Shown here: positions 1 through 64,000 of the stretch, one piece after another
Layout of the letters: every line of letters begins with the position of its first letter
Numbering within the stretch: the stretch's first letter is position 1
Program-made: the position numbers and the translations under genes
NCBI GenBank assembly: GCA_904419295.1
Contig: CAJFRA010000001.1
Span: 121,768-185,767 of the forward strand
Direction: 5' to 3'
From: Candidatus Pseudobutyricicoccus lothianensis
GTDB taxonomy: Bacteria; Bacillota; Clostridia; Oscillospirales; Butyricicoccaceae
Length of the DNA stretch: 64,000 nt
The notes under the pieces: generated by a model
Told to the model about the DNA's origin: nothing
Databases searched by the model: none
What the model saw: the letters and a program-made list of their open reading frames with translations, nothing else

Positions 1-55
1 GTGTAAAATAGACAAGATACCCCACTGAACCGGCGGAAACAATTATAACAGAGTA

Positions 56-84
56 TTGAAATAAAAACAATTCGAGTATATAAT
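56..84 (+). promoter_or_regulatory. Putative sigma-A promoter upstream of glyA (TTGAAA-N17-TATAAT)
   Basis: TTGAAA at 56-61, TATAAT at 79-84, 17-bp spacer, about 80 bp upstream of the glyA start. Confidence 0.6.
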
Positions 85-160
85 AAAACTGGAGACTGAA
101 GAAAAAAATCCCGGAGATTATGGGAGGATAATGGATCAGAGGATTAGGAGGTAGGAGACC

Positions 161-1405
161 ATGTATCGAGAAAATATGGATCTAGTCAAGCAATTCGATC
201 CCGAGGTGGGCAATGCGATTCAAAGCGAATACGATCGCCAGCGCCGCAACATCGAGCTGATCGCGTCGGAAAACATCGTCAGCCCGGCCGTGCTGGCAGC
301 GATGGGCACTGTGCTGACCAACAAATACGCCGAAGGCTACCCCCGCAAGCGCTATTATGGCGGTTGTGAGTGTGTGGACGTAGTGGAAGACATCGCCCGG
401 GACCGGGCCTGCAAGCTCTTCCAGGCAGACCATGCCAACGTACAGCCCCACAGCGGCGCTTCGGCCAACCTGGCCGTGTATTTCGCCCTGGTCAAGCCGG
501 GCGATACCGTGTTGGGCATGAACCTGGCCAACGGCGGGCATCTGACCCACGGCAGCCCGGTGAACATTTCAGGCAGCTATTACAATGTGGTGCCCTATAA
601 CTTGAACCCGGAGACCGAGCGCATCGATTACGACGAGGTGCGGGCCCTGGCCAAAGAGCACAAGCCCAAAATGATCATCGCCGGCGCGTCCGCCTATCCC
701 CGTGAGATCCGTTTTGATATTTTCGCCGACATCGCCAAAGAAGTAGGCGCTTACCTGTTTGTGGATATGGCCCACATTGCCGGCCTGGTGGCTGCGGGCC
801 TGCACATGAGCCCCATCCCCTATGCGGATGTGGTGACCACCACCACCCACAAGACCCTGCGGGGTCCCCGCGGCGGCTTGATCCTGTGCAAGGAAGAGCT
901 GGCCAAACAGATCGATAAGGCCGTGTTCCCCGGCACCCAGGGCGGCCCGCTGGAACACATCATCGCCGCCAAGGCCGTGTGCTTCGGCGAGGCTCTGAAG
1001 CCCGAGTTCAAGACCTACCAGGAACAGGTGGTCAAAAACGCCAAGGCTTTGGCCGACGCTCTGCTGAAAGAGGGCTTTGACCTGGTATCCGGCGGCACAG
1101 ACAACCACCTGATGCTGGTGGATCTGCGCAATTTCCACGTGACAGGCAAAGAGATGCAGAAGCGGCTGGACGAAGTGTATATCACAGCCAACAAAAATGC
1201 AGTGGCCAACGACCCGGAGAGCCCCTTCGTCACAAGCGGCATCCGCATCGGCACACCGGCCATCACCACCCGCGGCTTCCAGGAAGAGGATATGCCCAAG
1301 ATCGCCGAGCTGATCAAATTGGCTGCGGTGGATTTCGACAACAAAGCCGATTATATCCGGGCGGAAGTCAACAAGCTGTGCCAGAAATACCCGCTGTTTG
1401 ACTAA
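161..1405 (+). CDS. glyA: Serine hydroxymethyltransferase
   Basis: Full-length SHMT-like protein with [32 protein letters not shown] and [14 protein letters not shown] (PLP lysine) motifs. Confidence 0.97.
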
Positions 1406-1450
1406 AATACCAAAGCCGACTGCCTGGCCGGCACTACACCATGCAACCAT

Positions 1451-1480
1451 GGGGCGCAAGGACACGATGCCTTGCGCCCC
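1451..1480 (+). terminator. Hairpin downstream of glyA
   Basis: GGGGCGCAAGG / CCTTGCGCCCC perfect 11-bp stem; weak U tract. Confidence 0.5.
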
Positions 1481-1500
1481 GTTCTGTGAGGAGGAAACCT

Positions 1501-2364
1501 GTGGAAAAGCTCCGTTCACTCCGCGATGCGGTGGGTTATATCCTGCTGTTTGTGGCGGTACAGTATTTGTGTTCTCTGGTGGCATCCTATGGGGTGCTGG
1601 CCTATTTTTACCGGATGGACCCGGGAGCCAGCGCCGAAGAGTATGTGGCCTTTGCCCAAGCTTTTGACAGCCGTTACGGCACGGCTCTGCTCAGCCTGAG
1701 CGAAGTGATCACGCTGGCGGCCGTCTGGGCCATGGGTCGGGCCAGAGGCCTGGGGTTTGGCGCCATGATCGGCAGGGGCAGAGGGATCTCCCAAAGTCTT
1801 GTGCCCTGGCTGCTGCTGGCCGGTTTGTGCGGCAATGTATTCGTCTCCGGCGCTATGGACCTGCTGCCCTTCTCCCAAGCCTTGCAGGATTCGTACCAAC
1901 AGGCTTCCAGCGCCCTGGATTCCTCCTGGATGCTGATGAACGTGCTGTCGGTGGCCGTGCTGGCGCCCATCACAGAGGAAGTGGTGTTCCGGGGGCTGGC
2001 CCTTTCCCGCCTGCGCCAGGCCATGCCCGCTTGGCTGGCGGTGCTGGCCCAGGGGCTGGTGTTCGGGCTGATCCATGGCCAGCTGCTCTGGATGCTCTAC
2101 GCCGTGGTGTTCGGCGTGGTGCTGGGCTGGGTGCGGGTCAAAACAGGCAGCTTGGGGGCGGCCATCCTGCTGCATGTGGGGTTCAACGTATCCTCCTTTT
2201 TTGCCGGGTTGTTTTACATCCTGGCGCCCCAAAACCTGTGGGGCGAACTGTTCGTGTGCCTGTTGGGGGGCGTTGGGCTGGTGGCCTGCCTGTTCCAGGT
2301 GGCCAGGCAGAGCAGGGGGAGCAGTCTCCCACTTTTGCCCGGCGAGGGGGAAGAACAGGCCTAG
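1501..2364 (+). CDS. CPBP family intramembrane metalloprotease
   Basis: EEVVFRGLALSRLR and GLIHG...HVGFN motifs typical of CPBP/Abi; GTG start assumed at 1501. Confidence 0.85.
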   Translation: MEKLRSLRDAVGYILLFVAVQYLCSLVASYGVLAYFYRMDPGASAEEYVAFAQAFDSRYGTALLSLSEVITLAAVWAMGRARGLGFGAMIGRGRGISQSLVPWLLLAGLCGNVFVSGAMDLLPFSQALQDSYQQASSALDSSWMLMNVLSVAVLAPITEEVVFRGLALSRLRQAMPAWLAVLAQGLVFGLIHGQLLWMLYAVVFGVVLGWVRVKTGSLGAAILLHVGFNVSSFFAGLFYILAPQNLWGELFVCLLGGVGLVACLFQVARQSRGSSLPLLPGEGEEQA

Positions 2365-2502
2365 AGTGTCACCGCCCTGAGCCACCGGGCTTTGGTGCCC
2401 AAAGTTTTATGCAGATTTCACCTTGTTCCACAGCGGGAAATAGGGTAGAATAGGGTCGTATAGATTGGATAGAGAGGACTGTCGATTATCCGAGTACAGA
2501 TT

Positions 2503-3213
2503 ATGGCTGTGGCCTTTGATAACGTGACCATGGATGAGGCGGTGGCCCAGGCGGTGGAGAACCTGCAGAGCAAGCGGCGCTGCATGGTGGTCACCCCCAA
2601 CGCCGAGATCGCCCAATCCTGTGTGACCGATGACCGCCTGCGGGAGATCGTCCGCAAGGCGGGCCTTGTGCTGCCCGACGGCATCGGCGTCATCTATGCG
2701 TCCCGCATTTTGAAAAAACCGCTGAAGCAGCGGGTGCCCGGCGTGGAATTTGGCGAAAATTTGGTTTCTGCCCTGCGGGATACCGGAAAGACGATATTCT
2801 TTTTAGGGGGCAAGCCCGGCGTGGCCGAGGAAGCAGCCCACCGCCTGCAAGTCAAATACCCGGGGCTGAAAGTAGCCGGCACCAAAGACGGTTACTTCCA
2901 GCGGGAAGAGGAGGCGGTGGAAGCCGTGCAGCAGGCAAAGCCCGATGTGTTGTTCGTCTGCCTGGGTTCCCCCAAACAGGAGTATTTTATGGCCGACCAC
3001 TTTGATCAACTGGGGGCCACGCTGATGGTGGGCCTGGGAGGCTCGCTGGATGTTTACGCCGGCAAAGTGGAGCGGGCGCCAGCCCTGTTCCGCAAATTGG
3101 GCCTGGAGTGGTTTTACCGCCTGCTGCGGCAGCCCAGCCGCTTGGGACGCATGATGAAGCTGCCCCAGTATTTGTGGCAGTCCATCCGCTGGCGGATGAA
3201 AGGGGAAAAATAA
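2503..3213 (+). CDS. WecG/TagA/CpsF family glycosyltransferase
   Basis: FDNVTMDEAV, TPNAEI, LPDGIGVIYASRI, FLGGKPGVAEEAA and CLGSPKQEYFM motifs; exact start uncertain. Confidence 0.88.
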   Translation: MAVAFDNVTMDEAVAQAVENLQSKRRCMVVTPNAEIAQSCVTDDRLREIVRKAGLVLPDGIGVIYASRILKKPLKQRVPGVEFGENLVSALRDTGKTIFFLGGKPGVAEEAAHRLQVKYPGLKVAGTKDGYFQREEEAVEAVQQAKPDVLFVCLGSPKQEYFMADHFDQLGATLMVGLGGSLDVYAGKVERAPALFRKLGLEWFYRLLRQPSRLGRMMKLPQYLWQSIRWRMKGEK

Positions 3214-3215
3214 CG

Positions 3216-3971
3216 ATGCCAACTGTCACATTGCTGAGCCATACGCCGGAGCCGGAACGCCTGGTGGCCGCTGCTGCCCGGATGTGCTATTCAGCGGCGG
3301 ACGCCGCCACCATCTGGGATGGGCTGACGGAGGAAAAGACCGCCGGCTTTTTGGACATGCTCACCGAGATCGGCCACGAGAGCCCGGTGGAGCACGCCTC
3401 TTTTACCTTTGCCATCGAAGGGGTATCCCGGTCGCTGCTGGCCCAGATCACCCGGCACCGCATTGCCTCCTTCAGCGTGCAATCCCAGCGCTATGTGCGG
3501 GAAAAGGCCTTTGAATATGTGCTGCCGCCTGAGATCGCCGCAGTGCCCCAGGCCAAAGCGCTGTTTGAGCAGCAGATGGAGCGGGACCAGCAGGCCTATG
3601 ACCAGCTGACGGAGATCTTATCCGCCCGCCACCAAGAGGCCTTGGAGCAACAGGGGATGCCCCCCGAAGAAGCGGCCAAAGCCGCCCGGAAAAAGGCCAT
3701 TGAAGACGCCCGCTTTGTGTTGCCCAACGCCTGCTGCACCAAGATGGTGATGACCATGAACGTGCGGTCTTTGTACAATTTCTTCCGCCTGCGCTGCTGC
3801 AACCGGGCCCAGTGGGAGATCCGGGAGGTGGCCCGGCAGATGCTGCTGGAATGCCGCAAAGCGGCGCCTCACCTGTTTGCCAAAGCGGGCCCTGCCTGCC
3901 TGTATGGCCCCTGTTCCGAGGGGAAGATGTGCTGCGGGCAGATGGAAGAAGTCCGCCGTCTCTACCGGTGA
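3216..3971 (+). CDS. thyX: FAD-dependent thymidylate synthase
   Basis: RHRIASFSVQSQRYV (ThyX RHRxxSxNxxSxRY-type motif), ATG at 3216. Confidence 0.93.
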   Translation: MPTVTLLSHTPEPERLVAAAARMCYSAADAATIWDGLTEEKTAGFLDMLTEIGHESPVEHASFTFAIEGVSRSLLAQITRHRIASFSVQSQRYVREKAFEYVLPPEIAAVPQAKALFEQQMERDQQAYDQLTEILSARHQEALEQQGMPPEEAAKAARKKAIEDARFVLPNACCTKMVMTMNVRSLYNFFRLRCCNRAQWEIREVARQMLLECRKAAPHLFAKAGPACLYGPCSEGKMCCGQMEEVRRLYR

Positions 3972-3976
3972 GCGCC

Positions 3977-4645
3977 ATGGCGGGAGAATTGATCGTGATC
4001 GAGGGCACCGACGGCTCGGGCAAATCCACCCAGTTCGCCCGGCTGTGCCAGCGGCTGGAACAGGAAGGGGTGGACTTCCGCAAAGAAGTGTTCCCCCGGT
4101 ATGGGCAGCCTTCGGCGGCGTTGCTGGAAATGTATTTGTCCGGCCAGTTTGGCAGCCACCCCCAGGATGTGAACCCTTATGCAGCATCCGCTTTCTTTGC
4201 CGTGGACCGCTATGCCTCGTATAAAACCGGGTGGCAGGCGTACCATAAAGAGGGTGGCCTGATGTTGTGCGACCGCTACACCACATCCAATGCGGTGCAC
4301 CAGGCATCCAAACTGCCCGAAGAACAGGCCGGTCCTTTTTTGGATTGGCTGTTCGACTTTGAATATGAAAAGCTGGGCCTGCCCAGGCCCACATTGGTCT
4401 TCTTTTTGGACATGCCCACCGAACAAGCTTTGGAGCTGCTGCACAGGCGCCAAGGCGATCAGGGGGATATCCACGAAAAAGACCCTGCCTATTTGGCACA
4501 GTGCCGCCGCAGGGCGCTGGCTGTCTGCCGGCGGTATGGCTGGCGGCGGGTGGAATGTGCACCGGGCGGCCGCTTGCGGGACCCGGAGCAGATCCACCAG
4601 GAGATCTGGGAGCAGATCTGGACGAAAATCCACAAAAAACAATAG
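3977..4645 (+). CDS. tmk: Thymidylate kinase
   Basis: IVIEGTDGSGKSTQ P-loop; CDRYTTSNAVHQASK motif. Confidence 0.92.
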   Translation: MAGELIVIEGTDGSGKSTQFARLCQRLEQEGVDFRKEVFPRYGQPSAALLEMYLSGQFGSHPQDVNPYAASAFFAVDRYASYKTGWQAYHKEGGLMLCDRYTTSNAVHQASKLPEEQAGPFLDWLFDFEYEKLGLPRPTLVFFLDMPTEQALELLHRRQGDQGDIHEKDPAYLAQCRRRALAVCRRYGWRRVECAPGGRLRDPEQIHQEIWEQIWTKIHKKQ

Positions 4646-4659
4646 AAAACGGTGAAATT

Positions 4660-5565
4660 ATGCTACCATTCCGAGAGATCGCCATTGAGGACAAAGGGGC
4701 TATCGAAGAGAAATTCAACCTGGAACCGGCGCGGATGACTGAACGCTGCTTCACAGACGCCTTCATCTGGCGCTGCCGTTACCGCACGTTGTTTGCCATC
4801 CAGGGGGATTTCCTCTTCATGCTGTCCATGGGCGAAGAAGCGGAAGTGTTGACGTATTTGTTCCCCTTGGGCAAAGGCGACCGGCGCTTGGCGCTGGATG
4901 CCATTGCCCAGGATGCGGCCCAGCGGGGCAAGCCCTACCGGATCCTCGCCTGTTCCCCGGAGCAGAAGGCAGAGGTAGAGGCCCTGCTGCCCGGCCGCTA
5001 TGCCTTTACCGAGGACAGGGACAACTTCGATTACATCTACACCAGCGAATCCCTGGCCACCCTCAAGGGCAAAAAGCTCCACTCCAAGCGGAATTTTATC
5101 AACCGCTTTTTGCAGCAGTATGAAGGCCGGTGGCGCTATGAGGTACTGGATCCGGCGAAGCATCAGGAAGAGATCATGAAATTTCACCATTTGTGGTGTG
5201 AGCGCCATGGGGAACCCAAGGCGGACACCACAGTCTACGAACATTGCGCTGTATGGCAGGCGTTGGAGCACTATGAGGCTTTGGGTATGCGGGGCGGTGT
5301 GCTGTATGTAGATGGGGCTATGGCTGCCTTTACCATGGGCAGTCCCTCCAGCTGCGATACGCTGACCGTGCAGATCGAAAAGGCTTTGGCGGATCTGCCC
5401 GGCTGTTATCCCATGATCAACCGGGAGTTCATTGCCCACTCCGGTATGGATTGCACCTATGTCAACCGGGAGGAAGACATGGGCATCGAGGGGCTGCGCA
5501 AGGCGAAACTGTCCTACTACCCGGTGGAGTTGACGGTGAAATACCGTATGGAGCCTCTGGCATGA
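4660..5565 (+). CDS. DUF2156-type (phosphatidylglycerol lysyltransferase-like) protein
   Basis: GKKLHSKRNFINRF and NREFIAHSGMDCTYVNREEDMGIEGLRKAK motifs; ATG at 4660. Confidence 0.75.
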   Translation: MLPFREIAIEDKGAIEEKFNLEPARMTERCFTDAFIWRCRYRTLFAIQGDFLFMLSMGEEAEVLTYLFPLGKGDRRLALDAIAQDAAQRGKPYRILACSPEQKAEVEALLPGRYAFTEDRDNFDYIYTSESLATLKGKKLHSKRNFINRFLQQYEGRWRYEVLDPAKHQEEIMKFHHLWCERHGEPKADTTVYEHCAVWQALEHYEALGMRGGVLYVDGAMAAFTMGSPSSCDTLTVQIEKALADLPGCYPMINREFIAHSGMDCTYVNREEDMGIEGLRKAKLSYYPVELTVKYRMEPLA

Positions 5566-6380
5566 TGGAGTGGGCCAAGCCAGGGGACAAGGAGGCGCTG
5601 GTGGAGTTGTTCCACCTGTGCTTCCCTGGGGAAGAGGACTTTTGTCGCTGGTATTTCGGCCGGCTGTGGCAGCCCGGGCAAACGCTGGTGTGCCGCCGGG
5701 CAGAGGGGATCGCCGCCATGCTGCAGCTGCTGCCCCGCCGCATTGGCTGGCAGGAGCAAAGTTGGCCTGCCGCCTATGTGTTCGCTGTGGGGACCCACCC
5801 GAATTGGCGGGGCCAGGGGTTGGCCGGCGCGCTGCTGCGGCAAGCGGAACAGGAGGCGGCGGACCAGGGGGCTCAGACCTTGTTCCTGGTCCCCCAAAGA
5901 CCTTCGTTGTTTCAATACTATGCCCGTTTTGGCTACCGGACGGCTTTTTCCCTGGCAGTAGAACAGGTGGAAGCCAAGGCGGGGCCGGCGGACTTGCGGC
6001 TTGCAGGACCGGATGACCTGCCGGCGATGCAAAAGATATACCAAGATGAAATGGGCGGCAGGCCCTATGTGGAGCGCCCTGCTCGGGATTTTCAAGACCA
6101 GTTGGCCTTGTACCAGGGCCAGGTGTGGTTGCTGGAGCGCCAGGGCCTGCCGGTGGCCTATGGTTTTGCGGAAGAAGAGGAAGGCCGGTGGCGTCTGGCA
6201 GAGGCCATGGGGCCTGGTAAAAGGGAACTGGCCGCCGCCCTGTTTGCTCAAAAGGGCCAGGATTCCGGTCTGCTGCGCACGGCAGGCGGCACCGTGCCCT
6301 TTGCCATGGCGCTGCCCATAGGCCGCACCCGCTACAGCTGGCAGGGGGCCCAGGGATATTGCAATTTGCTGTTCAATTAG
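5562..6380 (+). CDS. GNAT family N-acetyltransferase
   Basis: VGTHPNWRGQGLAGALL acetyl-CoA-binding motif; overlaps the upstream stop. Confidence 0.8.
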   Translation: MMEWAKPGDKEALVELFHLCFPGEEDFCRWYFGRLWQPGQTLVCRRAEGIAAMLQLLPRRIGWQEQSWPAAYVFAVGTHPNWRGQGLAGALLRQAEQEAADQGAQTLFLVPQRPSLFQYYARFGYRTAFSLAVEQVEAKAGPADLRLAGPDDLPAMQKIYQDEMGGRPYVERPARDFQDQLALYQGQVWLLERQGLPVAYGFAEEEEGRWRLAEAMGPGKRELAAALFAQKGQDSGLLRTAGGTVPFAMALPIGRTRYSWQGAQGYCNLLFN

Positions 6381-6405
6381 AGGAATCAGCCGAAAGGAGG
6401 CCAAA

Positions 6406-6981
6406 ATGGACAAACAAGAGTGCCGCCAGCTGGCTCGCCAGCGTTTGGCCCAGCTGACGCCCCAGGCGTTGGAGGGGCGCGGCCAGGCCTTTTGCCAAAA
6501 GCTGCTGGCCATGGAGGATTACCAGCGGGCTCACACGGTGTTTTGCTACCTTTCGGTGGAAAGGGAACCGGATACGTATCCATTGATCCGTCAGGCCCTG
6601 GCCCAGGGCAAACGGGTGTGCGCACCGGTGTGCATCCGCCGGGGGGTGATGCGGGCACGTCTGCTCCAAAGTTTGGAGGACCTTGTGCCGGGGCGCTATC
6701 AGATCCCGATGCCGCCGGAGGGAGCCCCTTGGGTAGAGCCGGAGGAGATCGATTTTGGGGTGATCCCCTGTGTGGCCTGTGGGCGGGATGGCTCCCGGCT
6801 GGGCCATGGGGCGGGCTTTTATGACCGCTTTTTGCAGCAGGGCTCCTTTTTCCGCGTGGCTCTGTGCCATGGGGAAGCACTGCTGGACACAGTGCCCACC
6901 GACCCCCACGACCAGCGGATGGACGCCATCGTCACGCCGGAAGAGGTCTTGTTTTTTGATGGAAGGCAGGGCAGGCTATGA
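6406..6981 (+). CDS. 5-formyltetrahydrofolate cyclo-ligase
   Basis: GRDGSRLGHGAGFYDRFL signature. Confidence 0.9.
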   Translation: MDKQECRQLARQRLAQLTPQALEGRGQAFCQKLLAMEDYQRAHTVFCYLSVEREPDTYPLIRQALAQGKRVCAPVCIRRGVMRARLLQSLEDLVPGRYQIPMPPEGAPWVEPEEIDFGVIPCVACGRDGSRLGHGAGFYDRFLQQGSFFRVALCHGEALLDTVPTDPHDQRMDAIVTPEEVLFFDGRQGRL

Positions 6982-7847
6982 ACCCGGTGCTCCACTCGCT
7001 GTTGCCCGCCTTTTCCATGGCTTTGCTGCTGCTTGGCGGCCTGGCGCCGCTGAACAACCGGTGGTTGCCGCCTTTGGCCACGGCTACCCTTTTGGAATGC
7101 GTGGCGTTTTTGGTGCCTATGGCGGTATTTGGGGTCATCCAGCGGCGGCTGGGCACGCCATTGCGGATGCGCCTGCGGCTTGCGCCGCCCCGCTTTTGGC
7201 CATTGACGTTTTTTGTGGCTGGGGCAGTGTCGCTGCTTTCTTTTTTCCTCAATTACCTCATGGCCTTGGCCACCGGCGGCGCCCTGTTAGAAGGAACCAC
7301 GTACGACGCAGTCTCCCGGTTCGGCGGCGCACCTGGATGGCTGTTGGTGCTGGCGTTGGCCCTGCTGCCCGCTCTGGTGGAGGAGTTGTTTTTTCGGGGG
7401 GCGCTGCTCTCCGGCCTGGAAAAATGGGGGCAAGGGGCGGCGATCCTGGTTTCTTCCCTTTGTTTTGCCCTGGTCCATGGCAGCGCCGCCAACTTTTTGG
7501 GCCCTCTGGTGGCCGGCCTTCTGTTCGGCTACCTGACTGTAATCACCGGTTCTCTCTGGCCCGCTGTGGTGGGTCACCTGTGCAATAACTTGGTTTATTT
7601 GTGGATGGGCTATGTGCTCAAACGGTATGCCGCCTTTGGCATCTGGCCCTATTTTCTGCTGATCACGGTGGCTCTGTTGTTCGTGTTTACTTATTTGGCC
7701 GCTTCTTCTTTGGAGCGGCTGGTGGAAAAAGGGCGCGCGCCCCGCTTAAAAGGGGCCATAGGCCCCTGGGCGGCTGTACAAAAGCTGGCCTGCCCGGGCG
7801 TTCTGGCTACGGCGGTCCTTTTCATCCTGAAACTTGTATTGCTGTAA
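6978..7847 (+). CDS. CPBP family intramembrane metalloprotease (second in window)
   Basis: VEELFFRGALLSGLEKW and ALVHGSAANFLGP motifs, multiple TM segments. Confidence 0.85.
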   Translation: MNPVLHSLLPAFSMALLLLGGLAPLNNRWLPPLATATLLECVAFLVPMAVFGVIQRRLGTPLRMRLRLAPPRFWPLTFFVAGAVSLLSFFLNYLMALATGGALLEGTTYDAVSRFGGAPGWLLVLALALLPALVEELFFRGALLSGLEKWGQGAAILVSSLCFALVHGSAANFLGPLVAGLLFGYLTVITGSLWPAVVGHLCNNLVYLWMGYVLKRYAAFGIWPYFLLITVALLFVFTYLAASSLERLVEKGRAPRLKGAIGPWAAVQKLACPGVLATAVLFILKLVLL

Positions 7848-7868
7848 GCAAAGCAGGGAGGTGCATCA

Positions 7869-8981
7869 ATGCTTACCACAGGCCAATACGCGGCGGAAAA
7901 ACAGCCGCGGCCCCGGAAAAAACGAAAAAAGAAAAACAAAGCCGGCACGATGATGAATACGCTGAGCTACTTGGTGTTTATCTTAGGCGTCTCTTTGCTG
8001 CTGGCCGGGTTCTTCATCTATGTGGCCAACGATGTGTTTGCCTTTGTGAAAGAGGAGCACGTGGTGGTGCTGGATCTGCCCGACAATGCCAGTCACAGCG
8101 AAGTGGCCACCATGTTGAAAGACGAAGGGGTCATCCAGTGCAAATGGGCGTTTAAGCTCTATGCTGCCCTGTCCACCGACAGTGATACATTCAAATCCGG
8201 CAAATTTGAAGTGAGCTCCGACATGGATTACGGCCAGATCATCAACACCCTCAACCGGGTAGCCACTTACACGGAAATGGTGGATGTGACCATCCCTGAG
8301 GGCTATACCATCCAGCAGATCGCCGAGCTGTTGGAAGAAAGCAGGGTGTGCGGCGCCGACGACCTGATCGAAACGGCCAATACCTACCCCTTCAAGCACG
8401 AGTTTTTGCAGGATGTGCCCATGGAGGAGAACCGGTTGGAGGGATTCCTCTTCCCGGATACTTACCAGTTTTATGTCAATGACAGCACGGTGCGGGTGCT
8501 CAACACCATGCTCAACAACTTCAACAACAAATACACCGATGAGATGCGGGAATTGACCGCCAATTCCGGCTTGACCATGCGGGAGATCTTGGCAGTCGCT
8601 TCCATGGTGGAACGGGAAGCCAAGCTGCCGGAAGAGCGGGCCACCATTGCCGGCGTCATTTACAACCGGCTGAACAACCCTTCGGAATTCCCCCATTTGG
8701 ATATCGACGCCACTGTGCAATATGCTTTGGGTGAGCACAAAGAGCAACTGACCCAGGAAGACCTGCAGATCGACAGCCCCTACAACACCTATGTGGTGGA
8801 AGGGTTGCCGGCAGGGCCCATCTGCAACCCGGGCCTGCCTTCGATCCTGGCTGCGCTGCAGCCTGAAGACCACAACTATTACTTCTATGTGGCCAACCCG
8901 GAGGACGGAAGCCATCTGTTTGCACGGACTTATGCCCAGCACCAAGAAAATGTAGCGGCCATGCAGGCGTTAGCGGGGTAG
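7869..8981 (+). CDS. mltG: Endolytic transglycosylase MltG (YceG-like)
   Basis: VTIPEGYTIQQIAELL, EGFLFPDTYQF, ASMVEREAKLPEERATIAGVIYNRL motifs. Confidence 0.95.
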   Translation: MLTTGQYAAEKQPRPRKKRKKKNKAGTMMNTLSYLVFILGVSLLLAGFFIYVANDVFAFVKEEHVVVLDLPDNASHSEVATMLKDEGVIQCKWAFKLYAALSTDSDTFKSGKFEVSSDMDYGQIINTLNRVATYTEMVDVTIPEGYTIQQIAELLEESRVCGADDLIETANTYPFKHEFLQDVPMEENRLEGFLFPDTYQFYVNDSTVRVLNTMLNNFNNKYTDEMRELTANSGLTMREILAVASMVEREAKLPEERATIAGVIYNRLNNPSEFPHLDIDATVQYALGEHKEQLTQEDLQIDSPYNTYVVEGLPAGPICNPGLPSILAALQPEDHNYYFYVANPEDGSHLFARTYAQHQENVAAMQALAG

Positions 8982-8986
8982 CGGAT

Positions 8987-10210
8987 GTGAAGAAACCAGA
9001 ACTGCTTTCGCCTGCGGGCGACTTTGAACGGCTGCGCTATGCCCTGGCCTATGGGGCCGACGCCGTGTACCTGGCAGGCAAAGATTTCGGCATGCGCACC
9101 GCTTCGGATAACTTTGGAGAAGAAGAGCTGCAAAGGGCGGTGGAATACGCCCACGCCCGGGGCAAGCGGGTGTTCGTCACAGTGAATACCATGCCCCGCA
9201 ACGAAGAAGTGGAGCGGCTGCCCGCCTTTTTGCAGGCTTTGGAACGGATGGGGGCCGACGCCGCTATCCTGGCGGACCTGGGGGCGCTGGCCCTGTGCCA
9301 AAAATATGCGCCCCATGTGGCGCCCCACATCAGCACACAAGCCAATGTGACCAACTACCAGGCGGCCCGGGCCTACCACAGCCTGGGGGCTCGCCGCATC
9401 GTTTTGGCCCGGGAGCTGTCGCTGGAGGAAGTGGCCCAGATCCGGGACAAGACCCCACCCGAATTGGAACTGGAGGTCTTTGTTCACGGGGCCATGTGCA
9501 TGTCCTATTCGGGCAGGTGCTACTTGTCGGCCTACCTGACCGGCCGGGACGCCAACCGGGGCAACTGTGCCCAGCCCTGCCGTTGGAAGTACAGCCTGGT
9601 AGAACAGACCAGGCCGGGGAAAGTTTTCCCTGTCTACGAAGGGGAAGAAGGGGCCTATGTGCTCAACTCCAAGGATCTGTGTATGCTGGAGAACATCCCG
9701 GCGCTGATCCGGGCCGGGGTGGATAGCTTTAAGATCGAGGGCCGGGTGAAGACGGCCTACTACACCGCGGTCACGGCCAACGCCTACCGGCGCGCCATCG
9801 ATCTATATTGCCAGGACCCGGCGGGGTATCAGCTGCCCCAATGGGTGGCGGATGAGGTGGAGAAAGTGAGCCACCGGGAATACAGCACCGGCTTTTTCTT
9901 CGGCCCGGGCCAGCAGCGGGTGCAGGACGGAGGCTATTTGCGCACCTGGGATATCTGCGCCATGGCCCAGGGAAAAGACGCCCCCCAAGGCGCCCTTTTG
10001 ACCCAGAAGAACAAATTCGCCCCCGGCGACCGGCTGGAGCTCATCGACCCCAACGGGCCGCCTCGGGCCTTTACCCTGGAAAAATTGCTGGATGAAACGG
10101 GCCAGCCCATCGACAGCGCGCCCCACCCCCACCAGACGGTGATCGTACCCCAGCTGCGGCAGCTGGACCCCATGGCGCTGCTGCGCCGGGCCCGGCCCGC
10201 TGGAGATTGA
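8987..10210 (+). CDS. Peptidase U32 family protein
   Basis: ELEVFVHGAMCMSYSGRCYLS and NRGNCAQPCRWKY signatures. Confidence 0.93.
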   Translation: MKKPELLSPAGDFERLRYALAYGADAVYLAGKDFGMRTASDNFGEEELQRAVEYAHARGKRVFVTVNTMPRNEEVERLPAFLQALERMGADAAILADLGALALCQKYAPHVAPHISTQANVTNYQAARAYHSLGARRIVLARELSLEEVAQIRDKTPPELELEVFVHGAMCMSYSGRCYLSAYLTGRDANRGNCAQPCRWKYSLVEQTRPGKVFPVYEGEEGAYVLNSKDLCMLENIPALIRAGVDSFKIEGRVKTAYYTAVTANAYRRAIDLYCQDPAGYQLPQWVADEVEKVSHREYSTGFFFGPGQQRVQDGGYLRTWDICAMAQGKDAPQGALLTQKNKFAPGDRLELIDPNGPPRAFTLEKLLDETGQPIDSAPHPHQTVIVPQLRQLDPMALLRRARPAGD

Positions 10211-10238
10211 GACTGATAACCATGGAGATGTGATAACA

Positions 10239-12881
10239 ATGGAAAAATTGGGACTGAACGAAATTCGGGAACGCTTTTTGCGTTTCTTTGAAAGCAAAGG
10301 GCATCTGCGCATCCAGAGCTATCCGCTGGTGCCGCAAAACGACAACTCCCTGCTGCTGATCAACGCGGGCATGGCGCCGCTGAAGCACTACTTTACCGGC
10401 GAGCTGACACCGCCTGCCCCCCGGGTGACCGATTGCCAAAAGTGCATTCGCACGCTGGACATCGACAGTGTGGGCAAGGATTCCCGCCATGGCACCTATT
10501 TTGAGATGCTGGGCAATTTCTCCTTTGGCGACTATTTCAAGCGGGAGGCTTGCCAGTGGGCTTGGGAGTTCATCACCCAGGAGATGAAGATGCCGGTGGA
10601 CCGGCTGTATGTGTCGGTGTTCCACGAGGACGACGAGGCCTATGACATCTGGACCAAGGAGATCGGCGTGGCAGAAGACCACATGGTACGCCTGGGCCGG
10701 GAGGACAATTTCTGGGAGATCGGCTCCGGCCCCTGCGGCCCCTGCTCGGAGATCTATTTCGACCGGGGCGAGCAATACGGCTGCGGCAAACCGGATTGCG
10801 CCCCCGGCTGCGATTGCGACCGGTATGTGGAATTTTGGAACCTGGTCTTCAGCCAGTTCAACAGCGACGGCAAGGGTCACTATGAGCCGCTGGAGAAAAA
10901 GAACATCGACACCGGAATGGGCATCGAGCGGCTGGCCTGCATCCTGCAGGATGTGGAATCCCTGTTCGACGTGGATACCGTGCGCCGCATCCGGGACCAT
11001 GTGTCCCGCCTGGCCGGCATCCCCTATGGCCAAGATAAGCGGAGCGATGTTTCCATGCGTATCATCACCGACCACATCCGCAGCAGCGTCATGTTGGTGT
11101 GCGATGGCGTCATCCCCTCCAACGAGGGCCGGGGCTATGTGCTGCGCCGCCTGCTGCGCCGCGCCGCCCGCCATGGCCGCCTGCTGGGGCTGACAAAGCC
11201 CTTCCTGGCAGAAGTGGCCGAGACCGTGATCCAGGAAAACGAGGGGGCCTACCCCGAGCTGCGGGAAAAGCAGGAGTACATTCAAAAGCTGATCCGCATT
11301 GAAGAAGAGCGGTTTGCCGCCACCGTGGAGAGCGGCTTGGTCAAGCTGGATGAAATGATCGGCCTGCTGAAAGGCGGGGCGGGAGACACCCTTTCCGGTG
11401 AAGACGCCTTTAAACTGTATGACACCTATGGTTTCCCCATCGACCTGACCGTCGAGATCTTGGAAGAACAGGGCATGAAATTGGCCCGGGAAGCCTTTGA
11501 AGAGCAGATGAAAGCCCAGCGCAAACGGGCCCGGGAGGCACGGGGCAACACCGTGGGCCTGGGATGGGCCGGCGACGATGTGTCGCTGAAAGAGCTGCCT
11601 GCCACAGTGTTTACCGGCTATGACCGGTTGGAAGGGCAAGGCCGGGTGCTGGCCCTTGTGGCCGAAGGGGAGCTGGCCGGTTCCCTGGGCCAGGGGGGCG
11701 AAGGTGTGGCCGTGTTGGACCAGACGCCCTTCTATGCGGAAAGCGGCGGCCAGACCTGGGATACCGGCACGCTGACTTGGCCCCAGGGCCGTGCCGCAGT
11801 GGTGGCTGTGCGCAAGACAGCAGACGGCAAATTCCTGCACCAGATCAAAGTGGAAGAGGGCCGGCTGGACGTGGAGACCACAGTGGATGCGGCGGTGGAC
11901 AGCACTCGCCGGCAGGCCATCATGCGGGCCCATTCGGCCACGCACCTGCTGCAAAAGGCGCTGCGCACTGTGCTGGGCAACCATGTGGAGCAGGCGGGCT
12001 CTCTGGTGGAGCCGGACCGGCTGCGTTTTGACTTCACCCATTTCAGTGCGGTGACGCCTGAAGAGCTGCAAAAGGTGGAGTACCTGGTCAACGAAGAGAT
12101 CTTGCGGGATGACCCGGTGGACATTCGGGAAATGCCCATTGACGAAGCGAAAAAGCTGGGCGCCATGGCTTTGTTTGGCGAAAAATACGGCGATATGGTG
12201 CGGGTGGTCAAAATGGGTGACTTCTCCATTGAGCTGTGCGGCGGCACCCATGTGCCCAATACAGCCCGGGTGGGGCTGCTCAAGATCTTGAGCGAAGCTT
12301 CGGTGGCGGCAGGCGTGCGCCGGGTAGAGGCCGTTGTGGGCCAGGGCGTCATCGCTATGCTGCAGGAAAGAGATGCCCTGATCGCCCATGCGGCGGCGGC
12401 CATCAAGGCAGCGCCCGTGGAGCTGGTCCACAAGGCGGAACAGATGATGGGCGAACTGCGCCAGGCATCCCATCAAGTGGAAGTGCTCAACGCCCGGGTG
12501 GCGGCCATGCGTTCGGTGGAGCTGCTGAACTTTGCCCGCACAGCCGGCGACAGCGGCGTCAACGTGCTGGCCATGCAGGTGGAGGATGTGACGCCGGATA
12601 TGCTGCGCACTCTCAGCGATTCTTTGCGGGACAAAGCACCCAACCTGGTCAGCGTGCTGGCGTTGGTACACGACGGCAAGATCAACTTTGTGGCGGCCTG
12701 CGGCAAAGAAGCGGTGAAAAAGGGAGCCCATGCAGGCAATATCCTCAAGCAGATCGCCAAGATCGCCGGCGGTGGCGGCGGCGGACGGCCGGACAGCGCT
12801 ACGGCTGGCGGCAAAGACGTTTCCAAGCTGGAAGAGGCGTTGGAAGCCGTGAACAACATAGTGGAACAGATGGTAAAGTGA
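10239..12881 (+). CDS. alaS: Alanyl-tRNA synthetase
   Basis: Full-length AlaRS; HSATHLLQKALR, CGGTHVPNT; GTG at 10230 is an alternative start. Confidence 0.97.
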   Translation: MEKLGLNEIRERFLRFFESKGHLRIQSYPLVPQNDNSLLLINAGMAPLKHYFTGELTPPAPRVTDCQKCIRTLDIDSVGKDSRHGTYFEMLGNFSFGDYFKREACQWAWEFITQEMKMPVDRLYVSVFHEDDEAYDIWTKEIGVAEDHMVRLGREDNFWEIGSGPCGPCSEIYFDRGEQYGCGKPDCAPGCDCDRYVEFWNLVFSQFNSDGKGHYEPLEKKNIDTGMGIERLACILQDVESLFDVDTVRRIRDHVSRLAGIPYGQDKRSDVSMRIITDHIRSSVMLVCDGVIPSNEGRGYVLRRLLRRAARHGRLLGLTKPFLAEVAETVIQENEGAYPELREKQEYIQKLIRIEEERFAATVESGLVKLDEMIGLLKGGAGDTLSGEDAFKLYDTYGFPIDLTVEILEEQGMKLAREAFEEQMKAQRKRAREARGNTVGLGWAGDDVSLKELPATVFTGYDRLEGQGRVLALVAEGELAGSLGQGGEGVAVLDQTPFYAESGGQTWDTGTLTWPQGRAAVVAVRKTADGKFLHQIKVEEGRLDVETTVDAAVDSTRRQAIMRAHSATHLLQKALRTVLGNHVEQAGSLVEPDRLRFDFTHFSAVTPEELQKVEYLVNEEILRDDPVDIREMPIDEAKKLGAMALFGEKYGDMVRVVKMGDFSIELCGGTHVPNTARVGLLKILSEASVAAGVRRVEAVVGQGVIAMLQERDALIAHAAAAIKAAPVELVHKAEQMMGELRQASHQVEVLNARVAAMRSVELLNFARTAGDSGVNVLAMQVEDVTPDMLRTLSDSLRDKAPNLVSVLALVHDGKINFVAACGKEAVKKGAHAGNILKQIAKIAGGGGGGRPDSATAGGKDVSKLEEALEAVNNIVEQMVK

Positions 12882-12889
12882 GGGATACG

Positions 12890-13228
12890 ATGGACTGCGT
12901 TTTTTGTAAGATCATAGCGGGGGAGATCCCCTCGAAAAAACTGTACGAAGATGATATGGTCTATGCCTTCTATGACATCGAGCCTGCGGCGCCGGTACAC
13001 TTTCTGGTAGTGCCGAAAGAACATGTGCTGGAATCCTGCGCCCAGGTGCAAGAGGAGCATGCGGCCTTGATCGGCCATATCTTCCATGTGATCGCCCAGT
13101 TGGCCCGCCAGCTCGATCTGGCGGGAGGCTACCGGGTGGTGACCAACTGCGGCGCCGACGCGGGGCAGACAGTGCAGCATCTGCACTTCCACGTGTTGGG
13201 CGGCGGCCCCTTGGGCGCCATGGCGTAA
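12890..13228 (+). CDS. HIT family protein
   Basis: CVFCKIIAGEIPSKKLYEDD and HLHFHVLGG (HxHxH) motif. Confidence 0.93.
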   Translation: MDCVFCKIIAGEIPSKKLYEDDMVYAFYDIEPAAPVHFLVVPKEHVLESCAQVQEEHAALIGHIFHVIAQLARQLDLAGGYRVVTNCGADAGQTVQHLHFHVLGGGPLGAMA

Positions 13229-13233
13229 TAGAG

Positions 13234-15432
13234 ATGGACCAGGCTAAGGGCCGGCGGTTGTGCTGGGTGGCTGCCGGCGCAGCCCCGGCCCTTTGGCTGG
13301 GCGCCCAGCTGCTGATCCATGGGATCTTGCTGCCCGCCGCTGTGGCGGCTGCCGGTGCGTTCCTTGCGCTTCTGGTGCCCCTGGCTGGTGGGCGGCGCGC
13401 CATTTGGCTGTGGCTGGCCGGCTGTGGGGCAGGCCTTGCCCTGTTCGGCCTGTACCAGACCCGGGTGGTGGAGCCTCAGTGGCGGCAAGCCGGGTGGAGC
13501 GGTACGCTGCGCTGCCAGACGACTGGCTATGCCCAAGGCATGGGAGAGTATGGCCAGGTGGAATGCCGGGCGCTGGCCCTGGGGGAAGAGGAGGTTTCCT
13601 TCTCCTTCCGCCTGTACTTGACAGATGCCAGCCCGGATCTGGGGCCGGGTCAGACCTTGCAGGTGGAAGCAAGGCTGGACCGGGCGCCGCTGGACAGTTT
13701 GCGTGGTTTTTCCAAACAAGGGCAGTTTTTAACGGCCCGGCAGATCGGCGGGCTGGAAGTGGAGACGGGCAGCCCTGCCTGGTGGAGCTGGGCCCCGCGG
13801 ACGGCACGCCACATGCAGGAGTGCTTTGCCCGCTGGCTGCCCCAGCGCCAGGCGGCGCTGCTGACCGGCATTACCACTGGGCAAAAAGATGCATTCACCG
13901 CCCAGCAGCGGCGGGATCTGAATTTGAGCGGTACTTCCCACCTGACGGCAGTATCCGGCCTGCATGTGTCTGTATTGCTGTCGCTGTGTGTGCTGGCCCT
14001 GGGAAAAAGAGGAGGCTTGGCCTTGGGCGTTCCGCTGTGCCTGGGCTTTGCCTGGCTGTCCGGCTTTACTCCCTCCGCCGTGCGGGCCGTGGTAATGGCC
14101 TGCCTGCCCGCCGGGGCAATGGCTTTGCGGCGGGAGAGCGATTCCCTCACCGGGCTGGCGGCCGCCCTGCTGGTGCTGCTTTTGTGGAACCCCATGAGCG
14201 TGCTGGATGTGGGGCTGCAGCTGTCTTTCGGCGCCACACTGGGGCTGATCTTGTTTTTGCCGCCTTTGCAGCAGGCCATTGGACGCCGGTTTGCCGGCGG
14301 TGGCTGGCGCCGGTTGTGCCGGGGCGTGCTGCACTCCCTGGCGGCCAGCGGCGCGGCTTTGTGCTTTACTTTGCCTCTGTCTGCCCTGGTATTTAGCCGG
14401 GTGTCCCTGGTCTCGCTGTTGACCAATCTGCTCATCGTGCCGCTGCTGCCGCCTATTTTGGCACTGGGGCTGGCCCTTCCCCTGGTGGAATGGTGCCGCC
14501 CGCTGGCTGTGGCAGTATCCGGCGCCCTCCGTTTGCTGCTGGGCTGGGTAGATGGCGTACAGCATGCCAGCGCCCAGCTGCCCTTTGCCTCAGCCCGAGG
14601 CGGCGCGGCATTTTTGTTGGTCTTTGGCCTGCTGGCTGCCGGTTGGGCGTTGTTTGCCCTGCGCCGCAGGTCGGTGGGGGCAGGTTTGGGCGGCATGGCC
14701 TTGTTGGCCTCGCTGTGTTTGATTCTGGGGGCGGTGGAGAGCAGCGTCATGCAGACGATCCATTTGGTAAACTGCGGTGGAAGCGCCCTGCTTCTGGCGG
14801 AGCAAGGGGGCCGGGTACAGGCCCTTTGCGCAGGCCCGTGGCAGGGGGATGCTTTTTATCAAACTGCCCAGAATGCTTTGGACCGGCTGGGAGGTGACCG
14901 GGTGGAAAGGCTGTGGCTCACAACGCCCCAGGGCATCGCCCCCATCGATGAGACCGACCACTGGGCCCAGGTGGATACCGTAGCCGCACCGGCGGGCAGC
15001 GTGCCGGGGCAGATGGTGGGGCGCAGGGCCATGGAATACCGAGCAGGCGGTGCCTTTTCCTTTGCCGGCGGCCAGGGCGTACTGCTGCCGGGCGGGGAGT
15101 CCTACGGCGCTCAGCTGGGCTTTTCCCGCGGCAGGGTCTTGTTGGGCTGCGGCTTGGAACCGGCTCAGCTGCTGGCCATCGTCCAGCAGACCGGCGCCCG
15201 TGCCGATATTTTGGTGGTGGATGCAGCCTATGGAGAAGATCTGCCCCGGCTTGCGGCGGTCTGCCAGCGGGTAGAGCCCCAGCTGCTGGTGTGCATCCAG
15301 CCGGATTATGCCGAGGAAGAGACCTCATTGGGCGCCGCTTTCCAGGGGCCCATTGCCTATTTACAGCCCTTTGATTCGCTGGATTGGACGATGCCCCGGC
15401 AGTGGGGCCAAAAAGGGGAGGCGAAAGGATGA
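13234..15432 (+). CDS. comEC: DNA internalization-related competence protein ComEC/Rec2
   Basis: LTGITTGQKDAFTAQQRRDLNLSGTSHLTAVSGLHVS competence motif, multi-TM. Confidence 0.9.
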   Translation: MDQAKGRRLCWVAAGAAPALWLGAQLLIHGILLPAAVAAAGAFLALLVPLAGGRRAIWLWLAGCGAGLALFGLYQTRVVEPQWRQAGWSGTLRCQTTGYAQGMGEYGQVECRALALGEEEVSFSFRLYLTDASPDLGPGQTLQVEARLDRAPLDSLRGFSKQGQFLTARQIGGLEVETGSPAWWSWAPRTARHMQECFARWLPQRQAALLTGITTGQKDAFTAQQRRDLNLSGTSHLTAVSGLHVSVLLSLCVLALGKRGGLALGVPLCLGFAWLSGFTPSAVRAVVMACLPAGAMALRRESDSLTGLAAALLVLLLWNPMSVLDVGLQLSFGATLGLILFLPPLQQAIGRRFAGGGWRRLCRGVLHSLAASGAALCFTLPLSALVFSRVSLVSLLTNLLIVPLLPPILALGLALPLVEWCRPLAVAVSGALRLLLGWVDGVQHASAQLPFASARGGAAFLLVFGLLAAGWALFALRRRSVGAGLGGMALLASLCLILGAVESSVMQTIHLVNCGGSALLLAEQGGRVQALCAGPWQGDAFYQTAQNALDRLGGDRVERLWLTTPQGIAPIDETDHWAQVDTVAAPAGSVPGQMVGRRAMEYRAGGAFSFAGGQGVLLPGGESYGAQLGFSRGRVLLGCGLEPAQLLAIVQQTGARADILVVDAAYGEDLPRLAAVCQRVEPQLLVCIQPDYAEEETSLGAAFQGPIAYLQPFDSLDWTMPRQWGQKGEAKG

Positions 15433-16472
15433 AAAAGACGGAAAATGGGGCCTATGCCAAGCTGCGCCGCGACGTGGCGGAGGGCCACACCGAGAATCTC
15501 TACCTGTTTTATGGGGAAGAGACCTACTTGAAGGAGCACTACAAAGACCGGCTGGTCCAGCTGTTTGGCGGCCAGGGGTTTGCCGATTTCAATGTGGTGG
15601 TGTTGGATGGCGATGGGGTGACGGCCGACGATTTGGCGGATGCAGTGGAAAGCCTGCCTGTCATGAGCGACCGCAAGCTGGTGCTGGTGCGGGATCTGAA
15701 TTTGAGCCGCCCGCCTGCCGGCCTGAAAGACCAACTGCAGGCCATATTGGAAAACGTACCGGATACCGTCTGCCTGGTCCTCTACTTTGATACCCTGGAA
15801 TACAAGCCGGACAAACGGCTGAAACTGTGGCAGACTGCTTTGAAAAAAGGCCAGGCAGTGGAATTTTCCAAAGCGCCTCCCAGCGAATTGTACCCTTGGA
15901 TCCAGCGGCGGTGCAGTGCATTGGGCAAGACCATCGGCCGGCAGGAATGCGAGTATTTGACTTTTGTGTGCGGCAGCCTGATGACGAACCTGGCCAGCGA
16001 GATCGATAAGATCGCCGCGGGCACACCGGGGGAGGCCATTGGCAAACGGGATATAGACCGGCTGGCTTGCCGGGTCTTGGAAGCCCAGATCTACCAGCTG
16101 ACCGACTGCATCTCCAGCGGGGATACGGCGGCGGCCATCCGTACCCTGCGGGATCTGCTGGCCCTGCGATTCGAGCCTGTGGTGCTGGCCGGCGCCATTG
16201 CCCGGCAGGTGCAAAAGCTCTATGCCGCCAAACTGGTGCTGCAGCAGGGCATGGGCGAAGAAAAGCTGATGGGGCTCTTCGCCATGCGCTCCAGCTACCC
16301 GGCCAAGCTGCTGCTGCGCGCGGCCCAGAAGAGGAGCCTGCCATGGCTGCGCCGGGCGCTGCATCTCTGTGCCCAGGCGGATGTGGAGCTGAAGAGCAAC
16401 GTGCCAGACGACGCCCGCGTGTTGGAACTGCTGCTGCTGCGCATGGCGGCGCCAGAAGGGGGGACCCTATGA
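15429..16472 (+). CDS. holA: DNA polymerase III subunit delta
   Basis: NLYLFYGEETYLKEHYKDRL N-terminus, typical length and position after comEC. Confidence 0.9.
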   Translation: MKKTENGAYAKLRRDVAEGHTENLYLFYGEETYLKEHYKDRLVQLFGGQGFADFNVVVLDGDGVTADDLADAVESLPVMSDRKLVLVRDLNLSRPPAGLKDQLQAILENVPDTVCLVLYFDTLEYKPDKRLKLWQTALKKGQAVEFSKAPPSELYPWIQRRCSALGKTIGRQECEYLTFVCGSLMTNLASEIDKIAAGTPGEAIGKRDIDRLACRVLEAQIYQLTDCISSGDTAAAIRTLRDLLALRFEPVVLAGAIARQVQKLYAAKLVLQQGMGEEKLMGLFAMRSSYPAKLLLRAAQKRSLPWLRRALHLCAQADVELKSNVPDDARVLELLLLRMAAPEGGTL

Positions 16473-17074
16473 TCCGCATCGAGCCCGCCATTGTCGTAGA
16501 AGGGCGATACGACAAAAACAAGATCAAGCAGCTGTTCGACACCGTTGTGCTGGATACGGCAGGCTTCGGCATTTTTAAGGACCGAGAAAAAGCAGCTTTC
16601 ATCCGCCGGCTGGCACGCACCAAAGGGATCTTGGTCCTCACCGATTCGGATCACGCCGGTTTTCAGATCCGCAACTACATCAAGAACATCGCCGCAGGCG
16701 GCAAGGTCTATCACGCCTATACGCCGGACCTCTACGGAAAAGAGCGGCGGAAGAGCCGCCCCTCCCGGGAGGGAAAGCTGGGGGTGGAAGGCGTGCCCGA
16801 CCAGGTGATCATAGAGGCGGTGCGGCGCAGCGGCGTGCCCATGGAAGAGGGGGCATCCCGCCAGCGGAGCAGCATGACCAAATCGGATTTTCTGGATTGG
16901 GGGCTGGCTGGGCCGGGCAGTGCCGCCCGGCGCAAAAAATTGTTGGCTGCCCTGGAATTGCCCGAAGACATGACCGCCAATGCCCTGTTGGAAGCGGTCA
17001 ATGTGCTGTGCAGCCGTTGGGAGGTACAGCAGCTGTGTCAAACATTGCAGGCAGAGGGCGACAAAAAGCCGTGA
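16469..17074 (+). CDS. Ribonuclease M5-like / toprim domain protein
   Basis: VVEGRYDKNKIKQLFDTVVL and LVLTDSDHAGFQIRNYIK toprim motifs. Confidence 0.85.
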   Translation: MIRIEPAIVVEGRYDKNKIKQLFDTVVLDTAGFGIFKDREKAAFIRRLARTKGILVLTDSDHAGFQIRNYIKNIAAGGKVYHAYTPDLYGKERRKSRPSREGKLGVEGVPDQVIIEAVRRSGVPMEEGASRQRSSMTKSDFLDWGLAGPGSAARRKKLLAALELPEDMTANALLEAVNVLCSRWEVQQLCQTLQAEGDKKP

Positions 17075-17097
17075 AACTTGAGTTTCACGGCTTTTTG
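17064..17097 (+). terminator. Rho-independent terminator (overlaps stop codon of rnmV-like gene)
   Basis: AAAAAGCCGTGAAAC-TTGA-GTTTCACGGCTTTTT inverted repeat with T tract. Confidence 0.85.
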
Positions 17098-17285
17098 CTT
17101 GTGAGAGAATGAGAATGAGTGGAGGAAATTGTGGATTTCCGTTGTAACAACGGAAACGGATAGCGCCGAACACACGCTTTTCAGCGCCACCCGTTTCGGT
17201 TATTTATGTGGGAGGATCGGTGTTCTAAGTTTTGAGAAACAATAGGAATGAGGTGAATGAGTGAGGAGCCGGTGATTTGAAAAAG

Positions 17286-17720
17286 TTATTGGGCCAAGGC
17301 AGCTCCCAGTGTCTTGCATTGGGCGGTCTCTTCAGCGCCCGGCGCGCCGCAGGCCATGACGCCCTGGCTGCCCACCAGTGCAGCACTCGCTTTTTCACAG
17401 CGCTCCTGCCAATCGCGCATCCATTGCCCATCGCCCCAGCCATAGGAGCCGAAGAGCAACAGGGGCTTGCCTTGTAAGTGAGGTTCCAGCTCAGTAAAGA
17501 AAGGCTCGAATTCAGCTTCTTCCAGCACTTCTGCCCCCATAGCTGGGCAGCCCAGCGCCAAAGCGTCGTAAGCGGCTGCCTCTTGGGCAGAGATGCCAGA
17601 AACCTCAGTCAGATGGACATCGGCGCCCGCTTCCTTGGCACCGGCGGCCACAGCTTCTGCCATCTGGGCTGTGTTGCCTGTCTGCGACCAGTAGATCACA
17701 GCGATCTTCTTCATGTTCAT
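17286..17720 (-). CDS. Flavodoxin
   Basis: IAVIYWSQTGNTAQMAEAVAAGAKEAG FMN-binding motif; GSYGWGDG. Confidence 0.93.
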   Translation of the reverse strand: MNMKKIAVIYWSQTGNTAQMAEAVAAGAKEAGADVHLTEVSGISAQEAAAYDALALGCPAMGAEVLEEAEFEPFFTELEPHLQGKPLLLFGSYGWGDGQWMRDWQERCEKASAALVGSQGVMACGAPGAEETAQCKTLGAALAQ

Positions 17721-17753
17721 ACCTCCTGTTTGCAGGAATCGAGAATGGTGATG

Positions 17754-18311
17754 CTAAGCGAATAAAAGTTGGGGGATGCTGGCCCCTGCAGCTACCCGGC
17801 GGCACAAGTAATCCCGGCAGTCATCGTAGCGCTGAAAGGTGTGTCGCGCCCTTTCTTCGTCGGAATACACTTTCCAGTAGCCGCACAGGATGCATCCCTT
17901 GCCCTGGCAGCGCTGAAAGGCCTCCACATCGCTGGGGGGATACCCCAGAAATAAGCCCACCTCGTGAGGAAAGGCGGAGCAGCTGCGAATGCGCTTTTGC
18001 AGATGGGCCAGCTGTTCGGACAGGCTGCCCGACGGGGGGTAGCCGGCCTGCAGCAACATCCGCCGCTGGGGTGGCCGCCGCAGCAGCGCTTGCAGCTGGG
18101 CAGGGGAATGGACGAGAAGGAGGGCGGAGGTACTGCAGCGGCACAGCATTTCCAGCCGGATGCCTTTGGCAGACAACAGGCGGTCATATTCGCAGATGGC
18201 CGCAGTCAGCCGTGGGATCTGTTCGCTGGATAGCCGGATGAGGTTGGCCGGTTTGATGCCCAGCAGCGTCGGGGCGCAGTGCAGAGCAAGCAGTTGATCC
18301 ATCTCTCGCAT
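17754..18311 (-). CDS. DUF3793-like protein (upstream partner of flavodoxin)
   Basis: LALHCAPTLLGIKPANLI, FPHEVGLFLGYPPSDVEAF, CGYWKVYSDEERA. Confidence 0.8.
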   Translation of the reverse strand: MREMDQLLALHCAPTLLGIKPANLIRLSSEQIPRLTAAICEYDRLLSAKGIRLEMLCRCSTSALLLVHSPAQLQALLRRPPQRRMLLQAGYPPSGSLSEQLAHLQKRIRSCSAFPHEVGLFLGYPPSDVEAFQRCQGKGCILCGYWKVYSDEERARHTFQRYDDCRDYLCRRVAAGASIPQLLFA

Positions 18312-18331
18312 GAGGGCCTCCTTCCTGGAAA

Positions 18332-18351
18332 TAGTTAGCTTAAGCTAACTA
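18332..18351. promoter_or_regulatory. DtxR/IdeR-type operator, perfect 20-bp palindrome upstream of DUF3793-flavodoxin
   Basis: TAGTTAGCTTAAGCTAACTA is self-complementary over 20 bp; matches TTAG...CTAA metal-regulator box architecture. Confidence 0.75.
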
Positions 18352-18391
18352 AATGGAGAAAGAAAAGGAACCGAAGTTCCTACATGGTGTA

Positions 18392-18407
18392 GTTAGTTTT
18401 TGCTAAC
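18392..18407. promoter_or_regulatory. Second DtxR-type operator upstream of DUF3793-flavodoxin
   Basis: GTTAG-TTTTTG-CTAAC, same GTTAG-N6-CTAAC layout. Confidence 0.7.
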
Positions 18408-18590
18408 CACGGACACATCATACCATGCCATGGTGGGGCTGTCAAGAGAAATTTGAAAATTCTTTTTCAGTTTTTTTACGCTTGCCAGAAGGAAAGTGCG
18501 ATCAATGGACGCAAAAAGGTTGCAAAAATACAGGTACTGCCACAGGGCCAAGGGCTGGCGCCGGGCAGGCAAAATGCCTGGCAGTGTGCG

Positions 18591-18977
18591 TCATCCCTTG
18601 GCAGAAAAGTCGCCTTGCTTTTGCAAATAGGCTTTCAGTTTTTCAAAGGTCTCTTCGCTCAAATCGTGTTCCACACGACAGGCATCGGCCGCCGCCACTT
18701 CGGGCGTGACACCGATGGCGACAAACCACTGGGAGATCAGACGGTGACGCTCATAAATGCGCTCCGCCACCTCCAAGCCGCTTTCGGTCAGCTCGATCCA
18801 CCCTTCGGGCGACATGGTGATATAGCCGTTTTCCCGCAGGAGCGACATGGCCCGGCTGACGCTGGGTTTGGAAAAATTCATATGATGGACTACATCGATG
18901 GAGCGTACACTGCCCTTTTGTTCTTTGAGCATCAAAATAGCTTCCAAATAGTTTTCAGAGGATTCGAAGATCTTCAC
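18591..18977 (-). CDS. DtxR family metal-dependent transcriptional regulator
   Basis: VKIFESSENYLEAILMLKEQKGSVRSIDVVHHMNFSKPSVSRAMSLLRENGYI and ESGLEVAERIYERHRLISQWF; GTG start at 18977 preceded by GGGAGG. Confidence 0.9.
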   Translation of the reverse strand: MKIFESSENYLEAILMLKEQKGSVRSIDVVHHMNFSKPSVSRAMSLLRENGYITMSPEGWIELTESGLEVAERIYERHRLISQWFVAIGVTPEVAAADACRVEHDLSEETFEKLKAYLQKQGDFSAKG

Positions 18978-19191
18978 GGTTTCAGCCTCCCTTTCCAGAC
19001 TGCAATTACGTTCACGACCCATACAATAGAGGAAAGAAAAAAGCGGCAAAAAGGAAAATGCAGTTCCCGCCGCCGGTATCATACCAGCTAAACCCCCAGA
19101 TAAGAGGACGATTTACACGATGGATATTCAGTGAACAACATTATAACACGAAACAAAAAAACGTTCAACCAAAGAAAAAGAAGGTTAGCCA

Positions 19192-19220
19192 TTGACAACT
19201 GAGGTTAGTTATGGTAAACT
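19192..19220 (+). promoter_or_regulatory. feoA promoter with overlapping degenerate DtxR-like operator
   Basis: TTGACA (19192) - N17 - TAAACT (19215-19220); GTTAG-TTATGG-TAAAC at 19204-19219 overlaps the -10. Confidence 0.6.
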
Positions 19221-19290
19221 GTAGCATCGGTAAGAAAGTTAGGGATAAGCAACCGCATAGGCGGCCATCCCTGGTTGAAAAAAGAAAGGA

Positions 19291-19512
19291 GTGATGGCTA
19301 TCATGCCATTGTCCATGGCCCAAAGTGGCGAGACTCAGGTAGTCAAAAAGATCCATGGCAAAGATGAGACCAAACGTTTTTTGGAGAGTTTGGGATTTAT
19401 CGAGGGGGCTAGGGTAACGATTGTCTCGGAACTGGCCGGCAACTTGATCGTCAATGTCAAGGATACCCGCGTAGCCATCAGCAAGAGCATGGCAAACCGC
19501 ATCATGGTGTAA
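19291..19512 (+). CDS. feoA: FeoA family ferrous iron transport protein
   Basis: KDETKRFLESLGFIEGARVTIVSELAGNLIVNVKDTRVAISKSMANRI. Confidence 0.9.
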   Translation: MMAIMPLSMAQSGETQVVKKIHGKDETKRFLESLGFIEGARVTIVSELAGNLIVNVKDTRVAISKSMANRIMV

Positions 19513-19626
19513 AACACGGGCCGGGCAGCCCGGCGCCTTGCATGTATGAAAGGCATAGACTGCCCGGCCTGCAGCGCGCTGGCAGACGGCGCAATGGAAA
19601 TATATGTGGAAAGAGAGGCATTGCAG

Positions 19627-19848
19627 ATGAAGACACTGCGGACGGTGAAGTGCGGCGAGACTGTCACTGTGACCCGGCTGGAGGGGGCTGGCCCCTTGAA
19701 ACGCCGGATCATGGATATGGGTATCACCAAAGGCACGGCGATCTATGTGCGCAAAGTGGCACCTTTGGGCGATCCGGTGGAGGTCACTGTACGGGGCTAT
19801 GAGCTGTCCTTGCGCAAGCAGGACGCCGAGTGCATCCAGGTGGAATAG
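19627..19848 (+). CDS. feoA: FeoA family protein (second copy)
   Basis: MKTLRTVKCGETVTVTRLEGAGPLKRRIMDMGITKGTAIYVRKVAPLGDPVEVTVRGYELSLRKQDAECI; ORF track start at 19546 is an alternative. Confidence 0.88.
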   Translation: MKTLRTVKCGETVTVTRLEGAGPLKRRIMDMGITKGTAIYVRKVAPLGDPVEVTVRGYELSLRKQDAECIQVE

Positions 19849-19875
19849 CAGGGGAGCCTGCTTTTTTGCTCGAGA

Positions 19876-19891
19876 GTTAGTGAAAACTAAC
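19876..19891. promoter_or_regulatory. DtxR-type operator upstream of feoB
   Basis: GTTAG-TGAAAA-CTAAC, between second feoA and feoB. Confidence 0.7.
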
Positions 19892-19924
19892 TAATTGATC
19901 GGATCTTCAGAGAGGAGTAAAACC

Positions 19925-22087
19925 ATGTCAACGACGATAGCGCTCGCAGGCAACCCAAACTGCGGCAAGACAACAATGTTCAACGCGCTGACCGGTTCCC
20001 GCCAGTTTGTGGGCAACTGGCCCGGCGTGACTGTGGAAAAGAAAGAGGGCAAGCTGAAAGGCCACACAGATGTGACCATCACCGACTTGCCGGGCATTTA
20101 TTCCCTTTCGCCCTACACATTGGAAGAAGTGGTCAGCCGGAACTACCTGATCCAGGAAAAACCGGATGTGATCTTAAACCTGGTGGATGCATCCAACATT
20201 GAAAGAAACCTGTATTTGACCACGCAGCTCACCGAAGTGGGCATCCCTGTGGTCGTCGCTTTGAATATGATCGACGTGGTGAAGCGCAACGGCGACACTA
20301 TCGATACGGCAAAATTGAGCAAGATGCTGGGCTGCCCTGTCATCGAAACTGCAGCCGTCAAGGGACAAGGGACCATGGAAGCGGCAGAACGGGCAGTCAA
20401 GCTGGCCCAGGAAAAGGGGAAGGCCACGTTCCAACATAGCTTTGACGACCGGGTGGAACAGGCCTTATCCGCCATTGGAGACGTGATCCAGGGCCGGTTT
20501 GATGACACTTATCTGCGTTGGTATGAAGTGAAGCTGTTCGAGCGGGATGAAAAGGTGTTGGAACAGCTGAAGCTGGATCAATCCACGGCCAACCGGGTGG
20601 AACAGATCATCAAAGAATGCGAAGAGCAATTCGACGACGACAGCGAAAGCATCATCACGAATGAACGGTACGCCTACATAGCCAACGTAGTCAAAGCCTG
20701 CGTCAAGAAAAAGAAGACGGGCATCAGCACCTCGGATAAGATCGACCGCATTGTGACAAACCGTATTTTGGCACTGCCCATCTTTGCGCTGGTGATGTTT
20801 GCCGTCTATTACATCTCCATCGGCACTGTCGGCACCATGGCGACCGATTGGACCAACGACACCCTGGTAGCCACCTGGATCCAAGGCGGGCTGTCCAGCT
20901 TTTTGGAGAGCATCCATTGTGCCGCCTGGCTGCAAGGGCTGATCGTCGACGGCATCGTAGGCGGCGTAGGCGCCGTCATCGGCTTTGTGCCCCAGATGCT
21001 GGTCTTGTTCTTGCTGCTGTGCATCCTGGAAGATGTGGGCTATATGGCCCGCGTCGCCTTTATCATGGACCGCATCTTCCGCCGTTTTGGCCTTTCCGGC
21101 AAGAGTTTTATTCCCATGCTGGTGGCCACTGGCTGCGGCGTGCCGGGCATCATGGCTTCCCGCACCATTGAGCAGGACCGTGACCGGAAGATCACCATTA
21201 TGACCACCGGTTTCATTCCCTGCGGTGCCAAAATGCCCATCATCGGCTTGTTTGCCGGTGCCCTGTTCGGCAATTCCGGCTTAGTAGCAGTATCTGCTTA
21301 CTTCATCGGCGTGGCCGCTGTCATCATCTCCGGTATTATTTTGAAGAAAACGAAGATCTTTGCCGGCGACCCGGCTCCCTTCGTCATGGAGCTGCCGGCC
21401 TACCATGTGCCCAAGGCCGTGAACATCCTGCGGGGCACGTGGGAGCGGGGCTGGTCCTTCATCAAACGGGCCGGCACTGTGATCTTGCTGTCCTCCATCA
21501 TCTTGTGGTTCCTCCAGGGCTTTGGCTTTGTAGATGGCGCTTTCGGCATGGTGGAAGACAACAACAGTTCGCTGTTGGCCTCCATCGGCAGATTTGTGGC
21601 ACCCATCTTCGCACCCCTGGGTTTTGGCTCTTGGAAACCCGCTGTGGCCAGCTTTACCGGTTTGATCGCCAAGGAAAACGTAGTTGGCACTTTTGGCGTG
21701 CTCTATGGCTTTGCAGAAGTGGCGGAAGACGGCCAGGAGATCTGGGCCAACATCGGCGCCGACTTCACGGCGCTGACGGCTTATAGCTTTATGATCTTCA
21801 ACCTGCTGTGCGCCCCCTGTTTTGCTGCCATGGGCGCCATCAAACGCGAGATGAACAATGCCAAATGGACCCTGGGCGCCATCGGCTATATGTCTGGCTT
21901 TGCCTACCTGGTCTCCTTGATGGTCTACCAGTTCGGCAGACTGTTTACAGGCGGCGGCTTTGGTGTTGGCACCGTAGCGGCTCTGGTGGTTCTGGCTGGT
22001 TTCCTCTACCTGCTGTTCCGCAAGGCCCCCACAGAAGAAGTCAAAGGCAACTTGAGAAGTGTGGCAAGTTCCCGGGCTGGCGACTGA
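19925..22087 (+). CDS. feoB: Ferrous iron transport protein B
   Basis: GTPase motifs ALAGNPNCGKTTMFNALTG, TDLPGIYSLSPYTLEEVVSRNYL plus FeoB membrane domain. Confidence 0.97.
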   Translation: MSTTIALAGNPNCGKTTMFNALTGSRQFVGNWPGVTVEKKEGKLKGHTDVTITDLPGIYSLSPYTLEEVVSRNYLIQEKPDVILNLVDASNIERNLYLTTQLTEVGIPVVVALNMIDVVKRNGDTIDTAKLSKMLGCPVIETAAVKGQGTMEAAERAVKLAQEKGKATFQHSFDDRVEQALSAIGDVIQGRFDDTYLRWYEVKLFERDEKVLEQLKLDQSTANRVEQIIKECEEQFDDDSESIITNERYAYIANVVKACVKKKKTGISTSDKIDRIVTNRILALPIFALVMFAVYYISIGTVGTMATDWTNDTLVATWIQGGLSSFLESIHCAAWLQGLIVDGIVGGVGAVIGFVPQMLVLFLLLCILEDVGYMARVAFIMDRIFRRFGLSGKSFIPMLVATGCGVPGIMASRTIEQDRDRKITIMTTGFIPCGAKMPIIGLFAGALFGNSGLVAVSAYFIGVAAVIISGIILKKTKIFAGDPAPFVMELPAYHVPKAVNILRGTWERGWSFIKRAGTVILLSSIILWFLQGFGFVDGAFGMVEDNNSSLLASIGRFVAPIFAPLGFGSWKPAVASFTGLIAKENVVGTFGVLYGFAEVAEDGQEIWANIGADFTALTAYSFMIFNLLCAPCFAAMGAIKREMNNAKWTLGAIGYMSGFAYLVSLMVYQFGRLFTGGGFGVGTVAALVVLAGFLYLLFRKAPTEEVKGNLRSVASSRAGD

Positions 22088-22121
22088 TGGAACGACTCTA
22101 CTTTCAAAAAGGAGGGCACTT

Positions 22122-22283
22122 ATGAACCTTCCCACTGTGATCGTGGCGCTTGTTGTAGCTGGATTGGCCTTTTTGGCCGCCCGTTCCTTGCGCAAAAGCG
22201 GCAGTTGTGATTGCGGCGGCGGGTGTTCGGGCTGCAGTGGCTGTCATTCGGCCTGCGGCGCCGGGCATCAGCGCCGGTCTTAA
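22122..22283 (+). CDS. FeoB-associated Cys-rich membrane protein
   Basis: MNLPTVIVALVVAGLAFLAARSLRKSGSCDCGGGCSGCSGCHSACG; one TM plus Cys cluster, directly downstream of feoB. Confidence 0.85.
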   Translation: MNLPTVIVALVVAGLAFLAARSLRKSGSCDCGGGCSGCSGCHSACGAGHQRRS

Positions 22284-22310
22284 AGGATAAAATCTGATCC
22301 GCTTGATTTG

Positions 22311-22346
22311 AAAAAAGCTCTGCCAAAGAGATGGCAGAGCTTTTTT
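22311..22346 (+). terminator. Rho-independent terminator of the feo operon
   Basis: AAAAAAGCTCTGCC-aaagagat-GGCAGAGCTTTTTT. Confidence 0.9.
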
Positions 22347-22721
22347 CGTCCTTCGGCCGCTCGGCAGAGGGGCAAAGGTGACCGGATGACTGGCGAGCCC
22401 ATGCACATTGAAGTGACAGATGGGGCAAAGATAGAGCAGCACTCCAAGATGGAGAAGAGGCCTTGGCAGCCATTCGCAGCTGAGATCCCGGTGCTAGGTG
22501 GGGCCGCAGCTCTCGCACATGGGGGAGAGCCGTTTGTACTGGACGAAAGCAAGCATGGGCATAGGGGCAATAGAGGGCCAATGCCAGGCCATAGCGGTGA
22601 ACACAGGGGAAAAGTTAAGCGCATAAAACAGATGGATAGGCGGGTCAAAGCCAAAGAGAGGCAGGGAGAAAACACAAGGCTTTTGAGACAGCGCCCGCTC
22701 CATGCAGGGAAAGTCAGCACA

Positions 22722-22751
22722 AAAAAAGCGCCGGAAACATCCGGCGCTTAG
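22722..22751 (-). terminator. Rho-independent terminator downstream of NlpC/P60 gene
   Basis: minus strand AAGCGCCGGA-tgtt-TCCGGCGCTTTTTTT. Confidence 0.85.
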
Positions 22752-22765
22752 AAGGTTATCTTGTG

Positions 22766-23656
22766 TTAGAAGACACGGCCAGCACCCACATAGTGGCTGG
22801 CGTAGTAGCCGCTGGACATCGTATCGATGCACACGGTGCGGCCCGAAGAGGGGGAATGGATGAACTGATTGTTGCCCACATAGATGCCCACATGGCCGAT
22901 GCCGCTGCCGCCGTTGGTGAAGAACACCAAGTCGCCGGCTTTCAGCTGATCCCGGCTCACCTTAGCCAAGCTGCTGTACTGCGCAGAAGAGCTGTGGGGC
23001 AGGCTGATGCCGAAATGCTTGTACACATAGCTGGTAAAGCCGGAGCAATCAAAACCGCTGGGGGTGGAACCGCCATATACATAGGGGGTACCGATGAATT
23101 GCTTGGCATAAGAGATCACATCCGAAGTGACAGAAGAAGCGCCTGGCTCACTGGCCGCTTGCTGCTGCAAAGGAACGATCTCGATGTAATCCGGGCTGAC
23201 ATAGCCCTGTACGCCATTGTATGTCACCTGGAACCAACCTTTGTTGATGCCGGTGATGGTGGCCACTGTACCCTGGGGCAGAGTGGTCAGCACCGCGCTG
23301 TCGGTAGAAGGATAAGAACGGACATTCAAAGCAGAAGCCGTCACTTTTGCACCGCCGCCGTTGACATCCATCACATCCAGTACATCCAGGTATTCCGCGC
23401 TGACATAGCCCGGGTTGCCGTTGATGGAGATGCTGGCCCAACCGTTTTCATCGACGTCGAGAATACATACTCTGTACCCATTGTACAGCTTATCGATTAT
23501 CGGCGCCGATTCCGAAGGGGCGCTGCGGAAATTCAGTGTACCAGTGTCGACGATGCCGCCTTTCAGCTCCGCCGCATCGGCACCTACCACCAGGGTAGCG
23601 CTCAGAGCGGCGGTGACCATCATTGTCTTCAAAACCTTCAAACCTTCGTAAAGCAT
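22766..23656 (-). CDS. Secreted SH3-domain NlpC/P60 cell wall hydrolase
   Basis: Signal peptide, two SH3b repeats, GFDCSGFTSYVYKHFG, GHVGIYVGNNQFIHSPSSG motifs. Confidence 0.93.
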   Translation of the reverse strand: MLYEGLKVLKTMMVTAALSATLVVGADAAELKGGIVDTGTLNFRSAPSESAPIIDKLYNGYRVCILDVDENGWASISINGNPGYVSAEYLDVLDVMDVNGGGAKVTASALNVRSYPSTDSAVLTTLPQGTVATITGINKGWFQVTYNGVQGYVSPDYIEIVPLQQQAASEPGASSVTSDVISYAKQFIGTPYVYGGSTPSGFDCSGFTSYVYKHFGISLPHSSSAQYSSLAKVSRDQLKAGDLVFFTNGGSGIGHVGIYVGNNQFIHSPSSGRTVCIDTMSSGYYASHYVGAGRVF

Positions 23657-23683
23657 TTGTACCTCCGTTTTGTTTCGGGACGG

Positions 23684-23986
23684 TTATTTTTGATGCAAAG
23701 CCCTCTCAAGCCAGATCGAGGCAATGTCCATTGCGTTGTATAGACCGTCTTTTTCTGTGGATTTCACGACTTTGTCCATGGCGCTGATGTCGGGGTCGGT
23801 CAGCTGCAGTTCCACGCGAACTTTTGTCGCCACAGACAGATCCTTTTTCTTGGCGCTCTCCAGTACCTTCATCATGATGATGTACTTTTCCGCCATACTT
23901 CCATAATAGATCGTGTCATCTTTTCTCATCAAAGGGCGGCCCTTATAAGTCAGGGGCCACGAGTTATTGCTCTTGTTCGTCGTCAT
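23684..23986 (-). CDS. Hypothetical protein (100 aa)
   Basis: ORF with plausible start MTTNKSNNSWPLTYKGRPLMRKDD; no family recognised. Confidence 0.6.
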   Translation of the reverse strand: MTTNKSNNSWPLTYKGRPLMRKDDTIYYGSMAEKYIIMMKVLESAKKKDLSVATKVRVELQLTDPDISAMDKVVKSTEKDGLYNAMDIASIWLERALHQK

Positions 23987-24231
23987 GCGTTTACCTCCGA
24001 CAGTAATCATTATATCAAAAGAGTAACAAAAGTCAAACAAAATAGTTACAAAAGATATACAAAATTTCAGCTGAAAATTTGTAACCCCTTGTATTTTCAA
24101 GGGTTTCGGAGGTACAAATGGCTACAAATTGGTAAAAAGGCATTGTATTTATTCTGTTATCAATGTGCATTTTTATGCGCGAATTGCATGAAATGGACTC
24201 CCGCCCAGGGGCAGGAGTCCAAGGGAAGCCG

Positions 24232-24507
24232 TCAATCAGCCAGATAACGGCGGACCAGCTCTTGCAGCAGCTCGTCCCGATCGATCTTGCGGATAAGACT
24301 GCGGGCATTGTTGTGGTTGGTGATGTAGGTCGGGTCCTCCGACAAAATATACCCTACGATCTGGTTGATGGGATTGTAACCTTTTTCGCGGAGAGCGTCA
24401 TAAACATCGGTGAGGATCCGCTTCATCTCTCTTTCAGAATCGTCCGTGATCTGGAATTTTCGTGTTCCGTCAAACAAACTAGTGCCCTCCTTCACAAGGT
24501 AGTTCAC
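24232..24507 (-). CDS. ireB: IreB family regulatory phosphoprotein (UPF0297)
   Basis: [48 protein letters not shown]. Confidence 0.93.
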
Positions 24508-24582
24508 AACCCATTATACACAAACTGGGGCCAAATGTAAAGGGAAAACCGGCACAAAGGCCATAGTTTTGACTCAGTGTCC

Positions 24583-24883
24583 GGTAGCCCGGGCGGGCAC
24601 AACGGGTGCTACCGGCCGCCTTGCCGTTCGATTCGCAGCGGCTGCGCTCCCGGTCTCTTCCCCCGTCACACCCACCGGTCCGGTGGCCCGGACAGGCGTG
24701 ACGGGCACTTTCGGTCGTCTTGCCGCTCGATTCACAGCGGCTGCGCTCCCGGTCTCTTCCCCCGTCACACCCGCCGGTCCGGTGGCCCGGACAGGCGTGA
24801 CGGGTGCTACCGGCCGCCTTGCCACTTGATTCGCAGCGGCTGTGCTTCCGGTCTCCTCCCACGTCACACCCGCCGGCGTTGCC
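24583..24883. repeat. Three tandem copies of a ~99-bp GC-rich repeat (cluster A)
   Basis: Units start GGTAGCCCGG (24583), GGTGGCCCGGACAGGCGTGACGGG (24682, 24781), 99-bp period; abuts the pheT stop codon at 24887. Confidence 0.92.
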
Positions 24884-24886
24884 GGC

Positions 24887-27292
24887 TTAGCGGCGGATGA
24901 CCGCATTACAATCGGTTTCCAGGCGGGCCAGTACTTTTTTCATCACAGCGTCGGCCTCTTCGTCGGTCAAGGTGTGGTCATAGCTGCGCAGGGCCAGGGA
25001 GAAAGCCACGCTTTTTTTGCCCTGCTCCACTTGTTCGCCCTGGTAGACATCAAAGAGGGTCAGCTGCTCCAAGGTCTTGCCGGCGGCAGCGCGGATGGCT
25101 TTTTCCAGATTCAGCACAGGCAGCTCCTCCTGACAGAGAAGCGCCAGATCCCGGGTGATGGCGGGGAACTTGGGCAGGGGTCTGTATTCCTTTTGCCGGT
25201 CCACCCGCTGGAAGAGGGAGAGCATATCCAGCTCACACACATAGAATTCGGCGCCGATGCCGTAATTGCGCAGAACGGTGGGATGGATCTGGCCTACGAC
25301 ACCCACTTGCTGGCCGTCGCCATCCACAATGGCGGCAGTGCGGCCCGGGTGATAGGTGGGGTTGTCCCGGCAGGGCACAAACTCCAGGCCGGGGATGGAC
25401 AGGCGCTGGAAGATGGCCTCCAAGGCGCCTTTCAACGTGAAGAAATCGCCATCGCCATACAGGCCCATCACCAGGGTGGGGCGCTCATCGGGCAGCACGG
25501 AAAGGTCGGCTTTGCCCTCTTTCACCTGGGGCAAATAGATCTTGCTCAGCTCGAAGAAGCGGCCGGCAGGCAGGCGGTAATTGTAGTTGCGGGCACACAC
25601 TTCCAGCAGACCGGGCAAGGCAGTGGTGCGCATCAGGCTTTGGTCCTCACCCAAAGGGTTGGAAATGACAGTGGCGACCCGCAGGGGCGAATCAGCGGGC
25701 AACAGCAGCTTGTCGTAGACCTTGGGGCTTTGGAAGGACAAAGTCATGATCTCGTTGTAACCCGCAGCCAGGCAAGCGTCGGAAAGATCCCGTTCAAAGC
25801 GCTGATAGGGGTTCAAGCCGCCCTGGGTCACTTCGCCGCCAAACAGGGTGGGCTCAATTTTGTCATAGCCGTAAATGCGGGCCACTTCTTCGGCGATGTC
25901 CGCCATGGTCTCCACATCGTCGCGCCAGGAGGGAACTGTAATGGTGCGGCCCTCCACTTGGAATTGCAGGTCTTTGAGGAAGCGGACCATGTCCTCTTCT
26001 GGGATTTGGGCGCCCAGGAAGCGGCAGATCTTCTCCGGTTCCAGGGGCAGAGTGCGCACCGGCTTTTTCTCCGGGTAAGCGTCGATGACGCCGGTGATGA
26101 TCTCGCCCGCACCCAGCTCTTCCACCAGCTGGCAGGCGCGCATCAGGGCAGGCATGGTGTTTTCGCAGTCCAGACCCTTTTCATAGCGGCCCGAAGCCTC
26201 GGTGCGCAGCCCCAGCTTCCGGGAGGTCACGCGGATGGAGGGGCCGTGGAACGTGGCAGATTCAAACACGATCATCTGGGTGCTTTCGGTGATCTCACTG
26301 TTCAGGCCGCCCATGACGCCGGCCACACCCACCGGCTTTTTGGGGTCGGTGATCAGCAGCATGCTCTCGTCCAGCTGCCGCTCTTGGCCGTCCAGGGTGG
26401 TAGTGGTCTCGCCGGCCCGGGCCCGGCGTACGATGATGGCATTGTCGTCGATGCAGCGGTAATCAAAGGCGTGCATGGGCTGGCCGTATTCCAGCATGAC
26501 GTAGTTGGTGATGTCCACGATGTTGTTGATGGGGCGCACGCCGGCGGCGCGCAGCCGGTCCCGCATCCACTTGGGAGAGGGAGCGATCTTGATGTTGCGG
26601 GCCATGGCGGCACAATACCGGGGGCACAGGTCCGCATCTTCAATGGTCACTTGCAGCAGGTCGCGGATCTCGCCTTCCGCCGGGCGGGCAGGGGGCTGAG
26701 GCAACCGCAGGGGCAGCTCGAAGGAAGCGGCCGTCTCTCGAGCCAAACCGATGACGCTCAGACAATCCGGCCGGTTGGGGGTGATCTCAAATTCGAACAC
26801 CGTGTCATCCAGCCCCAGCGCACGGGTCACAGGCTGGCCCAGCACCGCTTCTTCGCCTTCGTTTTGATACACCAGAATGCCGTTGGGGTCGGCGTAGGGC
26901 AGATCGTGCAGGGTGAGCCCCAGTTCGGCAAAAGAGCACAGCATGCCGTTGCTCTCTACGCCCCGCATCTTCGTTTTTTTGATGACCACGCCGCCGGGCA
27001 GATGAGCGCCGTGGAGGCAGGTGGGCACCACATCGCCGACGGTCAGGTTTTTGGCGCCGGTGACGATCTGCACTTGTTTGTCGCCCACATCGATCTGGCA
27101 TACCACCAGTTTGTCGGCATCCGGGTGCTTTTCAATGGAGAGCACCTTGCCCCAGACTACGTTGCTGATCTGGTCGGCCGCATTTTCCCAGCCTTCCACT
27201 TTGGAGCCGGTCATGGTCATGCGGGCCGCGTAGGTTTTGGGGTCCTTGTCAATGGACACATAGTCGTTGAGCCACAGATATGGTAAATTCAT
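24887..27292 (-). CDS. pheT: Phenylalanyl-tRNA synthetase beta subunit
   Basis: Full-length PheT: MNLPYLWLNDYVSIDKDP, HPDADKLVVCQIDVG, C-terminal anticodon-binding-like domain. Confidence 0.97.
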   Translation of the reverse strand: MNLPYLWLNDYVSIDKDPKTYAARMTMTGSKVEGWENAADQISNVVWGKVLSIEKHPDADKLVVCQIDVGDKQVQIVTGAKNLTVGDVVPTCLHGAHLPGGVVIKKTKMRGVESNGMLCSFAELGLTLHDLPYADPNGILVYQNEGEEAVLGQPVTRALGLDDTVFEFEITPNRPDCLSVIGLARETAASFELPLRLPQPPARPAEGEIRDLLQVTIEDADLCPRYCAAMARNIKIAPSPKWMRDRLRAAGVRPINNIVDITNYVMLEYGQPMHAFDYRCIDDNAIIVRRARAGETTTTLDGQERQLDESMLLITDPKKPVGVAGVMGGLNSEITESTQMIVFESATFHGPSIRVTSRKLGLRTEASGRYEKGLDCENTMPALMRACQLVEELGAGEIITGVIDAYPEKKPVRTLPLEPEKICRFLGAQIPEEDMVRFLKDLQFQVEGRTITVPSWRDDVETMADIAEEVARIYGYDKIEPTLFGGEVTQGGLNPYQRFERDLSDACLAAGYNEIMTLSFQSPKVYDKLLLPADSPLRVATVISNPLGEDQSLMRTTALPGLLEVCARNYNYRLPAGRFFELSKIYLPQVKEGKADLSVLPDERPTLVMGLYGDGDFFTLKGALEAIFQRLSIPGLEFVPCRDNPTYHPGRTAAIVDGDGQQVGVVGQIHPTVLRNYGIGAEFYVCELDMLSLFQRVDRQKEYRPLPKFPAITRDLALLCQEELPVLNLEKAIRAAAGKTLEQLTLFDVYQGEQVEQGKKSVAFSLALRSYDHTLTDEEADAVMKKVLARLETDCNAVIRR

Positions 27293-27321
27293 CGCTCTGA
27301 TATCTCCTTTCCTGGTTTGCC

Positions 27322-28341
27322 TTAGAACTGTGTGAGGAACCGCAGGTCGTCTTCGTAGAACAGGCGCAGATCATCGATCTTATACCGCTGCATGACGATG
27401 CGTTCCAACCCGATGCCAAAGGCAAAGCCGGAATATTCCTCCGGATCGATACCGCAGACCGAGAGCACCTTGGGGTGCACCATGCCGCAGCCCAAAATTT
27501 CAATGAAGCCCTCCCCTTTGCACAGCGGGCAGCCTGCGCCGTGGCATTTGAAGCAGGTCACATCCATTTCGGCGGAAGGCTCCGTGAAGGGGAAGTGGTG
27601 GGGGCGGAAGCGCACCCGGGCCTCTTCGCCATAGAGGCGCTTGGCGAACACTTCCAGCGTACCTTTCAGGTCGCCCATGGTAATGCCTTTGTCCACCACC
27701 AGGCCCTCGATCTGGTGGAACACAGGGGAGTGGGTGGCATCCACTGCGTCGCTGCGGTACACACGGCCGGGCGCGATGACACGGATGGGGGGCTTCTGCT
27801 TTTCCATGGTGCGGATCTGCATGGGGGAAGTCTGGGTGCGCAGCACGATGTTGTCGTTGATGTAGAAGGTATCCTGGGTATCCCGGGCCGGGTGGTTTTT
27901 GGGGATGTTCAGCGCTTCGAAGTTGTAATAATCCAGTTCCACCTCTGGCCCTTCGGCAATGGAGAAGCCCATGCCGGTGAAGATGTCGTACAGTTCATAC
28001 AGCACAGTGTTCAGCGGATGGCGCTTGGCCAAAGGCAGTTTTTGGCCGGGCAGCGTCACATCGATGGTCTCGGTCTGCAGCTTGTGGGCGATCAGGCGCT
28101 GGGCCAATTCGGCCTGCTCCCGCTCGATGGCCTCTTCGATCTTGGCCCGGACCTCGTTGGCCAACTGGCCGATGACAGGCCGTTCTTCGGCGGACAGTTT
28201 GCCCATCCCCCGCAGGATAGCGGTCAACTCACCCTTTTTGCCCAGGTATTTCACCCGGGCTGCTTCCAGTTCTGCTTTGGAAGAGGCATGTTCCACTTCT
28301 GCCAAAGCGGCTGAAAGGATCTGACTGAGCTGTTCTTTCAT
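27322..28341 (-). CDS. pheS: Phenylalanyl-tRNA synthetase alpha subunit
   Basis: [52 protein letters not shown]; start MKEQLSQIL at 28341. Confidence 0.97.
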
Positions 28342-28399
28342 GGTTTGCACTCCTTTTATTTTCCATGTTCTTTTGTTCTCGGCAGCAGGATGGCAACAA

Positions 28400-28660
28400 A
28401 AAAGGCTTCCATCCCAAAGGGACGAAAGCCGGACTTCCGCGGTACCACCCTGATTTCCGCTCTGCATAGGCAGGCGGACACTCAAACAGCCGTAACGTGG
28501 CCAGACGCCGGGGCCTACAGCAAGCAGGTTCAGCCCAAGTGCTCCAAAGTGAACTTCCCAGTCTGCACCCGTTGGCGGCTTACAGCCGGTGGCCGCCATT
28601 CTCTGCCCGGGGAATCAAAACCGGTACTCTCTTTTTCATCGCATCGCCATGTTTGATTTT
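28400..28660 (-). promoter_or_regulatory. T-box leader (tRNA-sensing riboswitch) of pheST
   Basis: Minus strand contains the T-box core AGGGTGGTACCGCGGAA, then terminator stem GGCTTTCGTCCC-tttg-GGGATGGAAGCC-TTTTTT; 5' stem I region upstream. Confidence 0.92.
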
Positions 28661-28718
28661 CCATTAAAATTATATATATCACATCGGCAAAAGAAAAGCA
28701 ACGTTTTTTTGCTGGGCC

Positions 28719-29218
28719 GGCAACGCCAGCGGGTGTGACGTGGGAGGAGACCGGGAGCACAGCCGCTGCGAACCGAGCGGTAAGACGGCCGGTAGCACCC
28801 GATACGCCCGCCCGGGCCGGCAACGCCGGCAGGTGTGACGTGGGAGATATCCGGAAACACAGCCGCCGCGAACCGAGCGGCAAGGCGGCCGGTAGCACCC
28901 GTTGCGCCTGTCCGGGCCACCGGACCGGCGGGTGTGACGTGGGAGGAGACCGGGAGCGCAGCTGCTGCGAACCGAGCGGCAAGGCGGCCGAAGCTTCCCG
29001 CTGCGCCTGTCCGGGCCACCGGACCGGCAGGTATGGCGTGGGAGAAGACCGGGAGCACAGCCGCTGCGAACCGAGCGGTAAGACGGCCGGTAGCACCCGT
29101 TGCGCCTGTCCGGGCCACCGGACCGGCAGGTGTGACGTGGGAGGAGACCGGGAGCACAGCCGCCGCGAACCGAGCGGCAAGGCGGCCGAAGCTTCCCGCT
29201 GCGCCTGTCCGGGCTACC
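28719..29218. repeat. Five tandem copies of the same ~99-bp repeat in inverted orientation (cluster B)
   Basis: Unit starts at 28719, 28819, 28922, 29021, 29120 (100, 103, 99, 99, 99 bp); reverse complement of cluster A. Confidence 0.92.
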
Positions 29219-29600
29219 GAACCCGGACCCGGGCTAGGGCAGTGGCGGTAGCCAGGGTCTTGGTGTGGGAAATGGAGACCCGCAGCTGGACCTGGGGGAA
29301 CCGAAGGGCTGCCTGGCCCAGCAGCCGGACCTGGGGTTCACCTGCGGGGCTGTGAAAGATCTCGATCTCCCGGGGCAGCAGGCCATAGAGCCCCACGCCC
29401 AAAGCCTTGGCCACGGCCTCTTTGGCGCAGAAAAGGCCGGCGGCGCTGGCTGACTGCCGCTTTGGCCCCAAGCTGGCCAGGTAGGCTTGTTCTCCAGGCG
29501 TGTAGACACCGTGGAAAAAGGAGGGCTTTTGCAGCAAACGTTCAAAGCGTTGGTTCTCCTCCAAATCCGTGCCGATCCGCCAATCTTCCATCGCGTTCAT
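29214..29600 (-). CDS. acpS: Holo-[acyl-carrier-protein] synthase
   Basis: RIGTDLEENQRFERLL, FCAKEAVAKALG, VSISHTKTLATATAL; stop codon lies inside the last 99-bp repeat unit. Confidence 0.9.
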   Translation of the reverse strand: MNAMEDWRIGTDLEENQRFERLLQKPSFFHGVYTPGEQAYLASLGPKRQSASAAGLFCAKEAVAKALGVGLYGLLPREIEIFHSPAGEPQVRLLGQAALRFPQVQLRVSISHTKTLATATALARVRVR

Positions 29601-31420
29601 TCCTCCGTTTCCCGCCGCCATTGGGCGATAGCATCCAAAAATACAGCTCCATATTGTTCCATTTTCTTTTGCCCCACGCCAGAGACCTCCAGCATTTGTC
29701 CCCAGGTGGCCGGCGCCTTGCCGCTCATATCCTGGAGCGTTGCGTCGGAAAACACCACAAAGGCTGGCACGCCCTGCCGCCGGGCCAATTGGGCCCGCAG
29801 CGTGCGCAGCCGCTGAAACAGCGCAGGGTTGGGGGCAGCTTTTTGGCGGTGTTTCTGGCTTTGGGCGCCTGGCTCCACCCGCTGCCGGATCAATACTTGC
29901 TGTTGACCGCCGATCAGCTGCGTCGCCAGCGGCCCCAGCTGCAGGATGGGATATTTCCCTTCCTTTACCACGAGGAAATCCCGCCGCACCAGCAGCCGCA
30001 GCAGATCGCCCACCTGCCGGTCCGTCATGCCGGCCAGCGCACCGTAGCCCTGGTACCGGGCCAGGCCCCACTCTTCCACCCGGCCGGTCTCCGCGCCGCG
30101 CAGCACTTCCGATACCACGCCATATCCAAAGCGCTGGCCCATCTGCTGCACGCAGAGCACCGCCCGACGGGCCTGAGCTGTCAGGTCCACCTGTTGAAAC
30201 ACGCCGCCGCAGTTGCTGCAGTTGCCGCAATGGTCCGGGGCCTGCTCGCCAAAGTAGTGCAGGATGGTCTGGCGCAGGCAGTCGCCTGTCTGGCAGTAAT
30301 CGGCCATCTGCCGCAGCCGTCCCATATCCCGGGCGATCATTTGCCGGGCGGTCTGTTCGTCCAACGCCTCGCTCTCCCGCCCCTTTTCGATGAGGAACCG
30401 GGCGGTGGTCACATCCTGGCCGCTGTAGAGCAGGATGCAATCGGCCGGCGCCCCATCCCGGCCGGCACGGCCCGCTTCCTGGTAGTAGCTTTCCATATCC
30501 TTGGGCATGTTGTAGTGGATCACGTAGCGCACGTTGGATTTGTCGATGCCCATGCCAAAGGCGTTGGTGGCCACCATGATGGGAGCTTCATCAAACAAAA
30601 ACGCCTGCTGGTTTTGCTGGCGTTCCTCCGGTTCCAACCCTGCGTGGTACCGGGTAGCCGGCAGGCCCGAAGCCTGCAGAAATGCGCAGACTTCTTCCAC
30701 ATTCTTGCGTGTGGCGCAGTAGATGATGCCGCTCTGGCCCTTGTATTTGCCCATACAGTCCAGCAACGCCGCCTTTTTGTCTTTGGGATGCTGCACTTCA
30801 TAATAGAGGTTCTTGCGATCGAACCCGGTGGTGACAACAGCGGGCTGCTGCAACTGGAGCAGGACTTGGATATCCGCTTTGACCCGAGGGGTGGCTGTAG
30901 CGGTAAAGGCGGCCACCACCGGCCGGTGGGGCAGTTTTTGCACAAAGGCGGGAATATCCAAATAGCTGGGGCGGAAATCCTGCCCCCATTGCGAGACACA
31001 ATGGGCTTCATCCACCGCCAGCAAGTCGATGGGTGCGGTGCAGGCAAATTCCAGAAAGCGGTCGGTGAGCAGCCGTTCCGGCGCCACATAAATGATCTTG
31101 TATTGACCCAGCATGGCATTTTCCAACGCTTTGAAATACTGGGCACGGGTAAGGGAGGTGTTGAGAAAAGCGCCTGCCACACCGGCTTGGCGCAGGCTCT
31201 GCACCTGGTCACGCATCAGGGAGATGAGAGGGGATACCACCAAAGTGATGCCGGAAAACACCAGGCCGGGCACTTGGTAACAGATGGATTTGCCTGCGCC
31301 GGTGGGCATGACGCCCAAAGCATCCCGGCCCTGCAAAATGGCGTCAATGACCGCCTCTTGCCCCTGGCGGAATTGGTCGTAGCCAAATACTTGTTTTAAC
31401 ACCCGGTGCTTTGCATCCAT
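29597..31420 (-). CDS. recQ: ATP-dependent DNA helicase RecQ
   Basis: MPTGAGKSICYQVP, DEAHCVSQWGQDFRPSY, QEAGRAGRDG, HRDC domain. Confidence 0.96.
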   Translation of the reverse strand: MDAKHRVLKQVFGYDQFRQGQEAVIDAILQGRDALGVMPTGAGKSICYQVPGLVFSGITLVVSPLISLMRDQVQSLRQAGVAGAFLNTSLTRAQYFKALENAMLGQYKIIYVAPERLLTDRFLEFACTAPIDLLAVDEAHCVSQWGQDFRPSYLDIPAFVQKLPHRPVVAAFTATATPRVKADIQVLLQLQQPAVVTTGFDRKNLYYEVQHPKDKKAALLDCMGKYKGQSGIIYCATRKNVEEVCAFLQASGLPATRYHAGLEPEERQQNQQAFLFDEAPIMVATNAFGMGIDKSNVRYVIHYNMPKDMESYYQEAGRAGRDGAPADCILLYSGQDVTTARFLIEKGRESEALDEQTARQMIARDMGRLRQMADYCQTGDCLRQTILHYFGEQAPDHCGNCSNCGGVFQQVDLTAQARRAVLCVQQMGQRFGYGVVSEVLRGAETGRVEEWGLARYQGYGALAGMTDRQVGDLLRLLVRRDFLVVKEGKYPILQLGPLATQLIGGQQQVLIRQRVEPGAQSQKHRQKAAPNPALFQRLRTLRAQLARRQGVPAFVVFSDATLQDMSGKAPATWGQMLEVSGVGQKKMEQYGAVFLDAIAQWRRETEE

Positions 31421-31733
31421 CCCCAGTCTCCTCCTGTGGTTTTCGTTTCGTTCTGCTCCCCGCGCTGCAAGCCCAGGACACATCACCCTCGTTTCGGCTG
31501 CCCGGCCCGCATGCAGAAAGATGCAAAACAGGCACTGAGCCGCCCTGTTATTGTAGCACCCCAGCCGCCGCCGGGCAAGACAAGCAGAGGGCGGAAGCAA
31601 AAGAGCCGATATGGTAAGCTTGGCACAGCACGCGCATTGTCAAAAAAAGATTGGCAAAAATGCCAAAAATGAGACGGACAATCTTGCTACAAATTGTTGT
31701 ATTTGGTAGAATTGCAGAAAGGAGGTTTTGACG

Positions 31734-32477
31734 ATGAAACGACATGTCTCATTTTTTGCCCTACCTCTGCCAATCATATTGGCCGCACTTTTGCTGCTGC
31801 CCCAACAGGGGGGCCCGGTGCAGACAGAGCCGGACTTGCCCACGGAAGAAGTCACTGTGTCCTTCTACGCCGATTACCCCACTTACCCATCTTTGGAACA
31901 GATGTGTGACGCGGCGGATATTATTGTCACCGGCCAATACACCGAATATCTCTCTTCCTGGAATATGAACCGGGATGCCAGCGACCCCAGCAAAGAAGAT
32001 CCGAACACCTATTCCGAGGGCCGCCTGTACGCCTTTCAGGTGGATCAGGTATTGAAAGGCCAGGCGCCAGAAGCCATTACCGTGAACAAACAATACAGCT
32101 TGGGGGCCCGGTATTATGTGGGGCAGGTGGATGGGGAGCATGTCTATGCCCCTTACCAGATGCCAACCCCTTATTGCATCGAGCCGGAATATGGTCGATC
32201 CTATATTTTGTTTTTGTCCTATGATCCTCAATTTGACCACTACTTTGCCGTGGGAGAACCCTGGGAGATCTTGCTGCGGCCCGATGGCAGCGCGGAACTG
32301 AAATCGTTGATCTTTGGCGATGAACCTCAGGCCGCACCGCTTTCCGCCGAGGCGAAAACAGAAGACGCCATTTACCGCATCATTGTGGAAAACGACGACA
32401 TTGGCCGTTACGAAGATTTCATTGCCCCTCTTTCGGCAGAACAGGTGATGGAACAAATCCGATCTGCCCTTTCCTAA
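31734..32477 (+). CDS. Secreted hypothetical protein
   Basis: Signal peptide MKRHVSFFALPLPIILAALLLLPQQGG; no clear family. Confidence 0.6.
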   Translation: MKRHVSFFALPLPIILAALLLLPQQGGPVQTEPDLPTEEVTVSFYADYPTYPSLEQMCDAADIIVTGQYTEYLSSWNMNRDASDPSKEDPNTYSEGRLYAFQVDQVLKGQAPEAITVNKQYSLGARYYVGQVDGEHVYAPYQMPTPYCIEPEYGRSYILFLSYDPQFDHYFAVGEPWEILLRPDGSAELKSLIFGDEPQAAPLSAEAKTEDAIYRIIVENDDIGRYEDFIAPLSAEQVMEQIRSALS

Positions 32478-32500
32478 TTCATTCTGAAAAAGAACAACAA

Positions 32501-32540
32501 CGGCACCCGACAGAAGACCTTCTCTGCCGGGTGCCGCTTT
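32501..32540 (+). terminator. Rho-independent terminator
   Basis: CGGCACCCGACAGA...TCTGCCGGGTGCCGCTTTT. Confidence 0.8.
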
Positions 32541-32642
32541 TCTATGACGCAACGTCGGCCCGGTGGCCCGGACAAGTTGTTTCTTTATTGGCTTGACAAC
32601 AGTACTATACTGTTATATACTGTTTGCGAAGGGAGGGAAGAC

Positions 32643-33014
32643 ATGCAGATCATAGTCAACCATTCCTCCATGGTGCCCATTTACGAGCAGATCGTAGAGC
32701 AGATCAAGGCACAGATCATGGAGGGCAAATTGCAGGCAGAAGCGGTGCTGCCATCGGTGCGGGGGCTTGCCAAGGAATTGCGCATCAGCGCTTTGACGGT
32801 GAAAAAAGCCTATGACTATTTGGAAGAAGAGGGCTTCACGGTCACAGTCCACGGCAAAGGCACCTATGTGGCGGCGTCCAACGCCCAGCGCCTGCGGGAA
32901 GAACAGCAGAAGCAGGCAGAGGCCGAATTGGAGCAGGCCATTCAAAAGGCCAGGCGCTGCGGCCTGACAGAAGAGGAGATCCGCCAGATGGTGGAATTGA
33001 TTTTGGAGGGATAA
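32643..33014 (+). CDS. GntR family (YtrA-type) transcriptional regulator
   Basis: MVPIYEQIVEQIKAQIMEGKLQAEAVLPSVRGLAKELRISALTVKKAYDYLEEEGF. Confidence 0.93.
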   Translation: MQIIVNHSSMVPIYEQIVEQIKAQIMEGKLQAEAVLPSVRGLAKELRISALTVKKAYDYLEEEGFTVTVHGKGTYVAASNAQRLREEQQKQAEAELEQAIQKARRCGLTEEEIRQMVELILEG

Positions 33015-33015
33015 C

Positions 33016-33870
33016 ATGTTACAGATCCAGGGGTTAGAGAAAAACTACGGCAGTTTCCGGCTGCGCTGCTCGCTGCAAGTACAGGCCGGGCAAGTGACAG
33101 GGCTGGTAGGCCAGAACGGGGCGGGCAAGAGCACCACGTTCAAATGCGCTTTGGGGTTGACGCAGATCGACGGGGGAACCATCCATCTGATGGGGCGCAC
33201 ACCGGATGAGCTGACGGCAGAAGACAAACAGGGCCTGGGGGTGGCCCTTTCGGATTCCGGCTTTAGCGAGTATCTGAGTCTGGGGGATATCATCCCGGTG
33301 ATGAGCAGCTTTTACCCGGCCTTTGACGCCAACCAATTCCGGCAGCAATGCACCCAGTTCGGCCTGCCGCTGAACAAAAAACTCAAGGAATTTTCCACCG
33401 GCATGCGGGCCAAAGCCAAGCTGCTGCTGGCCATGAGCCACCGGGCAAAGCTGCTTATTTTGGATGAGCCTACCGCAGGGCTGGATGTGGTGGCCCGGGA
33501 GGAGCTGCTGGATCTGCTGCGGGCCTATATGGAAGAAGACGAGGGGAGGGCAGTGCTCATCAGTTCCCACATCTCCAGCGACCTGGAAGGGCTGTGCGAC
33601 GACATTTACATGATCCACCAAGGGCAGATCGTTTTGCATCAAGATACCGATGTGCTGCTGGGCCAATACGGACTGCTGAAAGCTACGGCAGAACAATACG
33701 GGGCTTTGGATAAACAGTATCTGTTGCGGGTCAAACGTGAGCCCTATGGCTACAGCTGCCTGACAGACCAGAAACAATTTTACCAGGAGAACTACCCGCA
33801 GCTGGCGGTGGAAAACGGCAGCATCGACCGGGTGATGGCCATGATAATCCAGGGGGAGGATGTACGATGA
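33016..33870 (+). CDS. ABC transporter ATP-binding protein
   Basis: GLVGQNGAGKSTTFKC, FSTGMRAKAKLLLAMSHRAKLLILDEPTAGLD. Confidence 0.95.
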   Translation: MLQIQGLEKNYGSFRLRCSLQVQAGQVTGLVGQNGAGKSTTFKCALGLTQIDGGTIHLMGRTPDELTAEDKQGLGVALSDSGFSEYLSLGDIIPVMSSFYPAFDANQFRQQCTQFGLPLNKKLKEFSTGMRAKAKLLLAMSHRAKLLILDEPTAGLDVVAREELLDLLRAYMEEDEGRAVLISSHISSDLEGLCDDIYMIHQGQIVLHQDTDVLLGQYGLLKATAEQYGALDKQYLLRVKREPYGYSCLTDQKQFYQENYPQLAVENGSIDRVMAMIIQGEDVR

Positions 33871-34523
33871 AGGGATTGCTTTTGAAAGATTGGAAGCTGC
33901 TGAAAAACCAGCGGAATTTGTTCGTTGCCGTGGGGGCTTTTGCAGTGTTCTTCTGTATGATGGATCAGAATCTGGGGTTTGTGGTGGGCTATGTGACCTT
34001 TGTGTGCGCCATGACTGTATTGAGCACAGTCACCTATGATGAGTTCAACAATGGCAATGTGTTTTTGTTCACCCTGCCCTTTACCAGGCGGCAGTATGTG
34101 ACGGAAAAATATGTGTTCGGCCTGGGGATAGGGACTGCCGTTTGGCTGTCGATCAGCCTGGCCACCACCGCCGTTGGGCTGGCAAGGGCCCAGCAGCTGG
34201 CCATGGGGGAATGGGTGCTGACCTGCCTGGCCTTTTGGGTGTTGATGAGCTTGGTGCTGGCCATCAGCCTGCCCTTGCAGCTCAAGTTTGGCGCGGAAAA
34301 AGGGCGGCTGGTATTGCTGGTGGCCTATGGCTTTTTGATCGGCGCCGGCGTTGCAGTCTATTATGTAGGCCAAATGTTGGGCGTACAGGCCAGCCAGGTA
34401 ACGCGCTGGATGGAGAGCTTTGGCATCGGCGGGATGGCGGCCGCCACCATCTTGCTGGTCATCGCGGCACTGGCCTTGTCCTACACCATCAGCCGGAAGA
34501 TCGTAGAAAATAAGGCGTTTTAA
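33867..34523 (+). CDS. ABC-2 type transporter permease
   Basis: Six hydrophobic segments, downstream of ATPase with 4-bp overlap. Confidence 0.85.
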   Translation: MKGLLLKDWKLLKNQRNLFVAVGAFAVFFCMMDQNLGFVVGYVTFVCAMTVLSTVTYDEFNNGNVFLFTLPFTRRQYVTEKYVFGLGIGTAVWLSISLATTAVGLARAQQLAMGEWVLTCLAFWVLMSLVLAISLPLQLKFGAEKGRLVLLVAYGFLIGAGVAVYYVGQMLGVQASQVTRWMESFGIGGMAAATILLVIAALALSYTISRKIVENKAF

Positions 34524-35620
34524 TCCAGCGCACTGCCGTCTTTCAGGGCGAAATCCAGGTAGACGGGGTTGTGGTCGCTCCACTGGAAGCCGGTGTCGAT
34601 GACCTGGGCATCCAGCAGCTGCACATTGTCTGAAACCAGAAAACCATCCACGGTCACCACGTAGCTGGAATCCGGGTCATAGGCTTCGTTGGCATTGCGG
34701 CAAGAGGGCACCGGGTCTTCCGGGTCGAAGGGGGCCACCAGGGAAAAGCCTGGGGGGATCTGCCCAGGGGGGATAGGCTGGGCCCAAGTGAATGCACCGG
34801 GCTGGTTGCCGAACACCCGGTCGGAATCGCCCAGGATATCCTTGTTGAAGTCACCGCCTGCCACCACATAGTTGCCGGCTTCGTATTCCTGCTGCATATC
34901 GGCCAGCAGCATGTCCAGCTGCTCACCGGCAATGGAGCCATCGGAGGTATAGGCGGACAAGTGCAGGTGGTACAGAACCAGCTCACGGCCGTTTTCCACC
35001 GGCACCCGGCAGACGGAATAGCACCGGTCCAGATCCAGGAACTTCATAAACCCGCCTTCGATGGGCAGTGAGCGGCGGACTGCCTGGGTGATGGGAAAAC
35101 GGGAAGCGGTGATCTGCCCGGCCCGGTTGGCGCCGTGGGGCTCCAGCAGCGGCCAGAAGAGATAGGGGCTATCGTAATTTTGAGCAAAGACGGTATCGAA
35201 GGACTGCCCCAGCCAACGGGTGACCAGAGCAGCCTCATCGATGTGGTGGCTGCGGGTACCGTCTACATCCACTTCTTGAAACAGAAAAAAGTCTGCGTCA
35301 TAGGGCTCCAAAGCATCCAGGGCGCCTGCGATGTTCTGGCGCACTGCTTCTGGCGAGCGGGCCCGGCTCTCGGTACCGCCATCCATAAAAAAGCTGTAAT
35401 CTGCGCTGTAGGCGCCAAAGCCCAGGTTGTATGAGGCGATGCGGTAGCTTTTGCCCAAGGCCACTTCCGCCTGTTCGGCAGAAGCCGTTCCCTCTACCGT
35501 CAGCGGCAGGCGGTCTTCCAACCGCTCATAGGCAAGGATCACATAGGCCGCATAACCGGCCACAGCCAAAAACAGGGCCGCCAAACAAAGTGCAGCGCCC
35601 AAAAGGATCTTCTTTTTCAT
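34520..35620 (-). CDS. Endonuclease/exonuclease/phosphatase family protein
   Basis: ASYNLGFGAYSADYSFFMDGG, FFLFQEVDVDGTRS, VVAGGDFNKDILGD, SDHNPVYLDFAL. Confidence 0.88.
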   Translation of the reverse strand: MKKKILLGAALCLAALFLAVAGYAAYVILAYERLEDRLPLTVEGTASAEQAEVALGKSYRIASYNLGFGAYSADYSFFMDGGTESRARSPEAVRQNIAGALDALEPYDADFFLFQEVDVDGTRSHHIDEAALVTRWLGQSFDTVFAQNYDSPYLFWPLLEPHGANRAGQITASRFPITQAVRRSLPIEGGFMKFLDLDRCYSVCRVPVENGRELVLYHLHLSAYTSDGSIAGEQLDMLLADMQQEYEAGNYVVAGGDFNKDILGDSDRVFGNQPGAFTWAQPIPPGQIPPGFSLVAPFDPEDPVPSCRNANEAYDPDSSYVVTVDGFLVSDNVQLLDAQVIDTGFQWSDHNPVYLDFALKDGSALD

Positions 35621-35709
35621 CGCAAGACCTCCTTTCGCCCGGCCGGAAGGCCGGACCACAAGACCATGATACCATAGGAGCTCCCGGCAGACAAAGAAAA
35701 AAGGCGACA

Positions 35710-35740
35710 AAAAAGACCTGGCCGTCATCCAGGTCTTTTT
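35710..35740. terminator. Bidirectional Rho-independent terminator-like hairpin
   Basis: AAAAAGACCTGG-ccgtcat-CCAGGTCTTTTT. Confidence 0.75.
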
Positions 35741-36155
35741 CGCGCCCAATCAGAGCTGAAATGGTATGAAAAACAGGAAAAAGAGAAATGAGAGAAGCAA
35801 ACGCTTCTGCCAAAGGAGGTGGGGGATCGGGCCACCCGCCCTTGACATGTTCTAGTATACGGGGAAATTGTAAAGAGAAGAAGCAGATTTTTTGAACTTT
35901 TTTTGACAACAGGGGGGAAAAGCGAGAAAATCCCCTCATGCTTCCGGGCGGTATTGATCCAAAGCCCATTTGACAGCTCATTTTCCCTGCCCGGGGAAGC
36001 GGAAGCTTCCCCCAGAAGTTCTTTCCGCCTCTTTCTTACAAGAAAGAGGCAAAAGAAAACCATCGAAAAAATTTTTCCAACCGCATAGCGGCGCACGGAT
36101 CCGATAAAATAAAACAAAATATATTTATATTGTAAAAAATCGAGCGGCCCGGCGG

Positions 36156-36500
36156 TCAACGGTTCAAGGGGACCACCCGCAGCGGTTTGCCCAGCTTGAG
36201 GCAAAGGGAGATCACGTTTTGGGTGCCGGGAGAACGGCCATCCCAAAGGCACAAGACGAAATCCGCCTGCTGGACGATGGTGTTGTTGCGTAAAATCGGG
36301 GCAATTTTGCCAAATTGCCGGTAATCTGGCAAAAATTCCCGCAGGGGCAAACCGTGCTCCAGGGCATAGCGCCGGGCCAGCTGATCCACGCCCTGGGCGC
36401 CGCCGCTGATGATCTCCGTGGTGCCAGGCGGCAGATTTTCGCCGATCAGCCCGTAATCTGCCGCCGTGGCACAGCGGGAGCCAACAATGGCCGTTTTCAT
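36156..36500 (-). CDS. SLOG/DprA-like nucleotide-binding fold protein
   Basis: MKTAIVGSRCATAADYGLI, EIISGGAQGVDQLARRYAL, Rossmann-like pattern. Confidence 0.7.
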   Translation of the reverse strand: MKTAIVGSRCATAADYGLIGENLPPGTTEIISGGAQGVDQLARRYALEHGLPLREFLPDYRQFGKIAPILRNNTIVQQADFVLCLWDGRSPGTQNVISLCLKLGKPLRVVPLNR

Positions 36501-36632
36501 ATCCAATCGCCTTCTTTTCTGCAAAAAATGGACAAAACACCATAGCAGATTGTATTTAGAATACCATTATTCTGTGCAAGTATCAACTGTGCGCCGGGGA
36601 ATAGTACAACTGTGGCAGAAAGGAGAGTGCTT

Positions 36633-37667
36633 ATGAAAAAGACTGAAATTTGGCACACCATCGGCCGCACCGGGCGCAACTGCACGGTGACGGCCGCTGT
36701 TTTGTTGGCCGGCGCCCTGCTCGTTTTTCCCATCCAAGGGCCGGCCACCGCGGCATCTGCGCAGATCGACAGCATCCACGTTTCCAAAACAGAAGCGGGG
36801 CAGGCTGTGCGGCCGGAAAGCACCAAGCTGATCCCTTTGGGGCGCACCACAGGCATCAAACTGTTTTCCGAAGGGGCGATGATCGTGGGTTTTGCGCCGC
36901 TGGATGAAGCCGGTGGGAAATCGCCGGCAGAAGCGGCAGGGCTGGCTTTGGGCGACATCGTCGTAGAAGTGAACGGCCAGCCGGTGAGCAGCAATGAGAC
37001 CATGGCCCAGGCAGTATCCCAATGCGGCAGCGGGCAAGCCACGGTGCTGGCCAAGCGGGATGGGAAGGAAAAGACCTTCCAAGTCCAGCCCGTAAAAGAG
37101 GAAGCCAGCGGCCAATACCGCATTGGCGCTTGGGTGCGGGACAGCCTGGCAGGCATCGGCACCATCACTTATGTAGACCCGGAAAACGGGGCCTTTGGCG
37201 CCCTGGGCCACGGCGTCTGCGACCAGGATACCGGTGAGCTGATGCCCATTGGCGGCGGCAGCTTGATGGAATCCCAGGTGGTAGGGGTCAAGAAAGGCCA
37301 GAGCGGCGAACCGGGTGAACTGACGGGAGAGTACGACCTGACCCATGACCAGGGCGTGCTGTACCAAAATGCAGATAGCGGTATTTATGGCAAGCTCACC
37401 GATGAATCGGTCTATCAAGAAGGGCGTGCCGTAGAGATCGCCACAAAGGATCAGATCAAAACAGGAAAAGCCCAGATCATCGCCAACGTAGAAGGGGGCG
37501 AGACCCAGGCCTATGACATTGAGATCGTCAAGATCTATGACGACGGCGACGACAGCAACCGGGATATGATGATCCGGGTCACCGACAAAGAGCTTTTGGA
37601 AAAAACAGGGGGGATCGTCCAGGGGATGGGAGTGATATATAATAGGGACAACACAGGAAAGCCTTGA
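36633..37667 (+). pseudogene. spoIVB: SpoIVB peptidase (S55), interrupted at the catalytic-serine motif by the mobile element
   Basis: PDZ region plus YRIGAWVRDSLAGIGTITYVDPENGAFGALGHGV and RVTDKELLEKTGGIVQGM; expected SGSPIIQNG continuation is replaced by GVIYNRDNTGKP*; breakpoint near 37628. Confidence 0.88.
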
Positions 37668-37716
37668 AAATAGGGCGTTTCTGGCATCGACCCGATTCAC
37701 CGACCATGATGAGGGG

Positions 37717-37732
37717 ATACCTGCGCAGGTAT
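37717..37732. repeat. Perfect 16-bp palindrome near ICE left end
   Basis: ATACCTGCGCAGGTAT. Confidence 0.8.
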
Positions 37733-37847
37733 AGATCTGAGAGTAGAAGGGAGATGGGAGAGCCTGCACTGTATCAGGAACATTGCCTCTATGACGGAGA
37801 AATGCAGATTGTTGCTTACCGATGACTCGACATATAGAAACTAAAGA

Positions 37848-38069
37848 CTATTCCAAAGTCAAGATGAAGTGAGTATTGCCAACATCGAATTCGACTCTAC
37901 CAGTTTTACATAGGGTAGTGTGCAATGATTTTGAAAAGAATGAATCACTGTCAGCGAATTTGCCTCTGGTGAACTCATCTATGCATTGTCGTACGACATA
38001 CAGCTCCGTTGTTGAGATTTGACTCCTGAAGCTGTTTCTGCCTGCCGTAATTATCAGAGTTTTTACCAT
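37848..38069 (-). CDS. Small hypothetical ICE protein (73 aa)
   Basis: MVKTLIITAGRNSFRSQISTTELYVVRQCIDEFTRGKFADSDSFFSKSLHTTLCKTGRVEFDVGNTHFILTLE; adjacent to the zinc-ribbon ORF on the same strand. Confidence 0.5.
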   Translation of the reverse strand: MVKTLIITAGRNSFRSQISTTELYVVRQCIDEFTRGKFADSDSFFSKSLHTTLCKTGRVEFDVGNTHFILTLE

Positions 38070-38079
38070 AATGTACCTC

Positions 38080-38247
38080 TCAAACCGTTGGTTCTTCAGA
38101 CCATACATCAACGGTTTTACGTTTTAAGAACTCCTGTTGTTCGCTCTGATCGGCTGGCCGAATATTGGTGTGTCCACAATCTGGGCAGCGGTCTGGCATA
38201 TTGTCATCCGCAAATAGGTAGTGGCAGTCATCACAGTAAAAAATCAT
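38080..38247 (-). CDS. 55-aa zinc-ribbon microprotein (not in ORF track)
   Basis: MIFYCDDCHYLFADDNMPDRCPDCGHTNIRPADQSEQQEFLKRKTVDVWSEEPTV*; two CxxC knuckles. Confidence 0.65.
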   Translation of the reverse strand: MIFYCDDCHYLFADDNMPDRCPDCGHTNIRPADQSEQQEFLKRKTVDVWSEEPTV

Positions 38248-38254
38248 TTATCTC

Positions 38255-38303
38255 AAGCCTCGCTTTCGTGTTTACAGTGTAGCACGGGGCGAGGCTTTTT
38301 TCA
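38255..38303 (+). terminator. Terminator/attenuator-like hairpin upstream of the ICE operon
   Basis: AAGCCTCGC ... GCGAGGCTT followed by TTTTT, inner CGTG/CACG stem. Confidence 0.65.
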
Positions 38304-38329
38304 ATCTTATGGGAAAGGAGGCAGAGAAG

Positions 38330-39421
38330 ATGAAGTGCCTACTCAAATATCAATGGGTCAAGCTCCCCCGCAATCAGATTCCGCCAGGCAAAGGCATCAT
38401 GGGCATGTGGGCACGGCTGGCTTCCCATGCCGCCTTCCGAAACGGAACAGCCCAATACTGCGGCTACCTTAACCCCGTTACTGTGGGTTCCTGGGCGGGC
38501 GGTATTGTTGGTCTCAAGAGCATCTTGGATATCAAGCGTCGGCAGCAGGCACTGAAAGTCTTGGACCGCCTTTCAGAACTGGGATATATCAACTATTCCC
38601 TGGATGATAAAACAAAGAAACTTACCTACAAAATAACTGACTGGGTCGTCAGATGCTCTGGTGAGCCCTGCATGGGGCGCGAGGCCGTGTACGCCACGGA
38701 CGGCTACGGTTTCCTCTGCCTGCCCAGAAACATTACAAAGCGCCTTGCAGAGCAAGGCTATCAGTTCGATGAGGCAGACGCATGGCTGGATCTCTGGTGC
38801 CATACGGTATGGCAGGATCGCGGCAATGCGTTTTCTCATATGGCGCCGGCCGTTCAATTTGGGCAGTACGGCGCCGTTTTGACCCTGGAGTCCCTTGGAC
38901 AGCGTTGGGGTTGGGAAAAGACGAAGGTCTGGCGCTTTTTCAGAAAACATGCGGATGCCTTCCCGCTGTATCGACTGCCAGGTGCCTTCGGGTGTCTGAT
39001 CTTCAATGCTTCTTACCCTACTGGCGAGCCAGTCTCCCTGCCGTCCTATGACCAAGTTGAACGCATTTTAGGCAAAATACGCACGGCGGGCAGAAATGCG
39101 TACAGCAACCAGGACAGCGACCATGCGCGCATCTGCAAGTTTGTCGCATGGTACAGCCGTGTTGTTTTGCCACAGGACCGGGATCTGGTTACCCCAACAA
39201 AACTGGAGGAAAGCCGCGTTGCACATCAGGACATCTATATTACGCGCGTGTATTTTTCTCCGTGTGAGATTTTAGAGTATGTAGGAGAGGACTGCCAAGG
39301 GATTTCTTCATGCAAACCGCAGTTTGAATTTTTCCACGGGCCTCCATCATGGACTGGGCCTGGGGAACAGGACGATGGAGGTATCGAATATGGCAGATTT
39401 GAAGGCATGCCCTTGTGGTGA
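38330..39421 (+). CDS. Hypothetical ICE protein (winged-helix/replication-initiator-like?)
   Basis: MKCLLKYQWVKLPRNQIPPGKGIMGMWARLASHAAFRNG...; first gene of the ICE block on the plus strand; function not recognised. Confidence 0.6.
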   Translation: MKCLLKYQWVKLPRNQIPPGKGIMGMWARLASHAAFRNGTAQYCGYLNPVTVGSWAGGIVGLKSILDIKRRQQALKVLDRLSELGYINYSLDDKTKKLTYKITDWVVRCSGEPCMGREAVYATDGYGFLCLPRNITKRLAEQGYQFDEADAWLDLWCHTVWQDRGNAFSHMAPAVQFGQYGAVLTLESLGQRWGWEKTKVWRFFRKHADAFPLYRLPGAFGCLIFNASYPTGEPVSLPSYDQVERILGKIRTAGRNAYSNQDSDHARICKFVAWYSRVVLPQDRDLVTPTKLEESRVAHQDIYITRVYFSPCEILEYVGEDCQGISSCKPQFEFFHGPPSWTGPGEQDDGGIEYGRFEGMPLW

Positions 39422-40016
39422 GCTGCCGGAAGAAAAATATTCCACGCAAAATGAACTGCTGCGCAGTCTACTGGAGCGCAGAGGGCTTGTGGAGGATCCG
39501 AGTATCCCCAACGAGAAGGCGCGGGCGGCCGAACAGGAACTGCGCCGAAATATGTATCACAATACACAGGTCATGCTCAAGCACTACCGGGATATTGTCT
39601 GGGCGCTCGAATGCTTTCCAAAAGAGATTGCCCAGGAACTGGAACAGCCCCTGAAGGATCTAGATGCCTTGCTCAGCGTGGTGGACACTCAGGTAGCGCT
39701 TGGAAATGCTAAACTGGAGCACCGGCTGCTCAGCGTCCGGAAATCCCGCCTGCTTTTGGACCGGATCAATGACGCATTGACGGTCCTGCGCCACAAACCG
39801 GGCAATGGGGAACTGATGTATAACATCATTTTCCAGACTTTCATCACACCAGACAAGCCCACCCATTCGGATATTCTGTATCGGCTGGACATCTCGGAGC
39901 GCCGCTACTATCGGCTCCGCCAGCAGGCAATCAATATCCTGTCGATACGACTGTGGACAGCCCCGCAGGGGTGCCTTGACGCCTGGCTGGAGATTTTGAC
40001 CCTGCTGGAGGGGTGA
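39390..40016 (+). CDS. Hypothetical ICE protein (coiled, sigma-factor-like architecture)
   Basis: MADLKACPCGELPEEKYSTQNELLRSLLERRG ... DILYRLDISERRYYRLRQQAINILSIRLW. Confidence 0.6.
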   Translation: MADLKACPCGELPEEKYSTQNELLRSLLERRGLVEDPSIPNEKARAAEQELRRNMYHNTQVMLKHYRDIVWALECFPKEIAQELEQPLKDLDALLSVVDTQVALGNAKLEHRLLSVRKSRLLLDRINDALTVLRHKPGNGELMYNIIFQTFITPDKPTHSDILYRLDISERRYYRLRQQAINILSIRLWTAPQGCLDAWLEILTLLEG

Positions 40017-40120
40017 TGGCAGAGATTGTGGCAGTAAATTGGCAGAAAAATGGCAAGGTCGGTGCGGATGACAAGGGAAACGCAAATATGGTATTCTTGT
40101 ATCGTCCAAAACTGGGCTGA
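40016..40120 (+). CDS. Possible 34-aa microprotein, translationally coupled to the upstream gene
   Basis: TGATG overlap; MAEIVAVNWQKNGKVGADDKGNANMVFLYRPKLG*. Confidence 0.4.
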   Translation: MAEIVAVNWQKNGKVGADDKGNANMVFLYRPKLG

Positions 40121-40185
40121 CGGCAAAGCAAGGGAAACGCAAATATGGTATTCTTGTATCGTCCAAAACTGGGCTGACGGCAAAG
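40072..40185 (+). repeat. Perfect 57-bp tandem duplication
   Basis: CAAGGGAAACGCAAATATGGTATTCTTGTATCGTCCAAAACTGGGCTGACGGCAAAG at 40072 and again at 40129. Confidence 0.95.
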
Positions 40186-40233
40186 CCGTTCTGAAGCGAT
40201 GTACGGTCGCTTTGGGGCGGCTTTTTTGCTGGC
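40185..40233 (+). terminator. Compound hairpin with T tract before the VirB2-like gene
   Basis: AAGCCG-ttctg-AAGCGA-tgtacgg-TCGCTT-tgggg-CGGCTTTTTT nested stems. Confidence 0.7.
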
Positions 40234-40259
40234 GAAATTAGGCAGAAGGAGGTATGTAA

Positions 40260-40628
40260 ATGACCAAGGATTTGAAGAGGCAGCACCAGTGGGGCAAGAT
40301 CTCGCTGCGGGTGCAGCGGGGGCTTCAGACGGCGGCAATTGTGTGCTATATGGCTGTGATGTTTGTTCAGCCTGCGGCGGCAGCATCGACCACGGACACA
40401 ATCTGGACCCGGTTTTCTACCATCATGGCGGACATCTACGGGGAACTTTTGGGTATCTCCACGATTGTCGCCGTGACGGCGGCGGCCGTAGCCCTGCTGG
40501 TGCGGATGATCTCCCGGAACGAGAGGGCGGTCGCTGAGATCGTCGTGACCTGGATCGTGTTGAACACTTTGGGATTCATTGTGGCCTATCTGCAGCCGCT
40601 GATCCAGGGCGGCCAGTATACGCCCTGA
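40260..40628 (+). CDS. TrbC/VirB2-like conjugal pilin
   Basis: Signal-like region, two TM segments, short length, T4SS context. Confidence 0.7.
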   Translation: MTKDLKRQHQWGKISLRVQRGLQTAAIVCYMAVMFVQPAAAASTTDTIWTRFSTIMADIYGELLGISTIVAVTAAAVALLVRMISRNERAVAEIVVTWIVLNTLGFIVAYLQPLIQGGQYTP

Positions 40629-40662
40629 TCCGACAGCGCCCCTACAAAAAAACGAGGAGGAA

Positions 40663-41640
40663 ATGTCAGTGAAGTCAAAAATTTTGTCCGCCACTGCATC
40701 ACTGCTGTTGCTGACCATGCTGACGCTGCCTGCCAGTGCAGCCAGTGTGGACATAGCAGACCCAAACGCCATGCTGCCTGTCGATATTATCATCGATCAG
40801 GACAACAAGGAAATCCGCAAAGTATACGATCTCTCCCCTGATACCGACCCATCTACACTGCCCATGGACCAGTTTGATCGGGATGGTCTTCGGTACGAAT
40901 GCACGGATGTGTTGCGAGAAGTCATCATAGGCAGTGAGACACAGACCGTCACCCAGACTGAAACTGTGGAGAGTAGCAAGAAGGATATGGATACGATTCT
41001 GTCCCTGCTGCCGCAGGAGAAGGAAGTCACCACGGAAGAGGGCTTTGCCGGAACGCTTATCTTGGATTTAGACAGCATCAAGACAGAGCCTTCTGGCTAT
41101 GGCAGTTCAACACAGCCTGTCACTGCAACCAGGACTTACCCAAACCTAGCCGATCAGGACCTCAACCACCTGCCCAAGAGTATTGCAGAGGGGGGCCGGA
41201 CGCTGACATTGCAGGATGTCCAGTGGCAGACGGACAACACCTACAATGCCGATGATTATGAAATTGGCGACCGCTTTACTGCGATTTGCACCTATGGCGG
41301 CAGCAAGAGTGTCAGCTATGTGACCGGCTATACCACGACGGCCGATTACACTGGCGAGGTCTACCGCACCGGCGTCACCGTCATCCGCTATACCGTCATC
41401 TTCACCGGCACACCCATCGAGCCGGAGGTTCCTGAGCAGCCGCAGGAACCAGAAAGCAATCTCAATTGGCTGATGGTAGCTCTCCCTGTATTGGCTGCTC
41501 TCGGCGCTGGTACGGGTGGAACCTATTTCATCATGAAACGAAAGGAGTGCAAAATGTATGAAAAAATGGCTGAAAACTGCGGCATTGCTGCTGTCGATCA
41601 CAGCGATGATGATGACACCGGCTCTGGCAGCGGATTATGA
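40663..41640 (+). CDS. Secreted membrane-anchored ICE protein
   Basis: Signal peptide ILSATASLLLLTMLTLPASAAS; C-terminal TM LMVALPVLAALGAGTGGTYFIMKRKECK. Confidence 0.7.
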   Translation: MSVKSKILSATASLLLLTMLTLPASAASVDIADPNAMLPVDIIIDQDNKEIRKVYDLSPDTDPSTLPMDQFDRDGLRYECTDVLREVIIGSETQTVTQTETVESSKKDMDTILSLLPQEKEVTTEEGFAGTLILDLDSIKTEPSGYGSSTQPVTATRTYPNLADQDLNHLPKSIAEGGRTLTLQDVQWQTDNTYNADDYEIGDRFTAICTYGGSKSVSYVTGYTTTADYTGEVYRTGVTVIRYTVIFTGTPIEPEVPEQPQEPESNLNWLMVALPVLAALGAGTGGTYFIMKRKECKMYEKMAENCGIAAVDHSDDDDTGSGSGL

Positions 41641-42349
41641 ATTTGATCCGCCGGACGGTCCCATGTACGCGTCCCCAACCTCAGTCGACCAAGTGATTGT
41701 CGTAGGGGAAGGCACTACGGACCGCAGCAATATCGACCGCAGCAAGAATACCGCCGTCATCGCGCCGCCCTTCGGCAGCCCGGAGTCTTATCAACCCGGA
41801 TCAGGCACGGCTTTGATTCCACAGGCAACCACATCAACATCAGCTGGAACCGCAACAGGCAGCAGTACAATCTATCTTCCGCCGGCGTCTTATGAAGATG
41901 GAACACCGGCGGAAGACACCAGCCTGACTGATACCAAATTTACATTGCCGGACGGGCTCTATTATTCGGACGGTAGCCTTGGTCGTCTGAAAATCCCATC
42001 ACTGGGGCTATCTGTCAAAGTCTATGAAGATGAAAGCCTTGAGAGCCTGGCCAAGGGCGCCGGCCACTTCAAGTCCACCTCCTGCTGGGATGGGAATGTG
42101 GGTCTGGCTGGCCATAACCGTGGCGTTGCCAATCATTTTGGACAAATCCATACTCTGGAGAATGGGGACAAGATCACTTATACCACCAGGCTCGGAACCC
42201 GGACCTATGAGGTGTTTTATGTGGGGCAGATCAAGGAGACGGACTTTTCCAGGCTCGGCCGAACCAGCGAAAATATGATTACGCTGATCACCTGTGTTCG
42301 AAATGTACCTGAACTGAGGTGGTGTGTTCAGGCGCGAGAAGTCCAATAG
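41558..42349 (+). CDS. Sortase family protein
   Basis: Signal peptide; GRLKIPSLGLSVKVYED, catalytic His VGLAGHNRG, catalytic Cys MITLITCVRNVPELRWCVQARE. Confidence 0.88.
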   Translation: MKKWLKTAALLLSITAMMMTPALAADYEFDPPDGPMYASPTSVDQVIVVGEGTTDRSNIDRSKNTAVIAPPFGSPESYQPGSGTALIPQATTSTSAGTATGSSTIYLPPASYEDGTPAEDTSLTDTKFTLPDGLYYSDGSLGRLKIPSLGLSVKVYEDESLESLAKGAGHFKSTSCWDGNVGLAGHNRGVANHFGQIHTLENGDKITYTTRLGTRTYEVFYVGQIKETDFSRLGRTSENMITLITCVRNVPELRWCVQAREVQ

Positions 42350-42362
42350 TAGCTCATAGTTG

Positions 42363-42391
42363 TTGCAAAACCGTCTCTCCTGTAGTGTAAT
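42363..42391 (+). promoter_or_regulatory. Putative promoter (TTGCAA-N17-TGTAAT) with inverted repeat TGTAAT...ATTACA
   Basis: TTGCAA 42363-42368, TGTAAT 42386-42391, ATTACA 42401-42406. Confidence 0.5.
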
Positions 42392-42426
42392 GTTTGTAAG
42401 ATTACATGAAAAGGAGGGGCAACTCA

Positions 42427-43827
42427 ATGAAAAAGTGTGTTTCGGTGGTTTTGTGCCTTATGCTGACGCTTTCCATCTCAACCCACGCGATGGCCGCTGC
42501 GTCGGATGAGTTTGGACTTGCTGTAGACTCTCTGCGCGAGCAAGGGATCATGGTGGGCGACCAGAATGGGAATTTGAATTTGGAAAGCCATCTGACCCGC
42601 ATCGAGATGGCCACCATTCTGACGCGGCTGCACGGCGGATCGGAGACTGTACCCGGCCACTACGACTGGGCCTGCTATTATACCGATGTTCCGGATTGGG
42701 CCAGGGGCTATGTTGGTTACTGCACGGCGAATCTGCTGATGGTTGGTTATGGGAATCAAAGGTTCGGCTCGAATGACCCTGTGACGCCGCAGATGGCGTG
42801 TACGGTGATCCTTCGCGCGTTCGAATATGCAGACGGCGAGGGCACGGCCTGGAACTATGACAGCGCCTGCAGTTATGCCATTGGTCTGGGCCTGATCGAG
42901 CCGGAAACGGCCGGCGCCGAACTCATGACCCGCGGGGAGATGGCGGTGCTGATCTACCGGGCGCAGTCGGGCCAGCCCGAGGTGCCCGGTGTTCCGGTCT
43001 TCCAGGCAGAGGGTATCCGTCTGGCCCAGGATGGCAGCGTCATCAGCAAAACCATCACACAGCCGGACTGGAGCCGGGCAGATTTCAGCCAGGAAGCCAA
43101 CCCGGAGATATTCTCCGGCGTCTACTCCCGCGGCTGGTACAATGCAATCCGGCAGAGTCTTGTGGACAGGGACGCGATCCTTGACGGAAACAACAGTGCG
43201 AATTTTAACCCGCAGTACCTCTACGCCCACACAGTCGTCACAGACGATCGTGCAGAAGCCACCGCATTTGCCTATATCCTCGGGCGGCTCGGCGGTTATA
43301 CCTACTTTACTCTGGGCGCCGAACCCTATGTGGAGAACCAGTATGATTACCCTGGGTATGCCATTGTCAAGGTATCCACGGAAACAGGGTATCAAGAGGC
43401 GCTGTCTTTCATTGAGCCGGAACTGGAGCGGATCGCCGGGATGGATACACGCAGTCAAGTGATTGCGCTGAATCATTACCTCTGCGACCTGATGGAGTAC
43501 GACGCATCTGGAAGCGCGTCCGCACATGAGATCTTCTCCGCGCACGGTACGCCGGTTCCCGGCCGGTGCAGCAGTTACGCGGCTGCATTTGCCTTTCTCT
43601 GCGGGGCATCAGACATTCCATGTGTCCTGGTGTCTTCCGATACGCACACCTGGAATGAGGTCTATGTCGATGGACAGTGGCAGGTTGTCGATGTATCTGC
43701 CAACGATGCCGCCGGCGGCCCCAACCAGGACAACTACCTGCTGAAGGAACGATCCCCCGGTACGGACCGGTGTCCGCAGGGCACGCAATTTGCAAAGGAA
43801 CTTCTGGTACCCGGATCAACAAAATAG
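42427..43827 (+). CDS. SLH-domain protein with transglutaminase-like domain
   Basis: Signal peptide, three SLH repeats, Cys-His-Asp triad context GTPVPGRCSSYAAAF / TWNEVYVDGQWQVVDVSAND. Confidence 0.88.
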   Translation: MKKCVSVVLCLMLTLSISTHAMAAASDEFGLAVDSLREQGIMVGDQNGNLNLESHLTRIEMATILTRLHGGSETVPGHYDWACYYTDVPDWARGYVGYCTANLLMVGYGNQRFGSNDPVTPQMACTVILRAFEYADGEGTAWNYDSACSYAIGLGLIEPETAGAELMTRGEMAVLIYRAQSGQPEVPGVPVFQAEGIRLAQDGSVISKTITQPDWSRADFSQEANPEIFSGVYSRGWYNAIRQSLVDRDAILDGNNSANFNPQYLYAHTVVTDDRAEATAFAYILGRLGGYTYFTLGAEPYVENQYDYPGYAIVKVSTETGYQEALSFIEPELERIAGMDTRSQVIALNHYLCDLMEYDASGSASAHEIFSAHGTPVPGRCSSYAAAFAFLCGASDIPCVLVSSDTHTWNEVYVDGQWQVVDVSANDAAGGPNQDNYLLKERSPGTDRCPQGTQFAKELLVPGSTK

Positions 43828-43928
43828 GCTACCTTCGCTCAGTTGAGCAGGCGGCCAACCCCAAAGAGGGCCATCGTTTCGGTGGTCCTCTTTTTTGTTC
43901 CCTAAATCTGATAGGAAGGAGCAATATC

Positions 43929-46900
43929 ATGCACATCAAACGAAGAACTTCGAGAGCCGTTGCCATGCTGCTCGCTCTGGCCACGATGTTCTCCCTTCTG
44001 GTAAGTCCGGCCTCAGCTGCAGTGCCGCCGGACAACAGCGGCTCCATTGCCGACGGCAGTTCAAGCGTAACCATCGACCAGGGCAGTTACATTCGCGTTT
44101 TGAATAAATCTACCGGCGGAACTATCGGCGGCTCCTCTTGGACCTATACCTCCGATAAGGGCCTCACCGGTCCGGCCTATTGCGTCAACTGGGGGCTGAA
44201 CGCAGTCAGTCCCACCAAGCGCCTGGAGATCACCGGACGGTATGACCGGAACCCGCAGACCATGGGTGCGTTTGCCAATGGTTATCCGCAAAGAACGCTC
44301 GCCCAGTTCAAGGAACTCCACCCGGAGATTCCTGGAATTGCCAATTTGACCGAGGATGAATACGCCTATGCCACGCAGCTGGCCATCTGGGCTACCTGCG
44401 GCCAGTTGGCCGTAGCCGGTACATCCTTTACCTCCGGTCGGGCTACTCTGGTAAGACCCACATCGGATGCCCAGCAGATCAGAGTTTACAATTCTGTCGT
44501 GGAGATTCTGAAACTGGCCGCAGGCTGGACCAAGCAGATTTACACCGGCCTGTATTTCCATATGGAAAAGGACCGCCTGGGCAATACCCTGAACATCTAT
44601 GATGAAAATGGACTGGAGGGCGCGGCTGAGAAAGGCCTGTTCGGGCTCCAGAAGGAGACCATCAACGGTACCGAATACTATACCAGGCTGATGTATATTG
44701 ACAGCGCGACCTCCACATACCCCAACGATTATGAGATCTATGTCTATTCCATGGATGCCCCTGCCGGCACCATCTTTGTCAACCAGAATAACCAGGTATT
44801 TGAGACCCGGGATCAATGGGGCGCCACCATGTACGAGGTGCCGACGCCCAAGGCGGAGACGACCAATCTTAATGCAAATGGCTCGGCCTACACCGGCGCA
44901 TTCAAGATCTGTATTCCGTGCGACAACGCGGGCGACGCCGGAAGCATCAAAATAGAGGCCTATACCGTTCTGACCCAGTTCAACTTATATCTTGCATACA
45001 ATCCCACGGCCAGCGAGCAGAGTTATATCATTGCCGACCCCGCCTATGTGGGACGGTTCGCCGAGTCCAGCATCACATGGAATACGACCGAGGAAGTCCC
45101 GGAGACCGCCAGTCTGCAGGTCCAGAAGGTGGACGGCGCGGCCAACCCGCTGGAGGGCGCGGAGTTTACCTTGACGGGCAGCAAGGGGACGACCCGGACG
45201 GGCACATCCGACCAGAACGGCATGGTGGTCTGGACTGACCTGCCCGCGGATGAAGATTATGTACTGACGGAATCCAAGGCACCGGCCGGGTTCACCATCG
45301 TAGCACCCCGGAACATTACCCTGACCGCCGGGCAGACTGCCCATGTCACCGTGCAGGACAGCACGGAAAAGCATTTCTGGCTCAAAAAAATCGACGCGCA
45401 GAATGGGTCTGCTCTGCAGGGGGCCGTCTACAAATTTGAGCAGATTGACGGAGATTTTGTGACGACCGCGACCACCGGCTTCGATGGAATGATCGAGTTC
45501 GCCGGCGAGGAACTGCCCTTCGGCAGTTTCCGTGTGTCGGAACTGCAGCCACCGGAGGGGTATATGCCGTCCGACGAAGTGCAGACCGTCCACTGGGACG
45601 GGACGGAAGACGTCACATTGACCTTCCGGAATGTGCGGGAGATTACCGTCGTTTTATCGAAAATTGACGGAAAGTCCGGCATTTCTCTGCCCGGCGCCAG
45701 TTTCGATGTCTTTCTGGACGGGGAATACATCACCTCTGTGACCACCGATGACGCGGGAGAGGCCCGGGTCACCCTGGAGAAGGAAGGCTATGTGGAATTC
45801 GTGGAGACCGCAGCGCCGTCCGGATACCGTCTGGACCGGACGCGGCACGGTATCCATGTAGACCCCTATGACCCGGCCATCGAGGAGGATCCGGTCATCA
45901 CGGTGGAGAATTTTGAAAACCCGTCGCTGCGGATCATCAAGGTGGATCGGAAGAACAACTACGCTCCGCTGGAGGGTGTCACCTTCGAGGTGTTCCGGGA
46001 CGGCGAGTCGCTGGGGCACTTTGTGACCGACAGCGAGGGGCGTATTGAACTGTTTGACCAGGAGCCTGGCACCTTCCGGGTCGTTGAAGTGGACACCGGG
46101 AATCCGGGCATCATCCTCTCCGGAGGCTACCAGGAAATTGAACTGAAGGCCGGCGATCCCACACGGGAGCTGGTCTTTTTTAATGACCATACGCCGGGAT
46201 TGAAGCTGGTGAAGGTCGATTCCAGCGACTACTCCAAGGTGATCGCCAACGCCGTCTTCGAGATCAAAGCGGTGGACGGCAGTTATGGGCCGGAGGAGTT
46301 TCGCACGGATGTCAACGGCGAAATCGACCTGTCCGCAGAGAATTTGCCTGCGGGTGCCTATGTGGTGACGGAGAAATCCTGCCCGGGCTATGTAGTGGAT
46401 GACGCCCAGCGCATCATCTATCTCGATCCCAACGAAGACGCTGAGTTTGTATTCACCAACTCCAAGCTCCCGTCGCTGGAGCTGATCAAGACCTCGGCTG
46501 ACGGCACGCCTCTGGAGGGGGTCAGTTTCCGGCTGGCCAAGATCGAGGACGGCAGTTATTACCTGGACCGCACCACCGATTCGGAGGGCCGCATCGTATG
46601 GGATTCTCTGGACCCGGGCGTCTATTCCCTGCGTGAGATTTCCACTTTACCCAATCATATTTTAGACCCAAAAGAGTACCACATTGAGGTATTTCCGGGC
46701 GAAAACAGCACAAAAACGCTGTCTAACGATGTCCGGCCGAACCTCTACATCCACAAACGGGACGCCGCCACGGGAGATCCAATCCCCGGGACGGTTTACT
46801 TGGTGAAAGCGGCGGACGGCCACACCATCGACCAAGTGGAGACGGACGAGACGGGCACCGCCGTGGTGGAGAACCTCCTGCCCATGGTGGTCGAGATCGT

Positions 46901-49580
46901 TGAGGTCTCGGTGCCGGAGCCCTATCTGCTTGCAGAGGAGTCCCAGTTTACGACCCTGTACCCCAATGAAGACAGCCATGTCTATTTCGAGAACTCTACC
47001 CGTCCTGTTATCGAGATCCTGAAACTGAACGAAATCACCCAGGATCCTCTCGAAAATGTGCCCGTGCAGGTCTGGTACGCCAGCAATAACACGGCCACCG
47101 GAGAATACAACGACCTGGGCGTATTCTACACCGATTCGGAAGGCCGTATTGTCTTGAGTGATCCTGACCTGTCTCTTAGAGACGGCTGGTTCCGTATCGA
47201 GGAGTTGGAAGCCCCGAAAGGCTTCTCCATGACGGAATCCAGCAAGCAGGAGGCCTTTGTGCCCGCGGGTGAAAGCCATACCTTCCGCGTCTACAACCGG
47301 CCCAACTCGGCCATTTGCGTATGGAAGTATGATTCGGAGACGGGGGCTGCTATCGAGGGGGCTGTGTTCCAGGTCCGTTACCTCTCCGGCAACACCAGCG
47401 GCACCGGCGGCACGGTCATCGGGACCTACCGCACTTCGATCAATGGTTCCTTCACGGTGACCGACTGTGAGCCGGGCACCTACATCATCGAGGAACTCTC
47501 CAGCGACGGCTCTCATGTCATCGACACCCCGCCCCAGACGGTCTACCTGTCCGGCGAGGAGCAGGAGACGGTCCAGGTGTTTTTCGGCAACAGTCCCATG
47601 GGCTCTCTGTTGATCAAGAAGGTGTCCAGTTCCGATAACTCCCCGATTTCCGATGTCCAGTTCTTCGTGACCGAGAGCGACGGCACTGTGGTAGGAGATG
47701 GCAATGGCTACTTCACCACCGACTCCGCGGGTACCATCCTGATTGAAGGCATCGAGCCTGGCACGACGCTGATCGTCAAGGAAACCAGGACAAAAGAAGG
47801 GTTCCTTCTGGATGACACGCCTCAGACGGCCCAGATCAAGGCTGGCCAGACGGTCACTTTGGAGTTCCGAAATCAGCCAAAAGGCAATTTGATCGTACAC
47901 AAATTGTCGAGTACCGACAAGCAGCCGCTTGAGGGGGTTCAGTTCAAAATCACCTATGCGGACGGCTCCTACCTTGCAGACGAGAATGGCCACCTGTCCT
48001 CCAACGGCCTGTACTGGACCAATTCCGGGGGCCAGATCGTCCTCTCCAATGTCACCGGCACACTGGTCGTCACTGAGGTACAGAGCATCGAGGGGTACAC
48101 CATCGACCCCGATACCCAGAGTCAGACCGTCGTGGTCAATCCGGATGATACGCAGGAGTTGTGGTTCTATAACGATCCGGTGGGCGGCTTGGAACTCATC
48201 AAGGTAAACGAGAGCAAGACCTCGGAGCGGATCCCCAACACCACCTTTGAGATCCGCAGAATGGATGATGCCTTAGTTGATACCATCACAACGGACCGCA
48301 ACGGAAGGGCATTCCTGGCACTGGAAGACGGCTCTTACTATGCCGTTGAAGTGGAAGCAAATTCCGATTTCATCCTGGACAGTACACCCCACTACTTTGA
48401 AATAAAGGGTGGTAATGTGTACACGCTGCGTGTCACCAACGCCGAAAAGTCCGGCATTCTCATCCACAAGGTGGACCAAAATGGTGAAGGCATCTACGGG
48501 GTCAAGTTCCTCTTATATGACGAAGATAGGAACCCCATCGGCGAGTTTGTCAGCGATAACAACGGCTATGTCCATATTACTGCCGATGACCTCCCGGACG
48601 GAGCCAACACCAGCGGCCGCTTCTATTTGCGCGAGCTGGAGGTGCCGGATGGCTACATCATAGACGAGGAGTACAAGACGGTCTATGTGCGTCCGGGGCA
48701 TACCGCGGAGATCGAGTGGGTCAACGCGGCGATCACCGCTCAGATCCAAATCTGGAAGAAGTCTGCCGATGACAATCCCATCAACGGCTTCCCGGCGGGT
48801 ACCCCTCTGGAGGGAGCGGTCTTTGAAATCTATAACAAGGCCAACGTCTTGGTGGACACCATTGAGAGCAACAGCCGCGGCCTTGCGGTTTCCAAACCGC
48901 TCCCCCTGGGCCGCTATATCATCAAAGAGGTGTCCAGCCCCCAGTTTTACTCGATCAACAGCGAGGAAGTGACCGTTTATCTGGAGCACGAGGGCCAGAT
49001 CGTTCAGATGGAATGGCTGAACGAAAGCGTCTATACCAACGTCTCCATTGACAAGAGCGGCTACACGCAGGTCGTGCCTGGGCAGGAGATTCGGTACACT
49101 TTCCAAGACATCGGCAACAACTCCACCGTCCCGCTGAGCAATTTCTACTGGCGCGACACGCTGCCGACAGATGCAGTCCGGTTGGATAAGATCATCACCG
49201 GAACCTACTCGGCACGGCTCAACTATAAGGTCGTCTACCAGACCAACCTGAACAATACTCAGCGCGTACTGGCCGACAACCTGAATACGCAGCAGAATTA
49301 TACCCTGGATGCCTCCGCGGCGGCGCTGGGACTGGCCTCCAACGAGTACGTAACGCAGGTCACCTTCCTCTTTGGCCAGGTTCCCGCCGGCTTTAAGCAG
49401 GTGGAGACGCCCTACATCTACTGTGACGTCCTGTCCGGACTGGCCCACGAGTATCGCTTTGCCAACAAATGCGATGTGGGCGGTATGTGGCAAAACCAGT
49501 GGATCCAGGCGACCGACCGGTGGGTGACCATCATCTACCGCGGCGGCCCGACCCCGACCCTGCCCCGGACAGGCTATTGA
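43929..49580 (+). CDS. Thioester-domain (TQxA) adhesin with about 14 CnaB/SpaA-type repeats, terminal LPRTGY
   Basis: 1883 aa from ATG 43929; AYCVNWG and YATQLAIWA thioester signature; repeated xxKxD...GxxF..F modules; C-terminus RGGPTPTLPRTGY*. Confidence 0.88.
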   Translation: MHIKRRTSRAVAMLLALATMFSLLVSPASAAVPPDNSGSIADGSSSVTIDQGSYIRVLNKSTGGTIGGSSWTYTSDKGLTGPAYCVNWGLNAVSPTKRLEITGRYDRNPQTMGAFANGYPQRTLAQFKELHPEIPGIANLTEDEYAYATQLAIWATCGQLAVAGTSFTSGRATLVRPTSDAQQIRVYNSVVEILKLAAGWTKQIYTGLYFHMEKDRLGNTLNIYDENGLEGAAEKGLFGLQKETINGTEYYTRLMYIDSATSTYPNDYEIYVYSMDAPAGTIFVNQNNQVFETRDQWGATMYEVPTPKAETTNLNANGSAYTGAFKICIPCDNAGDAGSIKIEAYTVLTQFNLYLAYNPTASEQSYIIADPAYVGRFAESSITWNTTEEVPETASLQVQKVDGAANPLEGAEFTLTGSKGTTRTGTSDQNGMVVWTDLPADEDYVLTESKAPAGFTIVAPRNITLTAGQTAHVTVQDSTEKHFWLKKIDAQNGSALQGAVYKFEQIDGDFVTTATTGFDGMIEFAGEELPFGSFRVSELQPPEGYMPSDEVQTVHWDGTEDVTLTFRNVREITVVLSKIDGKSGISLPGASFDVFLDGEYITSVTTDDAGEARVTLEKEGYVEFVETAAPSGYRLDRTRHGIHVDPYDPAIEEDPVITVENFENPSLRIIKVDRKNNYAPLEGVTFEVFRDGESLGHFVTDSEGRIELFDQEPGTFRVVEVDTGNPGIILSGGYQEIELKAGDPTRELVFFNDHTPGLKLVKVDSSDYSKVIANAVFEIKAVDGSYGPEEFRTDVNGEIDLSAENLPAGAYVVTEKSCPGYVVDDAQRIIYLDPNEDAEFVFTNSKLPSLELIKTSADGTPLEGVSFRLAKIEDGSYYLDRTTDSEGRIVWDSLDPGVYSLREISTLPNHILDPKEYHIEVFPGENSTKTLSNDVRPNLYIHKRDAATGDPIPGTVYLVKAADGHTIDQVETDETGTAVVENLLPMVVEIVEVSVPEPYLLAEESQFTTLYPNEDSHVYFENSTRPVIEILKLNEITQDPLENVPVQVWYASNNTATGEYNDLGVFYTDSEGRIVLSDPDLSLRDGWFRIEELEAPKGFSMTESSKQEAFVPAGESHTFRVYNRPNSAICVWKYDSETGAAIEGAVFQVRYLSGNTSGTGGTVIGTYRTSINGSFTVTDCEPGTYIIEELSSDGSHVIDTPPQTVYLSGEEQETVQVFFGNSPMGSLLIKKVSSSDNSPISDVQFFVTESDGTVVGDGNGYFTTDSAGTILIEGIEPGTTLIVKETRTKEGFLLDDTPQTAQIKAGQTVTLEFRNQPKGNLIVHKLSSTDKQPLEGVQFKITYADGSYLADENGHLSSNGLYWTNSGGQIVLSNVTGTLVVTEVQSIEGYTIDPDTQSQTVVVNPDDTQELWFYNDPVGGLELIKVNESKTSERIPNTTFEIRRMDDALVDTITTDRNGRAFLALEDGSYYAVEVEANSDFILDSTPHYFEIKGGNVYTLRVTNAEKSGILIHKVDQNGEGIYGVKFLLYDEDRNPIGEFVSDNNGYVHITADDLPDGANTSGRFYLRELEVPDGYIIDEEYKTVYVRPGHTAEIEWVNAAITAQIQIWKKSADDNPINGFPAGTPLEGAVFEIYNKANVLVDTIESNSRGLAVSKPLPLGRYIIKEVSSPQFYSINSEEVTVYLEHEGQIVQMEWLNESVYTNVSIDKSGYTQVVPGQEIRYTFQDIGNNSTVPLSNFYWRDTLPTDAVRLDKIITGTYSARLNYKVVYQTNLNNTQRVLADNLNTQQNYTLDASAAALGLASNEYVTQVTFLFGQVPAGFKQVETPYIYCDVLSGLAHEYRFANKCDVGGMWQNQWIQATDRWVTIIYRGGPTPTLPRTGY

Positions 49581-49644
49581 TAGAACACGACTGCGGCGGG
49601 GGCGGCACAATGTCCGCCCCCGCTCCTTTTGAGGAAACAGAATC

Positions 49645-51801
49645 ATGTTAGATTGGATTTTCGAAGGCATAGCCAACTGGGTAGCCGGTATCATGACCCA
49701 GATCATGGATGCTATCTCTGGGGTGTTCCTGGGCGCTTTGGGTACGGATATGACCGCAATGGAGGAGTATTTTCCCTTCGCGGTCAGCGCCTACACCATC
49801 ATTCAGTACACCGCTTGGGCGCTGCTCTTCCTGATCGTGGTCTGGCAGATCTTCCGTGCATTCAGCGGACCGCTGGCGGAAACAGAGAACCCTCTCGCCG
49901 TCGTGGCCCGTGGCGCTATTTTCGCGCTCCTGATCGGCTATGCAAAGCCTATTTTCAGTCTCGTTCTGGATATCGCGCGGGCGCCCTATACCGCGCTTAT
50001 GGACGCATCTCTCGATCCCGGCGACTTTACTTTTGCGGGAATTGAGCAGGCAATCACAAATGGACTGACTACGCTGGTTTCTGTAGCCACGGTTGTTGGC
50101 CTGATTTTGTTGATTGTATTGATGATCTCTCTGGCCTGGAACTATTTCAAACTGTTGCTGGAAACCGTAGAACGGTATGTGCTTGTCGGCGTACTCTGCT
50201 ACACCTCGCCGCTGGCATATGCAATGGGGGCCTCCAAGGCCACCAGCCGTGTGTTCCAGAGTTGGTGCCGCATGGTCGGCTCCCAACTCCTGCTTCTAGT
50301 ACTCAATGTGTGGTTCCTCCGTGCATTCAACTCTTCTGTAGGCCAGTTTATCGCCAATGGCGGTGCTCTGACCACCGGACAGGGCAACATCTTCCTCTGG
50401 TTTTTCTGCGCCCTTGCCCTATTAAAAGTCGCCCAGAAATGCGACAGTTACCTGGCGGCCTTGGGACTGTCCGTGGCGCAGACCGGGAGCAGCATGGGTA
50501 TGGAGATGCTGATGGCCGCCCGGACGCTGACCGGATTTGCCAAGGGCGGCGGCGGAAGCGCAGCCTCGGTGTTCGGCGGCGCGACGAAGGCCGGTACAGG
50601 TGCGGCTGCTGGCACTGCGGGCGGTGTTGCCGCATCGAGCGGTATCCTGTCCGGCTTTATGAGTCGGTATAAGCCCAACAGTTTTGTGCGCGATGCCGTT
50701 GTGGACGGTGGCAGCCGCATGGGCGCGGGCGGCGGAGTCGGCTTTGTCGGCAGGGTCTTCGGCGGTATGGCGGCGCGCAACGGCGCCACACTGACCCCGG
50801 ACTCGGTTGCGTCTGTGGCCACTCGTCCGCCCAACGTCTCCGGCACTATCGCCGGCGATATCGCAGACCGCAGTCTCAAGGGGTATATGCCCCACTTGGG
50901 CAATGGCTCAGCGGCCAATATGATCTATTCCGGAACCCAGATTACCGGTGGCCGCATCACCACCACCGCCACAACTCAGGACGGCCAGCAGGCCAAGGTT
51001 GACTTTTACAACGCAGCACAGCATGAGAGGCCCAGTACCCCGCACACAGTGGTCACGGCAGCTGATGGGAGCCAGTGGTACCAGGTTGCCTCCGGCAACG
51101 GGATGGGCGCTTTTTACGCCACACCCGCATTTACCGGTGATGTATCCGAGGCTGCCCAGGTCGCAGAGGCCTTCCCGGATGCGCCGGAAGGCACCCAGTT
51201 GCGACAGGTGGATGAGGGCACCATGGAGGCAACCTATCCGAGTGGCAGCAATGCCCTTTGGTACAACAGCGCCTACTTCCAGGAGCCGGACGCTCCGCAT
51301 GAGGTGATCCAGAGCGCGGACGGCCTGGACTGGTACGCCATGACACCGGCGGCCTCTGTCCCGCCGTTTGATCCCCAGACGCCGGCAGACAGTTCCGGCC
51401 CTGCGTCGCAGTACAATCAGGCGGTGTTTACACAGTTCATGCCCGGCTTTGACCAGCCTGTGGTCTCCGTGGACAGCTCCAGAGCCAGTGACGGCATCCT
51501 GGAGGTGCGGCATGAGGACGGCAGCGGCACAGCTTTCTACGACCGCACGATATACCAACCGCCGCGCGGCGACTACCATGTGTACGAGGATAGCGCGGGC
51601 AGTCAGTGGTACGCCATTCCCGGCACACCGGCGGTGGAGCGCCGGCCGGTCTATGAGAATGGGAAACCGGTCTATGACGGCGAGACACTGAAGACGGTCA
51701 ATGTGGAAACGATCCGCTATAAGACCACGCCTACCAGACATACAGAGCCGCAGAAAAGGCCGGTCAACGAACGGAAACCGCCAAACAGAAAGAAATCTTA
51801 A
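49645..51801 (+). CDS. VirB6/TrbL-like T4SS membrane protein
   Basis: Multiple TM segments at N-terminus followed by Gly/Ala-rich and long hydrophilic C-terminal region. Confidence 0.75.
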   Translation: MLDWIFEGIANWVAGIMTQIMDAISGVFLGALGTDMTAMEEYFPFAVSAYTIIQYTAWALLFLIVVWQIFRAFSGPLAETENPLAVVARGAIFALLIGYAKPIFSLVLDIARAPYTALMDASLDPGDFTFAGIEQAITNGLTTLVSVATVVGLILLIVLMISLAWNYFKLLLETVERYVLVGVLCYTSPLAYAMGASKATSRVFQSWCRMVGSQLLLLVLNVWFLRAFNSSVGQFIANGGALTTGQGNIFLWFFCALALLKVAQKCDSYLAALGLSVAQTGSSMGMEMLMAARTLTGFAKGGGGSAASVFGGATKAGTGAAAGTAGGVAASSGILSGFMSRYKPNSFVRDAVVDGGSRMGAGGGVGFVGRVFGGMAARNGATLTPDSVASVATRPPNVSGTIAGDIADRSLKGYMPHLGNGSAANMIYSGTQITGGRITTTATTQDGQQAKVDFYNAAQHERPSTPHTVVTAADGSQWYQVASGNGMGAFYATPAFTGDVSEAAQVAEAFPDAPEGTQLRQVDEGTMEATYPSGSNALWYNSAYFQEPDAPHEVIQSADGLDWYAMTPAASVPPFDPQTPADSSGPASQYNQAVFTQFMPGFDQPVVSVDSSRASDGILEVRHEDGSGTAFYDRTIYQPPRGDYHVYEDSAGSQWYAIPGTPAVERRPVYENGKPVYDGETLKTVNVETIRYKTTPTRHTEPQKRPVNERKPPNRKKS

Positions 51802-51871
51802 TATTTCAGGCAGGCGCACTCCCAAGCGGGTGCGCCTGCCGCCTTATTCCAGCATAAAAGAGGTGACTACA

Positions 51872-53407
51872 ATGTCCGATGAACAACGCTTCGGTGAAGG
51901 GCAGGATAATTATCTGCAGGGGATGCGGCAGGCGGCAGAGGCAGCGCGGCAGTTTGGCTCCGCGGCCGGTACGGCCGGCGCGACTGGGGCTGCGGCGGGA
52001 GAAGCCGCGGCCAACGCCGCTGCGGCAACAGTACAGGCAGGTGTAGAGGGCGGTAAGGCTGTAGCGGGAATCGCTGCCGGTACGGCGGCAGGCGGACCGT
52101 GGGGCGCTGTTCTATCCGCCGCATGGTCTCTCCGTCATACGCTATTCAAAATTCTCATTTTCCTCTGCCTATTCCTGTTATTTATCATCATTGCCGTGGT
52201 ATCTCTGCCATCCATTGTATTCAATAATATCTTCCGCACCGATCCGTCAACGGTCGATCCCAATGCGCCCACGGAGGTGACCGCGAGTTTTGACGATATG
52301 TCCGCCGTGGTTTCAGACTGCATTCAGGCGGGCTACGATGCCGCGCTGGCTGAGGTAGACCAGATTATTGCGGATGGCGGCTATGACTACGACCTGTCCA
52401 TGCAGGCACTGGTCAACAATGCATTGATCTCCACTGAGTACGATACCTGCTATGTCCTGGCCGCCTACTCCGCCTCCATGGGGCAGCGCGGCACCACAAA
52501 GGCAGATCTCCAGAGCAAGCTCAACGCGGTTGCAGACCAGATGTATGCTGTCACCTATGAGGTAGAACAGACTCAGGTGCCGGTGGAGAGCGATGATTCA
52601 GCGGATAGCAGCCAAGATGACAGCGGCACAGATACCGATGACGAACTCGAGATGCAGACGGTGGAGTATGTGGCCTGCACCATCCATCCCTTTGACCAGT
52701 CAGTCATTCTGACCGCGTTCGGTGTGGACACCAATGCGCAGTATGACCAGTTCAATGTCACCTATGGAGAAGCAATCCTCAATATGTCCAACTCGCTGAA
52801 AATGACCATGTACGGAACAGCCGCTGACGGCAGCGTACCACCCATCAGCGATGCGGAACTGAACCTTTTTCTTGCCAATCTGGACTGCAGCGGGAAACGA
52901 AAGGAGCTGATGCGCTGCGCCCTGTCCCTGGTGGGCCGCGTCCCGTATTTTTGGGGAGGGAAAAGCGCCCCGGGCTGGAACAGCGAGTGGAACACCCCAA
53001 AACTGGTTACTGCAGCAGGCTCAAGCAGTACGGGGACGATCCGCCCCTACGGGCTCGACTGCTCGGGATTCACGGAGTGGGTGTATCAGACTGCACTGGG
53101 CGTGACCCTGTATGATGGGACCTGGAACCAGTGGGACGCTACCCATGCCATCGCCAAAGAGGAACTGTTGCCTGGCGACCTGGGCTTCATGGCTGTGCCC
53201 GGCACAGTTCCGGTCAACCATGTGCTGCTCTATGCGGGCGAGGACGCCGATGGCAATATGCTCTGGGTACACTGTGCCAGCGGCACCGGCGTGGTGCTCA
53301 ACTCACCCGACTATGTGACGCAGTACCGGCGCAGGAATGACATCGACCTGGAGGGCGATTTGACCCCGGCCGTGAGCACAACAGAGGAGGCAGGAGCCGA
53401 TGGATGA
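51872..53407 (+). CDS. T4SS-associated NlpC/P60 (C40) cell wall hydrolase
   Basis: One TM after an Ala-rich N-terminus, YGLDCSGFTEWVYQTALG, VNHVLLYAGED. Confidence 0.88.
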   Translation: MSDEQRFGEGQDNYLQGMRQAAEAARQFGSAAGTAGATGAAAGEAAANAAAATVQAGVEGGKAVAGIAAGTAAGGPWGAVLSAAWSLRHTLFKILIFLCLFLLFIIIAVVSLPSIVFNNIFRTDPSTVDPNAPTEVTASFDDMSAVVSDCIQAGYDAALAEVDQIIADGGYDYDLSMQALVNNALISTEYDTCYVLAAYSASMGQRGTTKADLQSKLNAVADQMYAVTYEVEQTQVPVESDDSADSSQDDSGTDTDDELEMQTVEYVACTIHPFDQSVILTAFGVDTNAQYDQFNVTYGEAILNMSNSLKMTMYGTAADGSVPPISDAELNLFLANLDCSGKRKELMRCALSLVGRVPYFWGGKSAPGWNSEWNTPKLVTAAGSSSTGTIRPYGLDCSGFTEWVYQTALGVTLYDGTWNQWDATHAIAKEELLPGDLGFMAVPGTVPVNHVLLYAGEDADGNMLWVHCASGTGVVLNSPDYVTQYRRRNDIDLEGDLTPAVSTTEEAGADG

Positions 53408-53849
53408 CAGAGAATACAGCAATGTCTACACCATCCCGCCCAATTATACGGATTCCGGCAAGCTGCTGGGCGGCATGCTGGAGACCCGCAACACAGTAGA
53501 GGCGATCATTCTGCTCCTGCTCGTGGGTTATCCGGAGCTGATGTGGCTTCATATCCCAGTCACAGCTAAGGTCGTAGTCATGACCATGACTCTGCTGCCG
53601 CTGGGTGTTTTTGCCCTCATGGGGCTGGGTGGCGACTCGCTGCTTCAGTTCGTCACCCACATGATTCTGTTCTGGATGCGGCGTCGCCAGCTTCATTACA
53701 GGAGGATAGGATATCGCTATGGCACAACAGACACGAACAGGAAACAAGCGCCGCCGAACAAGTCCGGGCCGTCGGCAAAAGGCGGCGGAACGTCTGGAGT
53801 TCGTCCAGGACTACATCCCAATCAAAGAACTCCGAAACGGTATCATTGA
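53400..53849 (+). CDS. PrgI/TcpE-like conjugation membrane protein
   Basis: YTIPPNYTDSGKLLGGMLETRNTVEAIILLLLVG, directly upstream of VirB4. Confidence 0.75.
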   Translation: MDDREYSNVYTIPPNYTDSGKLLGGMLETRNTVEAIILLLLVGYPELMWLHIPVTAKVVVMTMTLLPLGVFALMGLGGDSLLQFVTHMILFWMRRRQLHYRRIGYRYGTTDTNRKQAPPNKSGPSAKGGGTSGVRPGLHPNQRTPKRYH

Positions 53850-56343
53850 GACGACCGATGGCAGGTTTATTAAAATTCTGGAGATTGAGCCCATCAATTT
53901 TCTGCTCCGCTCTAATGAAGAGCAATGGGGTATCATCTCCTCCTTTGCCAGCTGGCTCAAGATTTCCCCCATGCGCCTGCAGTTCAAATCGGTCACCCGC
54001 AAGGCGGATTCCGACCGGTACCTGGCCGGACTGGAGGCAGATATCGAACGGGACGAGGTGCAGGCTTGTCGTGAACTGGGCCGGGGCACCATCCGATTCA
54101 TCCGGGAGGAGGGTAGCCGGGAGGCGCTGACACGTCGCTTTTTCCTAATATTTCAGTATGAGGCCGTTCGACGTCAAGGCGACACTGATTACGGCGAGGT
54201 CTATGCGGCCCTGCAAACGGCGGCGCAGAATGCCAGAACCTATTTTACCCAGTGTGGCAACAGCATCGTGCAGCCCAAGGACGAGGACGCCTTTGTGGCC
54301 GAGATCCTATACATGTACTTCAACCGCCGCTCCTGCGTGGATGACCCCTTCCAAAACCGGCTCAACCGCGTGGTGGTAGATGCCATGGCGGCAAAGAAGC
54401 GGGTCGTTGGTATCGACCCGGTGCCTAAAATCCAGGCGGTCAACTTCGTGGCGCCCCGCGGCCTCGACCTGACCCATCCCGGTTATCTCATTATGGATGG
54501 GATCTATTACACCTACCTATACATCCGCAAAAATGGTTTCCCTCAGCAGGTGCGGGGCGGCTGGATGTCCTCGCTCATCAATGCGGGCGAGGGCGTGGAT
54601 GTGGATCTGCACCTGCGCCGCGAGATCCGTGGCAAGACCATTGACCGGGTTGCCCAGCGCATCCGGCTCAACCGTACAAAACTGCGGGAACTGCAGGACA
54701 CTTCAACTGACTATGAAGAACTGGCCGGCTCTATCCAAGCCGGCTATTACATTAAGCAGGGGCTCTCCAGCCGGAACGAGGACCTGTTCTATATGACGGT
54801 GATCATCACTGTGTCCGCCCACACCTATGAGGAACTGCTGTGGCGAAAACAGCAGATGACCGACCTGATGAAGTCCATGGACATCCAAGTGAGCGACTGC
54901 CTGTTCCAGCAGGAGGCGGCGCTGCGCTCCACCATGCCGTTCCTCTATATCGACCCCAGCCTAGAACGGAAAGCCAAGCGCAATGTGCTCACATCCGGCG
55001 CGGCCTCCACCTACATGTTCACAAGCTTTGAGCTCTCCGATGACAATGGTATTCTGCTGGGCCTCAACCGGCACAACAACTCGCTGTGCATCGTGGATCC
55101 GTTCAATACCAAGGTCAATAAGAACGCCAACTTTACCATCTGCGGCACTTCAGGCGCCGGCAAGACTTTTACTATGCAGGTGATGGCACTGCGATTAAGA
55201 ATGCGCGGCGTCCAGTGCTTTATCCTGGCCCCTCTCAAGGGTCATGAGTTCAAGCGTGCCTGTCACAAGATCGGAGGCACCTATATCAAACTGGCGCCTG
55301 GCTCCAGCGCCTGTATCAATGTCATGGAGATCCGTCCCACTCTGACGCCAGAGATGGAGTTGATCGATGAGATGGATTACAGCGACATCGATTCTATGTT
55401 GGCAAGGAAGATCCAACAGCTGATGATCTTCTTCTCCTTACTGGTACCAGACATGAGCAACGAGGAGGAACAGATGCTGGACGAGGCTTTGGTTAAAACT
55501 TACGCCAAGTTCGGGATTACCCACGATAACAACTCCATCTATGAAGATCAGGTCGGTGGGGAGGTCAAGACCATGCCTATCCTAGGCGATCTCTATGAGG
55601 TCCTCAAGGAGAACCCGCTGACCACCCGCTTGGCCACTATCGTCAGCCGTTTTGTCACCGGCAGCGCCCAGAGTTTCAACCACCAAACGAACATCGATTT
55701 GCGGAATCGCTACGTTGTTCTGGACATCTCCGAGCTGAAGGGCAAGCTGCTCCCAGTAGGCATGATGATCGCACTGGACTATGTGTGGGACCAGGTGAAG
55801 GCCGACCGCACCAAAAAGAAGATGGTATTTATCGACGAGATTTGGAAACTCATCGGCGGTTCGGCAAATAAGCAGGCGGCTGAGTTCTGTTTGGAGATTT
55901 TCAAGATCATCCGCGGCTATGGTGGAGGCGCTGTTGCAGCCACACAGGACTTGTCCGACTTCTTCGGGCTGGAGGATGGCCGCTACGGAAGGTCCATTCT
56001 CAACAACTCCAAGACAAAGATTATCCTGAACTTGGAGCCGGACGAGGCAGAGTACGTCAAGGATGTCCTGAAACTGACCCGCACTGAAATCCGAAGCATC
56101 ACCCAGTTTGAACGCGGCGAAGCATTGATCTCCAGCAACAGCAATAAGGTGCCGGTCATCATCAAGGCGTCCCGGGAGGAGCAGCAGATGATCACAACTG
56201 ACCGGGCGGAACTGGAAGCCATGCTGAACGAGCTGAAAGCTGTGGCAGATGTAGCCGATTTGGCCCAGGTCCCTTCCGAAACGGAAAAGGAGATGGAGTG
56301 CAGCACCGCTCCTGTACCGGCGGATAGCCCAAATAAGAGGTGA
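53719..56343 (+). CDS. VirB4-like conjugal transfer ATPase
   Basis: Walker A FTICGTSGAGKTFTMQ, Walker B KMVFIDEIWKLIGG, GGAVAATQDLSDFF. Confidence 0.95.
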   Translation: MAQQTRTGNKRRRTSPGRRQKAAERLEFVQDYIPIKELRNGIIETTDGRFIKILEIEPINFLLRSNEEQWGIISSFASWLKISPMRLQFKSVTRKADSDRYLAGLEADIERDEVQACRELGRGTIRFIREEGSREALTRRFFLIFQYEAVRRQGDTDYGEVYAALQTAAQNARTYFTQCGNSIVQPKDEDAFVAEILYMYFNRRSCVDDPFQNRLNRVVVDAMAAKKRVVGIDPVPKIQAVNFVAPRGLDLTHPGYLIMDGIYYTYLYIRKNGFPQQVRGGWMSSLINAGEGVDVDLHLRREIRGKTIDRVAQRIRLNRTKLRELQDTSTDYEELAGSIQAGYYIKQGLSSRNEDLFYMTVIITVSAHTYEELLWRKQQMTDLMKSMDIQVSDCLFQQEAALRSTMPFLYIDPSLERKAKRNVLTSGAASTYMFTSFELSDDNGILLGLNRHNNSLCIVDPFNTKVNKNANFTICGTSGAGKTFTMQVMALRLRMRGVQCFILAPLKGHEFKRACHKIGGTYIKLAPGSSACINVMEIRPTLTPEMELIDEMDYSDIDSMLARKIQQLMIFFSLLVPDMSNEEEQMLDEALVKTYAKFGITHDNNSIYEDQVGGEVKTMPILGDLYEVLKENPLTTRLATIVSRFVTGSAQSFNHQTNIDLRNRYVVLDISELKGKLLPVGMMIALDYVWDQVKADRTKKKMVFIDEIWKLIGGSANKQAAEFCLEIFKIIRGYGGGAVAATQDLSDFFGLEDGRYGRSILNNSKTKIILNLEPDEAEYVKDVLKLTRTEIRSITQFERGEALISSNSNKVPVIIKASREEQQMITTDRAELEAMLNELKAVADVADLAQVPSETEKEMECSTAPVPADSPNKR

Positions 56344-56390
56344 GTCCTCACATTGGGAGATAACACAAATAAACCAAGGAGGTCAGAACT

Positions 56391-56966
56391 ATGTGTTTCC
56401 CACTTCCCCTGCCTCCGGCTGAACTGGCACACTGCCGCCGTACTGCGGCACTGTCTCAGTTGCTGGCAGAGCTGGCTGATTGCTCAGAACCCGAGGTCAG
56501 GACGATTACCCAGTCGGCGCTTGTCCATGACATTGGCAAGGCAGCAATTCCGCCCTCAATCCTGTATAAGCCCGGCCCGCTGTCTTCGGACGAGCGGACA
56601 ATTATCCAGACTCACACCGCCATCGGCGCCCAGGCTCTTGCCCGAACCCACGGCACCATGCGCACTGCCGCCGTTGTGGCTCTGCAGCACCATGAGCGGT
56701 TGGACGGCAGCGGTTACTTGGGCCTGCGGAGCAGTGAGATTCACCCCCATGCCAAGCTAATTGCAGTTGCCGATGTCTTCGATGCCCTTATTTCCCCCCG
56801 TGCTTACAAGCAACCCTGGGGTATCTCCCACATACGCACCTATTTGATCGAACAGGCCGATGTGGAACTGGACGGTGACATTGTCAGACTTCTGCTGGAC
56901 CATATGGAACAGGTGCTGGCACTTTATCCGGGCGCAATACGCATTAACAGGGCAATACATATTTAA
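56391..56966 (+). CDS. HD-GYP-like phosphodiesterase domain protein
   Basis: LVHDIGKAAIPPSIL, QTHTAIGAQAL, HHERLDGSGYLG, DVFDALISPRAYK. Confidence 0.88.
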   Translation: MCFPLPLPPAELAHCRRTAALSQLLAELADCSEPEVRTITQSALVHDIGKAAIPPSILYKPGPLSSDERTIIQTHTAIGAQALARTHGTMRTAAVVALQHHERLDGSGYLGLRSSEIHPHAKLIAVADVFDALISPRAYKQPWGISHIRTYLIEQADVELDGDIVRLLLDHMEQVLALYPGAIRINRAIHI

Positions 56967-57004
56967 GGAAATTATACGCATAGAGGAAGGAGGGACCTCC
57001 ATCA

Positions 57005-57547
57005 ATGCTTTTACAGGAGGAGCAGTACATCATTCATTGGCTGACGGAGTATGGGGCGTTGACCAAGACACAGATCGTCAAGCTCCTGAAGGACAAGCCT
57101 CCCCAGACAGCGGAGAAGATCATCCGAGGTCTAAAGCGGAATGTCATGCTCCACGAGATCTCAGGAGGCTACTATCTGGGAGTGGACCCCATGTGCCAGC
57201 CGGACCAGCGTATGATCCTCGCGGTATGGGTACTTCTGCAGTTTATCGACAAGGTGGATCCCATGGCGCACTACCCCGCCACCTATCCGTCTCAGATTTT
57301 CTTCCTCAAGGAGGATATGGGCTACGAAATTGTTGTCCTCTATGAGGGAGAGCAGCACCTGACTCGTCTGCTTCAACCCCAGGAGGACCTGCGGTATATC
57401 TTTGTTCTGCCCCACATCCGGATGGCGCAGGAACTGGTGCTACCCTCGGTGCCGTGCCTGTTCGCAACCGTGGACTACAATGGGCAGGAGGTGCCCGAAG
57501 TGCGGTTCTTCACTGAGGAAAGGGGGAATCGAAGTGCCGCAGTCTGA
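57005..57547 (+). CDS. DUF5697-like ICE protein (family name from memory)
   Basis: Winged-helix-like N-terminus EEQYIIHWLTEYGALTKTQIVKLLKDKPPQTAEKIIRGLKRN. Confidence 0.55.
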   Translation: MLLQEEQYIIHWLTEYGALTKTQIVKLLKDKPPQTAEKIIRGLKRNVMLHEISGGYYLGVDPMCQPDQRMILAVWVLLQFIDKVDPMAHYPATYPSQIFFLKEDMGYEIVVLYEGEQHLTRLLQPQEDLRYIFVLPHIRMAQELVLPSVPCLFATVDYNGQEVPEVRFFTEERGNRSAAV

Positions 57548-58236
57548 TTTCACCCGGGCCCTGGATGGGGTCGAGCGCCGGCTGGAGCGCGCGGCGGGCG
57601 CGCTGGCCCGCACTCGACGCTTGCTGGAGCAGGGCGACATGGCGGGGACATTTGGCTCTGCCTTTGCCTTTTCGGCAGAGGCGGAGAAACTGACCCTGCT
57701 GGCCAGGACGCTTCCGGCATATACGGGACATCCCAAAGCGGCGGAGCTCACCGAGCGCATGCTGCAGGAGACCATCCCGGTGGAGATGGGTTATACCGGG
57801 CGCGGCTGGTTCCGGCTGCAATTTCCGGCGCTACTGCCCAAAAAGGAGTCTGGATCTCCCGTCTACATCCAGCAATATCTCTATCCCGCCATGCGTCGGT
57901 ACTTCGAGGGGAAACCGCCGGCGCTGTACCAGCGATGCGTACTGGCCTACCGGCATGTGTACTGCCGTGACCGGCCGGAGCGCGCCTATCGTGACCACGA
58001 CAACATTGAGGTCCAACATTGAGGTCAATATGGTGACCGACATCATCACGCTGTACCTGCTGCCGGACGATGCACCGGCACACTGTTCCCACTACTACTG
58101 TAGCGCTGCAGGGACAGAGGACCGAACCGAGGTCTATGTGATCCCCACAAGCCGGTTCCCCATGTGGTTAGAGGCGGAGCAGGCAGATGATTTGGAGGAG
58201 GATACGCTGTATGAAACGAGCAAAATATGGCGCTAA
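57534..58236 (+). pseudogene. DUF6100-like ICE protein split by a 13-bp tandem duplication
   Basis: ORF ending DHDNIEVQH* (58022) and ORF starting ...NIEVNMVTDIITLYLLPDDAP (to 58236) join in frame if one copy of CAACATTGAGGTC is removed. Confidence 0.75.
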
Positions 58237-58401
58237 AAAAATACGGGATTTAAAGCCCGATTTCGCGCCTCATTTCCACGTAAATCCGAAGCGTCGGAAA
58301 ATCCCTGCAAAATCAGGCGTTCCCCGCCGTGACCGGGATCAGTTTTACGGCAAAGAGAGGAACAGCCATGCCTTAAAAGCAGAAGATCCCGGGCAGTCCG
58401 A

Positions 58402-59541
58402 ATGATTACGCTGCGGCCGGGCAGTCACGCATACCGCCTGCTGCTGGTACTGGCTGTTTCAGGCGAATACCCCATGCACTCCCTGCATCTGCTGGGCAGC
58501 AGCCGGGCGCTGGAGGATACGGTCCGGCGTCTGGAGAATGTGCAGCAGTTTCGTTCTCCCTCCGGGGCAGACCTTGGCACCTGTAAAATGCTTACCACGA
58601 GCGGAAGAGGTGACCAGCGGACCATCCGTCTGTATAAGGGGGCGCTCCCTCTCCTGCAGTCCATCCACCCGGCAGCCCTCACACACTATATGCTCCTCAC
58701 TGGTGGACATCGCTTTTCCGGAAGCGCGGGACACGTGGAGCGTAACCACCGTGTGGCAGAGTCGGTTGCGGTATGTCTGGCGGCCGGCGTGGAGATGCGC
58801 ACCTTCCTACTGCCTTCACTCCAGAAGCGGGCAATCCGACAGGTCGTACCCGAGTATGCCTGCTTTTACCCGGCCAGATCCGTCAAGCAGCTGGACCGCA
58901 CGGAGATGAGCAAGACTATCTTCACGCGGGTCACGGGTGCGCTCTTCACACCCGGCTATTGCTACGCCGTCTACAACACGAGAAATGCAGTTATGCGGTG
59001 GAGTGGAATGGGAGAGTTCAAAACCGCCCGACACCTGGAGGAGTTGTCCCGCATGAATGCGGGGCCTGCCCGGGCAGGCCATGCCATCCTGCTCGGGAAG
59101 CGTATGGAACTGGCCCTGCAGACCCTACTGGAGTCCGACAGAAGCAAAAGCATGGAGCTGCGTTTTGACCGCATTTACCCCCATGTGCATTTCATCCCTA
59201 TGACCGAACACGGCATTCGGCTCTTGAGAATCCTGACACTCCTAGACTGGAATGAACGAGTACTGTCCGCGGTATTCCCGGAGGAGATGCGGGCCGTGCG
59301 GCCGGGCGTGATGGAATATGACGCCCAAAACGGGGATACCCTCATCCTCTCCCATCTGGACGGCGACATCGCTAGGCTGGTGCGGGTGCGCCAGGCGCTG
59401 GAGCACAGTGACACGCCATATGAGATTCTGTGTTTCCCTTGGCAGAGTCAATTTGTGAATGGATATATGGGCGGCCGAGCGCAACTGCGTGAGGTTCCCA
59501 TGTCCGATTTGGAGTCTGCGCTGGGTCTCGGGCAGCCGTAG
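58402..59541 (+). CDS. Hypothetical ICE protein, possibly DNA-binding
   Basis: MITLRPGSHAYRLLLVLAVSGEYPMHSLHLLGSSRALEDTVRRLENVQQF winged-helix-like start. Confidence 0.6.
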   Translation: MITLRPGSHAYRLLLVLAVSGEYPMHSLHLLGSSRALEDTVRRLENVQQFRSPSGADLGTCKMLTTSGRGDQRTIRLYKGALPLLQSIHPAALTHYMLLTGGHRFSGSAGHVERNHRVAESVAVCLAAGVEMRTFLLPSLQKRAIRQVVPEYACFYPARSVKQLDRTEMSKTIFTRVTGALFTPGYCYAVYNTRNAVMRWSGMGEFKTARHLEELSRMNAGPARAGHAILLGKRMELALQTLLESDRSKSMELRFDRIYPHVHFIPMTEHGIRLLRILTLLDWNERVLSAVFPEEMRAVRPGVMEYDAQNGDTLILSHLDGDIARLVRVRQALEHSDTPYEILCFPWQSQFVNGYMGGRAQLREVPMSDLESALGLGQP

Positions 59542-59569
59542 GAGAATGATCTACGAAGGAGATGATGCG

Positions 59570-61540
59570 ATGCAATCCAAAAATGTCCGCATCGCCGGGA
59601 TCATACTGGCTATCCTGCTCGGTGCGGCGGCGCTGTTCTATCTGGGCGGTCTGGTCAGTCAGGCATATCTCGGCTACCAACAGTGGCAGGCGGACGGCGG
59701 ACTCGCCGGCGATGCCATCATGGCGCCTGTCCTTTTCTCGCCCTTGGAGTGCTGGCGCAGCGCCCTGACTGCAAATGGCCTGATATGCACACTTCTTTTA
59801 GCGCTGCTGGCCGGCGGCCTGTATCTCTTTCTCCGGCTCCAAGACCGTTTCAGGAGCAAGGACTATGACCCCCGCAACTTTACCCGCAGCAAGCGGGGCA
59901 CCTATGGCACATCTGGCTGGATGGTTGAGAAGGAGATGCGCTCCGTCCTGGAGGTGGCTAGTGTTGCGAAGGCCCGGGGGATCATCCTCGGAAAAACCGA
60001 GCAGGGGTCTGTCATCTGCCTGCCGGAGGACACACGGCTCAACAAGCACATCGCCGTATTCGGAGCCAGCGGAACCAAAAAGTCCAGAGGTGTGATACGC
60101 CCGGCGATCTTCCAGAGTATCCGGCGCGGCGAGTCGGTGATTGTGTCAGATCCAAAGTCGGAAATGTACGCCGACACAGCAGAACTGTTCCGAAAGCGCG
60201 GCTACACTGTCCGGGTCTACAACCTGCTGCAGCCGGAGTTCAGTGACTCCTGGAACTGTATGTTCGACTTAGGTGGCGACACCCTGATGGCACAGGTGCT
60301 CACCGATGTGATCATCTCCAACACCAAGGGCGATGGAAAGGGTGACCATTTCTGGGATAACGGTGAGGCAAATCTGCTCAAGAGCCTGATCCTCTATGTG
60401 GATCTAGACACCACCCGCACGGCAGAGGAGCGCAACCTGGCTGCCGTCTACCAGATGCTCACCCAGCACACCGAAAAGCAGTTGACCATGCTCTTCGACC
60501 GCCTGCCGCTGGACCACCCCGCCAGGGCACCGTACAACCTGTTCAGCCAAGGTAGCGACACCGTGCGGACGGGTGTTGTGTTGGGGCTTGGTACCCGGCT
60601 TCAGGTCCTTCAAGCTGAGTCAGTGCGCCGGATTACCCGCCGGTCGGACATCGACCTGGCGGAACCGGGCAAGAGCAAGTGCGCATACTTCGTCATCCTG
60701 GACGACCAGAATTCCTCCCTGGAGTTCCTGTCGTCCCTTTTCTTTGCGTTCCTGTTCATCCGGCTCGTCCGCTACGCAGACAGCACACCGGAGCAGCGAT
60801 GCAAGGTGCCCGTCAACATTATTCTGGATGAGATGAACAACATCGGCGTCATTCCTGACTTCGGGCGCCGTCTGAGTACGGTCCGATCCAGAGCCATGCA
60901 GATTATTATGGTCTGCCAGAGCCTTCCGCAGTTGCAGAACCGGTACCCCAATAACCTCTGGGCGGAGTTGTTGGGCAATGCGGACACCCAGATTATGCTG
61001 GGTGCCACAGACGATGTGTCGGCGGAGTACTTCAGCGCCCGCAGCGGCGATATGACGGTGGAGGTCAACTCCACCATGACCACTCGTCAAAGTCTCGCAC
61101 TGGCCCAGGTCATTCCCCAGTACCGATATACCGAGGGTATTGGCCGGCGCCGCGTGATGACGCCGGATGAGGTGCTTCGGATGCCCAATGACGAACTGCT
61201 CATCATCATCCGCGGCCAGAAGATCCTCAAGGCAAAGAAATTTGATTTCACAGAGCATCCGTACGCAAAGGAGTGCGTGAGGTGTCAGATTCAGGAGTAT
61301 AAGTCACAGTCTGTACAGGCGGCTACCCAGCCTGAACCAGCCAAGGCGCAGGTCCCGGTGCAGCCGGAGCATCCGGTCTCAACTGAGGCACCCACACCCA
61401 ATCCGAAACAGAAAGTGGCCGGCCTAAAGCCAGAGACAAAAGCCGCGCCGTCGGCCGGCCCACCGTCAGAATTACCAGCCAAGCCTGCCCGGCGGCCAAA
61501 GACCCTTTATGAAAGCAGCCGTCCACCGGCTGATTTTTGA
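59570..61540 (+). CDS. VirD4/TraG-like type IV coupling protein
   Basis: N-terminal TMs, HIAVFGASGTKKSRGVIRPAI, VIVSDPKSEMYADTAELFRKRGY, NIILDEMNNIGVIPDF. Confidence 0.93.
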   Translation: MQSKNVRIAGIILAILLGAAALFYLGGLVSQAYLGYQQWQADGGLAGDAIMAPVLFSPLECWRSALTANGLICTLLLALLAGGLYLFLRLQDRFRSKDYDPRNFTRSKRGTYGTSGWMVEKEMRSVLEVASVAKARGIILGKTEQGSVICLPEDTRLNKHIAVFGASGTKKSRGVIRPAIFQSIRRGESVIVSDPKSEMYADTAELFRKRGYTVRVYNLLQPEFSDSWNCMFDLGGDTLMAQVLTDVIISNTKGDGKGDHFWDNGEANLLKSLILYVDLDTTRTAEERNLAAVYQMLTQHTEKQLTMLFDRLPLDHPARAPYNLFSQGSDTVRTGVVLGLGTRLQVLQAESVRRITRRSDIDLAEPGKSKCAYFVILDDQNSSLEFLSSLFFAFLFIRLVRYADSTPEQRCKVPVNIILDEMNNIGVIPDFGRRLSTVRSRAMQIIMVCQSLPQLQNRYPNNLWAELLGNADTQIMLGATDDVSAEYFSARSGDMTVEVNSTMTTRQSLALAQVIPQYRYTEGIGRRRVMTPDEVLRMPNDELLIIIRGQKILKAKKFDFTEHPYAKECVRCQIQEYKSQSVQAATQPEPAKAQVPVQPEHPVSTEAPTPNPKQKVAGLKPETKAAPSAGPPSELPAKPARRPKTLYESSRPPADF

Positions 61541-61585
61541 TAGGTAGTATATCAATCAACAATAGGTGAAGGAGGAAACCATAAC

Positions 61586-63103
61586 ATGGCAAGAACCAAG
61601 AAAGAGCTTCAGGACCAGATTCCCGAGGAAGCCCAAATTGTTGCTGATGCCAGCCTGACTGAGTCGGAGCAGTTGCCCCAGACTGACTTGGAACAACCGG
61701 CATCTGCCCTGGCCGACCTGGAACTGGCAGCGACCAATACGCTGGACCCGGACGCACCCCAGACTGACTTGGAACTGAGTGAAGAAACTGATGATGATCA
61801 GGCCGCAATGTCCCAGACTGACTTCAATCCGGATGAGGAAACTGAGGACCAGATCCCAGCGCCCCAGACTGACTCCAATCCAGATGAGGCAACTGAAGAC
61901 CAGATTCCAGTACCCCAGACGGAGCATGAAACTGGTCAGGATACGGATGAGGGACCTGGCCAGTACGGGCAGCCGGACCTGGCTGCAGCGCCGGGACCGG
62001 ACTCGATGCCACAGGCAGAGCCTGTGCTGGAGCAGTCCCCTGATGATGATAACAGTACGGCCGAACCGCCGAAGCGCCGCCGGCGGACGACCCGAAAAAA
62101 ATCAAGCGAAACAGAGCTGCCAGCCGAAACAGAAACGCAACCGACCGCCGAGGAGGCGCAGGATAACAGCGGGCAGCCCCAGAAACTCCGGATGCCCGGC
62201 CGACGCCGCCAGCGGGTCGTTTCCATTGACGCCGAGCGCACGGTGGAGACGGATACGGATCGACTGCGCAACGACCTGTTGGATCTGGTGGAGTCGTTCA
62301 AGAGCAAGCGCATCCTCACCGGCACGATCCAGGGTGTGGAGCGGCTGGCCGACAACCCGGAGATGTCCTATGCGGTCATCTACCACGGCGACTTTAAGGT
62401 CATCATTCCGGTACTGGAGGCCATTGAGGAGCCGGAGGACTACCGGGACCAGTCCAGAGGCGATGTGCTCCACTACCTGCTCAACAAGCGGCTGGGCGCG
62501 GAGGTGGACTACATCGTCAAGGGCATCGACCAGGAGAACAATGTGGTGGCTGCCAGCCGCCTGGAGGCCATGGCGCTCAAGCGTAGGGAGTACTACTTCC
62601 GCACCGATCGGGACGGCAACTATCAGATCTACGAGGGGATCCGCGCCGAGGCGCGGGTCATCTCCGTCATCCGTGCAGGCATCTTTGTGGACCTGTTCGG
62701 AGCGGAGACTTACATCCCGCTGCGGGAACTCTCCTACCAGCGTTGGGTGGACGCCGCACAGCACTACCAGCCCGGCCAGCGCGTTCTGGTCAAGGTCCTG
62801 GGGGTGGATCGCAGCGACCGCAATCATCCCAGGGTCACCGCCTCGGTCAAGCAGGCGATGGAGAACCCCTATGAGAAGGCGTTAAAGAAGTATGTGGTAG
62901 GCAACCGGTATGTGGGCACCGTCAGTATGGTGGACCTCAACGGCGTATTCGTCTCCCTGGACGGCGGTATCGACTGTCTGTGTACTTATCCCAAGCGTGG
63001 CCGTCCGCCCCGGGGCGCCAGGGCCACCGTGCGGATCCTCGGCATCAACCATGAGAGCAACCGCATCTGGGGCGTCATCACACATATGTCGACAGCGCGC
63101 TGA
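61586..63103 (+). CDS. S1 RNA-binding domain protein with acidic repetitive N-terminus
   Basis: GIRAEARVISVIRAGIFVDLFGAETYIPLRELSY...YQPGQRVLVKVLGVDR and VGNRYVGTVSMVDLNGVFVSL S1-like domains; PQTDxxPDExTEDQIP repeats. Confidence 0.8.
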   Translation: MARTKKELQDQIPEEAQIVADASLTESEQLPQTDLEQPASALADLELAATNTLDPDAPQTDLELSEETDDDQAAMSQTDFNPDEETEDQIPAPQTDSNPDEATEDQIPVPQTEHETGQDTDEGPGQYGQPDLAAAPGPDSMPQAEPVLEQSPDDDNSTAEPPKRRRRTTRKKSSETELPAETETQPTAEEAQDNSGQPQKLRMPGRRRQRVVSIDAERTVETDTDRLRNDLLDLVESFKSKRILTGTIQGVERLADNPEMSYAVIYHGDFKVIIPVLEAIEEPEDYRDQSRGDVLHYLLNKRLGAEVDYIVKGIDQENNVVAASRLEAMALKRREYYFRTDRDGNYQIYEGIRAEARVISVIRAGIFVDLFGAETYIPLRELSYQRWVDAAQHYQPGQRVLVKVLGVDRSDRNHPRVTASVKQAMENPYEKALKKYVVGNRYVGTVSMVDLNGVFVSLDGGIDCLCTYPKRGRPPRGARATVRILGINHESNRIWGVITHMSTAR

Positions 63104-63118
63104 CGGGAGGTACCGGCC

Positions 63119-63664
63119 ATGAAAATTCAGAAACGAGCCCGACTCACGATCCTGCTGTCCCTCTGCCTGACCCTGTGCCTGTGTACCACAGCGTTTGCGG
63201 ACACGGATGGCACCGAGCCGCAGATCACCCAGCAGCCGGACCAACTGGTACTGCAGCTGGGCACCCGCTGGGCGGGTGTGGAGTTTGAACTGCGCACGGA
63301 CGCAGGCATCTTCCCCGCGCCCATCGTCGTGGATGAAAACGGCGTACTGACCATGGACCTGGGCGGCAGCACCACCTACACCCTCAGCTGCATCAATTCC
63401 GCCGTTCCCATCCCCGACCCAGTCCAGGACACATCTCCCGCCCCACAACAGTCCGCGGAAGAAAACCAGCCGCCGGCCTCAGACCCGGTCCAGCAGACGG
63501 ACCCGGCAGGAGAACCGGCCGCCGGGATCCCCATCGGGACCCTGGTCCTGTTCCTCCTCGGCTTGGCCTGCGCCGCAGGCGGCCTGATTGCGCTCTATCT
63601 GTCCAAGCGCCGCCGTCAGCCTGTCTACGATGACTGGGAAGACGAGGATGAAGAGGACTATTGA
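63119..63664 (+). CDS. Secreted single-TM hypothetical ICE protein
   Basis: Signal peptide, Pro/Gln-rich linker, C-terminal TM and acidic tail. Confidence 0.7.
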   Translation: MKIQKRARLTILLSLCLTLCLCTTAFADTDGTEPQITQQPDQLVLQLGTRWAGVEFELRTDAGIFPAPIVVDENGVLTMDLGGSTTYTLSCINSAVPIPDPVQDTSPAPQQSAEENQPPASDPVQQTDPAGEPAAGIPIGTLVLFLLGLACAAGGLIALYLSKRRRQPVYDDWEDEDEEDY

Positions 63665-63728
63665 CCCCATGAAATTGCCCCCAGACTGAGATGAATGCTC
63701 CCAGACTGAGATGGACTAAAAAGTGGCT

Positions 63729-63756
63729 AAAACCATTGAAAAATCAAGGTTTTTTG
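63729..63756 (+). terminator. Terminator-like hairpin at the end of the conjugation operon
   Basis: AAAACC(a)TTGA-AAAA-TCAAGGTTTTTT. Confidence 0.7.
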
Positions 63757-63785
63757 TTGACTTCTCGGGCAATTTCTGGTATAAT
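63757..63785 (+). promoter_or_regulatory. Strong promoter with extended -10
   Basis: TTGACT-N17-TATAAT preceded by TGG (TGnTATAAT). Confidence 0.85.
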
Positions 63786-63791
63786 TTCAAC

Positions 63792-64000
63792 ATAGCAAGA
63801 TGCTGCGTTCAGGCTCTCGATACGCCGGGGCGCCCGGGCGTCAGACCCGCCGGAACAGCGCGGGGAATCGTGACGGAGCTGCTGTCCCGTAGTTCCACAA
63901 GGCGCAGGTCTTGTCTGAAAAGAATGTGGCCGGAAGGCCGCTGAAATACAGTGCAGAGTCAATGGCTGGATGCGACACCACTATTCCAGCGCTTGGCTCT
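63792..64000 (+). ncRNA. Candidate structured non-coding RNA, truncated by window end
   Basis: Strong promoter, no credible RBS/ORF, several hairpins (ACGCCGGGGCGCCCGGGCGT; GTGGCC-GGAA-GGCCGC; GCTGGA...TCCAGC). Confidence 0.5.

Follow-up and report, generated by a model that had tools for sequence, protein, structure and literature searches.

The textbook LPXTG sorting signal consists of three parts, and its removal normally releases the protein. Gram-positive conjugation often relies on adhesins with a C-terminal LPxTG that are anchored by a sortase, as described in a review of type IV secretion (PMC12857230), and in the conjugative-transposon adhesin CD3392 of Clostridioides difficile, deletion of the sorting signal led to loss of cell association (PMC5569036). 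The thioester adhesin TIEpLS20 of the conjugative plasmid pLS20 reportedly has no LPxTG sorting signal and does not depend on a host sortase (PMC8092201). In the type IX system of Porphyromonas, proteins carry a C-terminal domain that brings them to a transpeptidase, and the C-terminus is swapped for a surface anchor (PMC4560394), while laboratory sortase ligation uses short C-terminal tags of the LPETGG type on soluble proteins (PMC9126251). Here we describe a conjugation-associated adhesin of gut bacteria, in Candidatus Pseudobutyricicoccus lothianensis encoded within a stretch of 64,000 nucleotides that was analysed as a whole and is referred to below as the window, whose sorting end differs from the canonical signal.

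The adhesin gene (43929..49580, plus strand) opens with an ATG at 43929, runs to 49580 and encodes a protein of 1883 aa composed of a signal peptide, a thioester domain (TED), about 14 SpaA/CnaB-type repeats, a conserved C-terminal domain (CTD) and a terminal LPRTGY followed by a stop. Its N-terminus was recognised by inspection as an export signal, MHIKRRTSRAVAMLLALATMFSLLVSPASAA. The TED covers residues 82-160 (44172..44408, plus strand; Pfam PF08341, 35.8 bits against a cut-off of 22, E 1.1e-8) and is likely to be the covalent binding head of the adhesin. The SpaA match (Pfam PF17802, E 7e-174) extends over 14 stretches and lies above its cut-off, and the NCBIfam SpaH/EbpB pilin model is passed with 102.7 bits at a cut-off of 95. 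The CTD (residues 1696-1883; 49014..49577, plus strand; alignment A4) was modelled by AlphaFold as a beta-sandwich with a pLDDT of 93.1, in which the last 10 or so residues are flexible and the tail block reaches only 59. No sequence match to the CTD was found in the PDB, and fold comparison revealed a weak similarity to collagen-binding and cohesin domains. Within this domain Lys14, Glu111 and Asn151 (numbering of alignment A4, window 49014-49577) are invariant, and, judging from sequence alone, these three residues may set up an intramolecular isopeptide bond such as occurs in related adhesin domains.

The C-terminus of the adhesin reads ...RWVTIIYRGGPTPTLPRTGY and is followed by an in-frame TGA and a TAG; its last residues can also be given as ...RGGPTPTLPRTGY, then TGA TAG. 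The minimal terminal sorting motif with its stop codon occupies 49560..49580 on the plus strand, with the LPRTGY codons at 49560-49577, LPRTG itself at 49560-49574 and the stop at 49578-49580. Past LPRTG there is no hydrophobic membrane segment, only a single residue and then the stop, and a positively charged tail is absent. The next gene starts at 49645, leaving a gap of only 64 bases, and reading through this gap revealed no encoded hydrophobic or basic tail, so that a frameshifted membrane tail finds no place here. The original prediction, that an exported adhesin of 1883 aa ends in LPRTGY-stop without a membrane segment or basic tail, thus held exactly.

Compared with the described systems, this ending shows both shared features and differences. 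With the canonical LPXTG signal (PF00746, as in CD3392 and protein A), the locus shares an exported adhesin, a C-terminal LPxTG and a catalytically complete sortase, and with CD3392 also the origin of the adhesin from a conjugative element; it differs in having no hydrophobic segment, no basic tail and a stop one residue after the glycine. Since two of the three parts of the sorting signal are missing, the adhesin falls outside the canonical LPxTG class. With TIEpLS20 it has in common the signal peptide, thioester domain, CnaB repeats, neighbouring conjugation genes and lack of a membrane tail, and it meets the sequence criteria of a TIE-type adhesin, namely a thioester domain with CnaB/SpaA repeats encoded together with a conjugation apparatus (here VirB4 and VirD4/TraG downstream); unlike TIEpLS20, however, it conserves an LPxTG motif and a dedicated sortase. 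The type IX C-terminal-domain proteins of Porphyromonas and their sortase-like PG0026 (PMC4560394) are alike in logic and have no membrane tail, but the proteins are unrelated, and there the entire C-terminal domain is cut off and the protein is joined to A-LPS of the Gram-negative outer membrane. Laboratory sortagging likewise combines a soluble protein with a minimal C-terminal LPxTG-X tag, and its sortase is soluble, as is predicted for the sortase here; yet it is man-made, whereas the present arrangement is apparently a natural design. The components (thioester adhesin, sortase and conjugation operon) are each of a known kind. In the open-access literature searched, we found no prior description of LPRTGY-type or LPxTG-aromatic-stop substrates, of secreted sortases or of conjugative-element sortases.

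To determine how widely this end is shared, as the original prediction had proposed, the C-termini of homologues were aligned. The last 176 aa were searched against 87 genomes of the same family, an alignment together with an internal pattern was searched against a species-genome collection, and genomes of the class and phylum were searched as well. Homologues were picked by the internal peptide pattern [NS]F[YF]W[RH][DE]x[LI]P[TY] or by domain coverage and never by their tail. The sets gathered before the phylum search comprise 104 distinct C-termini, which form 44 clusters at 80% identity. Without exception, and far beyond what chance would give, they terminate in [LMIY]Px[TS]G, a single further residue and a stop, the final residue being Tyr in 86, Phe in 10, Trp in 5, Cys in 2 and Met in 1. 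The species-genome collection returned 111 relatives, of which 80 were kept; among these 80 fetched loci, every readable C-terminus (79/79) shows the motif plus one residue. The phylum search added two full-length tail-less relatives, both ending LPRTGY. Between the last conserved Trp and the motif, the relatives have anywhere from 8 to 19 residues, and the 67 copies of LPRTGY differ in their synonymous codons and use all three stops. Because linker length, codons and stops vary in this way, what selection preserves is the protein end itself, down to the one residue behind the glycine; it keeps the C-terminus at LPxTG followed by a single bulky residue that is mostly aromatic.

These relatives of the tail-less adhesin span many genera. 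Plasmid and phage collections yielded no relative, and a viral collection yielded one contig carrying one. The CTD of Flavonifractor sp. An10 (L022) is 98% identical to window 49050-49577, whereas most CTD-bearing genomes of the window's own family show only 38-61% CTD identity, a discrepancy that suggests a recent transfer of the element. Two further observations were made during these searches. At L012 / L128:9276-16976, an in-frame TGA interrupts the adhesin frame within the CTD and the remainder still ends LPTTGF-stop. In one genome (L159-L162, L177, L178), several proteins with a weak partial CTD match carry a membrane segment and basic tail and no LPxTG.

The dedicated sortase (263 aa; 41558..42349, plus strand) matches Pfam Sortase PF04203 with 81.5 bits against a cut-off of 26.6, and all 34 sequences of alignment A3, with identities as low as 30%, share its residues His186, Cys246 and Arg254. 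None of the NCBIfam class cut-offs is reached (class E 56.5 of 160, class C 55.2 of 160 and class D 45 of 165 bits). The nearest PDB structures by profile are 2kw8, 5hu4, 4d70 and 8t28, which we take to be class D/C-like sortases. The enzyme shares the sortase fold and His-Cys-Arg triad with classes D and C, but it scores far below their cut-offs and has a predicted signal peptide instead of an anchor.

This prediction rests on hydrophobicity and a conserved AxA site, without a dedicated predictor, and an anchored sortase is not excluded. The N-terminus carries a short hydrophobic stretch followed by A-x-A, with Ala24 invariant and Ala22 conserved in at least 90%, this enzyme has no second membrane segment, and 73 of 79 family sortases have no further hydrophobic segment; in the same bacterial family, most control sortases, whose substrates next door are tailed, show clear anchors at both the N- and the C-terminus. 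A lenient AxA text rule also matches the control sortases, so the case for secretion is built on the site's conserved place in the alignment and on a shorter hydrophobic stretch. On this basis, we consider it likely that the sortase is secreted by means of a cleavable-type signal peptide and has no membrane anchor. The most distant tail-less members possess a sortase with a normal N-terminal anchor (L172-L174, and L176 by inspection), and it is therefore the tail-less substrate, rather than the loss of the sortase anchor, that defines the system.

A search of the genome identified this enzyme as its sole sortase. No PF00746 anchor was found in the genome at the search threshold, at which weak anchors could be missed, and a PF00746 match of any kind was found in only 2 of the 14 genomes carrying the CTD from the 87-genome family search. 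The terminal-motif DNA pattern gave two occurrences elsewhere in the genome, one from the reversed-pattern control, and by this pattern search no other long frame in the genome ends in LPxTG plus one residue. With one sortase, no PF00746 anchor and no other such end, the sortase is left without an evident conventional substrate.

Directly upstream of the sortase lies p325 (40663..41640, plus strand; alignment A2), whose 3' end overlaps the start of the sortase gene by 83 bases. It consists of a signal peptide, a beta-rich outer domain of about 230 aa and a C-terminal membrane segment, and its structure model is confident for the outer domain only. The p325 of this locus has no Pfam family, no PDB sequence match and no convincing fold match. 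At two distant loci (L092:12744-14420 and L171:13929-15359), p325 and the sortase lie in one reading frame, with an internal second hydrophobic stretch and an AxA-type site between the halves. This fusion was rejected as proof of physical coupling because signal peptidase could split the halves at the internal site, and it is taken as evidence of functional linkage only.

The module is located inside a conjugation operon, as indicated by a VirB2-like gene on its 5' side and VirB4- and VirD4-type genes on its 3' side, all on the same plus strand. Upstream lies a VirB2/TrbC-like small membrane protein (40260..40628; Pfam TrbC E 0.0012, below cut-off). Downstream of the adhesin follow a multi-pass membrane protein (49645..51801), VirB6-like by position and hydrophobicity only and without a Pfam match, an NlpC/P60 protein in a VirB1-like position (51869..53407; Pfam NLPC_P60 9.3e-12), a VirB4-type ATPase (53719..56343; Pfam P-loop_TraG 2.1e-21) and a VirD4/TraG-type coupling protein (59459..61540; Pfam T4SS-DNA_transf 2e-57). 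Between sortase and adhesin, also on the plus strand, a secreted SLH-domain/transglutaminase-like protein is encoded (42424..43827; Pfam SLH 2.3e-10, Transglut_core 3e-9), which is present in some modules only (about 10 loci). Proteins of this kind beside the sortase (window 42424-43827; L125:1144-2274; L127:292-1407) share a C-terminal FAKELLVPxST.

The order p325, sortase, then adhesin is conserved between conjugation genes. Counting only loci where the adhesin frame is long and the sequence reaches 2.5 kb or more upstream (41 in all), the sortase is present in 37 and p325 also in 37. L074, one of the four misses, has an adhesin end like that of L104, in which p325 and sortase lie about 6 kb upstream of the adhesin, and this miss may be due to a short flank. 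A search that started from p325 found it in 29 of 396 genomes of the order, with a sortase adjacent in 33 of 35 loci, and the link between p325, sortase and adhesin persists where VirB4 is only about 20% identical. Six loci (L108, L111, L118, L123, L130 and L133) carry p325, mostly together with the sortase, and no recognisable CTD in the 20 kb fetched; their adhesin has likely been lost, broken or replaced. No second LPxTG-type protein was found in the module loci, each module having one. The module thus does not fit sortase-assembled pili, which have several pilin substrates and a polymerising sortase, even though the adhesin passes the SpaH/EbpB model.

The most distant relatives of the CTD provide a view of its history. 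In another family of the same phylum, five adhesins (L183-L187) carry a CTD that is homologous by profile comparison (E 3.8e-9 across the CTD); behind it come an LPKTG or LPNTG motif and then the usual membrane segment with a short basic tail. Since these proteins carry the normal tail, the tail-less form is a distinct evolutionary state and not a universal feature of the CTD. Their genomes each have a single sortase, located away from the adhesin locus, and no conjugation genes were recognised beside these adhesins. In 4 of the 5, a small membrane protein adjoins the adhesin and resembles p325 weakly: one of them matches with a profile E of 2.8e-5, and profile-profile comparison gives E 0.0043 at low probability. 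Should this weak homology hold, p325 would belong with the CTD rather than with the sortase. An LPxTG with membrane segment and basic tail in the normal arrangement was also observed in further distant CTD homologues (L188-L192).

It is because a p325-like protein neighbours CTD adhesins even without a sortase nearby that p325 is proposed as the docking partner of the CTD; this probable role is inferred, without any p325-CTD contact having been predicted. The need for some alternative means of retention follows from CD3392, which loses its association with the cell once its sorting signal is deleted. The conserved terminus, the catalytically conserved sortase, the conserved membrane partner and the conjugation context are shown; cleavage, ligation and localisation are inferred, and on balance we lean, by a narrow margin, towards a genuine sortase substrate of a tail-less kind that follows a route of docking and transpeptidation. 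In such a route, the adhesin would be exported completely, and would be held close to the cell by the folded CTD instead of a membrane tail, most likely because this domain docks on membrane-tethered p325. The LPRTGY end, which is flexible, would then be presented to the dedicated, mostly unanchored sortase, which would cut between Thr and Gly, shed the dipeptide Gly-Tyr and join the Thr to an amine of the cell surface, more likely a peptidoglycan peptide than a p325 lysine. The thioester head would face outward and grip the partner cell during mating. A bolder reading, for which the arguments seem to us evenly balanced, is that of a self-contained pathway in which a secreted sortase acts on fully exported substrates with a minimal LPxTG-aromatic tag, and the CTD and p325 provide retention in place of the membrane segment and basic tail that are regarded as necessary for sorting.

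Against the docking and transpeptidation route stand the clearly anchored sortases of L172-L174 and the lack of a detectable p325 in some tail-less members (L174, L176). The original prediction had read the tail-less end as implying a non-canonical sorting route, some other retention factor or a sortase that works on substrate already released. This is supported by the conservation, beside the adhesin, of a dedicated sortase and of p325 as a candidate retention factor, and sequence cannot separate the three. The support stops short of a demonstrated sortase reaction and applies within the family, the very distant homologues L183-L187 carrying a normal tail.

Other explanations were weighed against this route. 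The sortase might link the adhesin to a lysine of p325, whose membrane segment would then serve as the anchor of a two-part protein. In its favour, p325 is membrane-tethered, adjacent and conserved, and Lys53 is kept in 64 of 70 relatives. However, this residue is Arg in 5 and Glu in 1, and as no lysine of p325 is invariant, covalent attachment to one is disfavoured; moreover, tailed adhesins, for which such an anchor would be superfluous, also seem to have p325-like neighbours, and we regard this explanation as unlikely. Similarly improbable is that the adhesin is freely secreted, with an extracellular sortase ligating it to other cells or secreted partners and no retention by the producer. 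The adhesin indeed lacks a membrane anchor, as most family sortases are predicted to do, and deletion of the sorting signal in another conjugative-element adhesin led to release (PMC5569036), but p325 is membrane-bound and almost always present, distant sortases are anchored, and an adhesin that leaves the cell would serve its own donor poorly in mating.

A further alternative is that the motif remains uncleaved and that LPxTG-aromatic docks as a terminal peptide, either on the sortase fold or on p325, so that the adhesin is held non-covalently, perhaps as in TIEpLS20. The final residue is a strongly conserved aromatic that is not obviously needed in a leaving dipeptide, and TIEpLS20 functions without a sortase (PMC8092201); the full catalytic triad in every aligned sortase, together with the LPxTG that tailed homologues keep in a normal processing context, nevertheless makes this unlikely. 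Finally, an assembly error, frameshift or decayed gene, to which the tails of canonical sortase substrates and of the very distant homologues might point, is all but excluded by the shared end of 104/104 relatives across many genera and the lack of a tail encoded downstream. Neither of the refutations named by the original prediction was therefore borne out, as homologues within the family are tail-less without exception (104/104) rather than all carrying a membrane tail, and a frameshift or premature stop is rejected on these relatives and on the downstream DNA.

Annotation based on the three-part signal misses all such substrates. If the docking and transpeptidation route is true, a docking domain can replace the tail of a sorting signal, and the family would offer new sortases suited to short C-terminal tags. 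It would also bear on how some Gram-positive conjugation adhesins stay on the cell.
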